A stretch of DNA of 64,000 nt from Nitrospirota bacterium (GTDB taxonomy: Bacteria; Nitrospirota; Thermodesulfovibrionia; Thermodesulfovibrionales; UBA6898), in contig JAJRYC010000090.1 in NCBI GenBank assembly GCA_024275975.1, positions 1 to 64,000 of the forward strand, read 5' to 3'. Under the pieces are notes generated by a model. It had not been told where the DNA came from. It saw nothing but the letters and a program-made list of their open reading frames with translations, and ran no database searches. Position numbers and translations under genes: made by a program. Shown here in pieces: positions 1-64,000 of this stretch (the stretch's first letter is position 1; each line of letters begins with the position of its first letter).

Positions 1-114
1 AAACTATATATCGTGTGCCTACAACTTTTGGCCTCCGCTTATCTTGTCGCTTTTGTAACTGCTCATTTTTTCTATGCTTTTTTGCGGGACTACCCCCAGA
101 TTACCAGAAATTAG
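1..114. other. Unassigned leading segment
   Basis: No gene can be assigned here. The forward frame that later encodes the TIGR02757 tail is closed by a TAG at 112-114, and the residues before it do not resemble that family. On the reverse strand, about 45 codons are open and end in TAG near position 23, but I do not recognise the product. The join near 115-135 may be a rearrangement or an assembly junction. Confidence 0.3.
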
Positions 115-381
115 CTTACATTTCCCAAACGTCAGCCAAAGGACAGACTGGTCATTCCTCTTGATACGCATATAGCAAAGATATCCAGGTGCCTCGGCTT
201 AACTGAACGGAGGTCCCAGGACTGGAAGACGGCGGTTGGGATTACGGAGGCGCTGAAGAAATTCGACCCTGAAGATCCCCTTAAATATGATTTCGCCCTC
301 TGTCACCAGGGTATCTCGGGTCTGTGCAAGGGATGGAAACATCCCGAGGGCTGCGTGGGATGTGTTTTCAGGAAAAGATGA
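115..381 (+). pseudogene. TIGR02757 (DUF2400) family protein, C-terminal fragment
   Basis: About 88 codons match the C-terminal third of the TIGR02757/DUF2400 family, whose function is not established. Recognisable segments are KDRLVIPLDTHIAKISRCLG, then KKFDPEDPLKYDFALCHQGI, and a cysteine-rich end with C-x-x-C spacing (GCVGCVF) before the TGA at 379-381. The family normally has a conserved segment containing LRWMVR just before the PLDTH motif. Here that part is absent and the frame is closed by a TAG at 112-114. No start codon or ribosome binding site is visible. The gene is therefore either truncated or joined to unrelated DNA, and I read it as a remnant. Confidence 0.7.
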
Positions 382-391
382 ATAGTCCGGA

Positions 392-1210
392 TCAGTAACC
401 TATGGGCGCGCCGGATTCCGATAGTTTCTCAGCGCCGCGCAGTTTGTCGGAAACCATCAACCGGGGGAGCGAGACAGCGTCTGATCTCAGTATCGGCATG
501 AACTTGCCGTCCGGCCTTAATATACCGATTTCAATCATTACATCCCTGCCCTGCATCCTGATCCCGAAGAAGCCGCTTCCGATCCGGTTTTCGATATTAA
601 TATCGAGAAATATGTCCGCGTTACCGCCGTCAAACTCGATCCCGGTAATATCATAAGCGCGTAGATTCAGCAGGCCTTTCTTTGGGCTGTAATCATCTTT
701 TTTGATCTCCCAGCTTGCAAAGATAGTGTCAGGATCGACAACCATAAGCAGTACCACGTTCTCCCCGTATTCCTCCGGCAGTCCGGCGGAAGGGATTCCG
801 TGGACCTCCCGGGTCGCCGCTTCTTCGGGTGAAAGTATCTCGCTTGTGATCTCCTCCGGCTTAACAGACCAGAATTCCTTTGCCTTAACCGGGAGGATAG
901 TCTTGCCGCCGGCAAATATTTTAATCTGTTCGCTAACCTGTTTCGGCGCCGATATTAATGGTCCGGTCTCTTTTTTCTTTATGACGGATTTCACCTTCAC
1001 CTTAACTTTAGTCCCAGCCTTTACACCGGTCTTCGGAGCTGTTTTTTTGACCGTTTTTTTTAGAGCCTTTACCTTTGGTTTTTCAGCGGTTGATTTGGTG
1101 GGTGCAACAGTCTTTTTGACGGGTTTCTTTTCAGCCTTAACCTCGGGGTTTTTTGTCTTTTCCGCTTGGGCGGTCTTTTTTGTTGTCTTTGTTGACTCCC
1201 TGGCTTTCAT
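392..1210 (-). CDS. DUF4912 domain protein with lysine-rich N-terminal region
   Basis: This 272-residue protein has two parts. Residues 1 to about 85 are low-complexity, rich in Lys, Thr, Ala and Val with recurring KKTV-type units, and strongly basic, as in nucleic-acid-binding tails. From about residue 145 it matches DUF4912, whose hallmark is visible as VVLLMVVDPDTIFASWEI. DUF4912 proteins have no firmly known function. The gene lies 59 bases downstream of polA on the same strand and may share its transcript. It ends in TGA. The basic tail makes a DNA-associated role plausible, but that is inference. Confidence 0.75.
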   Translation of the reverse strand: MKARESTKTTKKTAQAEKTKNPEVKAEKKPVKKTVAPTKSTAEKPKVKALKKTVKKTAPKTGVKAGTKVKVKVKSVIKKKETGPLISAPKQVSEQIKIFAGGKTILPVKAKEFWSVKPEEITSEILSPEEAATREVHGIPSAGLPEEYGENVVLLMVVDPDTIFASWEIKKDDYSPKKGLLNLRAYDITGIEFDGGNADIFLDINIENRIGSGFFGIRMQGRDVMIEIGILRPDGKFMPILRSDAVSLPRLMVSDKLRGAEKLSESGAPIGY

Positions 1211-1269
1211 ATCGCCGATCTCCTTAAGCTTTTATTCTATATAACTTTAAGACATTTTTGATAAAATTT

Positions 1270-3918
1270 TCAATGTGCTTCAGCCCAGTTTTTTCCGTGT
1301 CCGATGTCGGCTTTCAGGGGCACGGACAACTTCACCGCGCCTTCCATCTCTTTTCCAACAATGGCCGTGACTGTATCCAGCTCGGTTTCCGGCAGTTCAA
1401 ACAGGAGTTCATCATGTACCTGCAGTATCATTTTCGCGTGGATGGATTCTTTCCTGAATCTCCCCCATATATTTATCATCGCTATTTTAATGATATCAGC
1501 CGCCGTACCCTGTATCGGGGAATTTACAGCAAACCTCTCGCCCTGCTGTCTTTTATTCCTGTTCTGACTTTGCAGTTCAGGGACGGGTCTTCTTCTTCCC
1601 ATAAGTGTCATTACATATCCCTTTTCCATGGCTTCACCTATGACCCTCCCGATATATTCCCTGACGCCGGGATGGCGGTCAAAATAATGATTGATATATT
1701 GTTCCGCCTCTTTTCTGCCTATACTCAATGTCTCCGAGAGACCGTACGCCGAAATACCGTATATAACACCGAAATTCACGGTTTTAGCGACACTTCTCAT
1801 CTCAGGCGTCACCTTGTCGAGTGGCGTGTTATACAGCTCCGACGCGGTCCGTGTATGGATATCGAGACCGCTCCTGAACGCGCTGAGCAGCGTTTGGTCC
1901 TGACTGAGGTGGGCGAGTATTCTCAATTCCACCTGGGAATAGTCCGCGGACAGCAGCAGAGATCCCTTTTCAGCGATAAATGTCTCTCTTATGCGTCTTC
2001 CCCAGTCCCCCCTTACCGGTATGTTCTGGAGGTTCGGCGCGCTGCTGCTCAGTCTTCCCGTCGCGGTTATGGTCTGGTTGAAAGTCGTATGTACCCTGCC
2101 GGTACTCTGGTTGACTATGGAAGGCAGCACATCCACGTACGTGGTTTTGAGTTTTGTGAGCCGTCTGTAATCGAGCACCTCTCCCGGAAGATCATGCGTT
2201 ACGGCTAGTTCTTCCAGAACGTCGACATCGGTGGAAAAGCCCGTCTTCGTCTTTTTTCCGGGTTTAAGCCCGAGGCTCTGGAAAAGGACCATGCCCAGCT
2301 GTTTCGGCGAGTTGATGTTGAACTCCTCGCCGGCAAGGAAGTAAATCCTTTTCTGAATGCTCTCTATCTCGATGGAAAGCTCTTTCGACAGCCCGCCGAG
2401 TTTATCCGAGTCCACCCTTATCCCCGCTTCCTCCATATCGATGAGCACCTTGATAAGGGGCATCTCGATATCGAAGTATATTTTTTCGAGGCTGTTTTCA
2501 GCCAGGTTTTTAAAGAGGAGTTCCTTCAGTTCATAAGTTAGGGCGGCATCTTCCGAGGCGTAGACGGTCGCCTCTTCTATTGTGACATCCGCGAAGGAAG
2601 GTCTCTTCTTCAGTACTTCCATAAAAGACTTTTTTCTCTTCGTGAGATATTCGAAAGAGACTTCATCCAGGCTGTGCCTGCTCTTGTTCGGATTTAAGAG
2701 GTATGCCGCTATCATCGTATCGAAGAGTTTCCCCCCGATCTTGATTCCTTCCCGACCAAGGATCATCATGTCGTATTTCAGATTGTGGCCGATTTTGGCG
2801 ATATCCTTATCCTCAAAGACCGGGCCGAGTATGTCGAAAACTTCCCTTTTCTCCATCTGCTTTGTTGAGTCCGCCAGCCCTGTGGAATGGGCGACCGGCA
2901 CATAAAAAGCCCCTGTTTTTTCATTGCAGAGGGCGATACCGACCAGTGTGTCCGTCAGCGCATTTTTGCCTGTCGCCTCGGTATCGAACGCGAACTCGTC
3001 CTTTATCGAGGCGCTGAATGCGGCCAGCGCGGCGCTGGAGTTGATCGTCTCATGTCTCCGTTCACCGGTCTGTATGGAAGGCAACAACTTCATAAGTTTC
3101 GAGAATTCATATTTTTTGAATAAAAACAGAAGGGAAAGCCAGTCCGGCTCCCTGGTTCTCAGGTCGTCCATGTCGATATCAATAGGCGCATTCGTATCGA
3201 TTGTCGCGAGTTCCCGGCTTAAAAGCACGATCTCCCTGTTTTCAGCGATCATCTTCCTCAGCCTTTCCCTCTTAATCCTTTCGGGATTCAGGAGCAGCTC
3301 TTCAAGAGAACCAAAAGAAGAAAGGAGTTCCCTTGCCGTCTTTTCCCCAACGCCCTTTATGCCCGGTATATTGTCGGAAGCATCTCCTGTCAGCGCCATG
3401 AACTCCGTGACCCGTTCAGGGCCGACCCCGAACTTCTCCTTAACATAGTTGATGTCGAGGACCCTGTCTTTCGCCGGGTCATATATTTGTACGTTCTCAT
3501 TTACGAGCTGCAGCATGTCCTTGTCGGCTGTTACGATGAATACCCTGGCGCCCTTTGATGACGCGTTTTTAGCGACGGTTCCGATAAGATCGTCGGCCTC
3601 ATAGCCGGGGCATTCGAAAATCTTTATATTAAACGCCGATGTTATCTCCCTTATATGCGGAAGCTGCCGCACAAGGTCGGGCGGGGTCTCGGGCCTGTGC
3701 AGCTTGTAGTCCTCAAAGATCATATGCCTTTTTGTCGGACCCGGAGAGTCAAACAGGACGGCAATCCCGTCGGGTTTCTTTTCCCTTATAAGCTTTAACA
3801 GCATGGTTGTAAACCCGTAGATGGCGTTCGTGGGGAAGCCCTTTGAATTCGTAAGCTCCCTGATAGCATAGAACGCCCTGTAGATATATGAATTTCCGTC
3901 GATCAGGTAAAGGTCCAT
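1270..3918 (-). CDS. polA: DNA polymerase I
   Basis: This is a full-length family A DNA polymerase of 882 residues. It fills gaps during repair and replaces Okazaki RNA primers. The N-terminal 5'-3' exonuclease domain (about 1-290) begins MDLYLIDGNSYIYRAFYAI and has the GVGEKTA helix-hairpin-helix. The 3'-5' exonuclease domain (about 300-480) keeps an acidic FDTEATG motif and a YASEDAALTYEL motif, so proofreading is probably active. The polymerase domain carries LLSADYSQVELRILAHLS (motif A), the motif B helix with RSVAKTVNFGVIYG, and QVHDELLFE (motif C). It is divergent to tig, with about 75 bases between them, and ends in TGA. Confidence 0.97.
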   Translation of the reverse strand: MDLYLIDGNSYIYRAFYAIRELTNSKGFPTNAIYGFTTMLLKLIREKKPDGIAVLFDSPGPTKRHMIFEDYKLHRPETPPDLVRQLPHIREITSAFNIKIFECPGYEADDLIGTVAKNASSKGARVFIVTADKDMLQLVNENVQIYDPAKDRVLDINYVKEKFGVGPERVTEFMALTGDASDNIPGIKGVGEKTARELLSSFGSLEELLLNPERIKRERLRKMIAENREIVLLSRELATIDTNAPIDIDMDDLRTREPDWLSLLFLFKKYEFSKLMKLLPSIQTGERRHETINSSAALAAFSASIKDEFAFDTEATGKNALTDTLVGIALCNEKTGAFYVPVAHSTGLADSTKQMEKREVFDILGPVFEDKDIAKIGHNLKYDMMILGREGIKIGGKLFDTMIAAYLLNPNKSRHSLDEVSFEYLTKRKKSFMEVLKKRPSFADVTIEEATVYASEDAALTYELKELLFKNLAENSLEKIYFDIEMPLIKVLIDMEEAGIRVDSDKLGGLSKELSIEIESIQKRIYFLAGEEFNINSPKQLGMVLFQSLGLKPGKKTKTGFSTDVDVLEELAVTHDLPGEVLDYRRLTKLKTTYVDVLPSIVNQSTGRVHTTFNQTITATGRLSSSAPNLQNIPVRGDWGRRIRETFIAEKGSLLLSADYSQVELRILAHLSQDQTLLSAFRSGLDIHTRTASELYNTPLDKVTPEMRSVAKTVNFGVIYGISAYGLSETLSIGRKEAEQYINHYFDRHPGVREYIGRVIGEAMEKGYVMTLMGRRRPVPELQSQNRNKRQQGERFAVNSPIQGTAADIIKIAMINIWGRFRKESIHAKMILQVHDELLFELPETELDTVTAIVGKEMEGAVKLSVPLKADIGHGKNWAEAH

Positions 3919-3938
3919 GCCGGTGATTATACCTTAAA

Positions 3939-3968
3939 TTGACTAAAGTTGAGGTATTATTTTACATT
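3939..3968 (+). promoter_or_regulatory. Possible tig-clpPX promoter
   Basis: The short divergent gap between polA and tig holds TTGACT at 3939-3944 and TACATT at 3963-3968, spaced 18 bases apart. This fits a sigma-70-like promoter reading into tig. The match is only partial at the -10 element. Confidence 0.35.
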
Positions 3969-3993
3969 AAACTAAAGAGTTAAGGAGGCGGTC

Positions 3994-5313
3994 TTGAGCA
4001 CAACAATCGAAGATTTAAGCAGTACCAGTAAGCGGTTAAAGGTAGAAATACCGGCGGACATTATAGAGAAGGAATACATATCATCACTTGATAATATAAG
4101 GCAGAGGGCCAGAATACCGGGTTTCAGACCGGGTAAGTCGCCGGTCAGTCTGATAGAAAAAAAATTCGGTGATGATATCAGATCCGATCTGCTGGACAAG
4201 CTTGTACCTGAATACCTTTCAAAGGTGATAAAAGAGGCCGACCTTACGCCTGTATCAATGCCCATGCTTGAGTCTGCTCTGAATATCAAGAGGAACGAGC
4301 CGTTGATTTTTTCTTTCACCCTTGAGGTCAGACCGGTCATAGACGGGCTTAATTATACAGGACTGAAAGTGGAAGAGATTGAAACCGAGCTGGATGACAG
4401 TGAGATAGAAGACACGCTGAAAGGGTTGCAGCAGGAAAGGGCGGTGTATGAAGTAGTTGAAAGGGAGATAAAAGGGGATGACCTTCTTGTTATCGATTTC
4501 GAAAAACTTGATGAGTCGGGCGGAAATGTGCTTTCTTCCGGCAAGGACCAGGTTATGGACCTGAGCGGGAACCTGACGCCCCCGGGAATACTCGAAAGTT
4601 TAACCGGCAGAAAAAAGGGTGAAGTTGTAGAGATAGACCTGCCGTCTTTTGAAGGTGGAGATAAAGCGGATGAAAGCGAAGAGGATAAGCAGCAGAAGGG
4701 TAACACTATAAGAATAACTATAAAAGAGGTCAAGGAAAAGAACCTGCCTGGAATTGACGATGAGTTTGCACGTGATTTCGACTGTGATACGCTCGATGCC
4801 CTGAGGGAAAAGATCCGGGAGGGGCTTTTGAGGGCCAAAAAGGGCAGTGCTGAAAAGCGGCAGAAGGAGAAGCTTTACGATATACTTGTCGAGTCCCATG
4901 AGTTTGATGTCCCTGAATCTCTTCTGGAGACGGAACTCGAACGGCTTGTAGTGAATGAAAAGCTTTCCAGAAAAAAGTCTAAGGACCTGGTGAGTGAGTC
5001 GCGGGCGGAAACAGGCACTGTAGACAACGATGATTCAGGGATAGTCGAAGAGGTCAGGCCGAAGGCAGTAAATAACGTGAAGGCATCGATTCTCATGGAT
5101 ATGATCGCCGAAAAGGAAGGCATAACCGTCACGGATGAAGAGGTTGGCATGAAGCTCGGTATTCTCGCGCGGGAGCTTAAGGCGACTCCGGAGGTGGTGA
5201 AGAATCTCTTTGTTACAAAGGACGGCTCACTGGATAATTTCAGGTACAAAATCAGGGACGAAAAGGTGCTGGACTTTATACTGTCAAGGGCGGAAATTAC
5301 TAAAGGAGAATAA
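3994..5313 (+). CDS. tig: Trigger factor
   Basis: Trigger factor is the ribosome-bound chaperone and prolyl isomerase that meets nascent chains at the exit tunnel. The 439 residues cover the N-terminal ribosome-binding domain, with the signature close to GFRPGKSP at about residue 45, a central PPIase-like domain (about 150-245) and the long helical C-terminal domain. The start is TTG at 3994, supported by AAGGAGG six bases upstream. The PPIase region contains an acidic insertion near residues 225-235 (DKADESEEDKQQKG). The gene is followed after four bases by clpP and then clpX, a common order that couples folding and proteolysis. Confidence 0.95.
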   Translation: MSTTIEDLSSTSKRLKVEIPADIIEKEYISSLDNIRQRARIPGFRPGKSPVSLIEKKFGDDIRSDLLDKLVPEYLSKVIKEADLTPVSMPMLESALNIKRNEPLIFSFTLEVRPVIDGLNYTGLKVEEIETELDDSEIEDTLKGLQQERAVYEVVEREIKGDDLLVIDFEKLDESGGNVLSSGKDQVMDLSGNLTPPGILESLTGRKKGEVVEIDLPSFEGGDKADESEEDKQQKGNTIRITIKEVKEKNLPGIDDEFARDFDCDTLDALREKIREGLLRAKKGSAEKRQKEKLYDILVESHEFDVPESLLETELERLVVNEKLSRKKSKDLVSESRAETGTVDNDDSGIVEEVRPKAVNNVKASILMDMIAEKEGITVTDEEVGMKLGILARELKATPEVVKNLFVTKDGSLDNFRYKIRDEKVLDFILSRAEITKGE

Positions 5314-5317
5314 TTAA

Positions 5318-5923
5318 ATGAGCGTTATACCATTTGTAATAGAGCAGACCGGAAGGACGGAAAGGGCATACGATATATATTCGAGGCTGCTTAAGGACAG
5401 GATAATATTCCTTGGCGGCCCGATAGACGATATTGTTGCGAATACCGTGATTGCGCAGATACTTTTTCTCCAGACGGACGACCCTGACAAAGACATACAT
5501 CTGTATATAAACTCGCCCGGAGGGATTGTATCCTCGGGCCTTGCGATATTCGATACCATGCAGTACGTAAAACCGGATATCTCAACATACTGTATAGGGC
5601 AGGCCGCGAGCATGGGGGCACTGCTCCTGTGCGCGGGGACAAAGGGAAAGAGGTTCGCACTTCCGCATTCGAGGATAATGCTGCATCAGCCCATGGGCGG
5701 ATTCCAGGGCCAGGCGACCGACATTGCAATACACGCGAAAGAGATATTGAAGCTGAAGGATACGCTGAACAAAATACTTTCCGAACAGACGGACCAGCCT
5801 ATCGAGAAAGTCCAGGCCGATACCGACAGGGACTTCTTTATGTCCGGAGCAGACGCAAAGGAATACGGGCTTGTGGATGAGGTGATCCATTCGCTCAAGA
5901 AAAAGAAAACTGCTGACAAATAA
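5318..5923 (+). CDS. clpP: ATP-dependent Clp protease proteolytic subunit
   Basis: ClpP is the serine protease barrel that degrades substrates fed in by ClpX. The 201-residue length is typical. The catalytic serine lies in [11 protein letters not shown] and the catalytic histidine in IMLHQPMGG; the aspartate follows in the [10 protein letters not shown] region. The gene starts four bases after tig and is followed by clpX after about 50 bases, so the three are probably one transcript. Confidence 0.97.
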
Positions 5924-5974
5924 AGGAATACAGATACGTTTTTCGTTAGTTATTATTGGAAGTTGGAGGATTAA

Positions 5975-7216
5975 ATGCCGAAAAAAGATGATGAAATACT
6001 TAAATGCTCATTCTGTGGTAAAGGACAGGATGAGGTAAAGAAGCTTATTGCGGGGCCGACGGTCTATATCTGCAATGAGTGTATTGAACTGTGCAATGAA
6101 ATAATCGCCGATGAGTTGTCCGTGGATACCGACAGGGAAGCGATGCCGAAACTGCCCGCACCGCAGGAGATAGATAGCGTTCTTAACGACTATGTCGTCG
6201 GCCAGGAAAGGGCCAATAGGATACTTTCCGTTGCCGTGCATAACCACTACAAAAGGATTTACAGCCCTGACGAATCCGATGTTGAGCTTCAGAAGAGCAA
6301 TATACTGCTTATCGGTCCGACAGGGACGGGAAAGACCCTGCTTGCGCAGACACTCGCAAGGACACTGGATGTGCCTTTTACCATTGCGGACGCAACGACG
6401 CTGACGGAGGCGGGCTATGTTGGAGAGGACGTGGAAAACATCATCCTGAAGCTCCTTCAGGCCGCTGATTATGATGTTGAACGGGCGCAGAGGGGCATAA
6501 TATATATCGATGAGATAGACAAAATAAGCAGGAAGGCCGACAATCCTTCAATCACTCGTGACGTCTCGGGTGAGGGTGTGCAGCAGGCGCTGCTCAAGAT
6601 AATCGAAGGCACGATCGCTAGTATCCCCCCTCAAGGAGGGCGCAAGCATCCGCAGCAGGATTTCATACAGATAGATACAACGAACATACTCTTTATCTGC
6701 GGAGGGGCTTTTGTCGGAATGGAAGGTATTCTGGAGCAGAGGACAGGGAAAAAGACGGTTGGATTCGGCGCCGATGTTGTCGGCAGGAGTGAAAAGAAGA
6801 TAGGCGAGATCCTCGGCAACACAGAACCCCAGGATTTGATCAAATACGGTCTTATCCCGGAGTTCGTCGGCAGGCTGCCTGTTCTTGCGACTCTCAAGGA
6901 GCTTGACGAGGCCTCGCTTGTCACGATACTTGTCAAGCCCCGGAACGCACTGACAAAACAGTACCAGAGACTGCTGCTGTTTGATGATGTGAGGCTGAAA
7001 TTTACCGACAGCGCCCTGAAGGCGATCGCGTGCAAGGCGGTACAGCGCAAGTCAGGCGCGAGAGGACTCAGGGCGATACTTGAGGAGATAATGCTGGATG
7101 TTATGTACGAAATACCGTCTCAGAAAGGTATTAAGGAGTGCGTTGTAACAGGGGAGACGGTTACCAGAAAAGAAAAGCCGATGCTGATCTACGAAAAACA
7201 GGCTGAATCGGCATAG
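5975..7216 (+). CDS. clpX: ATP-dependent Clp protease ATP-binding subunit ClpX
   Basis: ClpX is the hexameric AAA+ unfoldase for ClpP. The 413 residues begin with the C4 zinc-binding domain (CSFCGKGQ and CNECIELC, residues 10-40). The AAA+ module follows with Walker [13 protein letters not shown], Walker [11 protein letters not shown], the GYVGEDVE pore loop region and sensor 2 near [13 protein letters not shown] precedes the ATG by six bases. The gene ends in TAG and is followed directly by a hairpin, so TAG serves as a real stop in this genome. Confidence 0.97.
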
Positions 7217-7233
7217 GAAATATTCTGCAATAA

Positions 7234-7260
7234 AATCCTCCCGCATTGGGCGGGAGGATT
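7234..7260. terminator. Hairpin terminator between clpX and the minus-strand DUF721 gene
   Basis: An 11-base perfect stem (7234-7244 with 7250-7260) and a 5-base loop lie between convergent genes. Read on the minus strand, the stem is followed by a T-rich tail, so it best fits termination of the rpmB-DUF721 transcript. It can also cap clpX mRNA. Confidence 0.75.
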
Positions 7261-7288
7261 AATTCCAGGTTGAATCATCAGTTTAGTG

Positions 7289-7729
7289 TTATCGGGGATA
7301 TTTTGATAATCTCAGATGTCTCTCGACAGCGACTTTCACAGCCTCTTTCAGTTCTTCATTACTGAACCGCGAGGTCAGTTCGACTATAAAGAGTTCGTCC
7401 TCGGATGTAATTTCAGCATGCTTTCGGACCGGCGCACTACGCCTTTTGGTCTGTGAGATTCTCCCTAATCTGAACTGTATGTCCCTGACGCCGTAAGCGG
7501 TCAGTTTTTCCGTTATTTCCCGTTTAAGGTAGCTCAACTGCTGGATCCATATCGGCGAATCCACGTTCAAAAGGAGTTTTCCTTCCGAGAGGCTTGACGG
7601 CGACATATGTAACGAAAGCGGCTTGTCGAATATCAGCCGCCAGTTGTTTTTAATGCGCGCCAGCCTGACACCGTCTTCAAGCCCGAGTCTTTTTACTATT
7701 GAAGCAAGGAGGGAATCCGTTCTTTCCAT
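7289..7729 (-). CDS. DUF721 (DciA-like) protein
   Basis: This 146-residue protein has the DUF721 fold, seen in the core LARIKNNWRLIFDKPLSLHM followed by GKLLLNVDSPIWIQQLSYLK. The family includes DciA, the ancestral loader of the replicative helicase DnaB in bacteria that lack DnaC. A role in helicase loading is likely but inferred from family membership. The C-terminal third is basic and poorly conserved. It lies 22 bases downstream of rpmB on the same strand and probably shares its transcript. Confidence 0.75.
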   Translation of the reverse strand: MERTDSLLASIVKRLGLEDGVRLARIKNNWRLIFDKPLSLHMSPSSLSEGKLLLNVDSPIWIQQLSYLKREITEKLTAYGVRDIQFRLGRISQTKRRSAPVRKHAEITSEDELFIVELTSRFSNEELKEAVKVAVERHLRLSKYPR

Positions 7730-7751
7730 ATCGCTAAACGGACAACAACTG

Positions 7752-7940
7752 TCATACTACCTTCCTGACAACCCCGGTGCGCAGACATCTTGTGCATACA
7801 TATGCCCGTTTTGTTCCTTTTGCCGTCGCTATTCTTGTCTTCTGCAGATTAGGCAGTAACTGCCTTTTCGTCTTATTGTTTGCGTGGCTTACATTGTTTC
7901 CGGTAATCTTCTTTTTACCACATATAATACAACTTGCCAA
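7752..7940 (-). CDS. rpmB: 50S ribosomal protein L28
   Basis: L28 is a large-subunit ribosomal protein. At 62 residues it is the short form, with the family start [20 protein letters not shown]. Two C-x-x-C pairs (CIIC near residue 4 and CTRC near residue 50) show the zinc-binding version. An AGGAGG-like site precedes the start. The gene is divergent from infB across about 120 bases that are AT-rich. Confidence 0.95.
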
Positions 7941-8064
7941 TCCGTGTCCCTCCTTTCAGAAATTGCTTTCAAAACGGCTTTTATGATAACATGATATGAA
8001 TTTACGATACAAGTAATTAAATAGTGCGTATTGCACTTAATTAGTAAAGCGGAGCTAAAATATA

Positions 8065-10466
8065 ATGACAAAAATGAGAATATTCGAGTTAGCAAAAAAG
8101 CTGAATAAACAGAGCAAAGAGATACTGGATGAGCTTGCCAGGATCGGCATAACAGGTAAAACGCATGCATCCGGCATAGAAGAAGATATCGCAAAAAAGA
8201 TAATAAAGGCCCTATCCGGAGCAGGAGATAAGTCTTCCAAGGCTGCTCCAGGACCTGAAAAGACCGGGAAGACTCCAACGGCCGCCATTTCCCCCAAAAC
8301 AAAAGCCTCCGGCCAGGTCGGGACGACAAAGCCCCGGGAAGCCGCAAAGCCCCGGGAAGCCGCAAAGCCCCGGGAAGCCGCAAAGCCCGTGACAGGATTA
8401 AAGCGAGGTCCCGATGAAAAAGATAGCGTTGTAAAAGAAAAGAATACATCTGCCGTGAAAGAAATGGAGCCTGCTGAAACTGCCGCCCATGGGCTGGATG
8501 AAGACCTGAAATTACCCGACAGATTTAAAAAGGACATAGAATCCGATAAGATCGAGAAGTTTAAGGCCAAACCCGGCCTGCAGAGGGCCTTTCAGTCAAT
8601 AAGAAAAGTGGAGTCCAGAAAATGGCATGATCCGAGGCAGGCTAAAAAGGGTGGCGACAGGTACAGACCGGCACAGAGACTGGAACAGAGACCATCGGCG
8701 CTTTCGACAATGCCGAGAAAAAAGACGCTTAAACTCCGTGAAGGGACGACAGTTAAGGAGTTTTCGGAGCTTGTAGGTCTGAAATGTGCTGAAGTGATAA
8801 AGAAATTCATGGGGCTTGGATATATGCCCAACATAAATCAGCCCGTTGATATGGATGCCGCCCTGCTTGTCGCCGACAGTTTCGGTATCAAGCTCGTACC
8901 GGCGACCATAGAGGAAGATATATTTGAAGAGGAAGAGGAAGATGTAACAAAACTTGTTCCCAGGGCGCCTGTTGTCACGATAATGGGACATGTCGACCAT
9001 GGAAAGACTTCGCTGCTTGACGCAGTCAGGAAGACAAAGGTGACAGCGTCCGAAGCCGGAGGAATAACCCAGCATATAGGAGCCTACAAGGTAAACCTTA
9101 AAGGTAATGATATTGTATTCCTTGATACACCGGGCCACGAGGCGTTCACCTCGATGAGGGCCAGGGGAGCAAAGATCACCGATATCGTGGTGCTTGTTGT
9201 GGCTGCCGATGACGGTGTAATGCCCCAGACGATCGAAGCGATAAACCATGCCAAAGCCGCGAATGTCCCTATTGTGGTCACCATAAACAAGATAGACAAA
9301 CCGAATGCGAATATTACGAAGGTCAAGGGCGAACTCTCCGAGCAGGGGATTATCTCTGAAGAATGGGGCGGTCATAATATCTTTGTCGAGATCTCCGCGA
9401 AGGAGGGCATCGGCGTCGAACATCTTCTTGAAATGATTCTTCTTCAGGCCGAGATGATGGAACTGAAGGCAAACCCCGACAGAAAGGCCAGGGGGACGAT
9501 AATAGAGGCGAAACTTGACAGGGGCAGGGGACCGGTTGCGACCCTGCTTATTCAGACAGGTACGCTCAGGATAGGTGAAGCAATATTGTCCGGGGTGCAT
9601 GTCGGCAAGGTGAAGGCGTTGATAGACGACTCGGGCAAACGGATCCAGAAGGCCGGGCCGTCAACCCCGATTGAAGTGATAGGTTTTTCCGATGTTCCTT
9701 CGGCAGGTGATCTGTTCACTGTTGTTGCCGACAAAAAAAGGAACGGCAGCTGGCGCTGGTGAGACTACAGAGACAGAAGTCGCTTGAGGCCTCGAAGGCG
9801 AAGAAACTGACACTTGACGATCTCCACGCAAAGATAAAAGAGGGCATGATAAGGGACCTGAATATAATAATAAAAGGTGATGTGCAGGGTTCCGTGGAGG
9901 CGTTAAGAGAGTCTTTCGAAAACATTACCCATCCTGACGTTAAGGTGAGGGTCATACATACTTCCGTGGGCGGTATAAATGAGTCGGATGTCATGCTTGC
10001 GTCAGCCTCGAACGCTATTATAATCGGCTTCAATGTCCGTCCGGAGGTGAAGGCGGCGCATACCGCCGAAAGAGAAGGCGTCGACATAAGGCAGTATAAT
10101 GTCATCTATGAAGCGATCAAGGATGTCAGGAAAGCATTGGAAGGGCTGCTTGAGCCCACGCTCAGGGAAAAAATCCTCGGAAGGGCGGAAGTCAGGCAAT
10201 TATATGTTGCATCCAGGCTCGGGACGATCGCGGGTGCATATGTTATAGACGGATATATCTCCCGGGCGTGCGATGGCATCCGCGTTTTAAGGGACAGTAT
10301 AGTTGTTCATGAAGGTAAAATAGGCACACTCAAGAGGTTCAAGGAAGACGTGAAAGAGGTCCAGACAGGATATGAATGCGGCATCCTGCTTGAGAATTTC
10401 AATGACCTCAAGGTTGGAGATATTTTTGAGAACTATATAATAGAAAAGATTGCGTCAAAGCTTTAG
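8065..10466 (+). CDS. infB: Translation initiation factor IF-2, interrupted by a one-base frameshift
   Basis: IF-2 is the GTPase that delivers initiator tRNA to the 30S subunit. Frame 1 runs 8065-9762 and contains the N-terminal IF2N domain, a basic linker, a second IF2N domain and the G domain ([31 protein letters not shown]). It then reads out of frame into a TGA at 9760-9762. The protein continues in the -1 frame as [18 protein letters not shown] and on to residue 800 (TAG at 10464-10466), covering domains C1 and C2 and the C-terminal DVQGSVEAL region. The break is at a run of seven A (9733-9739); one more A restores the frame. IF-2 is essential, so this is a consensus error, RNA polymerase slippage on A7, or ribosomal frameshifting, not a dead gene. 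Confidence 0.9.
8328..8381 (+). repeat. Three exact 18-bp tandem repeats inside infB
   Basis: Three identical 18-base units encode the hexapeptide KPREAA three times in the basic linker between the two IF2N domains. The copies are identical at the DNA level, so the expansion is recent. Copy number here is likely to vary between strains. Confidence 0.9.
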
Positions 10467-10491
10467 CCGATGTTCACAGGGTTATTTCCGG

Positions 10492-10517
10492 TCCCCCTTT
10501 TCAGGGGGATTTTATTT
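10492..10517 (+). terminator. Short hairpin after infB
   Basis: A 6-base G+C stem with a T-rich loop is followed by ATTTTATTT, 26 bases after the infB stop. It fits a weak intrinsic terminator or attenuator before rbfA. Confidence 0.5.
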
Positions 10518-10572
10518 AAATGAAGGTCTCCTTGAGTTTTTAATAAAAATCACTTAAGACAGGTAAAAAAAC

Positions 10573-10976
10573 ATGCTTCCATATAAACGTTCACAGAGAG
10601 TCGGAGACCTCGTAAGAGAAGAGGTCGCCGAGATGATAATGTACAGACTCAAGGACCCGCGTTTAGGCTTTATTACGGTCACAGGCGCTGAAATGACTCC
10701 AGACCTCAAGCTTGCCCGGATCTTTGTGAGCGTGCTCAAAGAAGACGAAAGAGATCTGACGCTCGAAATACTGAATTCCGCAAAGGGCTTCATGCGTTCT
10801 ATACTCAGGAAAGGCTGAAGATGAAATTCATACCCGACATTGAATTCAGGCTGGACAAATCAATAGAATACGGGGACAGGATAGACAGGCTCCTGAATAA
10901 AATTTCCAGGCCGACGACGCCTGAAGCATTAGAGGGACAGGAGGAAGAGCGAAGAGGCGGAGATGAAGGTTCCTGA
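10573..10976 (+). CDS. rbfA: Ribosome-binding factor A, interrupted by a one-base frameshift
   Basis: RbfA helps mature the 30S subunit by acting on the 5' end of 16S rRNA. Frame 1 (10573-10818, 81 codons) contains the KH-like core: RSQRVGDLVREEVAEMI, then DPRLGFITVTGAEMT. It stops at TGA just after AAA at 10810-10812. In the -1 frame the family's conserved end follows directly: RLKMKFIPDIEFRLDKSIEY and DRIDRLLNKI, ending at TGA 10974-10976. The joined protein would be 134 residues, the usual length. The last 14 bases overlap the next gene. One missing A explains the break. Confidence 0.88.
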
Positions 10977-11922
10977 GAAAATATTATCGGGCCTGAAAAA
11001 GGAAAAGAGTATATTCATCGCCGCGCATATCAACCCTGACGGAGACGCCCTTGGCGCGGCGCTTGCCCTTGCCGAGGCCCTTGAATCAAAAGGAAAAGAG
11101 ACGTTTGTCTACAGCAGGGACCCTGTTCCGGCGATCTACAGTTTCCTGCCGGGATATGAGAGAATCAGTTCTGATCCGCGGAGTATGTTAAAGCACCGTC
11201 CGGTGATGGTGCTGCTTGACTGTAACAGCCCTGAAAGGGCCGCGGTCGAAAAGTACGGGTTTAAAAGTTCCATCGTCATCGACCATCATGAGACGGAAAA
11301 AGATTTCGGTGACATCAAATGGATAGACCCCGGGGCGGCTGCAACGGGCCTGATGGTCTTTTATCTGCTGAAGGCCCTTGGCGTCGGAATCACAAAAGAA
11401 ATAGCCACCAACCTTTATACCGCCATATCGACCGATACAGGGACTTTCAGGTACAGCAACACAAGTGCCGAGGTCCTGAAGGTGAGCGCCGAACTGGTTG
11501 AGGCCGGGGCGCCGCCGAACCTTATCGCTGAACAGATTTATGAGACATGGGACAGAAAGCGCTTCCGGCTGCTTGTGATAGCCCTGAATACGCTTGAGAT
11601 CAGGAAGGGTATAGCCATTACGCATATTACAAAAGAGATGTTCAGGAGGACTGGAACAAAGCCTGCTGACACGGAGAATTTTTCGAACCTTCCAAGGATG
11701 ATAGAGTCGGTGAAAATATCCGCGGTATTCAGAGAGACGGGCAGGGACATGTGGAAGGTGAGCCTACGGTCGAAAGGGGCCTCCAATGTGGCCAGAATTG
11801 CTGAATTCTTCGATGGCGGCGGCCATAAAAACGCTGCTGGATTCAGTATAAAGGGGGACCTTAAATCAGCCAGGAGCGCCCTGCTGAAGGTCGCCGGAAA
11901 CCTGAACATGAACAAGCGGTAA
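10963..11922 (+). CDS. DHH/DHHA1 phosphoesterase (NrnA-like oligoribonuclease / pAp phosphatase)
   Basis: This 319-residue protein belongs to the NrnA/RecJ-like DHH superfamily, which degrades nanoRNA or dephosphorylates pAp. The DHH domain shows AAHINPDGDALGAALAL (motif I), LLDCNSPERA (motif II), the name-giving IVIDHHETEKDF (motif III) and STDTGTFRYSN (motif IV). The DHHA1 domain ends with FDGGGHKNAAGFSI, the GGGH substrate-binding motif. Position between rbfA and truB is the canonical order and supports NrnA. The start overlaps the rbfA end. Confidence 0.9.
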   Translation: MKVPEKILSGLKKEKSIFIAAHINPDGDALGAALALAEALESKGKETFVYSRDPVPAIYSFLPGYERISSDPRSMLKHRPVMVLLDCNSPERAAVEKYGFKSSIVIDHHETEKDFGDIKWIDPGAAATGLMVFYLLKALGVGITKEIATNLYTAISTDTGTFRYSNTSAEVLKVSAELVEAGAPPNLIAEQIYETWDRKRFRLLVIALNTLEIRKGIAITHITKEMFRRTGTKPADTENFSNLPRMIESVKISAVFRETGRDMWKVSLRSKGASNVARIAEFFDGGGHKNAAGFSIKGDLKSARSALLKVAGNLNMNKR

Positions 11923-12085
11923 TGGGAAATTGAGCGACCGGGAGAATTTACTTGAGACCGGAATATTTTTCTCTCTGCGTCCGGAGTCCCTGTGAATTAG
12001 CTCCTCCCGCCGCGCCTCCGGTAAAACCTGTAGTTGGTCCGCATCAGTTTCCAGTGTGTAATAATCATGCCCCTATTTTCAAAAT

Positions 12086-12976
12086 ATGTTGAAGAATGTG
12101 AATGTAATAATTAGCCTGAATAAGCCTGCCGGCATAACCTCCCAACAGGCCGTAACCAGGGTGAAACGCCTGCTTGGGGTCCGGAAAGCGGGCCATACCG
12201 GCACGCTTGACCCGATGGCGACCGGCCTGCTTCTGGTCTGCCTGAATGAAGCCACAAAAATCTCCGGATTCCTTCTTGACATGGACAAGCGATATCGCGC
12301 CAGGGTCAAGCTTGGCGAAAGGACGGACACTTATGACGCCGAGGGCAGAATAACCGAAAAAAAGGACATATCCTCGCTGACCGGGGTTGAAATTGCCGAA
12401 ACCGTCAGTATGTTCCGCGGCCGCATCACGCAGAAACCGCCGATGTACTCCGCCGTAAAGATCGGGGGTGAAAGACTTTACAAGCTCGCCCGAAAAGGAA
12501 TTGAAGTGGAGAGGCCGGATCGGACAGTCAATATATATGAAATTAAAATAGAGGGGATCGATCTTCCGTACCTTGACCTGACGGTTTCATGCTCAAAGGG
12601 CACATACATAAGGACGCTCTGCGATGATATCGGGCTTAGACTCGGCACCGGCGCTCACCTCTTCTCGCTTGAGAGAAGCGGAATAGGGCCTTTTCATATA
12701 AAAGACGCGGTCTCCCTGGATGATCTGCCGGGGGTGGAGCCGAATTGCTTTTATTCGATAGACAGCGCCTTGTCAGCCTTAAAGGATGTAATACTGAACG
12801 ACACGGATTACGGGAAGGCGAAACACGGGATGCGGATAGAAGACAGTAAAAGATATAAATTAATAAATAATGAATTCGTGAAATTAAAAAGCCCGTCCGG
12901 AAAGTTGTTCGGTATTGGAATTGACGATCATTCGGAACATGATGTTATAAAAATAAAAAGGCTACTGAATTTATAG
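12086..12976 (+). CDS. truB: tRNA pseudouridine(55) synthase
   Basis: TruB makes pseudouridine 55 in the tRNA T-loop. The 296 residues start with the family motif SLNKPAGITSQQAVTRVKR. The catalytic aspartate lies in GHTGTLDPMATGLL, and CSKGTYIRTLCDDIG is the conserved second block. A C-terminal PUA-like region follows. The gene lies 163 bases after the DHH gene and ends in TAG. No strong ribosome binding site is visible ahead of the chosen ATG; an internal ATG or GTG start cannot be excluded. Confidence 0.93.
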   Translation: MLKNVNVIISLNKPAGITSQQAVTRVKRLLGVRKAGHTGTLDPMATGLLLVCLNEATKISGFLLDMDKRYRARVKLGERTDTYDAEGRITEKKDISSLTGVEIAETVSMFRGRITQKPPMYSAVKIGGERLYKLARKGIEVERPDRTVNIYEIKIEGIDLPYLDLTVSCSKGTYIRTLCDDIGLRLGTGAHLFSLERSGIGPFHIKDAVSLDDLPGVEPNCFYSIDSALSALKDVILNDTDYGKAKHGMRIEDSKRYKLINNEFVKLKSPSGKLFGIGIDDHSEHDVIKIKRLLNL

Positions 12977-13061
12977 TCTTATTCCCTTACTGTTAAACCA
13001 GTTTCTCGATATTGGACTTAAACTGCGGGATATAATTTAAATAATTTTTTTTAAAAAAAGC

Positions 13062-13090
13062 TTGACAAGAAAGTTATTTTTTGTTATTCA
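13062..13090 (+). promoter_or_regulatory. Candidate promoter of pilMNOPQ, possibly leaderless
   Basis: TTGACA at 13062-13067 is a perfect -35 box. With a 17-base spacer, the -10 position is TATTCA at 13085-13090. The expected transcription start then falls at about the A of the pilM ATG (13097). No ribosome binding site is visible in that gap, so the pil mRNA may be leaderless. Confidence 0.5.
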
Positions 13091-13096
13091 TATCGT

Positions 13097-14149
13097 ATGT
13101 TTCTTTTGAACAGAGGTTCTATAGGGTTAGATATCGGCTCCAGCTACATTAAGACAGTGAAGCTGAAAGAGGTAAAAGGAAGTTACGAACTGGAACTGTT
13201 TGACGTGCATCCTCTGCCGCCTGAACTGATAGTCGACGGATCCATAATAGATTCACTACGGCTTGCCGATGCATTAAAAGAGATGATAAGGAACGTCAAG
13301 GTGAGCACGAAAGACGCGGTGATATCAATCGCCGGCCATTCATCCGTTATCATCAAAAGAATCTCCCTTCCCGAGATGACTGAGGAGGAACTTTCCGAAT
13401 CGATAAAATTCGAGGCAGAGCAGTATGTGCCGTTCGACATCGAGGATGTTAATCTTGACTTCCAGATAATTGGACCTAAAGAAGAACCGGGACAGATGGA
13501 CGTTATCCTTGTTGCGGTCAAAAAAGATATAATAAACGAATATATCAGTGTTGTTAAGGAGGCGGGGCTCAACCCGATAATCGTGGACATCGATTCCTTC
13601 GCACTCGAAAATATGTATGGAATTAATTATGAAGATGAGCCGGGCAGGAATGTGGCTTTGCTGAATATCGGGGCCAGTACGATTAACCTGAGCATACTGA
13701 AGGGCGGCATCTCCGTCTTTACGAGAGACAGCTCTCTCGGAAGCAACCTTCATACTGAAGCCCTCCAGAGGGAATTTAACGTCACACATGAAAACGCTGA
13801 AAGACTGAAAAGGGGGGAGGCGGTCGAAAATGTCTCTCCCGAAGACGCTCTCTCCGTTATTGAGGCGGCGTCGGATGAAATACTCAGTGAGATCATCCGT
13901 TCATTCGACTATTACCGAAGCGCCACGCTTCACGAAGATATATCCGAGGTCATATTGAGCGGCGGTTGCGCCCTTCTCCAGAATTTTCCGGGTCTGATAT
14001 CCGAGAGGTCCGGCATCGAGACCAGGATTGCCGAACCCTTCAGGAATATAAGGATACCCAAAAAGTTTGATTTAGCTTATATACAGGAAATGGGCTCAAT
14101 GATGGCGGTTGCCGTTGGGCTGGCCTTAAGAAAGCAGGGCGACAGATGA
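13097..14149 (+). CDS. pilM: Type IV pilus assembly protein PilM
   Basis: PilM is the actin-like cytoplasmic protein that binds the N-terminus of PilN and links the pilus alignment complex to the motor side. The 350 residues begin with RGSIGLDIGSSYIKTVKLKE, the phosphate-1 motif of the actin fold, and contain VALLNIGASTINLSILKGG and EVILSGGCALLQNFPGLIS as later nucleotide-binding motifs. Length is typical. It overlaps pilN by four bases (ATGA), so expression is coupled. Confidence 0.95.
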   Translation: MFLLNRGSIGLDIGSSYIKTVKLKEVKGSYELELFDVHPLPPELIVDGSIIDSLRLADALKEMIRNVKVSTKDAVISIAGHSSVIIKRISLPEMTEEELSESIKFEAEQYVPFDIEDVNLDFQIIGPKEEPGQMDVILVAVKKDIINEYISVVKEAGLNPIIVDIDSFALENMYGINYEDEPGRNVALLNIGASTINLSILKGGISVFTRDSSLGSNLHTEALQREFNVTHENAERLKRGEAVENVSPEDALSVIEAASDEILSEIIRSFDYYRSATLHEDISEVILSGGCALLQNFPGLISERSGIETRIAEPFRNIRIPKKFDLAYIQEMGSMMAVAVGLALRKQGDR

Positions 14150-14697
14150 TTAAAGTCAATCTTTTACCGGTAAAGAAGAAGAAAAAAGCCAAGCCGATAC
14201 CGACGTTCCTTATTTCGACAATATTTCTGACGGTAATCGTCGGACTGGTGCTGATGTATTTTGTATATATGTTCAACTCCCGCGTTGAGGCGAGGCAGGT
14301 CCAGTTCAGGGAGAACGAGATAAAGATCGAGGAGTTGAAGGAGAGGATAAAAGCGGTCGAGGATTATGAGAAGCGCAATAAAATCTACAGAAACCGCAAA
14401 AAAATTATCGAGCAGCTCAGCAAGGACAAGACGAAGCCGGTTAAAGTCCTGGAGGAAGTAAGCAAGAAGCTGCCGACCGGGGTCTGGCTCAGGTCCATGG
14501 ATGTCAAGGGCAATAACGTAATTTTGAGCTGCACCGCCTTTACGAATACTGACGTCGTCAACTATGTGAATAATCTTAAAGATTCGAAGCTGTTTTCCGG
14601 TGTATATCTTCAGGAATCTGTGCAGACGAAGGCGTCAAAGGCTGTTGATGATTATAAATTATATGACTTTATAATAAAATTCCAGGTGAAATTGTAG
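14146..14697 (+). CDS. pilN: Type IV pilus assembly protein PilN
   Basis: PilN is an inner-membrane protein of the alignment complex. Its cytoplasmic start MIKVNLLPVKKKKKAKPIPT is the conserved PilM-binding motif (I-N-L-L-P). One transmembrane helix follows at about residues 24-44, then a coiled coil (about 48-80) and a small periplasmic domain. The 183-residue length is normal. The stop TAG shares a G with the pilO GTG start. Confidence 0.93.
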   Translation: MIKVNLLPVKKKKKAKPIPTFLISTIFLTVIVGLVLMYFVYMFNSRVEARQVQFRENEIKIEELKERIKAVEDYEKRNKIYRNRKKIIEQLSKDKTKPVKVLEEVSKKLPTGVWLRSMDVKGNNVILSCTAFTNTDVVNYVNNLKDSKLFSGVYLQESVQTKASKAVDDYKLYDFIIKFQVKL

Positions 14698-15317
14698 TGA
14701 CAATAACGATGAATACCATAAAAAGTCTGCCGTCCTACGCGAAAGTCATAATCGCCCTTTTCCCGGGCGTACTTCTCTCAATAATAATAGTGGTATACGT
14801 GATTATGCCGAAGCAGAAAGAGATCAAGGCGCTCGAGGTTAGAATTGACAAGCAGAACAGCCGGATTGCGGCCAGTCTGACCAAGGTGGCCAAACTCGAT
14901 TCGCTGATCAGGGAGAACGAAATATTGCTTGCCAGGGTGAACGAGCTAAAAGAACAGCTGCCAGAGGAAAAAGAGATTTCGAGTCTGCTTAAGCAGGTGT
15001 CTGATCTCGGTATAGGCGCGGGACTCGAGATAAAATACTGGAAGCCGAGCCCTAAAAGGGTGCATTCAAGCAAAATTGTTTACGAAATCCCGGTCTCGGT
15101 ACAGGTGACCGGCAGTTATCATAACTTTGGCTATTTCCTGAGCAGCCTGACAAGACTGAACCGGATTGTTAATGTCACAAACATGAAGCTTGACATGGCC
15201 AAAAAAAATAAGGGGGACGATATGCTTTCAATTACGTTCACTGCCTCAACTTTTTCCGCCATCCCCGAAGCAGAACTGGCCAGGATCGCGAAAAAGAAGA
15301 AGAAGGGCAGAAGATAA
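14697..15317 (+). CDS. pilO: Type IV pilus assembly protein PilO
   Basis: PilO pairs with PilN in the inner membrane. The 206 residues have one transmembrane segment (about 16-38), then a coiled coil with the KQKEIKALEVRI type of heptads, then a periplasmic ferredoxin-like domain (SDLGIGAGLEIKYWKP and SYHNFGYFLSSLTRLNRIVN). The GTG start overlaps the pilN stop by one base. The stop TAA is followed at once by the pilP ATG. Confidence 0.93.
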   Translation: MTITMNTIKSLPSYAKVIIALFPGVLLSIIIVVYVIMPKQKEIKALEVRIDKQNSRIAASLTKVAKLDSLIRENEILLARVNELKEQLPEEKEISSLLKQVSDLGIGAGLEIKYWKPSPKRVHSSKIVYEIPVSVQVTGSYHNFGYFLSSLTRLNRIVNVTNMKLDMAKKNKGDDMLSITFTASTFSAIPEAELARIAKKKKKGRR

Positions 15318-15836
15318 ATGATGAAGCGCTTGGCGTTTTACCTCCTAATTATGCTGCTGACAGCCGGTCTTGCCGGATGTGGCGACGATAAAAGCAAACC
15401 CGCGAAGTTCGGCGTACGGGATACCGTGGTGAAAACCGCGAAAGTACTGCCGGTTCCGGCGAAGCCGGTGACGAAGTTTGAACAGGAGGTATACCCTTAC
15501 GATCCGAAAGGCCGGAGGGACCCCTTTAAGTCGCTGGTTACATTTGCAGTAAAGACCAAAAAGAAGAAAGGCCTGAGCCCTCTTGAGAATTTCGATGTCG
15601 AAGAGATAAAATTAATCGCCATAGCATGGGACAATCAGCAGTATTATGCGTTAATAACATTGCCTGATAATAAATCATTTACGATCACGAAGGGTGCGAT
15701 ACTTGGTACTTATGACGGCAAGGTGACAAAAATAACAAAAGATACAGTCCACATAAAAGAGAAGATTCAGGATTATAGAGGACATATAAAAACAAAAGAT
15801 ACAGTAATGAGACTCCGAACAGAGGGGGAAGAATGA
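15318..15836 (+). CDS. pilP: Type IV pilus lipoprotein PilP
   Basis: PilP is an inner-membrane lipoprotein that bridges PilNO to the secretin PilQ. The signal peptide ends in a lipobox (AGLAGCG, cysteine near residue 21). The body has the PilP signature PKGRRDPFKSL, then the beta-rich domain with YYALITLPDNKSFTI and KVTKITKDTVHIKEK. Length is 172 residues. It overlaps pilQ by four bases. Confidence 0.93.
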   Translation: MMKRLAFYLLIMLLTAGLAGCGDDKSKPAKFGVRDTVVKTAKVLPVPAKPVTKFEQEVYPYDPKGRRDPFKSLVTFAVKTKKKKGLSPLENFDVEEIKLIAIAWDNQQYYALITLPDNKSFTITKGAILGTYDGKVTKITKDTVHIKEKIQDYRGHIKTKDTVMRLRTEGEE

Positions 15837-17968
15837 GAAGATTTATACAATTCAGAATTTTTTTATCAATAATTTTATTAACATTTATTTTTGGGTGCGC
15901 CGGCCAGAAGATTAAAAAAGAGGTCGTGGCAGTCGATACAGCCATGCTTACAGGCATAGATGTGCAGGACAACAGGTTAACGATCAGCAGTAACAAAGAC
16001 TTTACGTTTACCATATATAGTACTGACCCATACAGGACTACAATAAAGATCCCGGACATGACAGTCGGTGAATTTACCGGCCGGATTGTTTCGGACAAGG
16101 CGGGCTTCACCGAGATAATGCCCCGGCAGGAGGACGCAGACGGTCCGATGGTCATGATCGAAGTGGTTCTTCAGAACCCCTCCGCCGTGGTCCCCGTATA
16201 TAATGATAATTCACTCACGCTGTTGACCAAACCCGAATAACATGTCGTTCCGGAAGTATCGGCGGCTGAAGCAGTCGGGACTCCGGTACCGACCGAAATA
16301 GAAATAGATATAGATGCCGTTTCTCCGCCTGACGCAACCGAGATTACCGGCATAGACATTGAAGAGACCGCCGCCGGGCTGCGGGTGATGATCGAGGGAA
16401 ATGGCTCGATGGTTCCCGATGTCTTTCCGGTGGATGACAGGATAGTAGTGGATGTCCCGGATGTAGTGATGGCGGCCCCGCTGCCGGATGAAGCTGTATC
16501 ACCGCTGAAAAGCATAAGGGCCGGAAAATACCGGGATAAAGTAAGGTTTGTGCTGGACCTGGAGGAGGGAACGAATTTTGATGTCACCGCCATCGGCAGC
16601 GCGATCATAATAACCCTTCAGGGAGGAGAGGCAGCCGTCGTGGAGGAGATTCCATCCGGAATTCCGGCGGAAGCAGTGGCTGCGGTACCTGAGCCCGAGC
16701 GTCGTCAGAACAAGGGTAAATATCTCGGGAAGAGGATTTCACTCGATTTTCAGGACGCTGATATAGTGCCGATATTCAGATTATTGGCGGACATCAGCGG
16801 GTATAATATAGTCGTTAATCCCGGGGTTTCGGGCAAAATAACCCTTAAATTAATAAATGTTCCCTGGGACCAGGCGCTTGACCTGATTTTACGGACATTT
16901 TCACTCTCGAAGGTTGAGGAAGGCAATATTATAAGGATAGTCCCCACCAGTGTAGTGGCCAAGGAACTGTCGGAGATTACAAGGGCCAAAAAGGCGAGGG
17001 CCGAGGCTGGAGAGCTTGTAACAAGGATATTCCCCATCAACTACGCCGAGATCAATAAATTAAAAGACGCAATAGACACGGCCAAATTATTGAGCTCCAG
17101 GGGGAGCATCACCACTGATGAAAGAGGCAGCACCATCATAATAAATGACCTCGAACCCAATATCGAAAAGGCGTCGGAATTAATCAGGGACATAGATGTT
17201 GAATATATGCAGGCCCGGCAGGTGATGATCGAGGCGAAGATCGTCGAGGTGAATACCGATTATACAAAAGACCTTGGTATCCAGTGGGGCGCGGGCTATT
17301 CCAGGGCGAGACAGGGTTCGACCATTCAGGTGGGCGGAATCTCCCAGATCGGCGGCACCGGCTTCAGCGGAAATAATTTCCTGGTCAACATGCCTGCGGC
17401 GGCAGGCTCCGGAACAGGCGGAGCTATAGGGTTCGGTTATGTGAACCACTCGCTCAATTTCGCGCTTGACCTCCAGTTGTCGGCGCTTGAAAGTACAAAA
17501 AAAGGAAAAGTCTTATCCAATCCCAGGGTGATGACCATGAATAACCAGGAGGCCAAGATAACACAGGGCAGGACGATATACCTGCCTGTGGCGACGGCCG
17601 ACAAAACTGATTTCAAGGCGATTGACGCCCTGCTGTCACTGACGGTTACTCCCCGCATAGCACCGGGCGGCGCGATCTTCATGGACCTGGATATAACAAA
17701 AGATGAGCCTGGCTTGTCCGTCACCGAAGGCGGCGTCGATGTAATAAAGAACACGGTGAAGACGACCGTGCTGGTGAACAACTCCGATACCATAGTGATC
17801 GGCGGCGTATTCAAGAGCGCGGCCGGAGTTGATAACGCCGCGGTACCGACGCTATCGAAGATACCGTTCCTGGGGCGCCTCTTCAAGAAGGAGAAGAACG
17901 TAGAGACGAAGAACGAGATACTGATATTTATCACCCCGACGATAGTCGAGTTCAGCTCATTAAAATAG
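15833..17968 (+). CDS. pilQ: Type IV pilus secretin PilQ, with an in-frame TAA
   Basis: PilQ forms the outer-membrane channel through which the pilus exits. The full reading frame is 711 residues but is interrupted by TAA at 16238-16240 (codon 136). Before it lie a lipoprotein-type signal (IFGCAG, cysteine near residue 20) and a first AMIN domain. After it, in the same frame, come a second AMIN domain, an STN-like domain (KRISLDFQDADIVPIFRLLA), secretin N0/N1 domains and the secretin barrel (NPRVMTMNNQEAKITQG and VIGGVFKSAAGVDN). The frame resumes with no shift, and a Glu codon would fit (G to T). Without readthrough, the barrel would lack its signal peptide. Confidence 0.88.
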
Positions 17969-18072
17969 AGCTGAAGCGCGGTTGTCCTGTAACGAAAGAG
18001 AGATGAAGGGTAAGGAGAACAGACAGAGATGAGGGTAAATCTAAATTTTTATAAAAATACAGGAGAAAAAAT

Positions 18073-18525
18073 ATGAGAGGTAAATATTACAGTCTTATCC
18101 TGATGCTTATGCTTTTTATCTTCCTTCCGGGATGCGGTGGAGGCGCGGACGATCTTGCGCCTTTCGACGGTACGATTACGATAAATCCTGAGTCTTATAC
18201 TTTTACTGGCACCGGAGCAGACACGGAGACGTTCTCGAAGTTATTCACTATATCGGTTGTGGACGCGGACGGGCTCCCTGTTAGCAATATAAAACTGACC
18301 ATTAGCTACTTATTTGCGGTACCGGCCTCATTTGCAGTTGTTCAGCTATATGACGGTAACACTCCAAAGGATTCTCCGATGACCGTTCAAACGGATGACT
18401 ATGGGGTCTACAACTTAGTGGTTGGTTTTAACGCCGGTGGAGGCTTGGAATATTACGCGGATCTTGAAGTCAGGTCCGGCGCGGTATTCGAAAAAGCTAC
18501 AATTACGGTTAATGACGGTTCATAG
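18073..18525 (+). CDS. Putative lipoprotein with an Ig-like fold
   Basis: This 150-residue protein has a clear lipoprotein signal (LMLFIFLPGCGGG, cysteine near residue 23). The rest is beta-strand rich, with a pattern typical of Big/Ig-like repeats (KLFTISVVDADGLPVSNIKL and VQTDDYGVYNLVV). It follows pilQ by about 100 bases in the same direction. A surface or pilus-accessory role is plausible from the neighbourhood, but no specific family is recognised. Confidence 0.65.
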   Translation: MRGKYYSLILMLMLFIFLPGCGGGADDLAPFDGTITINPESYTFTGTGADTETFSKLFTISVVDADGLPVSNIKLTISYLFAVPASFAVVQLYDGNTPKDSPMTVQTDDYGVYNLVVGFNAGGGLEYYADLEVRSGAVFEKATITVNDGS

Positions 18526-18555
18526 GAATAGAGTAAAAGGGGGATATATTTAAAG

Positions 18556-20244
18556 ATGAAGATGTCTGAATATGTATACAAAATTCTGGGCCTGCTCCTG
18601 ATTACTCTTATATCCGCCTGCAGCGGCGGCACTACTAGCGACGTGCCGTCAGGTGTTGGAGGCGGCGGTGGTGGAGGCGGCGTTGTAGTAGGAAGTATAA
18701 CCGTTACAGCCGATGATACCGCTGTTACAGTCGGCGGCACCAGAAGCATCACGGCGACAGTCCTCGACGATCTGGCTGCTCCGGTACCGGACGGTACAAC
18801 AGTCAGTTTCAGCCTCAGCCCGTCAAATCTTGGCAGTATAACATCATCGGCCGCCACGGTCGGCGGTGACGCGACAGCAACGTTCACAGCCTACTATGAT
18901 CCGGATATCGTGACTGTTACGGGAAGCGTCGGCGGTCTGGGTGATAGTGTTGATATAACCATTGAGGCTGCGGCAACAGGCAGCATAGTGTTTGATTCTG
19001 CTGTGCCGGACGCCATTGCGCTTGCAGGCACAGGTGGTGTCGAGACGTCGCTGGTCAGCTTTATAGTGAAGGACATAAACGGCGATCCTGTCCTGGATGG
19101 AACACTGGTCGACTTTGTGATGTCCGGGCCGGGCGGCGGTGAGTATATCGGCGATATTGATGCCACACCCACGGAGCACAGCGTCTCCACGGTCGATGGC
19201 GTGGCGGCTGTTTCTCTGCACAGCGGCACGGTGACCGGTCCTGTTACGATAACCGCTACTGTGAACGGCACTACAATGAGTTCTACATCAACACAGGTCT
19301 CTATCGGCGGCGGCGTGCCGAATGACGATCACCTGACTATATCGACCAGCAGATGGAATCTTGAGGGGCTTGGTTGGGCGGGCATTGAGGCCGAGATATT
19401 TATTCATATGGCCGACAGGTTCGGCAATTATAATCTGCTTGAGGGCACGTCCGTCTCCTTCTATGCTGAATCCGGAGCGATAGATACCAGCGGTTTGACA
19501 GATGTGAATGGATACACCTCCGTGATATTCAGGACACAGGCGCCGGTTCCGGGTGATGTTGCGCCCGAGGCATGGGAGACCGCGTTGCAGAGTCAGGTGC
19601 TCGCTGATTATGGAATATTAACAACCGCGCACCCCAGGGATGGATGGGCCACGATCATGGCAAGCACCAGGGGCGAGGAAGGCTTTGACGATTCAGACGG
19701 CAATGGTGTATACGATTCAGGCGAGAATTTCAGGGATACACCCCAGGAGGCCTTTATCGATGTCAATGACAATGGCGCCTGGGATGATGGAACGGGGGTT
19801 GATCCCTTCGAAATCTATATGGATGATGATGGGGACAGCTCCTATGATGGGGTTAATGGATTATGGGATTCCGACAAGACTATATTCACGGATATCAGGT
19901 TGTTAATTACAAACAAGCCAGAGTATATTCTGACTAATCCGTCCTCTGGTTTTACTATCGCTGACGGGACATCCCAGACTTTCTCCCTGATCGTCTGCGA
20001 CCAGAACCTGAATGCCCTGATCGGAGGTACTACGGTATCGATCTCTGCCGACAAAGGCGATTTTTCAGGTGTAAATGACTACACATTCCCCGATCTGTTT
20101 ATCGTTGGTCCGGTGGAACTTTGGTTTACAATTGGTGATTCAAGTCCCCTCGACACGGATCCCGCTGAAGCGGTCACAATCGAGATAATAGTGAATTATA
20201 AAGGTACGGATTATTATGCGTGGGTCTACGGGTCGATCGACTAG
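18556..20244 (+). CDS. Large lipoprotein with Ig-like (Big_1 type) repeats and an acidic Ca-binding-like segment
   Basis: The 562-residue product has a lipoprotein signal (LLLITLISACSGG, cysteine near residue 22) and a glycine-rich linker (about 36-47). Two or three Ig-like domains of the bacterial intimin/invasin type follow, each with VTADDTAVTVGGTRSITATV-like strands. Residues about 375-445 are rich in Asp, Asn and Gly (DSDGNGVYDSGE, DVNDNGAWDDG, MDDDGDSSYDG), similar to dockerin or EF-hand calcium loops. A final Ig-like domain ends the protein. It follows the smaller lipoprotein by 30 bases and ends before a strong terminator, so it closes the pil transcript. Function is unknown; surface adhesion is a reasonable guess. 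Confidence 0.7.
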   Translation: MKMSEYVYKILGLLLITLISACSGGTTSDVPSGVGGGGGGGGVVVGSITVTADDTAVTVGGTRSITATVLDDLAAPVPDGTTVSFSLSPSNLGSITSSAATVGGDATATFTAYYDPDIVTVTGSVGGLGDSVDITIEAAATGSIVFDSAVPDAIALAGTGGVETSLVSFIVKDINGDPVLDGTLVDFVMSGPGGGEYIGDIDATPTEHSVSTVDGVAAVSLHSGTVTGPVTITATVNGTTMSSTSTQVSIGGGVPNDDHLTISTSRWNLEGLGWAGIEAEIFIHMADRFGNYNLLEGTSVSFYAESGAIDTSGLTDVNGYTSVIFRTQAPVPGDVAPEAWETALQSQVLADYGILTTAHPRDGWATIMASTRGEEGFDDSDGNGVYDSGENFRDTPQEAFIDVNDNGAWDDGTGVDPFEIYMDDDGDSSYDGVNGLWDSDKTIFTDIRLLITNKPEYILTNPSSGFTIADGTSQTFSLIVCDQNLNALIGGTTVSISADKGDFSGVNDYTFPDLFIVGPVELWFTIGDSSPLDTDPAEAVTIEIIVNYKGTDYYAWVYGSID

Positions 20245-20264
20245 CACCATATGTCATGAATTAC

Positions 20265-20296
20265 AAAAAAACACCCCTTTCGGGGTGTTTTTTTTT
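20265..20296. terminator. Strong intrinsic terminator after the pil-lipoprotein operon
   Basis: A stem of CACCCC/GGGGTG flanked by A-run and T-run forms a classic hairpin that works in both directions. It begins about 20 bases after the lipoprotein stop. Confidence 0.9.
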
Positions 20297-20694
20297 GCGC
20301 GGAACGTGAACGGGTCTGTCTCTGACGGCCTTCATCCAGGTCGAGAATAAATAGTGTCTGTCCATAAAATTACTGTGTGGCTGAAAAGTCGTCATTCCCG
20401 TGAAAACGGGAATCCAGTCTTTTCAACAGGTTCTGGATGCCCTAGACCCCCGATCGGAGTCGAGGGCAGGCTTCGGGCATGACAAAAATAAAAAAAGGCA
20501 ATTTAAGGACAGACTCTAAATAACGGATGACTCTGAACCGCATTAAAACGCCCCCTGTCACCGGCCTTATCCATATCCCCGCCTGTTTTAGGAATAGATC
20601 AGCCTCTAAATAGGAACTTCTTCCAATTGTTAAAGGTCCTTATTTCAGTTAACCTATAATTAAGGAACAGAAAAACCAAAAGGAGGAAGAGACA
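20297..20694. other. Spacer with a dispersed-repeat-like element
   Basis: About 400 bases without a convincing gene. The part around 20385-20495 contains a small hairpin (20394-20413, ATTCCCG...CGGGAAT) of the kind found in many copies in related genomes. The stretch 20630-20690 has a TATAAT-like box and an AGGAGG ahead of the next gene, so its promoter probably lies there. Confidence 0.5.
20385..20495. repeat. Dispersed intergenic repeat with ATTCCCG hairpin
   Basis: The core hairpin at 20394-20413 (7-base arms, 6-base loop) is followed by a segment that reads as a degenerate continuation (GGATGCC, CGGGCATGAC). I recognise this layout as a widespread intergenic repeat type, but other copies are not in this window. 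Confidence 0.5.
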
Positions 20695-21078
20695 ATGTTA
20701 AAATACAATGGAGGACATAAGGCAGGCAAGGGAACATACTGGAATTTCAATACAGGAGAGAGGATCGAGATCACCAATGAAGGCGTGCTTCCCGGAGACG
20801 CAAAAACCGTTTATTACAGGCTACCGGCAGTAGGCATACTAGTTTTAGGACCGATACTCGGACTTTTATACGCGGCATTTCTTCCATTCATAGGCATCGC
20901 AATGCTCACAAAGCTGGTCGCCCAGAAGGTTGCGGGAGGGGCACTCAGTTCAGTAACACCGAGTGTATCCTTTGGCTGGAGGCCGAGCGAGGCTTATCTT
21001 GCCGGCAAAAAGAAAGGCCGCAAGCCGTCAAAGCGGGATGAGACTGAAAAGACCGAAAAAAGTCCTGAAAAGGATTAA
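20695..21078 (+). CDS. Small conserved-looking membrane protein of unknown function
   Basis: This 127-residue protein has a soluble N-terminal segment with GKGTYWNFNTGERIEI, a hydrophobic stretch at about residues 45-85 that could make one long or two short membrane helices (LPAVGILVLGPILGLLYAAF), and a strongly basic and acidic C-terminal tail (KKKGRKPSKRDETEKTEKSP). An AGGAGG sits six to seven bases before the ATG, and a terminator follows, so it is a monocistronic, well-expressed gene. I do not recognise a functional family. Confidence 0.7.
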   Translation: MLKYNGGHKAGKGTYWNFNTGERIEITNEGVLPGDAKTVYYRLPAVGILVLGPILGLLYAAFLPFIGIAMLTKLVAQKVAGGALSSVTPSVSFGWRPSEAYLAGKKKGRKPSKRDETEKTEKSPEKD

Positions 21079-21104
21079 GACGGAAGGGGAGATTTCCCCT
21101 TAAA

Positions 21105-21137
21105 AGGGGCTACGGGATATCCGTAGCCTCTTTTTTT
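21105..21137 (+). terminator. Intrinsic terminator
   Basis: An 8-base stem (GGCTACGG with CCGTAGCC, 21108-21128) is followed by a run of seven T. It closes the small membrane protein gene. Confidence 0.9.
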
Positions 21138-21160
21138 GTCTCATCGGGGAATCTGTGTGG

Positions 21161-21196
21161 ATCTGTAGGGGCATGGCGCGCCACGCCCCTACAGAT
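21161..21196. repeat. Near-perfect 36-base palindrome
   Basis: The element is an interrupted palindrome: arms ATCTGTAGGGGC and GCCCCTACAGAT flank a GGCGCGCC core. It could fold into a long hairpin in RNA or DNA. The spacer has no gene. This layout is typical of small mobile palindromic elements. Confidence 0.75.
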
Positions 21197-21679
21197 CTCC
21201 TCCCCCTTGGGCGACTTATCCTTACCCATGTTTTTGACTGAACACAGGGGCTCAATTTCTAGGCTTTAACGCTCTGCTCTCTGCTTTTCATTCCCCTTTG
21301 ATTATTTTAGGGATGATTCCGAGGCTGAACGCGTTTAAAATTCAAGACTGTCTGAGCGAAGCGAGTTTCTTGAATTTAGCGGGCGGACCGGAAGCAGACC
21401 GTTAAAAAATAATCGCGGGGCGCATTTTCTTGGTTCTGTTCTTTTGGGCGTTCAAAAGAATGAACCGGGGGAAGGGGCGGAGCCCCATTTAATTGAATAA
21501 CTTCTGAAACTACCTATTTCCCGGATAACTCCCCCTGTGTCCAGTCACATTTGCGGAACATGGTAAGCTTGTCGGGGCGGGGTTAGGCTGGGCGAATGTC
21601 TTGCGGGCCGGTTGCATTTCCAGGATGAATAAGGCATAAAAAATCGTTAATATACGTCGGGTTTCTTCTGGCCAGTCTT
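21197..21679. other. Repeat-rich spacer without a gene
   Basis: No coding region is convincing. The interval contains an inverted repeat at 21432-21466 (GGTTC...TTCTTTTG with CAAAAGAA...GAACC) inside a longer stretch (about 21330-21490) that looks like a non-autonomous repeat. The short ORFs on the minus strand here lack recognisable proteins. Confidence 0.5.
21432..21466. repeat. Inverted repeat in the spacer
   Basis: Arms of about 14 bases (GGTTC-TG-TTCTTTTG and CAAAAGAA-T-GAACC) flank a 6-base loop. It is the core of a longer repeat-like stretch. No transposase or target duplication is visible. Confidence 0.6.
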
Positions 21680-22399
21680 TTGCTGTATAATAAATCAATG
21701 TCTGTTCTGATACTAAAAAATATTGAGACAGAAGGTCCGGGGACGATCGAGGATTTCCTTTTCGACAATGGTGTTGATTTCAGGATAATAGAACTTTCGG
21801 AGGAAGAGATTCCACCGGCCGTTGAAGCGGATTCTCTGGTCATTCTGGGCGGGCCGATGAGTGTGAAAGATGTTGATGAATACCCTTATATCGCCCGGGA
21901 GATTGAACTTGCCAGAGAGTTTATCGATAAAGGCCGAAAGGTTTTCGGCATATGTCTCGGCGCCCAGATAATGGCGCGGGCGCTCGGGGCGGGCGTATAT
22001 CCCGGGCCGGAGAGCGAGACAGGCTGGTATGAGATCGAAATTTCCGAAGACGCCGCGCGCGATCCGATGCTGCGAAGGCTTGCGGCCGATCCCGCTTCCG
22101 GAGAGCTACAGACAAGGTTCCGGGTGTTTCACCTGCATGGCGAGACCTTTGATATACCAGCGGGAGCGGTGAGACTCGCAGGGTCTGCGCTATATCCGAA
22201 CCAGGCCTTTAAGTACGGGCGGAACGCATACGCCTTTCAGTTTCATATAGAAGTCAAAAAAGAGATGATTTACGACTGGCTTAAGGATGAACCTGTAGAC
22301 ATGGGCGTGGTCGAAAAAGAGACTGAAGCCGGATATGATGAGTATTCCGGAAGGGCGAAAAATTTCTACAGGGCTTTTTTCTTAAACCGGAATGATTAA
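21680..22399 (+). CDS. Class I glutamine amidotransferase domain protein
   Basis: This 239-residue protein is a standalone class I glutamine amidotransferase of the GuaA-like type. The nucleophilic cysteine lies in KVFGICLGAQIMARALG. The catalytic histidine and glutamate are in YAFQFHIEVKKEM. No synthetase domain is attached and no guaA partner is adjacent, so the acceptor is unknown. It sits just upstream of glnB-glnA, which hints at a role in nitrogen metabolism. The start may be the ATG nine bases downstream of the first codon pair shown (MSVLIL). Confidence 0.8.
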   Translation: MLYNKSMSVLILKNIETEGPGTIEDFLFDNGVDFRIIELSEEEIPPAVEADSLVILGGPMSVKDVDEYPYIAREIELAREFIDKGRKVFGICLGAQIMARALGAGVYPGPESETGWYEIEISEDAARDPMLRRLAADPASGELQTRFRVFHLHGETFDIPAGAVRLAGSALYPNQAFKYGRNAYAFQFHIEVKKEMIYDWLKDEPVDMGVVEKETEAGYDEYSGRAKNFYRAFFLNRND

Positions 22400-22508
22400 C
22401 CATTGAGAGATGTGGATGAAGAGGCCGGATATATCGAAAAACCTTTACATTCAGCCGTTTATTTATTATTATAAATTGCATTTGGGATTAGTAATTACCA
22501 GGAGGTGA

Positions 22509-22850
<342 letters not shown>

Positions 22851-22888
22851 TGAGCACTATCTTATAAAAAATAAAGGAGGAAGAAGAA

Positions 22889-24301
22889 ATGACGGCAAAA
22901 GATGTAATAAAATTGGCGCATGAAAGCAAGGCTGTCATGGCTAATTTTAAGTTTCTTGATTTTCCCGGAATCTGGCAGCATTTCGCGGTGCCCATCGCGG
23001 AACTGAAAGAGGAGATTTTTGAAGAGGGTCTTGGGTTTGATGGTTCCTCAATCAGGGGCTGGCAGGCGATTCATACGTCTGACATGCTGATAGTCCCGGA
23101 CGCAGAGACAGTGTTTCTGGATCCGTTTATGGAGTATCCGACTATAAGCCTTATCTGTAATATAGTTGACCCTATCACAAAGTAGTATTATTCAAGAGAC
23201 CCCAGGTATGTGGCGCAGAAGGCCGAGAACTACCTTAAATCGACTAAAATCGGCGATACGGCCTATTTCGGGCCTGAAGCGGAATTCTTCATCTTTGATG
23301 ACGTCAGGTTCGATCAGAATGCCCACAGCGGATACTATTTTATCGATTCGGATGAGGGTATCTGGAATTCGGGCAGGGGAGACAGGCAGAACCTCGGCTA
23401 TAAACCAAGGCATAAGGAAGGTTATTTCCCTGTCCCGCCGACGGACAGTCTAGTGAACCTCAGGACCGAGATGGTCGTGGAGATGCAGAAGTGCGGCATC
23501 TACATCGAAAGGGAGCACCATGAGGTTGCTACCGCTGGACAGGCCGAGATTGATATGAGATTAGACTCCATGGTCAGGATGGCGGACAAGCTGATGCTTT
23601 TCAAATATATCACCAAGAATGTCGCCCGGAGGCACAACAAGACGGTGACTTTCATGCCAAAGCCTTTATTCGGCGACAACGGCTCCGGCATGCACTGCCA
23701 TCAGAGTATCTGGAAGGCCGACAAGCCGCTTTTCGCGGGTAACGGCTATGCCGGGATGAGCGAGATGGCGCTCAATTATATCGGCGGGATACTGAAGCAT
23801 GCGTCCGCTCTGGCCGCATTCACGAACCCTACCACTAATTCATACAAGAGGCTCATCCCCGGCTTTGAGGCCCCGGTTAATCTGGCGTATTCGGCAAGAA
23901 ACCGGTCCGCAGCCATCAGGATCCCGACTTACTCGGCAAGCCCGAAGGCCAAAAGGGTCGAGGTGAGATTCCCTGACCCTTCATGTAACGGGTATCTTGC
24001 ATTCGCCGCCATGCTGATGGCCGGTCTTGACGGGATAGAAAACAAGATAGACCCCGGAGAAGCTCTTGATAAGGACATCTATGATCTCGGCCCGGAGGAG
24101 CTTGCTTCCGTTCCGACGATGCCGGCAAGTCTTGAAGAGGCGCTCGACTGCCTGGAGGCTGACAATGAGTTCCTGAGAAAGGGCGATGTGTTTACCGAGG
24201 ACGCGATCGAGACCTGGATAAGTTACAAGAGGACAAAAGAAGTGGACGCCCTGAGACTCAGGCCGCATCCGCATGAGTTTTATCTCTATTACGATATCTA
24301 G
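22889..24301 (+). CDS. glnA: Glutamine synthetase type I, with an in-frame TAG
   Basis: GlnA condenses ammonium with glutamate. The complete frame is 470 residues, the standard GSI-beta length, but codon 99 (23183-23185) is TAG. Before it lies the beta-grasp domain with [20 protein letters not shown]. After it, in the same frame, come [30 protein letters not shown] (metal-binding glutamates), [13 protein letters not shown] and the adenylylation-region tail [20 protein letters not shown]. Homologues have Glu at the stop position, so GAG to TAG is the simplest change. As read, the product would be a 98-residue fragment; a genome with no other glnA could not tolerate that. The AGGAGGAAG site before the start is strong. 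Confidence 0.93.
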
Positions 24302-24334
24302 GCCTGATTATTCACTGGTTTGATTGAGATGAGT

Positions 24335-24369
24335 AAGGCAGGACGTTTTTTGACGTCCTGCCTTTTTTT
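24335..24369 (+). terminator. Intrinsic terminator after glnA
   Basis: An 11-base stem (AAGGCAGGACG with CGTCCTGCCTT) followed by seven T lies 34 bases after the glnA TAG. That confirms TAG as a normal stop for this gene end. Confidence 0.92.
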
Positions 24370-24394
24370 ATGTCTGAATATTACCGGCCGGTGG

Positions 24395-24709
24395 TCAATT
24401 GATCGACCTTATCCTCCCGGTTTTCCTGTCAAACAGGACTTTGTCCACCTGCCTCTTATTTTTATATATGTCGGCCTCGATGAACCTGCCCTTATGTCTT
24501 AAATTGCCGACCCGGTAGCCTTTTTCCCTGTAATATTTTTTGATCGCGACCGTCGCTTTTTCAGGAGACATAATGTTGCTGCATGTCCCGTACGTGCCGC
24601 AGTCCTTGCAGTAGTCTCCATAGGGCGTGACATTGTTTCCGCCGGCGAAGGCGATTGCCGTAATCGCCAGGAACCATGACACTGTAGAGAATAATATTTT
24701 TTTGCGCAT
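24395..24709 (-). CDS. Small exported protein of unknown function
   Basis: The 104-residue product has an N-terminal signal peptide (MRKKILFSTVSWFLAITAIA, cleavage probably after AFA). The mature part has three cysteines in YCKDCGTYGTC and then a basic domain resembling PepSY-like folds (AIKKYYREKGYRVGNLRHKG, then EADIYKNKRQVDKVLFD). No family is confidently recognised. It is the last gene of a minus-strand group and converges on glnA. Confidence 0.65.
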   Translation of the reverse strand: MRKKILFSTVSWFLAITAIAFAGGNNVTPYGDYCKDCGTYGTCSNIMSPEKATVAIKKYYREKGYRVGNLRHKGRFIEADIYKNKRQVDKVLFDRKTGRIRSIN

Positions 24710-24777
24710 CTTCAGTTTATTTACTCCTCTGTAACATATTAATACATATTAATGAAATAATTATGAAGACAGGACCC

Positions 24778-25050
24778 CTAAATTTTGCTGACTCCCTTTA
24801 TTTCGATCACTTTTCTCTTTGATGAAAGCCCCCTGATGATCCTGATGCCGGATTTTTTGATGCCGGTCTCCTCCGAAATAATCCCGATCAGCTGTTCATT
24901 GGCAGCACCGTCCACCGGAGGCGCCGTCAGCTTCACTTTCAATACATTATCAATTACGCCGGTTATTTTCTTTCTTGAAGACCTTGGTTCGACCTTCACC
25001 TCTATCAGTATACCGTCACTGGTCTTTTTATACGGGATTTTTATATCCAT
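24778..25050 (-). CDS. YggU/DUF167 family protein
   Basis: This 90-residue protein is a DUF167 (YggU) member, with signatures LIEVKVEPRSSRKKI and LKVKLTAPPVDGAANEQLI. The biochemical role of the family is unknown. I choose the ATG at 25050, which overlaps the end of the histidine kinase by 10 bases; an earlier in-frame ATG at 25068 would overlap further. Ends in TAG. Confidence 0.85.
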   Translation of the reverse strand: MDIKIPYKKTSDGILIEVKVEPRSSRKKITGVIDNVLKVKLTAPPVDGAANEQLIGIISEETGIKKSGIRIIRGLSSKRKVIEIKGVSKI

Positions 25051-26396
25051 GTCTGCACCGGCAGCCATATAGTGAAGACAGAGCCTTCCCCCGGCGCGCT
25101 TTCCAGGTCGATACGTCCGCCCATAACTTCGGCCAGCTCTTTTACTATGGCGAGTCCGATGCCCGTTCCGTTTGAGTCATCGCCGCGATAAAATTTTTTG
25201 AAGACCAGGTCTGTTCTGTCTTCCGGGATGCCGTGCCCGGAGTCTGTGATCCTGATGAAGAGCATCTGTTTCCGGATTCCATAGTCTATGCCGATTCCGC
25301 CGGTGCCGGTATATTTGATTGCGTTTGAGAGTAAGTTCCGGATGATTGTTTCGAGTTTATACCGGTCTGCGAGGGCGTTAACGGTCTTTTTTGTGACGAG
25401 CTTGCTCTCAAGGCCTTTTTCAGCCGCCAAAGGGGCCATCCTCGATACAATTCCGGAGAGGAATTCCGGCAGGTTTATCCTGGTATAGTCTTTCCCGGTG
25501 AAAAAACTGGCCTCCGCCCTGGTTATGTCCTCGATGCCCTCTATCAGCCTGATCAGGTTTTCGACCTCGACCCTGATATTCCCAAGTCCCCCCTCCTGGT
25601 CACTGATTACACCGTCTATCATCGCCTCGACATTGGCCTTCATGATCGTCAGGGGTGTCCGGAGTTCATGCGTTATATTGGATGTGAGGTGTTTCCTCAG
25701 CGCCTCCTCTCTCTCAAGCGCTTCCGCCATGAAGTTGAAGCTTTCCGAGAGACTTCCGATCTCATCCCCTGATCCGACCGGAAGACGGACGCTGAAATTT
25801 CCCCCGGCCATGGCGTCGACGGCCTTCCTCATCTTTTTTAACGGCATCGAAAGGAACAGGGTGAAAAACACCGACAGGAACAGGGCGCCCCCCCCCGCTA
25901 TAATGAACGATATCAGGAGGAACTCCTCCCCCCTTTTTTTGAATATGGCCTCTTTGTTATCTATACTGCCGATCCTTTTCATCTGCCTGACCCCGATTGC
26001 TCCTATCTCCCTGCCGGCCTGATACAGTGGATAGGATTCGAATTCTCCGGCCGCTGAATCGATATCTATGATCCTCTCCATCCTCCGTTTCATCGAAGGT
26101 GAAAGTGTATCCAGCACCGCCCTGGAATCTATTATTTTGTTGCCGTCTGTATCCATAACCACCGTATCAAACCCGAACATCATGGCCCAGTGGACTGAAT
26201 CATGGAGGGACTTTATGTCCCAGCCCGCACCAGAGTACCCGCCCTAGACAGACGCCAGGACCCAGTAAAGTTTGTCCTCTTTCGAGCTGCTTGCGTAATC
26301 CTCAAAATCTTTTATGATAAGGTCCCTGTATATCAGGTTTGAGATCAGCGCGATTAATATTACTGCGAAGAAGGCAAGGAAGAGCTTAGTCTTCAT
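25041..26396 (-). CDS. Sensor histidine kinase, with an in-frame TAG
   Basis: This is a transmembrane histidine kinase partnered with the adjacent response regulator. The frame starts at ATG 26396, overlapping the regulator's stop by 11 bases, and runs for 451 residues. Codon 51 (26246-26244) is TAG, lying just after the first membrane helix (LFLAFFAVILIALISNLIY). The rest resumes in the same frame: a periplasmic segment, a second membrane helix (about 155-180), HAMP, HisKA with SNITHELRTPLTIMKANVEA and the HATPase with N, G1 and G2 boxes (RNLLSNAIKYT and GTGIGLAIVKELAEVMGG). A Glu codon would fit at the stop. Internal initiation at 26183 would give a kinase lacking the first membrane helix. 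Confidence 0.87.
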
Positions 26397-27090
26397 CCGG
26401 AACGCCTGTGAACTTGTACCCTATGCCATAGACTGTTTTTATGTATGCAGGCGACTTTGAGTCGCTCTCGATCTTATGCCGGAGGTTTTTTACGTGCGCA
26501 TCAATTGTCCTGTCATACCCCTCGAAGTTGTAACCCTGTACGATATTAAGTATCTGGTCCCTCGAAAACACTCTCCCGGGATTTTCAGCGAGTGACAGCA
26601 GTATCTTGAACTCGGTCTGTGTCAGTATCACAGGGTCTTCGTTAATAAATGCCTCGTAATTGGAGACATTAATCTTTAGCGCGCCTTTGTTGAAACTCAT
26701 CAGTGTCTTTTCAGGTCTACTGGACCTTCTCAATCTTGCCTTCACCCTCGCGACGAGTTCCCTGGGGCTGAACGGCTTTACAACATAGTCATCAGCCCCT
26801 ATTCCCAGTCCGGCTATCCTATCCTCCTCGCTGCTTTTCGCGGTTAGCATGATTATCGGTACGTCCGAGCTTTCACGGACCAGCCTGCATATCTCCTCTC
26901 CCTGGATGTCGGGGAGCATAAGGTCCAGTATAACAAGGTCGAACGGTTCCCCGAGAAGCCCGAGGGCCTCTTTCCCCGTTGCGGCGACGATTACGCTGTA
27001 TTGTTCCTCTTCAAGATAAGCCCTGACGATACCAGATATCTTTTTTTCATCTTCAATTATTAATATTATTTTTTTTTGTCCAGTATCCAT
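26386..27090 (-). CDS. OmpR/PhoB-family response regulator
   Basis: This 234-residue regulator has a receiver domain (1-120) with acidic pocket EDEKK, phospho-accepting Asp in DLVILDLMLPD and the conserved Lys in VVKPFSPREL. A winged-helix DNA-binding domain follows (about 135-230) with RDQILNIVQGYNFEGYDRTI and HKIESDSKSPAYIKTVYGIG. The kinase gene overlaps its end. Its own start overlaps the end of the PAP2-type gene by 38 bases, so the genes are cotranscribed. Confidence 0.93.
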   Translation of the reverse strand: MDTGQKKIILIIEDEKKISGIVRAYLEEEQYSVIVAATGKEALGLLGEPFDLVILDLMLPDIQGEEICRLVRESSDVPIIMLTAKSSEEDRIAGLGIGADDYVVKPFSPRELVARVKARLRRSSRPEKTLMSFNKGALKINVSNYEAFINEDPVILTQTEFKILLSLAENPGRVFSRDQILNIVQGYNFEGYDRTIDAHVKNLRHKIESDSKSPAYIKTVYGIGYKFTGVPDED

Positions 27091-27793
27091 AATACATGTT
27101 TCCCATGAGTATCGTCATCACGGAAAGAAATATTCCTCCTATTATATCTACCACATAATGATATCTACAGTAAACCGTCGAAAAAACCAGGGCGGTCACA
27201 ACCGGTAAAAATATCATGAAAAGTCTTTTTTCGAACCTGAAGGAGAGATAAAGCACGGTGAGGGCTATGCCGGTATGTCCACTCGGGAAGGCGTCTCTCT
27301 TTATACCCTCAAGCCGGTTCAGAAGCGACTGGACAGGCTGTGTTATAAAGAGGCCGTCAAGTTCCATGCTCTGCAGATGGTTCATTGTGTATCTTGGACC
27401 GAGCGCGGGCATAAGCATATAACCTGTATACGACAGGTAGAAGCAGAACATTATCAGAAAAAGTGAATAATCGAAGGCCGCTGAATCATCTTTTCTGATC
27501 TTCAGAGCGATTCCGAGCGCAAAGGGCAGGAAATAGTAGCTTGAATATGCCGCCTGCATCACATCCGTTAAGAGCGGTGAGATGAACCTCTCCAGCATAA
27601 CGGTCGGATAGCCGTTGAAAAGCCGGTAGTCAAGTCTGATAAGAAGCGGGTCGATATCGATCGGGTTTATATTGTGAACGATATAACCGAGGCTGTCGAA
27701 TAGGGCGCCTATGGATATTAACGGGAATATCAGGTCGTGCGTGAGTCTGAACGCGCCGCCCTTGTCTTTGAGCAGTATGAGCACGGCCTGCAT
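27053..27793 (-). CDS. PAP2-superfamily membrane phosphatase-like protein
   Basis: The 246-residue membrane protein has several hydrophobic helices and the PAP2-type catalytic pattern: GIKRDAFPSGHTGIALTVL (motif with PSGH) and CRYHYVVDIIGG (motif with R-x-x-x-x-x-D type His). It probably hydrolyses or transfers a lipid phosphate (inositolphosphotransferase-like). The first ATG is at 27793, but the frame stays open and hydrophobic for about 50 further codons upstream (TIPGLIFRPRPADTLNFAFL and more) with no ATG, GTG or TTG in a suitable place. The true N-terminus may lie there, so the start is uncertain. Confidence 0.75.
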   Translation of the reverse strand: MQAVLILLKDKGGAFRLTHDLIFPLISIGALFDSLGYIVHNINPIDIDPLLIRLDYRLFNGYPTVMLERFISPLLTDVMQAAYSSYYFLPFALGIALKIRKDDSAAFDYSLFLIMFCFYLSYTGYMLMPALGPRYTMNHLQSMELDGLFITQPVQSLLNRLEGIKRDAFPSGHTGIALTVLYLSFRFEKRLFMIFLPVVTALVFSTVYCRYHYVVDIIGGIFLSVMTILMGNMYYGYWTKKNNINN

Positions 27794-27955
27794 CAGAATC
27801 AGCCCGGAATATAGTGACAGGAGGTAAGAAACACTGTCTATCTGCCGGCGAAATATGAGCGTGATTATTGACAGAAACAGCAGGAAAGCGAAGTTTAGTG
27901 TGTCAGCCGGCCTGGGCCTGAAGATAAGTCCTGGTATGGTCCACCCTCCATTTGA

Positions 27956-27979
27956 CCCTCCCGCGAAAACAGGGGAGGG
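27956..27979. terminator. Hairpin between the YacP-like and PAP2 genes
   Basis: A 7-base stem (CCCTCCC with GGGAGGG, 10-base loop) lies in the intergenic gap. It has no T-run on either side, so termination is only possible. Confidence 0.3.
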
Positions 27980-28036
27980 AGATAGGTATTGTCCGAATTT
28001 ACGGTTATTAAATTGCCGAAGTAATAACCTTTTTAA

Positions 28037-28537
28037 TCACAATTTTATGAGCGTACGCGTTAATGCCCTGTCTTTTTTCGATAGCTGCCGGGGATTGCCC
28101 TTTCGATGTACCGGCCCGTCATCTTCTTCCTCTGGTTCGCGCCCGTATCCGCCGTAAAGGGATTCCCCTGTTTTTTCAATAATGGACAGGAATTTCTCCG
28201 ACGGGATGGGGCCCGAGCCGCATGACCAGGCCGCCGCCATTATCTCCCTGTCGGAACTTATGACGATCCATTCTTTTTTTTCCTGCCTGATAATCCTTTT
28301 TATGACATAGTCCGCTTTTTCGCCAAGTCTTGAATAGATGACTTTTACTCCGCCGGTGGTCAACGACGCCTCCCTGCCGCCGCCGGACTTCCATCCGTCA
28401 AATACAACCGTTATATCATGGCCACGGATTTTTGTATACCGGATAAGCGAGCTGACAAGGCTTTCCCTCTGCCCGGCCAGGTCGCCGTGGCTGGTGCCTA
28501 TAAGATTGTAACCATCAACAATTATGAAAGAAATATC
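28037..28537 (-). CDS. YacP-like NYN-domain ribonuclease, start codon unresolved
   Basis: The frame encodes a NYN/PIN-like domain: FIIVDGYNLIGTSHGDLAGQ (first acidic site), DITVVFDGWKSGGG (second) and VISSDREIMAAAW (third). These match the YacP/Rae1 nuclease family, which cleaves mRNA on ribosomes in Firmicutes. The open frame begins after a TAA at 28573-28571, but no ATG, GTG or TTG precedes the first conserved Asp. The first usable start (TTG at 28363) would remove the catalytic DGYN motif. So the start is CTG or another rare codon, or the start was lost. It follows the purH-like gene on the same strand. Confidence 0.65.
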   Translation of the reverse strand, partial: DISFIIVDGYNLIGTSHGDLAGQRESLVSSLIRYTKIRGHDITVVFDGWKSGGGREASLTTGGVKVIYSRLGEKADYVIKRIIRQEKKEWIVISSDREIMAAAWSCGSGPIPSEKFLSIIEKTGESLYGGYGREPEEEDDGPVHRKGNPRQLSKKDRALTRTLIKL

Positions 28538-28559
28538 CGCTGACCTTTGTACAGAGACT

Positions 28560-29267
28560 CTAAGCAGTCTTTAAAAAAGGCTTTACATCCTTCTGGAAAT
28601 CCAGACCGGAGAAGTAGTCGCCTATCGCTTTCCTATATTCACCTATCGCCCGCATCGCCTCTTTCGCCAGATTAAATCTTAATTCAAGGCTTATCGATCC
28701 ATTGTTTTCCCCGAGAGACCTTAAGAATTCCGGGTACTGCGAAGGCGCGGTCAGCGCTGCAATGCCGTGCCAGTTTTTGGCCGAGGCCATCGTCATTGCC
28801 GGTCCGCCGATATCGATGTTGACTCTTGCGGTCTCGGATGTGACGCCTTCCTTCGAGATAACGGAAGTAAAAGGATAAAGGTTACCGATGAAGACATCAA
28901 AATACACGCCGGGACCGCCTCCGGTCCGGGCCAGTGTTTTGTACAGGTATTCCTCGTGGGCTGGGTTGCCCCTCTCGGCAAGCAGGCCGGCATGGATCTT
29001 CGGATGCAGGGTCTTTACAAGCCCTCCTTCCATCTCGGGCGCGCCGGTGAAATCTTCAACGGATAAATAGTTTTTCGAAGCGTCCGGCCCGAGTATTTCG
29101 GTGATCTTCTTGCCGGTTCCGCCGGTGGAATAGAATTTCACGGACGGATTACTCTTCTTTATCCCTTTTACAATCTCATCAAGACCACCTTTGTCGAATA
29201 CGCTTACAAGCACGTTAGCCGGCATTATCAGATCGATAACGCTGTAGATGTTTTCCCTGATGCTCAT
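28560..29267 (-). CDS. Standalone IMP cyclohydrolase (PurH N-terminal domain only)
   Basis: This 235-residue protein covers the MGS-like IMP cyclohydrolase half of PurH, which closes FAICAR to IMP. Motifs include YSTGGTGKKITEIL, GGLVKTLHPKIHAGLLAERG and DIGGPAMTMASAKNW. The C-terminal AICAR formyltransferase half of normal PurH (about 300 residues) is absent, and the next gene does not encode it. Split forms are known, with a separate formyltransferase elsewhere. Ends in TAG. Confidence 0.85.
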   Translation of the reverse strand: MSIRENIYSVIDLIMPANVLVSVFDKGGLDEIVKGIKKSNPSVKFYSTGGTGKKITEILGPDASKNYLSVEDFTGAPEMEGGLVKTLHPKIHAGLLAERGNPAHEEYLYKTLARTGGGPGVYFDVFIGNLYPFTSVISKEGVTSETARVNIDIGGPAMTMASAKNWHGIAALTAPSQYPEFLRSLGENNGSISLELRFNLAKEAMRAIGEYRKAIGDYFSGLDFQKDVKPFLKTA

Positions 29268-29283
29268 CTATCCCCCCTTTTCA

Positions 29284-29451
29284 TTAAGCCCTGTCACAGG
29301 ACCTTCCGGCTATCCGCTCCCAGGTCTTTTCATCTATTTCGTCAATATATTCCGATATGTTAAACTTTTTGCCGCAGTCCATGCAGCGCAGATTAATGGC
29401 GCGTCAGCCTGACGCAAGTGTTAACTCGCCGTCACAAATTTTACACTTCAA
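29284..29451 (-). CDS. Candidate dual-CXXC small selenoprotein (in-frame TGA read as Sec)
   Basis: A 55-codon reading frame starts at TTG 29451, with AAGGAG seven bases upstream, and ends at TAA 29284. The predicted protein is LKCKICDGELTLASG-U-RAI followed by NLRCMDCGKKFNISEYIDEI and a Cys-containing tail. It has two CXXC motifs (residues 3-6 and 23-26) around an in-frame TGA at codon 16 (29406-29404). This matches the layout of a known small (seleno)protein family with dual CXXC motifs, so I infer Sec. About 20 bases after the TGA, a 5-base-pair stem (GCTGC with GCGGC) encloses a 7-base loop with GG, as expected for a bacterial SECIS. It lies between mglA and purH on the same strand. Role unknown, probably redox or metal binding. 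Confidence 0.72.
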
Positions 29452-29466
29452 GGTTTGACTCCTTTT

Positions 29467-30054
29467 TCAGCAGTTTCTTTTCAACTCTGTTAAAACCTGT
29501 CTGGCGACGGTTTTCAATGTCTCAAAAACGCCTATTCCGGTAATCGCGACCGCCTCGATCGCCGGCACCTTCCTTGTATTCAGCAGTCTGTTCATCGTCT
29601 CGACCGGCATTGTATTTTTAAGGTCCCGTTTGTTGTATTGCATTGTGAAAGACAGTTTGTCCAGTTGATATCCCTGCTCGGCGAGGTTTATCCCGAGATC
29701 GTCGAGGCTTTCGATGTTCGCTTCCATCCTCTCGAGCTGGCTGTCGGCGACGAATACAACACCGTCAACACCTTTCAGTATAAGTTTCCGGCTTGCGGCG
29801 TAGAAGATCTGGCCGGGGACGGTATAGAGATGAAATCTTATTTTGAATCCCTTGATACTGCCGAGCGCAAGAGGGAGAAAGTCGAAAAAGAGCGTTCGGT
29901 CGGTCTCCGTGGCCAGAGAGATGAGCTTGCCTTTCTGCTCGGGATTGGTCTTCTTATAGACATACTGCAGATTTGTGGTTTTTCCGCAGAGTCCCGGACC
30001 ATAGTAAACAATTTTACAGTTGATTTCGTGTGAAGAATAGTTTATAAAAGACAC
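29467..30054 (-). CDS. MglA-like small Ras-family GTPase
   Basis: This 195-residue GTPase is of the MglA type, which sets cell polarity and type IV pilus or gliding motility in Myxococcus and Thermus. The P-loop is YYGPGLCGKTTNLQYVYKK. Switch II reads HLYTVPGQIFYAASRKLIL, and the base-recognition motif is MQYNKRDLKN. Its partner gene, a roadblock protein, lies 12 bases upstream in the same operon, as MglB does for MglA. Given pil genes in this window, control of pili is a plausible role. Confidence 0.88.
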   Translation of the reverse strand: MSFINYSSHEINCKIVYYGPGLCGKTTNLQYVYKKTNPEQKGKLISLATETDRTLFFDFLPLALGSIKGFKIRFHLYTVPGQIFYAASRKLILKGVDGVVFVADSQLERMEANIESLDDLGINLAEQGYQLDKLSFTMQYNKRDLKNTMPVETMNRLLNTRKVPAIEAVAITGIGVFETLKTVARQVLTELKRNC

Positions 30055-30066
30055 TTACCGGGTCAC

Positions 30067-30561
30067 CTATTTGAAAAGATTGTCAATATCTTCATCACTG
30101 ATCTCAGCGAAAGGAGACTCTTCGACTCCACCTTCAGTTTGTTCCTTCTCCGCTTTTGTCGAAATGTCTTCGAAAATTTCGGCAAGGGCTTCGGATGCTT
30201 TTTTAACCCTCAGGCGAACCAGTCCCAGAGATGATCCCTGGTCAAAGATAACCACCAGTATGACTCTCTTTCCGATCAGGGATATATGTATGTTATCTTT
30301 TTCACCTTCGTGAAAGAGTATGGTAAACTCTTTTTCTCCAAGAAGGTGCGCTATCTCGCTGGTGGCCGCGATGTTGCCGGCGGTCAGTGAAGCGAGAGAT
30401 GTCGTGTCTATGTCCTTGGTATCTCCCGTTGAGGCAATCAGCTGTCCGTTTTTATCTACAAGGAATACGACTTTGGCGTTAGCCTGACGGGAAAGCTTTC
30501 GCAACTCCCCGTCGATTCGGAGGAACTCCTCCTCATACATTATAAGATCTGAACTATTCAT
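30067..30561 (-). CDS. Roadblock/LC7-domain protein (MglB-like)
   Basis: The 164-residue protein has one roadblock/LC7 domain (about 15-125), visible in VVFLVDKNGQLIASTGDTKD and LASLTAGNIAATSEIAHLLG, followed by an acidic tail. MglB homologues act as GTPase-activating proteins for MglA. It is encoded immediately before the MglA-like gene. The name by neighbourhood is an inference; roadblock folds alone do not show GAP activity. Confidence 0.85.
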   Translation of the reverse strand: MNSSDLIMYEEEFLRIDGELRKLSRQANAKVVFLVDKNGQLIASTGDTKDIDTTSLASLTAGNIAATSEIAHLLGEKEFTILFHEGEKDNIHISLIGKRVILVVIFDQGSSLGLVRLRVKKASEALAEIFEDISTKAEKEQTEGGVEESPFAEISDEDIDNLFK

Positions 30562-30592
30562 AGTTAGAAAGTATCATAATTTAGAGTCTTTA

Positions 30593-31525
30593 TCAACCGC
30601 ATTCTGATTCTCTCTTCAGTTTTTCCCAGTCACTGTCGACCTGTTCCTGCAATATTTTCATGAGCTCCGCGTTTTCCGGCGCAAAGAGATGTTTGAATCT
30701 TCCCTGAGGTTTCATGAAATCCACAAGTGGTTTTTTCTCTTTGGGAGTGTATGTGATCTTTGTTACGCCGTCTTCTATTTCATAAAGGGGCCAGTAACAT
30801 GTGTTCACTGCGAGCCTGCTGAGCATTATGGCGTCATTGGTTTTTGAACGCCAGCCCCGGTTGCAGGGAGCGATGATGTTCAGGAACTTCGGGCCCTTTA
30901 TTTCGTGGGCTTTTTTGACCTTTTTCATCAGATCCGTCCAGTGCGAGGGTGATGCCTGCGCTGAAAAAGGGATATTGTGCGCCGCCATGATTTTTGTCAG
31001 GTTTTTTCTTTTTTGAGGCTTTCCCGGTATTATGGAGCCGGCCGGGCATGTAGTGGTGTCCGCGCCCATCGGGGTCGCGCTTGACCGCTGGATGCCGGTG
31101 TTCATATACGCCCCGTTGTCATAGCAGACGTAGAGCATGTCATGTCCACGTTCCATTGCGCCCGAGAGGCTCTGGAGGCCGATATCGTATGTGCCGCCGT
31201 CACCGCCGAAGGCCATGAATTTCACGTTCCCGTCTATTTTGCCCTGTTTTTTCAGCGACCTGAACATCGTTTCGACACCTGATATGGTTGCGGCGGCATT
31301 TTCAAACGCCGTATGAATCCAGGGTATTTTCCACGCGGTGTATTCCGATATGCAAGTTGAGACCTCAAGACATCCGGTGGCGTTTGCGGCTATGACAGGA
31401 TAGTCTGTCGCAAGCAGCACCATTTTTACCGCGATTGGAGCGCCGCATCCGGCGCACATCCTGTGCCCGTGAGTCAGGAGTTCTTCTTTCTTTGAAAGCT
31501 CTTTTAAAGTTAATCCTGTAGCCAT
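30593..31525 (-). CDS. porB: Pyruvate:ferredoxin oxidoreductase, beta subunit
   Basis: PorB binds thiamine diphosphate. The 310 residues contain the cluster motif MCAGCGAPIAVKM, AANATGCLEVST, and the TPP motif GGDGGTYDIGLQSLSGAMER with YDNGAYMNTGIQRSSATPMG. The enzyme converts pyruvate and CoA to acetyl-CoA, CO2 and reduced ferredoxin. It is the last gene in the order gamma-delta-alpha-beta, which is that of the archaeal-type four-subunit enzyme. The reduced ferredoxin could feed nitrogenase. Confidence 0.93.
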   Translation of the reverse strand: MATGLTLKELSKKEELLTHGHRMCAGCGAPIAVKMVLLATDYPVIAANATGCLEVSTCISEYTAWKIPWIHTAFENAAATISGVETMFRSLKKQGKIDGNVKFMAFGGDGGTYDIGLQSLSGAMERGHDMLYVCYDNGAYMNTGIQRSSATPMGADTTTCPAGSIIPGKPQKRKNLTKIMAAHNIPFSAQASPSHWTDLMKKVKKAHEIKGPKFLNIIAPCNRGWRSKTNDAIMLSRLAVNTCYWPLYEIEDGVTKITYTPKEKKPLVDFMKPQGRFKHLFAPENAELMKILQEQVDSDWEKLKRESECG

Positions 31526-31526
31526 G

Positions 31527-32705
31527 TTATTCCCTCACTCCAATATATTCTTTGTATTTTTCCACCTTGCCGCCTTTTGCTATTTCATCGAGTTCGTTAA
31601 GAACGGCTTCACCGTGTTCAGGTAGATAGTCCCTTCCTCCGAGTCCGTATATCCTGTTTATCAGGACTGGCCTCTCCTGTAATGGATATAACGCCGAACT
31701 TATTTCCATGAAAACCGGGCCGTATCCACCAAATGAATCCGACCTGTCCATGACGCATACCGCCTTGACTTTTCCGAGTGCCTCGGCCACTTCGTCATAG
31801 GGGAAAGGCCGGAAGAGCCGTGGTTTAAGCAGTCCCGCCTTGATGCCCCTGGCGCGGAACCCGTCTACAATGTCTGTTGTCGTGCCGGCGGCCGAGTTCA
31901 GTATTACGAGCGCGATGTCCGCGTCATCCAGTCTGTATGATTCAAACAGGCCGTATTTCCTGCCGCTCAGTTTTTCGAAATCCGCAGCGACTTTTAGAAC
32001 AACATCTTTAACCTTTAACATAACCTCGTGCTGGGCCTTTTTGTATTCATGGAAAAGGTCGGGCAGGATGAGTGGGCCGTAACTTTTCGGCTTGTCAAGG
32101 TCCAGGAGCGGCAGAAAGTTTTTGTATTCCCCGACAAATCCCTTGACCTCTTCGTCTTCAAGGTATTCCATCCTCTCGATGGAATGGCTTATGATGAATC
32201 CGTCAAGACATACCATGACAGGGAGCCTGATGTCCATATGCTCTCCGATCCGGAAGGCCTGTATGGTGTTGTCATATGCATCCTGGGCGTTTTCAGACCA
32301 TAGCTGAACCCACCCGGTGTCTCTGGCGCCCATCGCGTCCGAGTGGTCTCCATGGATATTTAAAGGAGCTGAAAGGGCGCGGTTAACAACCGGCATTATG
32401 ATCGGAAGCCTGTCGCCAGACGCTATATGCAGCATCTCCCACATGAGCGCCAGCCCCTGGGATGATGTCGCGGTCACAACCCTGCCGCCCGCGGCGGCGG
32501 CGCCGATGCAGGCGCTCATTGAACTGTGTTCGCTTTCGACCAGGATGATTTCCGTATCGACTTTGCCGTTTGATACATATGACGCGTATTTCTGCATCAT
32601 GTCAGTTTGTGGTGTGATCGGATAGACCCCGCATACATCGGGATTTACCTGGCGAAGCGCGTTAGCGCACGCCTCGTTTCCTGTGACTGCGACAACCTTT
32701 GCCAT
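31527..32705 (-). CDS. porA: Pyruvate:ferredoxin oxidoreductase, alpha subunit
   Basis: PorA is the 392-residue catalytic partner of PorB. Recognisable parts are VCGVYPITPQTDMMQKYASY near the N-terminus, VESEHSSMSACIGAAAAGGR, TATSSQGLALMWEMLHIASG and VCLDGFIISHSIERMEYLED. The pyruvate specificity is inferred from overall likeness and the gene set; a related 2-oxoacid is possible. One base separates its stop from the porB start. Confidence 0.92.
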   Translation of the reverse strand: MAKVVAVTGNEACANALRQVNPDVCGVYPITPQTDMMQKYASYVSNGKVDTEIILVESEHSSMSACIGAAAAGGRVVTATSSQGLALMWEMLHIASGDRLPIIMPVVNRALSAPLNIHGDHSDAMGARDTGWVQLWSENAQDAYDNTIQAFRIGEHMDIRLPVMVCLDGFIISHSIERMEYLEDEEVKGFVGEYKNFLPLLDLDKPKSYGPLILPDLFHEYKKAQHEVMLKVKDVVLKVAADFEKLSGRKYGLFESYRLDDADIALVILNSAAGTTTDIVDGFRARGIKAGLLKPRLFRPFPYDEVAEALGKVKAVCVMDRSDSFGGYGPVFMEISSALYPLQERPVLINRIYGLGGRDYLPEHGEAVLNELDEIAKGGKVEKYKEYIGVRE

Positions 32706-32999
32706 CTATTTGCCCTCCTCTACCATTTCGATTGCCGTTTGTCCTTTTTTGCCCGGACACTCGAGGGCGCATATTCCGCATCCTTTGCAATAATCGTAAT
32801 TGAAGTCCATCATCTTGCCGTCTTTGACGTTTACCGCCATATCAGGGCAGTATATCCAGCAAAAAAGGCAATGTATGCAGTTTTCCTTTTTCCAGACAGG
32901 CCTGAACGCCCTCCATGAACCTGTTTTGAACTGAACGGCATTACCGCCTTCGAGGATAACGGAACCAGGAGTTAAATCCTTCCATCCTTTTAGTTTCAT
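32706..32999 (-). CDS. porD: Pyruvate:ferredoxin oxidoreductase, delta (ferredoxin) subunit
   Basis: This 97-residue subunit carries two [4Fe-4S] clusters in ENCIHCLFCWIYCPDMAV and DYCKGCGICALECPGKKGQ. They pass electrons from the active site to ferredoxin. It overlaps porC by four bases and abuts porA. Confidence 0.93.
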   Translation of the reverse strand: MKLKGWKDLTPGSVILEGGNAVQFKTGSWRAFRPVWKKENCIHCLFCWIYCPDMAVNVKDGKMMDFNYDYCKGCGICALECPGKKGQTAIEMVEEGK

Positions 33000-33571
33000 C
33001 CTTCTTTTACCTCCTCGTAGCCTCTTTTTGTCGCCTCTATATTTCCGTCGATGATCTTCTGCGAGAATTTTTTGCTGAAACTGCTCTTTACGTCTTCCAG
33101 CAGATGCTCCAGGCCGACAAGTCCCGTTACCTTGCAGACAGCGCCGAGCATTGGAGAGTTCGGCATGGCCCTTCCGAAAGATTCGATCGATATTGTTGTC
33201 GCGTCAAGCGTATAGCATTTCTGTCCAGGCCCGGCCTTCAGTTTCTCCCTGATCTCTTCCGGGCTTTTTGATGTGTTTACTATAAAAATAGTGTCATCCT
33301 TCGCCCCTTCGGTAATATTAATGCTGTCGAGCAATGTAGCGTCCACAATAGAGACGACATCAGGGACCAGAACGGGACAGTGCATCCTGAGTTCGTGCGT
33401 GCTTATCCTGTTGTATGCCTTCAGCGGTGCTCCAGCTCTTTCGGGACCGTATTCGGGAAATGCCTGGACGTGTCTTCCGCCACTCAGGCAAGTGTCTGCA
33501 AGCACTTTTGCCGCCGTCACCGTCCCCTGTCCTCCTCTTCCGTGCCATCTTATCTCGATTGTTTCAGCCAT
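32996..33571 (-). CDS. porC: Pyruvate:ferredoxin oxidoreductase, gamma subunit
   Basis: PorC is a 191-residue subunit with the family start EIRWHGRGGQGTVTAAKVLA and FPEYGPERAGAPLKAYNRIS. It is the first gene in the porCDAB operon, which is divergent to yicC across about 130 bases. An AGGAAAA stretch precedes its ATG. Confidence 0.93.
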   Translation of the reverse strand: MAETIEIRWHGRGGQGTVTAAKVLADTCLSGGRHVQAFPEYGPERAGAPLKAYNRISTHELRMHCPVLVPDVVSIVDATLLDSINITEGAKDDTIFIVNTSKSPEEIREKLKAGPGQKCYTLDATTISIESFGRAMPNSPMLGAVCKVTGLVGLEHLLEDVKSSFSKKFSQKIIDGNIEATKRGYEEVKEG

Positions 33572-33703
33572 GTTTTCCTCCAGATATGAATTAAGCTATA
33601 ATTTTAGTAGATTAACGGCCATTTTTGCAAGGAAATTAAGGAATTTTGTGATTTAAAGTAATATTTGACTAAATCAGGCGACTGATATATAGTTACTTTT
33701 ATT

Positions 33704-34603
33704 ATGATACAGAGCATGACCGGTTTTGGAAGCGCTGAAAAAGACGGCTGCAGGGTTGAGGTTCGCTCATTAAATCACAGATTTCTTGATGTGTACATAA
33801 AAGTCCCTGCCTTTTTGGGCAGGTATGAGATAGAATTCAGGAATCTTCTGAAGAAAAAATTTTCGAGGGGAAAATTTGATGTAAGCATATTAATCTCCGA
33901 AAATGTTAATGCGGTGATGAATGTTAATGTTAATCTTGCCAGGGAAATTCATAACGCCTTCAGGATGTTGCAGAAAGAACTCTCGGTCCCTGGAGAGATT
34001 GATATAAATACCCTGACCGGTTTTCGTGAGATGTTTATGGAGACAGATCAGAGCTATGATATTGACGCAGTTAATCAGGTTTATAACCAGGCGCTTGAAG
34101 GTCTGTATGAGATGAGAATCAGGGAGGGCGGGGTACTTGCTTCCGAGCTCCGGCGGATGACGGATGCCCTGGGCGTTATGAACGAAGAGATTAAGGCCCG
34201 CTGTGGTAAAAGCGTTTCCGATATAAAAGAAAAATTCAGTGAGAAGATAAAGTTAATCCTCGACGGAATTGAAATATACGAGGGCCGTATACTCCAGGAG
34301 GCCGCCGTAATCGCCGCGAAGTCCGATATTTCAGAAGAGATCGTCAGGATAGAAAGCCATGTCGGGCAATTCAGGGAGATGCTGGCCAATGGTGATGTGA
34401 TCGGTAGAAAACTGGATTTCATACTGCAGGAACTTAACAGGGAAGTGAATACTATAGCGTCAAAATCGGTTGTCTGCGATATCTCTACTCTGACGGTTGA
34501 CATGAAGAATGAACTGGAGAAGATGAGAGAACAGGTGCAGAACATACAATATGTCCGGATGTTGCCGCCTCTTTCCTGTTTTAAGGAATTATATGGTATA
34601 TAG
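33704..34603 (+). CDS. YicC family endoribonuclease-like protein
   Basis: The 299-residue protein has the YicC start MIQSMTGFGSAEKDGCRVEV with SLNHRFLDVYIKVPAFLG and the C-terminal DUF1732 block KLDFILQELNREVNTIASKS. YicC-type proteins are reported ribonucleases in some bacteria. The gene heads a plus-strand group yicC-remA-gmk-rpoZ-coaBC that is often conserved. Confidence 0.9.
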   Translation: MIQSMTGFGSAEKDGCRVEVRSLNHRFLDVYIKVPAFLGRYEIEFRNLLKKKFSRGKFDVSILISENVNAVMNVNVNLAREIHNAFRMLQKELSVPGEIDINTLTGFREMFMETDQSYDIDAVNQVYNQALEGLYEMRIREGGVLASELRRMTDALGVMNEEIKARCGKSVSDIKEKFSEKIKLILDGIEIYEGRILQEAAVIAAKSDISEEIVRIESHVGQFREMLANGDVIGRKLDFILQELNREVNTIASKSVVCDISTLTVDMKNELEKMREQVQNIQYVRMLPPLSCFKELYGI

Positions 34604-34641
34604 CGGAATCTTATAATTTGAGTTTTTGAGTGAGGTGAGTG

Positions 34642-34929
34642 ATGAAAAAAAATGATGCAGCTCCTATACTGGTAAACATAGGATTTGGTAACGTTGTCGC
34701 CTCTTCCAGGGTGGTTGCGATCGTAACGCCCGGTTCCGCGCCGATCAAGAGGATAAGAGAAGAGGCAAGGAAAGGCAGTAAGTTAATCGATGCCACACAG
34801 GGGAGACGAACACGTTCCATAATCATAACCGATAGTGATCATATTATACTTTCCGCGCTTCAGGCTGAGACTATAACGCAGAGGTTTACGGAGGGAAAAG
34901 GGCCGCTTGCTGAAACGGAGAAAAGGTAG
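34642..34929 (+). CDS. DUF370 (RemA-like) regulator
   Basis: This 95-residue protein is a DUF370 member, with [20 protein letters not shown] and [20 protein letters not shown]. RemA controls matrix genes in Bacillus as a DNA-binding ring; function in this lineage is unknown. The ATG at 34642 is favoured over a GTG three bases earlier by spacing from GAGG. It overlaps gmk by 23 bases. Confidence 0.9.
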
Positions 34930-35521
34930 TCTCTTTATAATCTCGGCCCCTTCGGGCGCGGGTAAAACAACCTTGTGTAAAAAGATAGTGACTACCGTTG
35001 ACAGCCTTGTCCCGTCGGTCTCATTCACTACCCGCAAGCCGAGGGGAGGGGAGGTCAATGACCTGGACTATACCTTCATCGGAGAGGAAGAGTTCAGGGA
35101 GATGATCGCCGGAGGAGATTTTGTCGAGTGGGCTGAAGTGCATGGCAATCTGTACGGGACTTCCAGAGATAGGCTCGAAGGACTTATGGATTCCGGCCTG
35201 GACGTTATCCTCGACATAGACACCCAGGGGGCAAGACAGATAAGGAAATTATACGGGGACGGTGTTTTTATATTTATACTTCCACCTTCCATAGAGATAT
35301 TACGGCGCCGGCTCGAAAAACGAAGGAGTAATTCGAGGGAGGACATGGCCAGGCGCCTCGGGGCGGCTATTGACGAGATAAAGGAGTACAATAATTACGA
35401 TTATGTTATAATTAACGACGTGCTGAAGGATTCAGTAAGATTACTCGAAGCGATTATAATAGCCGAGAGGCATAAGACTGAAAGAACGGATAAGAGCATC
35501 ATAGAAAAAATTTTAGCTTAG
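34907..35521 (+). CDS. gmk: Guanylate kinase
   Basis: Gmk converts GMP to GDP. The 204 residues include the P-loop [20 protein letters not shown], the GMP-binding block [20 protein letters not shown] and the [13 protein letters not shown] segment. Length is typical. It lies in the conserved yicC-remA-gmk-rpoZ-coaBC order. Confidence 0.95.
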
Positions 35522-35532
35522 GGGGAAAAAGA

Positions 35533-35946
35533 ATGGATATTATTTCTCTGCCCGTGGAATATGATACCAGCAAAATAGACGGTAAGTTCAGGCTTGTGGC
35601 GATTGCGACCCAGAGGGCGAAAGACCTGTCTTACGGTGCTAAGCCCAAGATTAAGACTAAATGGAAAAAAGTCGCGTCAATCGCGATAGAGGAGGCTGTT
35701 AGTCCTGACTGTACTCTTGAATACCTGACCGGTGAAGAAGCCGTGGCGGCAAAAGAGGAAGCCAATAAGTTTGACTACAGGAAGTTCCTTGAGGAGAGCA
35801 GAAGGGCGGCTGCCGCAGAGGAACTCAGTCCGATAGAAAAAGATGTTAAGGCCTATCTCCATGACCGGAAAACAACGGATAAAGAGACCTTTGACGAACT
35901 TTTCAATGACAAAAAGGAAGAAAGTACTGACAGTACTACGGAATAA
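35533..35946 (+). CDS. rpoZ: RNA polymerase omega subunit-like protein
   Basis: The N-terminal half has the omega pattern FRLVAIATQRAKDLSYGAKP with a SIAIEEAVS segment, matching the usual place after gmk. At 137 residues it is longer than most omega subunits (about 70-100), with an acidic, lysine-rich tail that ends in STDSTTE. The end overlaps the coaBC start by about 41 bases. Confidence 0.8.
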   Translation: MDIISLPVEYDTSKIDGKFRLVAIATQRAKDLSYGAKPKIKTKWKKVASIAIEEAVSPDCTLEYLTGEEAVAAKEEANKFDYRKFLEESRRAAAAEELSPIEKDVKAYLHDRKTTDKETFDELFNDKKEESTDSTTE

Positions 35947-37105
35947 GTCCGTTCTGGTTGGTGTTACGGGTGGGGCGGCCGCCTATAAATCAATCGATCT
36001 GGTCAGAAGACTGAAGGAAGAAGAAGCATCTGTTTTCGTGATCATGACTGAAGCCGCCGGAAAGTTCGTAACTCCGCTTTCACTCGGGATTGCTTCACAG
36101 AACAGGGTCTGTTCTTCTCTTTTCGATGAGCCGATGGCGCATATAAAAATGCCCGCGGCTGCCGATCTGCTTGTCATCGCTCCCGCTACCGCCAATATAA
36201 TATCAAAATTCGCCAACGGCATTGCGGACGATCTCCTGAGCACATGTCTTGTTTCCCACCCGGGCAAAACAATCATCGCGCCATCCATGAACTGGAGGAT
36301 GTACCAGAACCGGTTTTTTCAGCAGAACCTCCAGAAGCTAACTTCCGCCGGGGTGATACAGGTGGGGCCAGAGAGGGGTGTCCTTGCTTGTGGAGAAGAA
36401 GGTCTGGGAAGGATGGCCGAGGTGTCCGATATAGTCGAGGCGGCTAAGGGGGCTTTAACCGATAGGGACCTCGTTGGTGAAGATATTATTGTGACCGCCG
36501 GACCGACAAGGGAGTATCTTGATCCAGTCAGGTTTATTTCGAACAGGTCCTCGGGGAAGATGGGATATGCTCTTGCCAGGGCGGCCAGGGACAGGGGGGC
36601 GGATGTCACGCTGATCAGCGGCCCTTCAGCGTTGGAACGTCCGGGTGGTTTGAAATTTGTGGAAGTGGAGACTTCCGCCGAGATGCTGAGTGCTGTAAAA
36701 AGCTATACCAGTAAAGCGACAGTGCTGATTATGGCCGCCGCTGTCTCGGACTTCGCACCGGCTATGCGATCAGACGCCAAGATCGAAAAAGATGGTAACA
36801 CGACACTGCGTCTGCGCCTGACGGATGATATAATCTCAGAGGTCGCCGGGGCGGAGAAAAGGCCTTTTATTATCGGCTTTGCGGCTTAAACAGGCGGGAA
36901 TATCGGGCGGGCAATGAAAAAAATGCAAAATAAAGGAATGGATATGATAGTATTTAATGATGTTACAGAGCCGGGATCGGGTTTTGACGTTGACACGAAC
37001 AATGTGGTGATAATAGACAAAAAAAGGGAAACGTCCCCCGGCTTAATGAGAAAAGACGCGGTGGCCGAGTCCATCCTGGACAGGATGCTCGAAATCAGGG
37101 CTTGA
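35906..37105 (+). CDS. coaBC: Phosphopantothenoylcysteine decarboxylase / synthetase, with an in-frame TAA
   Basis: CoaBC makes 4'-phosphopantetheine on the way to CoA. The frame covers 399 residues with TAA at codon 328 (36887-36889). CoaC: SVLVGVTGGAAAYKSIDLVR, APSMNWRMYQN and LACGEEGLGRM. CoaB: ITAGPTREYLDPVRFISNRS-type block, KATVLIMAAAVSDFAP and IIGFAA, then the stop, then TGGNIGRAMKKMQNKGMDMI and FNDVTEPGSGFDVDTNNVVI. The conserved CoaB motif is GFAAET, and GAA in place of TAA restores it exactly. The gene is normally essential, so the stop is an error, a recent change or a readthrough site. I chose ATG 35906, inside the rpoZ end, because it is the first ATG near the Rossmann start. Confidence 0.92.
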
Positions 37106-37142
37106 CTTTATTGCTGCAATTTGATAAAAATGTGAACAGGAT

Positions 37143-38249
37143 ATGTCATTAAAAGATATTGAAAAGCTTAAAGAAAGGGTAAAGAAAGACCCCGATTCCA
37201 AACTCTTTGTACCGCTGGGCGAGGCGTACAGGGAGGAAGGAATGCTCGACGACGCGTTGTCTGTGCTTTTGCGCGGGCTGGAACGACAGCCTGACTATAT
37301 GAGCGCGAGGGTATCGCTCGGCAAGGTATATGCGGAGAAGGGCATGCTTGAAGCCGCGAAGATTGAGTTTGAGAGTGTAATAAGCTCCATCCCCGATAAC
37401 CTGTATGCCCATAAAAAACTGGCTGAAATATACAGCTCCGTCGGGGAAGACGGACTCGCCGCGGAATCATTAAGGACCGTCCTGCGGCTGAACCCGATGG
37501 ATGAGGACGCACTGGACAGACTAACAGGGCTCAGGGGCGAAATGTCCCATGCGCGGCCCGGCGCCACTGAACTGGCTGATGTTGAAGTGACTGCAAGTGA
37601 GGATGTCTCTGCTGAGGATTCCGTTTCCCTTACGGAAGATGCCGGTATGGATGATGCCGTGGTCGGGATGGCCCCCGAGGAGACAGTGCCATGGACATGG
37701 GATGATCCGGCGGCTCCGGAGGAGGAGTCTGGTGCGGAAATTGATGCCTTCAGGGGTTCCCTTTTCGGTAGTGGTGAAGCGCCGGACGAAGGCGGTGGAG
37801 AAGATGGCCTCGCGGAGCTGACTGAAGATATGATAAGCCAGAAAGGTGCTGGTGCTGATCGTAACGATGGGGTAGAGACATCTTTTGTCGATATCGGAGA
37901 AACCCTGATGACCGATAATTCCGCGATTAACGATATGACGGAAGATATGCCGTCGAACGGGATATTCGCGGAGGAGTGGGACACGGAAACAACGGAATCG
38001 CCGGCGGGGGGCGAAACCGTCAATGATGCAGATAGACTTATAGCCGGAGATGAGTATACCGGCGCGATGGATATATACAGGAGAATCCTGGTGTCTCGGC
38101 CCGATGACAGGAAGGTTTTGCAAAGGGTCGAAGATCTGAGGATGCTTTTAAAGCTGTTGGGCAAGGATTCGGATGCCCTGATCGGCAGGTTAAACTATTT
38201 TCTGGAAGCGGTAAACAAGAGGCGAGATGAGTTTTTCGGAAGTTCTTAA
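37143..38249 (+). CDS. TPR-repeat protein with acidic middle region
   Basis: The 368-residue protein has N-terminal TPR repeats (residues about 10-125; LFVPLGEAYREEGMLDDALS, ARVSLGKVYAEKGMLEAAKI, AHKKLAEIYSSVGEDGLAAE). A long low-complexity acidic stretch follows (about 135-290, rich in Glu, Asp, Ala, Ser and Thr) and a last TPR-like helix pair ends it. It overlaps the next roadblock gene by 23 bases. TPR plus roadblock pairs suggest an assembly platform, but partner and function are unknown. Confidence 0.75.
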   Translation: MSLKDIEKLKERVKKDPDSKLFVPLGEAYREEGMLDDALSVLLRGLERQPDYMSARVSLGKVYAEKGMLEAAKIEFESVISSIPDNLYAHKKLAEIYSSVGEDGLAAESLRTVLRLNPMDEDALDRLTGLRGEMSHARPGATELADVEVTASEDVSAEDSVSLTEDAGMDDAVVGMAPEETVPWTWDDPAAPEEESGAEIDAFRGSLFGSGEAPDEGGGEDGLAELTEDMISQKGAGADRNDGVETSFVDIGETLMTDNSAINDMTEDMPSNGIFAEEWDTETTESPAGGETVNDADRLIAGDEYTGAMDIYRRILVSRPDDRKVLQRVEDLRMLLKLLGKDSDALIGRLNYFLEAVNKRRDEFFGSS

Positions 38250-38583
38250 AGAGACTGTAGATAAGGTTAACGGGGCTGTGTCATCGATGATACTGGCGGT
38301 TGATGGTATAGTGGTGGAGGAGTATGTGTCGGAGAGACTGATTGATCTCACGGGGCTTGGCGCCGAGGCTTCCGCGATGATAAGGGACATAAGTTCCGCG
38401 GCTGAAAACCTCGGGCTTGGTGAGGCTGGAGAATTTTCTATAATCTCTGACAGATGTGGGATAATAATGCGAAGGATCAATAGTGAATATTTCATGGCGC
38501 TGGTGTTAAGGCCCGATGGTAATTATGGCAAGGGACGTTTTATCCTTAAAACCGCCATTCCAAAGATAGAAGGTGAATTCTAG
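38227..38583 (+). CDS. Roadblock/LC7-domain protein
   Basis: This 118-residue protein is a single roadblock/LC7 domain, with VSSMILAVDGIVVEEYV and EFSIISDRCGIIMRRINSEY. It is the second roadblock in the window, distinct from the one beside MglA. It overlaps the TPR gene, so they are probably coexpressed. It may act on the same small GTPase network; that is inference. Confidence 0.75.
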   Translation: MSFSEVLKETVDKVNGAVSSMILAVDGIVVEEYVSERLIDLTGLGAEASAMIRDISSAAENLGLGEAGEFSIISDRCGIIMRRINSEYFMALVLRPDGNYGKGRFILKTAIPKIEGEF

Positions 38584-38646
38584 GCCTCTTCCCCAGTCCC
38601 CCGCTGTAAGTAATTACCTTTACGACTGAAGACGGATTGAAACAGA

Positions 38647-38814
38647 ATGGAAATTTTTGTAATACATGGAGCTAATTTAACCCGGCCCGGCATGCCGGAG
38701 ACTGATAAGCATGAACGGGTTTCTATGCATGATGTGAACGGAGAGTTAAGCGGCCCGGCAATCGGAAGCTGTCCGGCTGCTGTCGGGGCGGCGGGAAAAA
38801 GCTTGTCGGAATGA
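38647..38814 (+). pseudogene. Truncated 3-dehydroquinate dehydratase (type II) remnant
   Basis: A 55-codon frame starts MEIFVIHGANLTRPGMPETD and continues HERVSMHDVNGELSG, which aligns with the type II dehydroquinase start (VIHGPNLN-L-G then the helix after the loop). Intact AroQ is about 145 residues; the catalytic region with the conserved EGELI and HTS motifs is missing. It ends in TGA overlapping the pepP ATG (ATGA), as intact aroQ genes often do. The order aroQ-pepP-efp-accB-accC is a known operon, which supports the identification. It looks like an aroQ with a large internal deletion. Confidence 0.65.
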
Positions 38815-39870
38815 ACCGCATACAGGCTATAACCGGAGCCCTTGAGAGCAGGGGCATTGATGGCATCCTTATTTCCGATATCAGGAATATCAGATATCTA
38901 TCAGGATTTAGTGGTTCTTCGGCCTGTCTGATCATCGCCGGGGGGGCGGGAATTTTCCTTACCGACGGCAGGTATAGGGAGCAGGCGGTAAATGAGATAA
39001 AGGGGTTTGAGGTTGTTATCGAAAAAAAAGAGCGCCACATAGAGATAATAGAGAGTGCGAAATCGCTGGGCGTCGGAATATTAGGTTTTGAATCGATGGT
39101 GCCGTATGCGTTTTATAAAAAACTCCTGAGGAAGGGCCTGAAGTTAAAGGCAGTTAATAACCTTGTGGAAGATATGCGCAAGATTAAGGACCGCCTTGAA
39201 ATGAAGTCGATCAGAAAGGCGGTTGACAGGGCGCAGAAGGCATTTAAAGAGGTAAGGCCGTATGTAAGGAAAGGTTTTTCAGAGAAGCAGATAGCGCTCA
39301 GACTTGAGGAGACCCTGAAAAAAAAGGGTGTTCCGTATTGCCTTTTGATATAATAGTCGCATCCGGCAAGAATTCAGCCATGCCTCACGCCCGGCCAACG
39401 GACAGGAATATAAAGGCCGGCGACCTGGTGCTTATCGACTGGGGTGGTGAGGCTGAAGGATATTTTTCCGATATGACAAGGACTTTTTTAATGAATGGCG
39501 GCGGCATCGCCAAAAAAAAGAGATATACGAGACAGTCCTGCTTGCCAACAGAAAGGCCATTGACAGCGTTGCCGTGGGTGAGCATGTCAGAATGGTTGAC
39601 AGGGCCGCGAGAGATGTTATAAAAAAAGCCGGTTACGGGGATTTTTTTGACCACGGCACCGGACATGGGGTGGGGCTTGATGTTCATGAACTGCCGCGTA
39701 TTTCTCGGCTCGGCACCGGGCATATTCAGGAGGGGATGGTCTTTACGGTAGAGCCTGGCGTATATGTACCGGGAGTCGGAGGTGTCAGGATCGAGGATAT
39801 GGTCTATGCGGAGGGAAACGGATGGGATCTCCTGACGGCCCTTCCGAAAGGGCTTGAAATAACCGGATAG
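38811..39870 (+). CDS. pepP: Xaa-Pro aminopeptidase (M24), broken by two one-base frameshifts
   Basis: M24 metallopeptidases remove N-terminal residues before proline. Three frames join into 353 residues: 38811-39340 (creatinase N-domain, GIDGILISDIRNIRYLSGFS), then 39338-39512 (LPFDIIVASGKNSAMPHARP, metal-binding LIDWGGEAEGYFSDMTRTF), then to 39870 (FDHGTGHGVGLDVHELPRI, MVFTVEPGVYVPGVGGVRIE). The first shift lies between an A8 run (39318-39325) and 39339; the second is at an A8 run (39512-39519). Each needs one added base. All catalytic metal ligands are present, so the protein would be active if restored. Confidence 0.87.
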
Positions 39871-39986
39871 ATTCATATGACCGCTCAGGTCGGCGCCTCC
39901 TGAAAAGGGGTGAATTTACAGTTGATCTGGTACATTAGCCTTGATGCCCGCATGTGCGGCAGAGGATAAACAGGAGGAAGATACAA

Positions 39987-40547
39987 TTGATTTCGACAAG
40001 TGATTTCAGGAAAGGTTTGAAAGTAGAATTTAAGGGCGACCCCTATGAGGTGGTGGACTTCCAGCATGTTAAAATGGGCAGGGGAGGCGCAATTGTAAGG
40101 ACGAAGTTGAAGAACCTGAGGACCGGTGGTGTAGTGGAAGAGAGTTTCAGGTCCGGTGAAAAATTACCTCCTCCGGAGCTTGAGGAGAAAAAGATGCAAT
40201 ATTTATATATGCAGGATGACCTGTACTATTTTATGGATTCCGAGACATTCGAGCAGATACCTCTGACGGTCGCACAGCTGGGTGATTCAAAGCAGTTTCT
40301 GAAAGAGAGTATGGACGTCAAGATTCTTACCTATAGGGGGGAGCCTCTCAACGTCGAGCTTCCGATCTTTATTGAGCTGGTTGTTGCAAACACGGAACCC
40401 GGATTCAAGGGCAACACAGCGTCAGGGAGCGGAAAGCCTGCTACACTCGAAACCGGCGCCGTAGTCAGGGTGCCTTTTCATATAAATGAAGGGGATACCA
40501 TAAAAGTGGATACGAGGACGTCTGAATACATAGAAAGGGTAAAATAA
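39987..40547 (+). CDS. efp: Elongation factor P
   Basis: EF-P relieves ribosome stalling at polyproline. I choose the TTG at 39987, preceded by GGAGGAAG at a fitting distance, giving 186 residues. The tip loop of domain I reads [13 protein letters not shown], with Arg at position 32. That fits the Arg type, which in some bacteria is rhamnosylated by EarP, not the Lys type modified by EpmA. An upstream ATG (39954) would add an atypical extension. It overlaps accB by one base. Confidence 0.94.
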
Positions 40548-40981
40548 TGGAGCTTGAGGATTTAAAAAGCCTGATTGAATTTCTCAAGGAAACCGACATA
40601 ACTGAACTGCGGATTGAAAGGGACAACTCGAAAGTCAGGATAAAGAGGGGGCAGGTTGTCTCTTCACCGGAGGTCCCCGCGCCGAAGCCGGCTGTTGTGC
40701 AGGCTCCCGTCGCCGAAGAAGCGGAAGAGCAGGCGGAGAAGCTGCATACTGTTGCATCTCCGATAGTCGGTACGTTTTACAGGTCACCTACACCCGAGGC
40801 CCCTCCTTTTGTGAATGTAGGCCTGGCGGTAACACGGGGGCAGGTGCTTTGTATTATAGAGGCGATGAAGCTTATGAACGAGATCGAGAGCGAGGTCGAT
40901 GGTGTTATCGCCAGGGTCCTTGTTGAGAACGGACAGGCCGTGGAATACGGAGAACCGCTTTTCCAGATAGAACCCGCGTGA
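40547..40981 (+). CDS. accB: Biotin carboxyl carrier protein of acetyl-CoA carboxylase
   Basis: AccB carries the biotin used by acetyl-CoA carboxylase in fatty acid synthesis. The 144 residues include a flexible Pro/Ala-rich linker (about 50-65) and the biotinyl domain with the target Lys in [14 protein letters not shown]. It starts with ATG sharing one A with the efp stop, and precedes accC by 96 bases. Confidence 0.95.
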
Positions 40982-41077
40982 ACCTTTCCATCCGCTGTGT
41001 ATTGCTATAGAGGGAAATCAGCAAACCCTGTCGCCGCCATTTAAATGAATCAGGAGAAACCTGGAAGGGTGCTTTAA

Positions 41078-42433
41078 GTGAAACTTTTCAAAAAGATATT
41101 AATCGCAAACCGGGGAGAGATTGCGGTCAGGGTGATCAGGGCCTGCAATGAACTCGGGATAAGGACGGTTGCAGTATATTCAGACGTTGACAGGGATTCA
41201 CTGCACACGAGACTTGCGGATGAATCCGTATGTATAGGGCCCGCGAATTCCGCCCAGAGCTATAATAATATTCCCAACATCCTTACTTCAGCTGAAATAA
41301 CCGATTCAGAGGCCATCCACCCGGGATACGGTTTTCTGTCCGAAAACCCTGATTTCGCGGAGGCATGCCAAAAATCGGGGATTGTATTTATCGGCCCGAC
41401 ACCTGAAAATATAAGGCTTGGTGGAAACAAGGCGAAGGCGAAGCAGGTTATGAAGCGCAGGGGGATCCCGGTTGTGCCTGGAAGCGAAGGTCCTGTTTTG
41501 TCAGAAGAGACGGCGCTTAAGATTGCCGGAAAGACGGGGTTCCCCGTGCTGCTCAAGGCATCGGCTGGTGGCGGCGGCAGGGGAATTAGGATAGCGAAAG
41601 ATGAAAACGAATTCGGAAAGGCCTTCTTTATGGCGCAGAGAGAGGCATTCGCCTGCTTCGGCAATGGAGAGCTTTACATCGAAAAATACATCTCCGAAAT
41701 GAGACATGTCGAGGTCCAGATAATCGCCGATACTAAAGGGAACATAATCCATCTGGGGGAGAGAGATTGTTCTATCCAGAGAAGGCACCAGAAAGTGGTT
41801 GAAGAAGCTCCGTCGCCTGTAGCAACCGAGAAATTCAGGAAAAAAATAGGTGAATATGCGATCAAGGCAGCGAAGGCGATCAGGTACAGGAACGCCGGCA
41901 CTGTTGAATTTATTGTCGACCATCGCGGCAATATTTATTTTATGGAGATGAACACGAGGCTTCAGGTTGAACACCCGGTAACGGAATACGTGAGCGGTGT
42001 GGACATAGTCAAGGAGCAGATAAAGATAGCGGCGGGGATACCGCTGGAATTCCGACAGACGGAGATAAAAATTTCAGGCCACGCAATAGAATGCAGGATC
42101 AACGCGGAAGACCCCGTGACTTTCATCCCGTCTCCCGGGAAAATAAATTTTCTTTTGTTGCCGGGGGGCGCGGGAGTGAGGGTTGACACGGCGATCTATA
42201 ACGGGTGTGTCGTCTCTCCCCATTATGATTCCCTGATCGCAAAACTGATAGTGCACGGCAGGGACAGGGACGAGGCCATCGCCCGCATGAAAAGGGCGCT
42301 GGATGAATTTATAATCGAAGGCATAAAGACCACTATCCCGCTTCATAAAAGGGTGATGAAAGACCCTGGTTTTATTAAAGGCGATTTTAATACTGGTTTT
42401 ATAGAGAAGATGAACCTGTCGGTCCGCGCCTGA
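41078..42433 (+). CDS. accC: Biotin carboxylase subunit of acetyl-CoA carboxylase
   Basis: AccC carboxylates biotin on AccB with ATP and bicarbonate. The 451 residues include [20 protein letters not shown], the ATP-grasp loop [20 protein letters not shown], and [20 protein letters not shown]. The start is GTG at 41078 next to a weak purine-rich site. It is the last gene of the operon; the intergenic space that follows carries the nif promoter. Confidence 0.96.
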
Positions 42434-42491
42434 ATCGCCGGAAGAGTTTTTTTCCGTCAGTATCCGGCGGGCCTCTCATCAGCCCCGGATG

Positions 42492-42512
42492 AATTCCCTG
42501 GAACAGGGAATT
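42492..42512. terminator. Hairpin downstream of accC
   Basis: AATTCCCTG pairs with CAGGGAATT around a 3-base loop. There is no T-run, so it may only stabilise the accC mRNA end. Confidence 0.35.
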
Positions 42513-42624
42513 ACCGCATCCATCACCAGTCACCGGATGTTTAAAAGTTTTCCTTCCGCTGTATAAATTTAAAATCACCCAGGCCATGTCTCCATCACCC
42601 CGTCGGGAAGTATACTGACAAAAT

Positions 42625-42640
42625 TGTTCTAATAGTTACA
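42625..42640 (+). promoter_or_regulatory. NifA upstream activator sequence
   Basis: TGT at 42625-42627 and ACA at 42638-42640 are separated by exactly ten bases, matching the TGT-N10-ACA NifA site. It lies about 55 bases before the -24/-12 element, a usual distance. Confidence 0.75.
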
Positions 42641-42693
42641 ATCATGAATTACCATCTAATGCCACTTTCCTTTAATATCAATGAGTTGCAACC

Positions 42694-42709
42694 TGGCACG
42701 CTTTTCGCA
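42694..42709 (+). promoter_or_regulatory. Sigma-54 promoter of nifH
   Basis: TGGCACGCTTTTCGCA has GG (42695-42696) and GC (42707-42708) ten bases apart, matching the -24/-12 element. The only deviation is TCGC for TTGC. It drives nifH and the downstream nif genes. Confidence 0.85.
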
Positions 42710-42773
42710 GTAACTATACAGATAAAGAGTCGCTATTAAGCATTATAAACTAAGAAGTGAAAGGAGATTTTGA

Positions 42774-43625
<852 letters not shown>

Positions 43626-43734
43626 AAAATACAACTGAAGCGCTGAACCAAATGAATTGGATGAAACGGTCGGAGCGGCTGACGCCGCTCCAGCCTGCTT
43701 TGAACAGTTGAAAGAACAAATACAGGAGGAATGA

Positions 43735-45161
43735 ATGAGTACATCCATTAAAGAGACTCAGAAAATGATAGAGGAAGTCCTGGACGCTTATCCTGAAAAG
43801 ACGAGGAAGGTCAGGGCCAAACATTTAGCGGCAAATGACCCTACTGGACAATGCAGTACATGCCAGGTCAAGTCCAATGTAAAATCCAGTCCGGGCGTCA
43901 TGACGGTTAGAGGGTGCGCGTACGCGGGTGCCAAGGGTGTCGTCTGGGGCCCTGTAAAAGACCAGATCACGATAAGCCACGGCCCTGTCGGCTGCGGCCA
44001 GTACAGCTGGTGGGCGAGGAGGAATTATTATAACGGCCAGACAGGCGTCGATACCTTCGGCACGATGCACATTACCACGGATTTCCAGGAAAAGGACATT
44101 GTTACGGAGGTGACAAGGGACTGGAGGCGGCGTTAAATGAAGTGAGAGAGCTTATGCCGCTGGCACGCGGAATCGGGATACTATCGGAGTGTCCGGTCGG
44201 GCTCATAGGCGACGACATTGAGGCTGTAGCAAAAAAGGTGGAAGGCGAATTCGGGTACCCCATAGTGCCTGTCAGATGTGAGGGTTTCAGGGGTGTGAGC
44301 CAGTCCCTCGGCCACCATATTGCCAATTACACCATAAGGGACCATGTGCTCGGCAAGGGCAAGATGGGGGAATCAACACCGTATGATATCGCCCTGATCG
44401 GAGATTACAATATCGGCGGTGATGCGTGGGCGTCGAGGAAGATGCTTGAAGAGATGGGCCTGAGGGTCATCGCCCAGTGGACGGGTGACGCGTCTGTAAA
44501 CGAACTCGGCATCGCGCCAAACGCAAAACTCAATCTCATTCATTGCTACCGTTCAATGAACTACATATGCAGGCATATGGAGGAAAAATACGGTGTTCCG
44601 TGGGTTGAGTTTAATTTCTTCGGCCCTACAAAGATATACGAGAGCCTTAGAACGATTGCATCGCATTTTGATGACACCATCAAGGAGAATGCGGAGAAGA
44701 TGATAGAAAAATACAGACCCGCGATGGATGAGGTAATTGAGCACTATAAGCCGAGGCTCGAGGACAAGAAGGTAATGCTTTATGTGGGCGGCCTGAGACC
44801 GAGGCATACCATCGGTGCGTATGAGGATCTTGGTATGGAGGTTGTAGCGTCAGGATATGAATTCGGGCATGACGATGATTACAAGAGGACATATACCGAT
44901 ATGAAGGAAGGTGCGGTAATCATGGATGATGCCACGCTATATGAGTTGGAGGAGTTTACGAGAAGGCTCAAACCGGACATGGTCGGCGCGGGAATAAAAG
45001 AAAAATATTCCTATCACAAGATGGGTGTGCCTTTCAGGCAGATGCATTCATGGGACTACAGCGGACCATATCACGGTTTTGACGGATTCCCGGTATTTGC
45101 CAGGGATATGGATATGACGGTGAACAGCCCGACATGGGGTCTGATACGGAGGAAAAAATGA
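43735..45161 (+). CDS. nifD: Nitrogenase MoFe protein alpha chain, interrupted by a one-base frameshift
   Basis: NifD carries the FeMo-cofactor. The first frame (43735-44136) has [20 protein letters not shown] and [20 protein letters not shown]. After DFQEKDIV the reading shifts at about 44101-44105, where a T is missing in GTTAC. The second frame resumes as [20 protein letters not shown] through [11 protein letters not shown] and the FeMo-co histidine in [16 protein letters not shown]. The joined protein is 475 residues, the usual length for the Mo enzyme. The cofactor-ligating Cys and His are both present. Overlaps nifK by four bases. Confidence 0.93.
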
Positions 45162-46663
45162 AAATAAAAGACCATAACGAACTTTTTCAGCAGCAGGAAT
45201 ATATTGAACAGTTCAAGAACAAAAAGGAATTTGAAAACCCGTGGCCTGAGGAAAGGGTCAAAGAGGTGGCCGAGTGGACAAAGACGGAGGATTACAGGGA
45301 GAAGAACTTTGCTCGCAAGAATATAAAGATTAATCCCGCGAAGGCGTGCCAGCCGCTCGGCGCGATCTTCTGCGCATCCGGGTTTGCGGGCTGCATGCCG
45401 TTTGTTCAGGGTGCCCAGGGCTGTGCCGCTTACTTCCGGAGTCATCTGAACCGGCATTTCAAGGAACCGATGGCTGCCATATCTACATCCATGACAGAGG
45501 ACGCGGCTGTCTTCGGCGGGTTGAACAACATGCTCGAGGGCCTGGGCAACGCCCATACCCTGTATAGTCCGAAGATGATCGCTGTCTGCACTACCTGCAT
45601 GGCGGAGGTTATAGGTGATGACCTGAACTCATATATAAGGCAGGCGAAGGACAAGGGCATAATACCGAATGAACTGCCGGTGCCGTTCGCGCATACGCCC
45701 AGTTTTGTCGGCTCACATATCACGGGTTACGACAACATGCTGAAGGGCATACTCACTACCCTCACCGCCGGCAGGAAAAGAAAGCCTAACGGGAAGATTA
45801 ATATTATTCCGGGATTTGATACATATACAGGTAACTACCGGGAGATAAAGAGGCTTCTCAAGGCAATGGATGTCGATTTTACGCTTCTTTCGGACGTGAG
45901 CGATATCTTCGACTCTCCGAACACCGGTGAATACAAACTCTATCCGGGCGGTACGCCGCTGGAGGATGCGGCTGACTCAATAAACGCAATGGCTACTGTC
46001 TCGCTCGAGAGGTATTCAACCATGAAGACCAGGACTTACATAGAGAAAGAGTGGGGCCACGAGGCGCCGGTGCTCCCGCCAATCGGCATAAAGAACACCG
46101 ATAAATTTTTTGATGAGATAAGCAGGATCACCGGGAAGCCTGTTCCCCAGGAGATTGAGGATGAGAGGGGAAGGGCGGTTGACGCAATGATAGATTCGCA
46201 TCCATATGTCCACGGAAAGAGATTTGCCATGGTTGGAGATCCAGACCTTTTGATGGGATTGATGAGCTTCATTATGGAAATGGGAGGCAAACCGGTACAT
46301 ATCATATGCACCAACAGTGATAAGAGATTCAGGAAAGAAGCCGAGGCGTTTCTGGGTGAAAATCCCTTCGGACAGGAGGCGACGGTATACACAGGAAAGG
46401 ATATGTGGCATATGAGGTCACTGCTGTTTACCGATCCCGTTGACATGCTCATCGCGAATTCATACGCGAAGTTCCTCTGGAGGGATACCGGAACACCGCT
46501 GGTAAGGATGGGGTTTCCCCTGTTTGACAGGCATCACCTCCACAGGTATCCCATTGTCGGGTACCAGGGTGTGCTGAATATGGTGAACTGGGTTGTCAAT
46601 ACAATCCTTGACGAGATGGACAGGAAGTCTATCAACACAACGAGTTTTGATGTTATAAGGTAG
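45158..46663 (+). CDS. nifK: Nitrogenase MoFe protein beta chain
   Basis: NifK pairs with NifD and shares the P-cluster. The chosen ATG at 45158 follows GGAGG, overlaps the nifD TGA and gives 501 residues. It contains [39 protein letters not shown] and [18 protein letters not shown]. An in-frame GTG/ATG 24 bases earlier would give only a short extension. Confidence 0.97.
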
Positions 46664-46673
46664 ATACTAATTG

Positions 46674-46714
46674 CGAGTTACGGGTTGCGAGTTTCGTCCT
46701 AGCCCGTAACTCGC
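46674..46714. repeat. Inverted repeat between nifK and nifEN
   Basis: GCGAGTTACGGG and CCCGTAACTCGC form a perfect 12-base inverted repeat around a 17-base centre. It lies in the 67-base gap, so it could be an RNA hairpin that tunes nifK and nifEN expression, or a small repeat insertion. Confidence 0.7.
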
Positions 46715-46730
46715 CAAAAGAGATATAATA

Positions 46731-49400
46731 ATGTTAACTACTACTGATAAATTTTTAGAAAGCGGCTGCGACATAGAGAAAAAGGACAAGCTTTGCAGGA
46801 GCCGCGGTGGTGAGTCATGTGCCTTTGACGGGGCGATGATAGTGCTGCAGCCGATTGCGGACACGGCGCATCTTGTCCATGGTCCTATCGCGTGTTGCGG
46901 TAACACATGGGAAGGCAGGGGCACATTGTCAACGGCTGTAGCGGCGCGCGGAGACACGCCCCTGCACGGGATGGGATTCACCTCTGATATTAATGAACTG
47001 GATATAGTCTATGGATCGGAGGAAAAACTCTATAATGCCATCGTCCGGACCTTTAAATCCGTACAACCGAAGGCGATCTTTGTTTACTCCACCTGTGTAA
47101 GCGGCCTTATTGGAGAGGACCTGGATGCCGTCTGCGGAAAGGCCGCGAATATTTGCGGCATAAAGGTTATACCTGTTAACGCGCCCGGATTTGTTGGTCC
47201 TAAAAACCTCGGAAACAGGATAGCGGGAGAGGTATTGCTTGATCATGTGATAGGCACGGGAGAACCGCCTGTTCGTCCTTCCACAGGGGAAGTGTCTGTA
47301 AACCTTATTGGGGAGTATAACATCGCGGGCGACCTCGGGCTTGTCGAGCCGGTGTTTAAGGAGGCGGGAATAAGGATACTGTCGAGGATCACGGGTGACG
47401 CAACCTTTGAAGAGATAACCTATGCCCACGGCGCTGATATGAATCTGGTTGTCTGCGGTCGCGCTCTTGTGAATGTCGCAAGGGAGATGGAAAGAAGATA
47501 CGGCATTCCCTATGTTGAGGTCTCCTTTTTTGGAAAGACCGAGATGGCGAAGGCGTTGAGAATGATAGGTTCAAAGTTCAAAGTTAAAAGTTCGGGATTT
47601 CACCTGTCGGATAAAGTTGAAGCCATTATTGAGAGTGAGGAAAAAAGACTTTCTGAAAAATTAAAGGCATACTCTCACCTCAGAGGCAAAAGGGCTGTTC
47701 TTTATACCGGTGGCGTTAAGAGCTGGTCTTTTATATCGGCGCTTCTCGATCTAGGGATTGAGGTGGTTGCGGTCGGCACCAGGAAGAGCACCTTTGAGGA
47801 CGAGGAGAAGATGAAGATCATACTTGGCGGGGACGCCCTTCTGGTTGAGGATGTCACACCGGCAAACCTGCGCAGGCTTATGAAGGAGAGGGACGCGGAC
47901 ATCCTTGTCGCCGGAGGCAGAAACCTCTATCTCGCCATGAAGGAAGGGTTTCCATTCGTGGATGTGAACCAGGAGAGACATACAGCCTATGCCGGATATG
48001 GCGGGCTTGTGAACCTTGCGGAGCAGATAAGCAACAGCATTAAATTTTTCGACCGGGAGTTAAAAGCCGGGGGGCATGGGTCTTTTGTCCGTGAAATTAA
48101 AACCCTGGAGCCGGAAGTTAAGAGGGATATCCTGATAAATCCCGTGAAACATTCCCAGTCGATCGGGGCGGCGATCGCCCTGCAGGGCATAGACAGGGCG
48201 ATCCCAGTTATTCATGGGGCGCAGGGCTGTAATTTCCTCGCAAAGGTGCTCATAACAAAGCACTTCAGGGAACCCATCGCCCTTATGAGTACAAAACTGT
48301 TTACTGAAGATGTTGTGATGGGAAGTGAGGAGAAACTGACAGATGTCCTGGAAGATGTTATTCAGAAACAGCAGCCCGATATGATAGGCGTCCTCACTTC
48401 GGGACTTTCAGATGTGAAAGGCGATGATGTGGCCGGCGCGATAAAAAGATTCATGTCTTAACGACCCGACCCCGAGACCTCTATCGGGGGGATTCAGGAT
48501 TCAGGCTGCGCGATTGTATATGTTTCAACCCCTGATTATGAAGGGGGTATGGAGTCCGGATATGCAAAGGCTGTTGAGGCGGTGGTTGCTTCCGTCGCCG
48601 GAAGCCGCAAACCGGCGACCTCAATCCATGGCTCCAGGATTAACGTACTTGCCGGTTCTCATCTGACACCGGCCGAATTTACGGAGTTGCGAGAGATGAT
48701 CGAAGCTTTCGGGCTGGACCCGGTTATTCTGCCGGATCTCTCTGCGCTAGACGGGAGCAGACAGGAATTCTCGGTGCTTGCATCCGGAGGGACAAAGACG
48801 ACTGAGATAGAGACAATGGGTTGCTCCGGATTTACGATGGCGATAGGGATGAGCATGGAAGGGGCGGCAAAGATTTTAAAAGAGAAATTCGGTATTGAAT
48901 ATACTATGTTCGGGAGTCTTTCCGGACTCCGGGGAGTGGATGCATTCATCGAGACGCTATCGGCGTTAAGCGGTCGCCCGGTGCCGCCTAAATATGAAAG
49001 ACAGAGAAGGGTGCTGATTGACGGAATGAGAGACGCCCATTTCTACTTTGGCGGCAAAAGGGCCTGCATGGCCTTGGAGCCGGACCTTTCGGTCCAGGTC
49101 TCGATGCTGCTTGATGAGACGGGCGCTGAAGTCAGTCTGTCTGTAGTTCCGACCAGGTCGGCGTCCTTGGGCGGAATTTACGCGAGACATGTGCGGGTCG
49201 GCGACCTGTTTTCGATAGACGGAGAATTCGACCTTTTAATCGCGAGTTCCCATGCGGAGGACGCAGCCGTAAGGCTCGGAGCGCCATTGTATCAGATGGG
49301 ATTTCCGGTCTATAAGATTCTGGGCAATAACTCAAGGGTCACCATAGGATATAGAGGGACGCTTATGATGATTAATGAGATGGCCAATTTGATGCATTAA
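46731..49400 (+). CDS. nifEN: Fused NifE-NifN cofactor scaffold protein, with an in-frame TAA
   Basis: NifEN is the scaffold on which NifB-co becomes the FeMo-cofactor precursor. The 889-residue frame joins NifE (about 1-455; SCAFDGAMIVLQPIADTAHL, ACCGNTWEGRG) to NifN (from VKHSQSIGAAIALQGIDRAI). A TAA at 48459-48461 (codon 577) interrupts the NifN part. The frame goes on as RPDPETSIGGIQDSGCAIVY and VSTPDYEGGMESGYAKAVEA without a shift. Homologues have only about ten residues in this linker, and the DNA here has a CCCCGA/TCGGGG hairpin (48470-48489), so a small insertion may have brought the stop. A Glu codon would also fit. NifE and NifN fusions are known in several lineages. Confidence 0.9.
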
Positions 49401-49420
49401 TAAATGACGGAGGTGGAGTA

Positions 49421-49816
49421 ATGAAGGTAGCATTTGCAACAACAGACGATATAAATGTTGATGAACATTTTGGCAGGGCCGGCAAGTTCGCCATATATGA
49501 ATTAAGAAAGGACGGTTATCAACTTATTGAGATAAGAAAATTTGCCGAAGGCAGGGATACTGCTATAGAGGAGACAAAGGGAAAGGGACAGATACATGAT
49601 GACAGGGTGAGAAGCAAGGTTGAGAGACTTGAGGACTGTAAGATCATATACCTTACAGAAATCGGCGGCCCGTCGGCGGCAAGACTTGCGAGAAAAGGCA
49701 TAATGCCTGTAAAGGTGAAAGAGGTGGTTCCTATTGAGGAGGCCCTCAATAAACTCCTTGAAACCGTGAAGACATCTCCGCCACCGTGGCTCAAAAAGGC
49801 GATGGAGATCAGTTAG
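49421..49816 (+). CDS. nifX: NifX-type dinitrogenase cofactor-binding protein
   Basis: This 131-residue protein has the NifX/NafY fold: MKVAFATTDDINVDEHFGRA and the GGPSAARLARKGIMPVKV block. NifX holds FeMo-co precursors during assembly. GGAGGTGGAG precedes the ATG. It follows nifEN by 20 bases. Confidence 0.93.
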   Translation: MKVAFATTDDINVDEHFGRAGKFAIYELRKDGYQLIEIRKFAEGRDTAIEETKGKGQIHDDRVRSKVERLEDCKIIYLTEIGGPSAARLARKGIMPVKVKEVVPIEEALNKLLETVKTSPPPWLKKAMEIS

Positions 49817-49930
49817 CCGTCAGGATTCAGCCAAAGCTGATTAATACCAGTAGAATATTTACTAACTTTGATTTTTTATTGATAGCTGTCAGCTGATTGC
49901 TGATAGCTTACAAAAAAGGAGGAAGAAAAG

Positions 49931-50248
49931 ATGAAAATGATCAGGGCATTTATAAGACCGGAGAAGGAGCAGGAAGTAGTCTTGGCATTAGAGGGCGCGG
50001 GTTTTCCGTCCGTTACAAAGATGCCGGTATTCGGAAGGGGAAAACAGAAAGGACTTCAGGTGGGACCAGTGCATTATGATGAACTCCCAAAGGCCCTGCT
50101 CCTGATTGTTGTCGATGACGAGGACCAGGAGAAGGTTGTAAATTTAATACAGACTAAGGCGAGGACGGGATTTATCGGCGACGGCAAGATATTCGTCAGC
50201 CCGGTGGATACCGCTTACACGGTCAGGACTGGAGAGGAAGGCCTATGA
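49931..50248 (+). CDS. nifI1: Nitrogenase-associated PII protein NifI1
   Basis: This 105-residue PII-like protein has the NifI1 T-loop region RGKQKGLQVGPVHYDELPKA and [20 protein letters not shown]. In methanogens and other bacteria, NifI1 and NifI2 together inhibit nitrogenase when ammonium is present. AAGGAGGAAG precedes the ATG, and it overlaps nifI2 by four bases. Confidence 0.9.
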   Translation: MKMIRAFIRPEKEQEVVLALEGAGFPSVTKMPVFGRGKQKGLQVGPVHYDELPKALLLIVVDDEDQEKVVNLIQTKARTGFIGDGKIFVSPVDTAYTVRTGEEGL

Positions 50249-50661
50249 AAGAAATCATTGCAATTATCCGGAGGGACAAGGTCCCTGAAATTAAACAGGC
50301 GCTTGAGGATATTGGATATCCGTCACTCACGATCCAGAGCGTGGATGGAAGAGGGAAGCAGAAGGGTGCCATGTGCGCCGAGATGGACTCGGAAATGCCG
50401 GAGAGTTTCTGCACAACGGCCAAACTGAAGCCGACGCCTTCCATCTATGCCCTCGAGCATACACTGCCGAAGGTCGCCCTTTACGTGCCGAAGAGGATGC
50501 TTACTATAGTAGTGCCTGACGACCTGGTTACAAAGATTGTTAAAGCTATAGTAAGGGTAGGACAGACAGGCAAGCACGGTGACGGGAAGATATTTGTCAT
50601 GCCGATAGGCGGGGCCATAAGGATAAGGACAGGTGAAGCAGGCGGTGAGGCGATAGCTTAA
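50245..50661 (+). CDS. nifI2: Nitrogenase-associated PII protein NifI2
   Basis: At 138 residues this is longer than a standard PII because its T-loop is extended (about residues 35-75), the hallmark of NifI2. The core ends HGDGKIFVMPIGGAIRIRTG. NifI1 and NifI2 form a complex that binds dinitrogenase. Both lie here after nifX, not between nifH and nifD as in methanogens and most clostridia. Confidence 0.9.
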   Translation: MKEIIAIIRRDKVPEIKQALEDIGYPSLTIQSVDGRGKQKGAMCAEMDSEMPESFCTTAKLKPTPSIYALEHTLPKVALYVPKRMLTIVVPDDLVTKIVKAIVRVGQTGKHGDGKIFVMPIGGAIRIRTGEAGGEAIA

Positions 50662-50674
50662 AAAGGGATTGGAT

Positions 50675-50749
50675 AACTCCCCCAGCCCCTCTTAACCTAA
50701 GAGGGGAGTTATTCTCCTCCCCTTACTTAAGGGGTTGGGGGAGGGGTTA
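50675..50749. repeat. Imperfect inverted repeat, C-rich and G-rich arms
   Basis: AACTCCCCCAGCCCCTCTTAA and a matching TTAAGGGGTTGGGGGAG arm flank a short second hairpin, in the 153-base gap between nifI2 and the ferredoxin gene. It looks like a palindromic intergenic repeat. It may form a strong hairpin that partly terminates the nif transcript. Confidence 0.65.
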
Positions 50750-50814
50750 CTCCGTCCCCCTTTGGAAACGTGGGATATAGGGGGATTTTTTAATACAACT
50801 AGAAAGGAGAAATT

Positions 50815-51096
50815 ATGCAACAAACTACTTGCTACACAAGGGGTGGGAGCGCATGGATCCCGAATTATATCGAATCAATTGATGTTGAAAAATGTCTGGG
50901 CTGCGGACGATGCTATAAGGTATGCAGCAGGACCGTTCTTGAGCTTATCGAGAAACCGTTTGAAGGTGAGGACGAGTATGGAGACGATATGGGCAATAAG
51001 GTGATGTCTGTTGCAAATCCGGACGACTGTATCGGCTGTGGGGCGTGCGCCAAGATATGCACCAAGAAATGCCATCTGCATACGGCTATGGTGTAA
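50815..51096 (+). CDS. nif-specific ferredoxin (two [4Fe-4S], FdxN/ferredoxin III type)
   Basis: The 93-residue ferredoxin has CLGCGRCYKVCSRTVLELI and CIGCGACAKICTKKC clusters with a spacer between them. This is the pattern of the nif-linked ferredoxin III family. It likely supplies electrons to NifH or to cofactor assembly. AGAAAGGAG precedes the ATG. Confidence 0.9.
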   Translation: MQQTTCYTRGGSAWIPNYIESIDVEKCLGCGRCYKVCSRTVLELIEKPFEGEDEYGDDMGNKVMSVANPDDCIGCGACAKICTKKCHLHTAMV

Positions 51097-51106
51097 TACG
51101 TTCTAT

Positions 51107-51123
51107 GTTCAACGTTCTATGTT
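51107..51123. repeat. Dispersed repeat copy A
   Basis: The 17-base sequence GTTCAACGTTCTATGTT recurs at 57490-57506. Here it lies after the ferredoxin gene, preceded by a partial tandem copy (ACGTTCTATGTTCA). It marks the spacer type that occurs on both sides of the cytochrome and minus-strand block. Confidence 0.7.
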
Positions 51124-51230
51124 TGAACGTTGAACTTCTTCTATCCGTTACGCCATGACCGCTCAATCAAAATAAATATTAGACTTAATATTTCTTTCCT
51201 AGTATAATTTCGTCAAAGCTGGAGGGAAAT

Positions 51231-52769
51231 ATGAATATGCGATTGAGATCAGAAGGATATGTTTTATTTTTTCTTGTTTTCTTGTTTATCTGTTATCCGG
51301 CGGCGGTATCCGCCTCCGGAAAATTCGCGGGCGCCGAAGAGATAAGATTAAGCGCCCCGACGCAGGCTTGCATCGCCTGTCATAAGGCGGTCAGCCCCGG
51401 CATTGTGAGCGACTGGCTCTCCAGCCGGCACGCAAAGATAATCCCGGCCGAGGCGATGAAGAAACCGGCACTTGAGAGAAGGATCTCGTCGGACAGACTT
51501 CCTGATGAGTTGAGTGTATACGCGGTTGGCTGTTATGAATGTCACAGCCTTAATCCCGTAAGACACAAAGACAATTTTAATCATATGGGCTATATGATAA
51601 ATGTTGTCGTCTCCCCGAACGACTGTAGCACCTGCCATCCCACAGAGGCTGATCAGTATGCGCGAAGTAAAAAGGCCAACGCCTATAAAAACCTGATGAA
51701 AAACCCCATATATCACAACCTGGTCAAGACGATCACCGGTATAAAAAAGGTCGAAAACGGGAAACTCGTTTCGCAACCGCCTTCTGAAATGACCCTGCGG
51801 GAGACATGTCTCGGCTGCCACGGCACAAAGGTGGAGGTCAGAGGTCTGAAAAAGGTATACGCCGGGAGCGCGTGGGGCGAGATTACCGTCCCGGACCTTA
51901 CAAACTGGCCGAGCCAGGGTGTCGGCAGGGAGAATCCCGACGGCAGTATCGGGGCCTGTACGGCCTGTCATCCGAGGCATGGTTTTTCTATTGAAGTCGC
52001 CAGAAAACCATACACCTGCGCCCAGTGCCACCTCGACCCTGATGTGCCGGCGTGGAATGTATACAAGGAGAGCAAGCATGGGGCGATCTACGCCTCGAAA
52101 AAGGATGATTGGGATTTCGGGGCGGTCCCGTGGGTGCTTGGAAAAGACTTTAATGCCCCGACCTGTGCCACATGCCATGTCAGCCTGATCGTATCACCAG
52201 ATGGCGAAGTGATTGCCGAACGGACCCATGATTTCGGGGCGAGACTATGGGTGAGGCTCTTCGGGCTTATCTACAGCCATGCCCAGCCGGTATCAGGGGA
52301 TACGTCGATAATCAGGAATAAGGACGGCTTGTCGATGCCGACTGCGTTCACAGGTGAACCGGCAACGAAATATCTTATAGACGGAGCCGAACAGGACCGC
52401 CGGAAGGGCGTAATGAAAGAGATCTGCCGGGGCTGTCACGGCACGTCCTGGATAGACAACCATTTCGAGAAACTGGATAATACCATTAAAGAGACGAATG
52501 AGATGACGCTCTCTGCGACCCAACTTATGGTGGAGGCATGGGAAAAGGGGATAGAGGACATATCCAATCCGTTTGACGAAGAGATAGAAAAACTCTGGAT
52601 AAAACAGTGGCTCTTCTATCCCAGTTCCATACGATATGCGTCCGCCATGACCGGGGCGCCTGATTATGCAAGCTTCAAGAATGGATGGTGGGAGCTTTCC
52701 GATAATCTCCGGAAGATGAGAAACAGGATAGACATCAAGGAACATATAATGAAACACCAGTCGGAATAG
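51231..52769 (+). CDS. Octaheme cytochrome c, HAO/ONR family
   Basis: This 512-residue protein has an N-terminal signal peptide (about 1-28) and eight CXXCH motifs: CIACH, CYECH, CSTCH, CLGCH, CTACH, CAQCH, CATCH and CRGCH. Spacing and the segments GACTACHPRHGFSIEVARKP and YASFKNGWWELSDNLRKM match the hydroxylamine oxidoreductase family. Family members oxidise hydroxylamine or reduce nitrite or hydroxylamine to ammonium. I cannot decide the direction because the cross-linking tyrosine of oxidative HAO cannot be placed without an alignment. It is followed by a flavoprotein after 15 bases. Confidence 0.9.
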   Translation: MNMRLRSEGYVLFFLVFLFICYPAAVSASGKFAGAEEIRLSAPTQACIACHKAVSPGIVSDWLSSRHAKIIPAEAMKKPALERRISSDRLPDELSVYAVGCYECHSLNPVRHKDNFNHMGYMINVVVSPNDCSTCHPTEADQYARSKKANAYKNLMKNPIYHNLVKTITGIKKVENGKLVSQPPSEMTLRETCLGCHGTKVEVRGLKKVYAGSAWGEITVPDLTNWPSQGVGRENPDGSIGACTACHPRHGFSIEVARKPYTCAQCHLDPDVPAWNVYKESKHGAIYASKKDDWDFGAVPWVLGKDFNAPTCATCHVSLIVSPDGEVIAERTHDFGARLWVRLFGLIYSHAQPVSGDTSIIRNKDGLSMPTAFTGEPATKYLIDGAEQDRRKGVMKEICRGCHGTSWIDNHFEKLDNTIKETNEMTLSATQLMVEAWEKGIEDISNPFDEEIEKLWIKQWLFYPSSIRYASAMTGAPDYASFKNGWWELSDNLRKMRNRIDIKEHIMKHQSE

Positions 52770-52784
52770 GAACCAATACCAGCC

Positions 52785-53357
52785 ATGAAGATAATCGCGA
52801 TTCTCGGCAGCCCCAGGGAGAACGGAAATACAGAGCTGCTGATGAAAGAGACTGTAAGGGGCGTGCGGTCATCAGGCCAGGAGGTGAAGACCTTCATACT
52901 GAACCGGATGAACATACAGCCATGCCAGAACTGCGGCGGCTGCGAAGAAACAGGGGAATGTATAATTGATGACGATATGCCGGAAATATACCTTGATATA
53001 CGCGCGGCCGACAGGATAATTCTGGCGTCGCCGATTTTTTTCTTCGGGCTCAGCGCCCAGACAAAGGCCATGATAGACCGCTGCCAGAGTTTCTGGTGCG
53101 GGAAATACCTTCTTGGAAGGCCGGTGCCTGAAGGCATATATGGCCGCAAAGGGCTTCTGCTGCTGGTGGGAGCGATGGAGAAGGAGATAGGGGTGACATG
53201 CTCGGATGCCACGGCAAAGGCCTTTTTCAGGACAATAAACGTTCAGGAACACGGGACCCTGAGCTTTCTGGGAATAGACGCGAAAGGCGCTGTTAAGGAC
53301 CATTCCACAGCGCTGAACGATGCATTTGAAGCCGGCAGGATTCTGACCGGCGGCTGA
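52785..53357 (+). CDS. Flavodoxin-like NAD(P)H oxidoreductase (iron-sulfur flavoprotein type)
   Basis: The 190-residue protein has the NADPH-dependent FMN reductase fold with AILGSPRENGNTELLMKETV. Four Cys at about 46-58 (CQNCGGCEETGEC) follow the compact cluster motif of archaeal and clostridial iron-sulfur flavoproteins. It may transfer electrons to or from the adjacent octaheme cytochrome, but that is inference. It converges on an HNH gene. Confidence 0.85.
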   Translation: MKIIAILGSPRENGNTELLMKETVRGVRSSGQEVKTFILNRMNIQPCQNCGGCEETGECIIDDDMPEIYLDIRAADRIILASPIFFFGLSAQTKAMIDRCQSFWCGKYLLGRPVPEGIYGRKGLLLLVGAMEKEIGVTCSDATAKAFFRTINVQEHGTLSFLGIDAKGAVKDHSTALNDAFEAGRILTGG

Positions 53358-53375
53358 CGCGTCTGAATACGTTGT

Positions 53376-53666
53376 TCAGGTTAATTTTTCCATGTAATCT
53401 TCCCATTCCAGCGGAAGCATGGATTTCTTTTTGTTGTTGCATTCCTTGCATGCCGGAACTGTATTGCCTTTAGTGGTTTTTCCGCCTCTTATTAGAGGCA
53501 CGATATGGTCCATGGTAAGTTCTCCGGGACGGAATTCCTTTTTACAGTAGTAACACCGGCCTCCGGCGAGTTTTCTTTTCCACCATTGTGATTTTCTGAT
53601 TTCCCGGGCCCTGGCCCGCTCTCTCCTCAGTTCTTCATCTGTGACATCAGATGTGAAAAAATCCAT
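53376..53666 (-). CDS. HNH endonuclease-like protein
   Basis: This 96-residue protein has a small HNH domain: CYYCKKEFRPGELTMDHIVP and RGGKTTKGNTVPACKECNNK, with two CXXC pairs. No restriction or intron genes are nearby. It follows the GGDEF gene with 3 bases, so probably same transcript. Confidence 0.85.
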   Translation of the reverse strand: MDFFTSDVTDEELRRERARAREIRKSQWWKRKLAGGRCYYCKKEFRPGELTMDHIVPLIRGGKTTKGNTVPACKECNNKKKSMLPLEWEDYMEKLT

Positions 53667-53669
53667 ATT

Positions 53670-55694
53670 TTATTTAATCTCCCCCCAGTGAACGGCCCTA
53701 TTCCTTCCTCCGTTTTTTGCGTGGTAGAGCGCCTGGTCGGCCCGGCCTATAAGCTCTTCCTTGGTCTCGGCGTCTAAAGGTGAAGTCGCTATGCCGATAC
53801 TTATCGTAATTTTAATTGAGGCGCCATCTGCTGAAAAAGAGGTGTTCATGATGGATTTTCTCAACCTCTCGGCGATCATGCCCGCGCCTTTTTTGTCTGT
53901 CCCGGGCAGCACGGCGGCAAATTCCTCGCCGCCATACCGCGCGGGTATGTCTATGTCCCTTATCGTCTCTCTTAAGACATTCGCCACCCCTTTCAGCACA
54001 AGGTCTCCGGCGGGATGCCCGTATGTATCGTTGATTTTCTTGAAATAGTCTATATCCGCAATCAACAGTGATATGGGCGAGGAGAACCTGTTCAGCCGTC
54101 TGAGTTCCTCCGACAATTTCTCCTGAAAGGTCCTGTGGTTATAGAGTCCGGTAAGACCGTCGGTGGTGGCGAGCTTTTCTATCTCCGCGTGCAGTTTCGC
54201 GTTAGCGATTGATGTTGACGCCTGGTTGCACATAACTTCCAGCAGTCCGGTCTGGAACGTATCAAAGGCATCTTTTTTTCCGGAAAGCAGGACAAAGAGT
54301 CCGAGAAGCTGCTTTTCATAAAGCATGGGCAAGGCTATAACCGACCGGATGTTTTCGGTCTTAAAAGGCATTATCCGGATGGGATACCCGGCAGTGTCGC
54401 TCACGTAATGCCTCTGCCTGTTCACAGCCGCGAAATTGATGATCGTGCTCCTGAGATCGAACAGTCTTTTGTCTACTGATAATTCTCCTGTGTGATATCT
54501 TAATTCATATTTCCTGTCCCTTCGAATAAAGATGAAAGCCTGTGAGTCTGTCACCTTTTCAGCCGCTTCGCAGAGCTTCCTTGCCGTCACATTCAGGTCG
54601 AGCGACGAGACAAGGTTCGCGCTCTCCTCCTTGAGTATTCTCAACCCGAAGACATCGCGCTTTATCATCGAATATACCCTTTCCCTATCAAGTATCCTGA
54701 TGATATGCCCGGAGAACATCCTGGCGGTGTCCCTGTCCGATTCAGTGAAGGCGTGATATCTAGAACTGTCCACGGTCAGCACCCCAACCGGTAGTTGACC
54801 GTCCAGCAGAGGGACCGCGATAATAGAAGAAATCTTGAGGTCCTTTATATATCCGGCATCAAGTGCTTTTTTATTCAGTTCGCCGAAAAGAAGCGTTTTT
54901 CTCTCTTTTACGCAGATATTCAGGACACCTCTGCCGTCGATTATAATATCGTCTCTTTCCCAGGTCGAACATCTCAGGTGAAAGCTGTCACCATCGGGTA
55001 TAAAGAGGTTGGCGGAATCCGCGAATGTCGCCTGTTTGACCGTAAGAAGCATGTCCATGATCTCTTCGTCGGTCTTCAGCATTGACGCAAAGTGATGGGA
55101 AAGGACCTCGGTGTTCTCAAGTGATTCCATGCCGGTTTCACTCATTACTTCCCTCGCGTTTTCACTGATCGACCGCAGGGACGACATCGCCTTCTCTTTC
55201 TCCTTTCTCAGGTTATTGAATATCAGGATGGATATGGCGGCCGTCAGGATCAAAAAGACTGAAAAAACCGTTTCTTCGAAGACATCCTTCCCGGAGATGA
55301 AAGTCCTCAGTTCCAGAAACGGCATCAGCAGTGACAGGGATATGACGGTCCCGGGGCTGTAAAAGGCAGCGGTAGTGAGAATAAAGGGAAAATAGGCCAG
55401 GTTTAGCCATGGCAAGTTAAGGGCGTGTGATGTTCCGGCGATGATTAACGCGATAGAAAAGAGGAATTCGACCTGAAATGCCCTTTTCTTATCCGTAAAG
55501 TGCAGTATCGAATATATTAGAACTGTTGATAAGCTTAATAAAAACCAGAATAGAGGTTTTTTTTCAGGGAGAAAAACCAGCAGGCCGAACCAGGTGGAAA
55601 CAATAAATAAGAGGGCTACGCCTCTCTTTATCCTGGAGCCCTGCCCTTTTTTAGCTCCTCTTCCCTGAAGAATTTTCTGTAAAGGACTTCCCAT
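53670..55694 (-). CDS. Membrane GGDEF protein with GAF domains (probable diguanylate cyclase)
   Basis: The 674-residue protein has about six N-terminal membrane helices (about 25-165), two GAF domains (about 200-340 and 360-500) and a GGDEF domain (about 515-670). The active site is RYGGEEFAAVLPG, intact, so it probably makes cyclic di-GMP. The GAF region probably senses small ligands. It overlaps the following DUF507 gene by about 67 bases at its start. Confidence 0.92.
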   Translation of the reverse strand: MGSPLQKILQGRGAKKGQGSRIKRGVALLFIVSTWFGLLVFLPEKKPLFWFLLSLSTVLIYSILHFTDKKRAFQVEFLFSIALIIAGTSHALNLPWLNLAYFPFILTTAAFYSPGTVISLSLLMPFLELRTFISGKDVFEETVFSVFLILTAAISILIFNNLRKEKEKAMSSLRSISENAREVMSETGMESLENTEVLSHHFASMLKTDEEIMDMLLTVKQATFADSANLFIPDGDSFHLRCSTWERDDIIIDGRGVLNICVKERKTLLFGELNKKALDAGYIKDLKISSIIAVPLLDGQLPVGVLTVDSSRYHAFTESDRDTARMFSGHIIRILDRERVYSMIKRDVFGLRILKEESANLVSSLDLNVTARKLCEAAEKVTDSQAFIFIRRDRKYELRYHTGELSVDKRLFDLRSTIINFAAVNRQRHYVSDTAGYPIRIMPFKTENIRSVIALPMLYEKQLLGLFVLLSGKKDAFDTFQTGLLEVMCNQASTSIANAKLHAEIEKLATTDGLTGLYNHRTFQEKLSEELRRLNRFSSPISLLIADIDYFKKINDTYGHPAGDLVLKGVANVLRETIRDIDIPARYGGEEFAAVLPGTDKKGAGMIAERLRKSIMNTSFSADGASIKITISIGIATSPLDAETKEELIGRADQALYHAKNGGRNRAVHWGEIK

Positions 55695-55912
55695 TCAGGA
55701 CTTCCTTCTACCAGTTTTTTCGAAAATGACTGGAGTTTTCGCCTGACAATCTGATCTATCTCCTCCCCTACATTAAGCTCGGCAATAATCGCGCGCTTTA
55801 TCCCGCGCCTGATCACACTTTTATCTTCGATCAACTCTACCAGATCTTTTTCGATAAGGTTTCCAAGAAGAACATGACTTAAATGTGAAATCTTATCATC
55901 GGAGAGCATCAT
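55628..55912 (-). CDS. DUF507 protein (second copy)
   Basis: This 94-residue DUF507 protein has SDDKISHLSHVLLGNLIEKD and WEVLYRKFFREEELKKGRAP. DUF507 proteins often occur as adjacent pairs, as here, and have no known function. It overlaps the first copy by four bases and the GGDEF start by 67 bases. Confidence 0.85.
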   Translation of the reverse strand: MMLSDDKISHLSHVLLGNLIEKDLVELIEDKSVIRRGIKRAIIAELNVGEEIDQIVRRKLQSFSKKLVEGSPEWEVLYRKFFREEELKKGRAPG

Positions 55913-56190
55913 AGGACGATATTTCTTTCTCTTACCAGTCTGCTTTTCGTCAAATCGAACAGTTTTCTGTAATCCATCCTGCCACGTTCTATGTCCGACT
56001 CATGTTTTTTAAGGATCTCTCTCACCTCATCGTTAAGCCTGTCTTCCACTAAAAGCTCTTCCATGATTATGCTCTCGACGTTAACCAGAAATTTATCCAC
56101 GGGTATCTTCGGCCTGATAAGCCCCTGAGATATCAGGTTGTTTGATATCTTTTTCGCCATTATCGGCACCCAGGATTTAGGAATCTTCAT
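55909..56190 (-). CDS. DUF507 protein (first copy)
   Basis: The 93-residue protein is a DUF507 member with MAKKISNNLISQGLIRPKIP and GRMDYRKLFDLTKSRLVRER. It starts one base after the rpsR end and is cotranscribed with rpsR and the second copy. Confidence 0.85.
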   Translation of the reverse strand: MKIPKSWVPIMAKKISNNLISQGLIRPKIPVDKFLVNVESIIMEELLVEDRLNDEVREILKKHESDIERGRMDYRKLFDLTKSRLVRERNIVL

Positions 56191-56191
56191 A

Positions 56192-56422
56192 TTATCTTTC
56201 TACAAATGAAAGTAATGCTATATTTCTTGCCTTCATGATCATTTATTTAAGTTCCCTCTGGTGTTTGGCGCATGTGCCGGTCATTCTCCTTGAAAGTATC
56301 TTGCCTCTATCGGTAAGATAGCTCTTGAGGAGTCTGAGATCTTTATAGTCTATGAACTCCGTTTTTTCAGAGCAGAATTTGCAAAATTTTCTTCTCTGAA
56401 ATCTTCTCTGCTGAAATGCCAT
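56192..56422 (-). CDS. rpsR: 30S ribosomal protein S18, with an in-frame TAA
   Basis: S18 binds S6 in the 30S platform. The frame from ATG 56422 to TAA 56194-56192 is 76 codons, the usual S18 length, but codon 60 (56245-56243) is TAA. Before it: [30 protein letters not shown] and [14 protein letters not shown]. After it: [16 protein letters not shown], which matches the conserved S18 end (R-A-R-N-I-A-L-L-x-F). The truncated form would lose the conserved C-terminal helix. The missing residue may be Glu or Lys (GAA or AAA to TAA). S18 is essential and present once in bacteria, so the stop must be an error, or be read through. Confidence 0.9.
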
Positions 56423-56468
56423 TGTTCCTCCATATTATATATTATAATGTTTTAGTTTGCTATGCTTC

Positions 56469-56870
56469 CTAAAATGGTTCAATATCTGTGGTCTCTTCAG
56501 GTGGAGTAATATCTCCCCCGCCGGCTCCGGCAGTCTCCTGTGAGGCTCCCTTCTTTGGTGAAAGGAACTTCACCGACTGCGCTACAACCTCGAATTTGCT
56601 TTTCTGCTGACCCTCGGATTCCCAGCGCCGTTCCTGTAACCTGCCCTCTACAAGAGCTGAACTTCCTTTGTTCAGAAACTGGCCGCATGATTCCGCCTGC
56701 TTTCCGAAGACCACAATGTCTATAAAAGTCGTCTCCTGTTTCATTTCATCGCCCTGTTTGTACCTGTAGTTAACGGCCAGCCTGAATGATGATACAGGAG
56801 TTCCCTGCGGCGTATACCTTAATTCGGGATCTTTTGTGAGATTTCCAATCAGTATAACTTTGTTGTACAT
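56469..56870 (-). CDS. ssb: Single-stranded DNA-binding protein
   Basis: This 133-residue SSB has the OB-fold start NKVILIGNLTKDPELRYTPQ and the acidic tip DIEPF at the C-terminus, which binds partner proteins. Order rpsF-ssb-rpsR is conserved in most bacteria. It abuts rpsF with no gap. Confidence 0.95.
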   Translation of the reverse strand: MYNKVILIGNLTKDPELRYTPQGTPVSSFRLAVNYRYKQGDEMKQETTFIDIVVFGKQAESCGQFLNKGSSALVEGRLQERRWESEGQQKSKFEVVAQSVKFLSPKKGASQETAGAGGGDITPPEETTDIEPF

Positions 56871-57371
56871 TTAGACCTCACTTTCGGTCTCTTCAGTTGT
56901 TTTAGTTGTAGCCGCAGTTGTTTCGACCGCCGCTGTTTCAGTTGCAGCCGCTTCAGTTGCAGCCGCTTCAGTTTCTGTCGCTTCAGTTGCTGCTGCTTCA
57001 GTTTCTGCTGCTTCAGCCGCCGCTGCCGCTTCGACCGCTGCTGCTTCAGCCGCCGCCTGAACACTCTCAAGGCGCTTAATCTGCTTCGACCCAAGTTTTA
57101 CAACCATGAATTTTATGACCGGATCAAAGACCTTGTATAATTCTTCAAGTTTCTTTATTGTTGCGGGGGGTGTTTTGAAGATCAGGAGCACATAATAGCC
57201 TTTGCTATGCTTGTTGATCTCATAGGCCAGTTTCTTTCTGCCCCATAAGTCGGTTTTAAGTATCTCTCCGCCTGCCTTGACAACGACATCCGAAATTCTT
57301 GAAATGGCTGTGTTGATTTCCTCGTCCGGCAACGCCGCATTAAGGATTACAATGTTTTCGTATATGTCCAA
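56871..57371 (-). CDS. rpsF: 30S ribosomal protein S6 with Ala/Glu/Thr-rich tail
   Basis: S6 (residues 1-100) matches well with DVVVKAGGEILKTDLWGRKK and LAYEINKHSKGYYVLLIFKT. It then continues into a low-complexity tail of about 60 residues of Ala, Glu and Thr (EAAAAAEAAETEAA type) with DNA repeats of about six bases. Long acidic tails on S6 occur in some lineages. The first gene of the rpsF-ssb-rpsR group. Confidence 0.93.
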   Translation of the reverse strand: MDIYENIVILNAALPDEEINTAISRISDVVVKAGGEILKTDLWGRKKLAYEINKHSKGYYVLLIFKTPPATIKKLEELYKVFDPVIKFMVVKLGSKQIKRLESVQAAAEAAAVEAAAAAEAAETEAAATEATETEAAATEAAATETAAVETTAATTKTTEETESEV

Positions 57372-57489
57372 TGATGAACCTCCTTCTGGATTTTTCCTGA
57401 AAGCTCAGGATTAAAGCCCTTTCCAAGGGAAAGAGCAAGGAACCATATTTTATAACATGTAAGACGATGTTGCGTCAACAGGAAATGAG

Positions 57490-57506
57490 GTTCAACGTTC
57501 TATGTT
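57490..57506. repeat. Dispersed repeat copy B
   Basis: Identical 17 bases to 51107-51123. A related degenerate copy follows around 57568-57584. This places repeats at both ends of the 51-57 kb block. Confidence 0.7.
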
Positions 57507-57678
57507 CAAGGTTCTACGTTAACAGACTAAAAGCAAAAAGCACCAACAGGAAAAGAAGTTCAACGTTCCATGTTTAGAGGCAGTTGAACTTTGTTTTGTC
57601 CTTTTGTCTGTTACGCTATGCTCTATGCACTATGCGTCGTTATCCTTTGCGTCGTTATCCGTTGCGCTATGCTTTTTT

Positions 57679-57694
57679 TGTAGCTTTTGCGACA
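57679..57694 (+). promoter_or_regulatory. NifA upstream activator sequence for nifB
   Basis: TGT at 57679-57681 and ACA at 57692-57694 with ten bases between. It lies 64 bases before the sigma-54 element, as for nifH. Confidence 0.7.
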
Positions 57695-57758
57695 TTATTG
57701 TTCTTGTTGTCGGGTCGCATTTCTCCTGAAACTCCACGTTATCAACGAGTTATCGTGA

Positions 57759-57774
57759 TGGCACCGCTGTTGCT
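57759..57774 (+). promoter_or_regulatory. Sigma-54 promoter of nifB
   Basis: TGGCACCGCTGTTGCT is an exact match to the -24/-12 consensus core, TGGCAC and TTGC, with ten bases between GG and GC. It lies 45 bases before the nifB ATG. Confidence 0.92.
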
Positions 57775-57818
57775 CTATATAAGCCGAGAAAAATGTATTT
57801 TAAGGAGAGAGATCCAAA

Positions 57819-58715
57819 ATGAAAAGATATTTTACGCCCCAGGAGAAAAGTTCAGTTTTCAGCCGGCATCCATGTTTTTCTTTGGACGCTCACGATAAAT
57901 TCGGCAGAATACATCTGCCGGTTGCGCCTGCCTGTAATATTCAGTGCAGGTACTGCTCAAAGAAATACGATTGCGCTAACGAGTCAAGGCCAGGCATCGC
58001 CAGCAGGGTTTTAAATCCGAATGAAGCACTCGAAAGGGTCAGGTCTCTGGTTGAAAGGAACGAACGGCTGAGTGTAATCGGGATAGCCGGTTCCGGAGAC
58101 CCGCTGGCTAATGACGCGACTTTCGAGGTCTTCGGCGCGGTCCACCGGGAGTATCCTGATTTGACGCTCTGTGTCTCGACAAACGGACTTCTCCTTTCCG
58201 AAAGGCTTGAGGACCTTCTTGAAGCCGGGGTGAGCAGCCTAACCATAACCATTAACGCTGTCCGGCCGGAGATCGCCGTCAACGTATATTCATGGGTGTC
58301 GTACAGGGGTGAACTTTACAAGGGCATGGAGGCGGCCGAATGCCTGCTCGGGAACCAGTGGGCGGGGCTGAGAGCGGCTGTTGAGACAGGACTTATCGTG
58401 AAGATTAATACTGTTCTGATCCCGGGCGTCAATGACATTGAGATTCCATCCGTGGCGCGCGCCGCCGCTGACACAGGAGCGGACATCATGAACATAATGC
58501 CGCTGATCCCCAAGGCCGAATTTGAAGATAAACAGAGACCATCTCATGAAGTTGTCAGCCGGTTACGCTGTGAGTGCGAAAAGTTTATGCCTCAGATGAG
58601 CCATTGCAGGCAGTGCAGGGCGGACGCCTGCGGCACAATCGGCGAGGACAAGGATATGGAGCTTGAGGTGCTGTTGTCGAGAATCGGAGAAGAATATTGT
58701 GATATGGTTTTATAA
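57819..58715 (+). CDS. nifB: Radical SAM FeMo-cofactor synthesis protein NifB (short form)
   Basis: NifB makes NifB-co, the 8Fe core with carbide. The 298 residues include HPCFSLDAHDKFGRIHLPVA, the radical SAM motif ACNIQCRYCSKKYDC, IAGSGDPLAN and MSHCRQCRADACGT at the end. It lacks the C-terminal NifX-like domain that many proteobacterial NifB proteins have. AAGGAGAG precedes the start. The sigma-54 promoter upstream connects it to nif control. Confidence 0.95.
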   Translation: MKRYFTPQEKSSVFSRHPCFSLDAHDKFGRIHLPVAPACNIQCRYCSKKYDCANESRPGIASRVLNPNEALERVRSLVERNERLSVIGIAGSGDPLANDATFEVFGAVHREYPDLTLCVSTNGLLLSERLEDLLEAGVSSLTITINAVRPEIAVNVYSWVSYRGELYKGMEAAECLLGNQWAGLRAAVETGLIVKINTVLIPGVNDIEIPSVARAAADTGADIMNIMPLIPKAEFEDKQRPSHEVVSRLRCECEKFMPQMSHCRQCRADACGTIGEDKDMELEVLLSRIGEEYCDMVL

Positions 58716-59520
58716 AAAAAGCTCTATATGCGGGTCCGGGGCTTTCATGGTAACGGTGCTGTTTTTTTTTCTGTTGTTTCTTTCCGGAAAGGCTTTTGCC
58801 GGGCCGCGGGATGAAATAACCGTATCCGCCGCCATGAGCCTGAAGGATGTCTTTGAAGAGATTGGAGAGATGTTTGAGCTGAATCACAGAAACGTGAAAG
58901 TCTATCTCAATTTCGGGGGATCAGGCGCGCTCAGAAGGCAGATACAGGGAGGAGCTCCCGTGGATGTATTCGCCGCCGCGTCGGCATGTGATATGGACGA
59001 ACTCTCCGCCAAGGGGCTGATTGTCGGAGAATCGAGGCGGAGCTTTACTGGAAATAGTATCGTCCTGGTTGTGCCGGCTGATTCAGAGTTGCGTATAGGG
59101 TCTTTTCATGACCTGTTAAAGGGCGGGGTAAAAAGGGTCGCTATCGGCAATCCCGGGACTGTTTCCGCAGGAAGGTACTCACGGGAAGTATTGAAGTACC
59201 TTCGTCTCTGGAATATGCTGAAGGACAGAATTATTTTTACCGAAAATGTGCGGCAGGTGATGGATTATGTGGCCAGGGGTGAAGTTGACGCCGGTATGGT
59301 GTATGTGACTGATACGAGAATGCGCCCTGAGGCCGTAAAGGTGATCGCCGGGGCGCCGGAAGGGAGCTATGGACCCGTGGTTTATCCCGTGGCGGTTGTA
59401 AAAGGCGCCCGGAATGAGAAACTGGCGAGAGAGTTCATTGCACTTGTGTGGTCCGATAGCGGAAGAAATATATTATCAAAATACGGGTTTCGGCCCTTAA
59501 GTCGAGGAGATAAAAAATGA
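58699..59520 (+). CDS. modA: Molybdate ABC transporter substrate-binding protein
   Basis: ModA binds molybdate in the periplasm. I choose GTG at 58699, preceded by GGAG and overlapping nifB by 17 bases; this start gives a positively charged N-terminus (FYKK) before the hydrophobic signal. The mature protein begins near ITVSAAMSLKDVFEEIG and contains NFGGSGALRRQIQGGAPVDV. A later ATG (58747) is an alternative. Placing Mo uptake directly behind nifB is sensible for cofactor supply. Confidence 0.9.
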   Translation: MIWFYKKSSICGSGAFMVTVLFFFLLFLSGKAFAGPRDEITVSAAMSLKDVFEEIGEMFELNHRNVKVYLNFGGSGALRRQIQGGAPVDVFAAASACDMDELSAKGLIVGESRRSFTGNSIVLVVPADSELRIGSFHDLLKGGVKRVAIGNPGTVSAGRYSREVLKYLRLWNMLKDRIIFTENVRQVMDYVARGEVDAGMVYVTDTRMRPEAVKVIAGAPEGSYGPVVYPVAVVKGARNEKLAREFIALVWSDSGRNILSKYGFRPLSRGDKK

Positions 59521-60182
59521 ACGGTTCCGTGCTGTTTTCCCTGAGACTGTATCTTCAGGTGGCTTTGACCGCAACATTCTTTGTGATACTCGTGGGAGTA
59601 TGTATCGCCTATCTTCTTGCGAGGAAGGATTTCAGGGGAAGGGACCTGATCGACAGCCTTGTCACTCTTCCCCTCGTGCTCCCGCCTACAGTGACCGGCT
59701 ATTATCTCATCATACTCTTTGGAAAGAGCGGGTTGATAGGGAAACATTTATTCACCTTGATGGGCTGGAATATCATGTTCACATGGTACGCCGCAGTCCT
59801 AGCGTCATTCGTGGTGGCTCTGCCTCTGATGATAAAGACCGCCAGGGCCGCAATCGAGTCTGTTGACAAAAACCTGATTAACGCCTCCCATACACTGGGC
59901 CGTTCGGAAGTTGAAACCGTCTTTAAAGTTATACTTCCCCTCTCCGGAAGAGGACTGGTGGCGGGCGCTGTCCTTTCATTCGCGCGGGCGATGGGAGAGT
60001 TCGGCGCCACGCTGATGCTTGCTGGGAATATACCCGGCAGGACGGACACCATGCCTCTTGCCATATATACCCTGGCCAATAGTGGTGACCGGTCGGGCGC
60101 GAATATAATGGTGCTGATCTTTACCGTAATTTCCGGGCTATTTCTTTATATCTCCAACAGATTTGCGATGAGGACCGCCTGA
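59517..60182 (+). CDS. modB: Molybdate ABC transporter permease
   Basis: This 221-residue inner-membrane protein has five or six helices with the permease EAA motif in RAAIESVDKNLINASHTLGR and SFARAMGEFGATLMLAGNIP. It overlaps modA by four bases and modC by one base. Confidence 0.94.
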   Translation: MNGSVLFSLRLYLQVALTATFFVILVGVCIAYLLARKDFRGRDLIDSLVTLPLVLPPTVTGYYLIILFGKSGLIGKHLFTLMGWNIMFTWYAAVLASFVVALPLMIKTARAAIESVDKNLINASHTLGRSEVETVFKVILPLSGRGLVAGAVLSFARAMGEFGATLMLAGNIPGRTDTMPLAIYTLANSGDRSGANIMVLIFTVISGLFLYISNRFAMRTA

Positions 60183-60934
60183 TGGGTCTGTCGGTCAGGA
60201 TATTTAAAAAAGTGGATGAATTCACCCTTGATGTAAAATGGGACACAGGCAACGATCTTTCTGTGCTATTTGGACATTCAGGCGCCGGGAAATCAATGAC
60301 ACTTCAGATGATTGCAGGTATTGCAAGACCTGATTACGGATGCATAAGCTTGAATGGAAAGGTGCTCTTTGACAGCTCCAGTGCGATCAATCTTTTACCA
60401 CAGCAGCGTTCTTTCGGGTATGTATCCCAGGATCCGGCGCTTTTTCCGCATATGAAGGTAAGGGACAATATTCTATACGGTACCAAAGGGATTATCAGGG
60501 CTGAAAGGAGAGCGATGGTTAATGAAATGATCAGGCTTCTCCGTCTCGGTGGGCTTGAAAACAGACTGCCGTCTGAAATATCCGGCGGACAGAAACAGAG
60601 GGTTGCTCTCGCGAGGGCGCTTGTGAGGAGGCCTGACGCCCTTCTTCTGGATGAACCTTTTTCCGCCCTTGACACACCGATACGCCTTGAGATGAGGAAG
60701 GTTCTTAATGGGATCCGGCGGGAATTCGGCATCCCTGTTGTCCTTGTAACCCATGATACGGCCGAGGCATGTGCCATGGCCGACAGGGTGATCGTTTATG
60801 ACCGGGGCAGTATCGGGCGGACCGGCCGGCCCGGTGAGATATTTGCGGACCGGGCAATCCGGCGTTCGCAAAAGGCGGTTGATGTACAGAACACCCAGAG
60901 AGATGCTCATCGCATACTTTTCTGTGTAAACTGA
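60182..60934 (+). CDS. modC: Molybdate ABC transporter ATP-binding protein
   Basis: ModC drives transport. The 250 residues include Walker A LFGHSGAGKSMTLQMIAGIA, the signature SEISGGQKQRVALARALVRR, and Walker B LLLDEPFSALDTPIRLEMRK. It lacks the C-terminal molybdate-responsive Mop domain found in longer ModC proteins. It converges with the histidine kinase, with a gap of 9 bases. Confidence 0.92.
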   Translation: MGLSVRIFKKVDEFTLDVKWDTGNDLSVLFGHSGAGKSMTLQMIAGIARPDYGCISLNGKVLFDSSSAINLLPQQRSFGYVSQDPALFPHMKVRDNILYGTKGIIRAERRAMVNEMIRLLRLGGLENRLPSEISGGQKQRVALARALVRRPDALLLDEPFSALDTPIRLEMRKVLNGIRREFGIPVVLVTHDTAEACAMADRVIVYDRGSIGRTGRPGEIFADRAIRRSQKAVDVQNTQRDAHRILFCVN

Positions 60935-60943
60935 GCTTCCGTG

Positions 60944-63541
60944 TTAGTGGGTTTCGGGATCAAGCGCCGCAATTACGCCGCCGATGAACTCATCTATCTT
61001 GAAGGGCTTTTTTATTATGATGGATTTTCCGGCCCTTTCCATCTCCTCGATATCCGATGGCAGCGAATAACCCGTCACCATCATCACCTTCTGTTTGGGT
61101 TTGATCGCCTTAATCTTTCTGAAGACCTCCATCCCCGGTATGTCGGGCATTATCTTGTCGAGGATGACCAGGTCAATCGATTCCGGGTCTTTGCTGAATA
61201 TCCGGAGGGCCTTCTTGCCGCTGTCGGCTGTAATTACGGTAAAGTTGAATTCCAGCAGGTATTCTTTCGTGATGTTTCTGACTATATCTTCATCATCCAC
61301 GACAAGTATGGTTTTCCCTCCGCCCTCAACAATATCCATCGCCGTATCTTTTTTCTCTTTTGGCCGGTCTGTCGCAAAAACCATTGCAGGGAAAAACAGC
61401 CTGAATTCCGTGCCCTTTCCAGGCTCGCTGATAACATCAATATATCCCCCATGGCTCTGGACAATCGAGTAAATAACCGCAAGCCCCAATCCCGTGCCCC
61501 TGCCCCTGCCCCTGCCTTTAGTCATCTCCTTAGTGGTGAAAAAGGGCTCGAATATCTTGTCCCTTATCTCCCGGGGTATGCCGGTCCCTGTGTCTGATAC
61601 AGAGATAAAGACATAGCCGTTTTTTCCATTCGCCCCTGTATTATCCGATGTCATTTCGTTCGGACCGGAGACGCATGACGGCCTGTCGCTTATGCCGGTG
61701 ATGATGGTGATCTTTCCGCCGTCCGGCATCGCATCTCCGGCATTAACCACGAGATTCAGCAGTACCTGGTAAAGCTGTCCTTCCGCAGCCTCGATAGGAG
61801 GAATGTCCTTCCCGTATACGGTCCGCAGAATTAGATTTTCCTCCACCATCCTTCTTATGGTTGAAAGCGAGGCGTCGGCAAATCCGTTTATATCGATCGG
61901 TTTTTTGTTGACCGGCACTTTCCTGCCGATAATCAGAATCTGTTCCGTCAGGGAAGACGCCTGCCCGGTTATCTGCAGGATTTCCTCTATGTAACTTTTT
62001 ACTATGGGTGATTCGGCCTTGAGACGCGCGATTTCCGCAAGTCCGGTTATACCGGTAAGCATATTGTTGAAGTCATGGGCGATTCCGGCGGCGAGGTTGC
62101 CTATCGCATTCATTTTCTGTGTCTGAATAAGGTGCTCCATCAGTTGTTCCTTCTCATCTTCAAGCTTTCTCAGTTCTGTTTTGGAGCGGGAGATAAGGCT
62201 GAACTGCTCGGAGAGTTTCCTGTTTTTATCCTCGAGGCCTTCAATCAGCCATCTCTTCTTGATGGCTGTGGCCGCCTGATGGGCAAAGACCTGAAAGAGG
62301 TTGACCCTTTTCTCTGTAAAAAACCGTGGCTCATCGCTATAGAGATTAAGGACACCTATTATCTCGCTTTCGGATGAGAGCAGAGGTAATATTATAAAAG
62401 ACCGGTAGCCCATTTTAAACGCCTCCGCCCTGTAAGGCGTGTGTGCCGGGTCGGTATCAATTTTGTTGATCACCTGTGGTGACTGTGTCTTTATGGCTGT
62501 GCCGATCGGTTCCATGCCTGATGCAGGATCATCACGTAAAATCTTGAAACCGGCCCGGGCGACAGGTATAACCGTATGGCTGCCTTTTTCTATAAGCCCA
62601 AGCCATGCCATTTTAAGGCCGAAACTGCTGATCGAGATATTGCACATAATTTCATATATGTCTTCCGTCAGAGGCGCGGCGGTTAGAATATTGGATGTAT
62701 CGGCAAGCGCCAAAAGTTCCCTGCTGTATCCTGTTAATTCCTTCTCCGCCTGTTTGCGCGTCCGGGCCATGCTGTTAAATGCCCTGCCAAGCTCTCCTAT
62801 TTCATCCATAGCCCCGGGTTCAACACTGACATCGAGATTCCCCCTTTCGATCTCTTCCGATGCATGCCTTAGTTTCAGGATAGGCGTGACAAGTCTCTTT
62901 TTCACAAACAGGCTCACGAGGACCATCAAAGCGAATAAGAATACAAGGGCGAAGATACTGAAGATGTCAAAATTCCTTATCTGTTCGTCATGATAATTTT
63001 CCAGGGATTTCACAAAGGTTTCAATGCTGCCGATGTTCCCGCGAATGGCGGAATGACATTTATCGCATGCCCCGTTTTTCTGTGCTTAAGGATTTTCAAT
63101 AATATTGAGGAGCACCGGTTTCTGGGTCTTCTCCCATAACTCAGTCAATCCGTGAAGTTGAGAAATTGATGTCTTATCATTTTTGTCGACAGGCTTCAGC
63201 CCGATCTCTTTGTTGCCGTTTTTAAGGTTGTAAAGAGACTCCTCGTATTCAGCCATCGCTTTTTTTGCGCCTTTTGTATGTAGTTCTCTGTCAAGGGAAG
63301 AGATGTTGCTTGTCAGAAAGTGCATGTGCGAAGCTATGTCAAAGGTCAGCATCCTCTCTCTGCCCGCATAATTGATTTTGTTTGCCTGGCCCTTCATCCG
63401 TTGCGTGAAGACAAGACTGGCGTAGACATAGACGCTGATGAACGCAAGGAGCACGAGGCTTATAATAATATACTTGGTCGTTATTGACCGGAAGGCTTTC
63501 CATCTGGTTATTGCCTTTGCGGCTTCAAGCGGTTTTTTCAT
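60944..63541 (-). CDS. Hybrid sensor histidine kinase with CXXCH heme motif, with an in-frame TAA
   Basis: The frame from ATG 63541 covers 865 residues with TAA at codon 152 (63088-63086). The N-terminal part has a first membrane helix (about 20-40) and a PilJ/NarX-like sensor (KINYAGRERMLTFDIASHMH). After the stop, in the same frame, comes AQKNGACDKCHSAIRGNIGS, a CXXCH heme-binding motif facing the periplasm. Then a second membrane helix, HAMP, GAF, HisKA (LAAGIAHDFNNMLTGITGLA), HATPase and a receiver domain (ILVVDDEDIVRNITKEYL, DLVILDKIMPD). A GTG at 63013 would give a kinase without the sensor. Glu would fit the stop. A heme sensor suggests redox or nitrogen-oxide input. Confidence 0.88.
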
Positions 63542-63727
63542 TTATCGACTCCATTCATGCTCCCTGAACCTTGAAAGTTGAACTTATTTGTCCTTAAATC
63601 AGGTCTGCCGGAAGCAGACGGCACTCAATTATATCATTTTCTTTTTATTTTCTGCCGTATTACCGCCATGATGAAATTTACGTGTTACTGTGGTACCCTT
63701 AAGTAAAAGAAAGAGAAGGGATCAGGC

Positions 63728-64000
63728 ATGTTATCCGGACTGACAGAGACCGAGATGGAGAGATATCGCAGGCAGTTGATGCTCCAGGGGTTCACATTGG
63801 AGCATCAGCGGAGATTAAAGGACTCGACCGCCCTGATCGCGGGGATTGGCGGCCTTGGCGGCCCAGCCGCGATGTATCTTGCCATGGCGGGCATAGGGAA
63901 GCTGGTACTGGTCCATTCAGGAAATCTTACCATGTCGAATATGAACAGGCAGATATTAATGAGGCATGACTGGCTAAACAAAAACAGGGTGGAAGAGGCG
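63728..64000 (+). CDS. HesA/MoeB/ThiF family protein (N-terminal part, cut by the window end)
   Basis: The first 91 codons show the E1-like Rossmann start: YRRQLMLQGFTLEHQRRLKD, IAGIGGLGGPAAMYLAMAGI and the NLTMSNMNRQILMRHDW motif with the ATP-binding arginine. Members adenylate ThiS or MoaD-like partners. In nif regions a related gene, hesA, occurs, and molybdopterin synthesis also needs MoeB, so either fits. AGAGAAGGGAT precedes the ATG. Confidence 0.85.
   Translation, partial: MLSGLTETEMERYRRQLMLQGFTLEHQRRLKDSTALIAGIGGLGGPAAMYLAMAGIGKLVLVHSGNLTMSNMNRQILMRHDWLNKNRVEEA

Follow-up and report, generated by a model that had tools for sequence, protein, structure and literature searches.

The stretch of DNA analysed here (the window; 64,000 nucleotides, positions 1 to 64,000 of contig JAJRYC010000090.1 of the Nitrospirota bacterium assembly GCA_024275975.1) carries on its minus strand a short reading frame with a single in-frame TGA, lying in a row of closely spaced genes. 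The features of this row, in the order of the minus strand, are as follows:

30067 to 30561, minus strand: MglB-like Roadblock/LC7 protein, beside mglA
29467 to 30054, minus strand: MglA-like small GTPase, the upstream neighbour, ending 15 nt before the selenoprotein gene
29459 to 29464, minus strand: ribosome binding site AAGGAG, 7 nt 5' of the TTG, recognised from the sequence
29284 to 29451, minus strand: candidate selenoprotein gene, TTG start, 55 codons plus TAA stop
29434 to 29445, minus strand: first CXXC motif, CKIC, codons 3-6, its Cys columns invariant in alignments
29404 to 29406, minus strand: in-frame TGA, codon 16, between CKIC and CMDC, read as selenocysteine (Sec)
29374 to 29385, minus strand: second CXXC motif, CMDC, codons 23-26, its Cys columns invariant in alignments
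29371 to 29387, minus strand: SECIS-like hairpin GCUGCA-UGGAC-UGCGGC, 6 pairs, the loop starting 22 nt downstream of the TGA
28560 to 29267, minus strand: stand-alone PurH N-terminal (IMP cyclohydrolase-like) protein, 16 nt downstream, without the transformylase part
28037 to 28393, minus strand: YacP-like NYN-domain protein, farther downstream, linked to the gene in 14 genomes from 5 family-level groups

With the TGA taken as Sec (U), the minus strand from 29451 to 29284 translates as LKCKICDGELTLASGURAINLRCMDCGKKFNISEYIDEIDEKTWERIAGRSCDRA*. The first-pass annotation had described, at these coordinates, a short and otherwise intact frame with a TGA between two CXXC motifs and a good ribosome binding site, all of which hold, the TGA being the only one in the 55 codons; the strand, which it had left unstated, was found to be minus, and the plus-strand reading of 29284-29451 showed nothing notable. 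TTG is the sole usual start codon available, since the nearest upstream in-frame stop is the terminal TGA of mglA itself. Standard gene finders would split this 55-residue gene at the TGA and hence miss it. An Rfam scan of the region returned a chance match only. As mglB, mglA, the selenoprotein gene and the purH-like gene lie close together on the same strand, their co-transcription is likely.

The protein matches the NCBIfam model NF041197, "dual CXXC motif small (seleno)protein", with 62 bits when Sec is entered as C (hmmscan) and with 52.5 bits in the genome scan of the source genome, in both cases above the curated cut-off of 40 bits, so that the known family of small dual-CXXC (seleno)proteins to which the gene had been attributed at first pass is indeed the one it belongs to. 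It is a new member of this already catalogued family, with which it shares its size, the two CXXC motifs and a Sec/Cys position between them. In the excerpted text of a 2026 review of the selenoproteome (PMC13188914), NF041197 is listed among the known prokaryotic selenoproteins as OS_HP3 / hypothetical protein DW, no function is given for it, and two different motifs, RxU and GxU, are printed for this single family. The residues preceding Sec are S-G in the present protein (SGU) and often F-G or I-G in its relatives, in contrast to the RxU or GxU of that text. A Pfam search of the protein gave no family above its cut-off.

Conservation was analysed in a set of 101 related genomes (Nitrospirota, Thermodesulfovibrionales), the source genome (G000) included. 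A homologue (E <= 1e-4) was present in 90 of them, 86 with exactly one TGA and 4 without; compared with NF041197 as catalogued, the gene stands out in being nearly constant throughout the order Thermodesulfovibrionales, where it is nearly universal. Among 88 distinct homologues, the TGA was found at exactly codon 16 in 84, while the other 4 (L055, L056, L057 and L058) displayed TGC or TGT, so that TGA or a Cys codon, and nothing else, occupies this position. The TGA is retained across 12 family-level groups, and when the family model was run across the phylum, 396 genomes in all, NF041197 was detected in 152, with a single TGA in nearly every case. Past the TGA, changes fall mostly at third codon positions, and codons 17-55 yielded dN values of 0.16-0.31 and dS values of 1.0-3.7 in eight comparisons of relatives with the window gene, indicative of strong purifying selection on this part of the frame. 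In two alignments of homologues (A3 and A4), all four cysteines of the CXXC motifs are invariant, as is the Sec/Cys residue; in the wider set, L103 and L104 have Asp replacing the first cysteine. Many homologues, though not all, have an extra cysteine close to the C-terminus (residue 52). A second, divergent paralogue (L111; G083:C1:1672641-1672766) likewise has its two CXXC motifs separated by an in-frame TGA.

The AlphaFold model of the protein, of modest confidence (mean pLDDT 68, pTM 0.44), consists of a strand at residues 9-14, a turn with Sec16, a strand at residues 19-23, and short helices. Its best fold matches were weak (E 0.3 and worse), the better-ranked ones being mostly zinc-ribbon or zinc-finger chains. 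A PDB profile match (E = 0.1) to 7zok (gliding motility protein X) was set aside as too weak to serve as evidence. The protein shares its shortness and its two CXXC knuckles with small zinc ribbons of the CXXC...CXXC type, LysW among them, but it differs from these in carrying Sec between the knuckles, and its LysW-like and zinc-ribbon profile matches are weak, far under the cut-offs of those families. We infer a zinc-ribbon-like scaffold bearing an exposed selenol, in which the two CXXC knuckles of the 55-residue product would probably bind one zinc (or iron), with Sec16 placed in the turn that joins the two strands connecting the knuckles. The selenol of Sec16 would most likely be the reactive group of the protein, serving redox chemistry or metal/thiol handling, an assignment to which we give an even chance of being right. 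The protein could instead be a structural zinc ribbon acting as a small adaptor in which Sec16 is an extra metal ligand and no redox centre exists; the invariance of the four cysteines of the CXXC pairs and the distant resemblance to zinc-ribbon chains agree with such a role, which nevertheless seems rather unlikely, as one metal is already satisfied by the four CXXC cysteines and the modest-confidence model puts Sec in an inter-strand turn.

For the hairpin downstream of the TGA, the first-pass annotation had proposed a stem of five pairs with a GG-containing loop about 22 bases away; the loop and its position were recovered, and the stem was found to comprise six pairs instead of five. With a loop UGGAC, 6 bp, a spacing of 22 nt and a folding energy of -8.6 kcal/mol (53-nt fold), the hairpin falls within the ranges that the excerpted text of PMC13188914 gives for bacterial SECIS (bSECIS) elements (loop of 3-9 nt, stem of 4-16 bp, G in the first two loop positions, spacing of 16-37 nt, and MFE <= -7.5 kcal/mol). 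The loose stem ranges also accommodate 98% of synonymously recoded controls and so do not discriminate, the weight resting on the test of codon constraint described below. Relative to dinucleotide shuffles, the energy of the window hairpin is unremarkable (z = +0.57, not significant), which makes the hairpin unconvincing by itself, and the beyond-chance evidence comes from the relatives. In these, the five inner pairs are kept in 82-84 of the 84 distinct TGA homologues and the GG of the loop in about 90%. The conservation extends to wobble positions: (i) Arg-22 is encoded by CGC in all 55 cases (background 15-16%), (ii) Cys-26 is encoded by TGC in 80 of 84 (background 64%), and (iii) the third base of codon 24 is G whichever residue is specified (Met, Thr, Arg, Lys, Leu or Ala), with ACG used in 13 of 14 cases for Thr (background 23%). 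When the 84 sequences were compared with their own synonymous recodings, the hairpin was more stable in the natural sequence (mean z of -1.84), and in 83 of the 84 it surpassed half or more of the recodings in stability; as the homologous sequences are related, these hairpin counts do not represent independent events. In the Thermodesulfovibrio-like group, the stem is shifted outward (e.g. GCUCUGC...GCGGAGC) and still present. Taken at the codon level, the homologues show a constraint on the RNA beyond that imposed by the protein sequence.

The source genome, 97% complete, was found to hold all four genes of the selenium machinery, namely selA (E=5e-153), selB (371 bits), a tRNA-Sec gene (selC) with a UCA anticodon, and selD (348 bits; G000:C68:27926-28849, L048). 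As selD contains one in-frame TGA, the selenophosphate synthetase is probably itself a selenoprotein. The UGA at codon 16 would be read as selenocysteine with the help of SelB, tRNA-Sec(UCA) and the hairpin; the stem of the latter begins 16 nt 3' of the UGA. Within the genome set, the occurrence of the Sec or the Cys form tracks the machinery in part. Of the genomes with the Cys form, G005 is devoid of selA, selB, tRNA-Sec (selC) and selD, and G099 has a broken selA and neither selB nor selD; to judge from this natural exchange of Sec for Cys in lineages that have lost the pathway, Cys is able to replace Sec. G066 and G095, also with the Cys form, have retained selA, selB and tRNA-Sec (G066 being without a selD match), so that the Cys replacement is not solely a response to loss of the pathway. 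Conversely, G011, G057, G082 and G084 display the TGA form without a selA match; since each retains other Sec genes, this pattern points to assembly gaps.

A further match to the tRNA-Sec model in the source genome, at first sight a second selC, was rejected as such, ARAGORN calling it a tRNA-Cys. This tRNA-Sec-like tRNA (G000:C91:10675-10768; L052 3976-4067, minus strand) has a GCA anticodon and scores 57 bits against the tRNA-Sec model; it resembles the selC*-type tRNA-Cys reported for Nitrospirae among others (PMC7609411). In two other genomes (G066:C20 and G075:C15; L205 and L206), a second selB lies beside a selC*-type tRNA-Cys (GCA), in addition to a normal tRNA-Sec and selB, an arrangement described for two deltaproteobacterial orders (PMC7609411). 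The existence of such a tRNA in the source genome raises the question of whether cysteine is inserted at the UGA, in which case the product would be a Cys protein encoded with an unusual codon, and recoding of UGA to Cys by a tRNA of this type together with SelB has been reported (a title cited by PMC8762117; also PMC7609411). However, the GCA anticodon reads UGC/UGU, a normal UCA tRNA-Sec is present alongside, selA and selD are found in the same genome, and genomes without the Sec pathway have switched the codon to TGC/TGT, which together render cysteine insertion very improbable.

That the UGA is a true stop, as it is at the end of mglA, leaving a 15-residue peptide or a pseudogene followed by a chance frame, is hardly conceivable, given the purifying selection on the 39 downstream codons and the identical TGA kept across the 12 family-level groups, and given that a pseudogene would neither retain the TGA nor exchange it for Cys only. 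Judged on its sequence, the locus very probably encodes a bona fide selenoprotein of NF041197 in a Thermodesulfovibrionales (Nitrospirota) bacterium, a reading already put forward in the first-pass annotation and now supported by the Sec genes, the conserved hairpin, the Sec/Cys homologues and the family match. The genome, in which automatic gene calling would overlook the gene, gains a well-supported selenoprotein.

As to the genes around this putative selenoprotein, the adjacency to mglA noted at first pass is real, but the linkage is confined to a few relatives and uncharacteristic of the family, and was consequently rejected as a functional clue. The PurH N-terminal protein is linked to the selenoprotein gene in 19 genomes, all of one family-level group. 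Proteins with a C-x2-C-x(2-3)-CC motif were encountered at a distance of at most 1.6 kb from the gene in 33 of 89 genomes, representing six family-level groups, as against none of 168 more distant ORFs. They comprise a downstream cluster (24 genomes, five groups), on the same strand with a median gap of 2 nt and located upstream in one genome, and an upstream, divergently oriented cluster (19 genomes, four groups). One downstream representative matches Pfam PF03692 just above the cut-off, and two other representatives, one per cluster, gave no PF03692 match above it. The YkgJ-type CxxCxxCC proteins (PF03692) are, like the dual-CXXC selenoprotein, cysteine-rich and are its genetic neighbours in relatives, but they constitute a separate protein family. 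One might speculate that the selenoprotein provides these proteins with a dedicated selenol partner, for instance in metal or electron exchange with their cysteine cluster; we consider this idea doubtful, and no such functional assignment was found in the literature searched. A homologue of the downstream-type protein occurs in 51 of the 101 genomes; it is absent from the source genome, with none beside the gene in the window, which makes the link suggestive and not obligatory. The CxxCxxCC linkage offers a lead, open to testing, on what family NF041197 does. Example loci in which a CxxCxxCC (YkgJ-type) gene adjoins the selenoprotein gene are L120, L124, L080 and L062.
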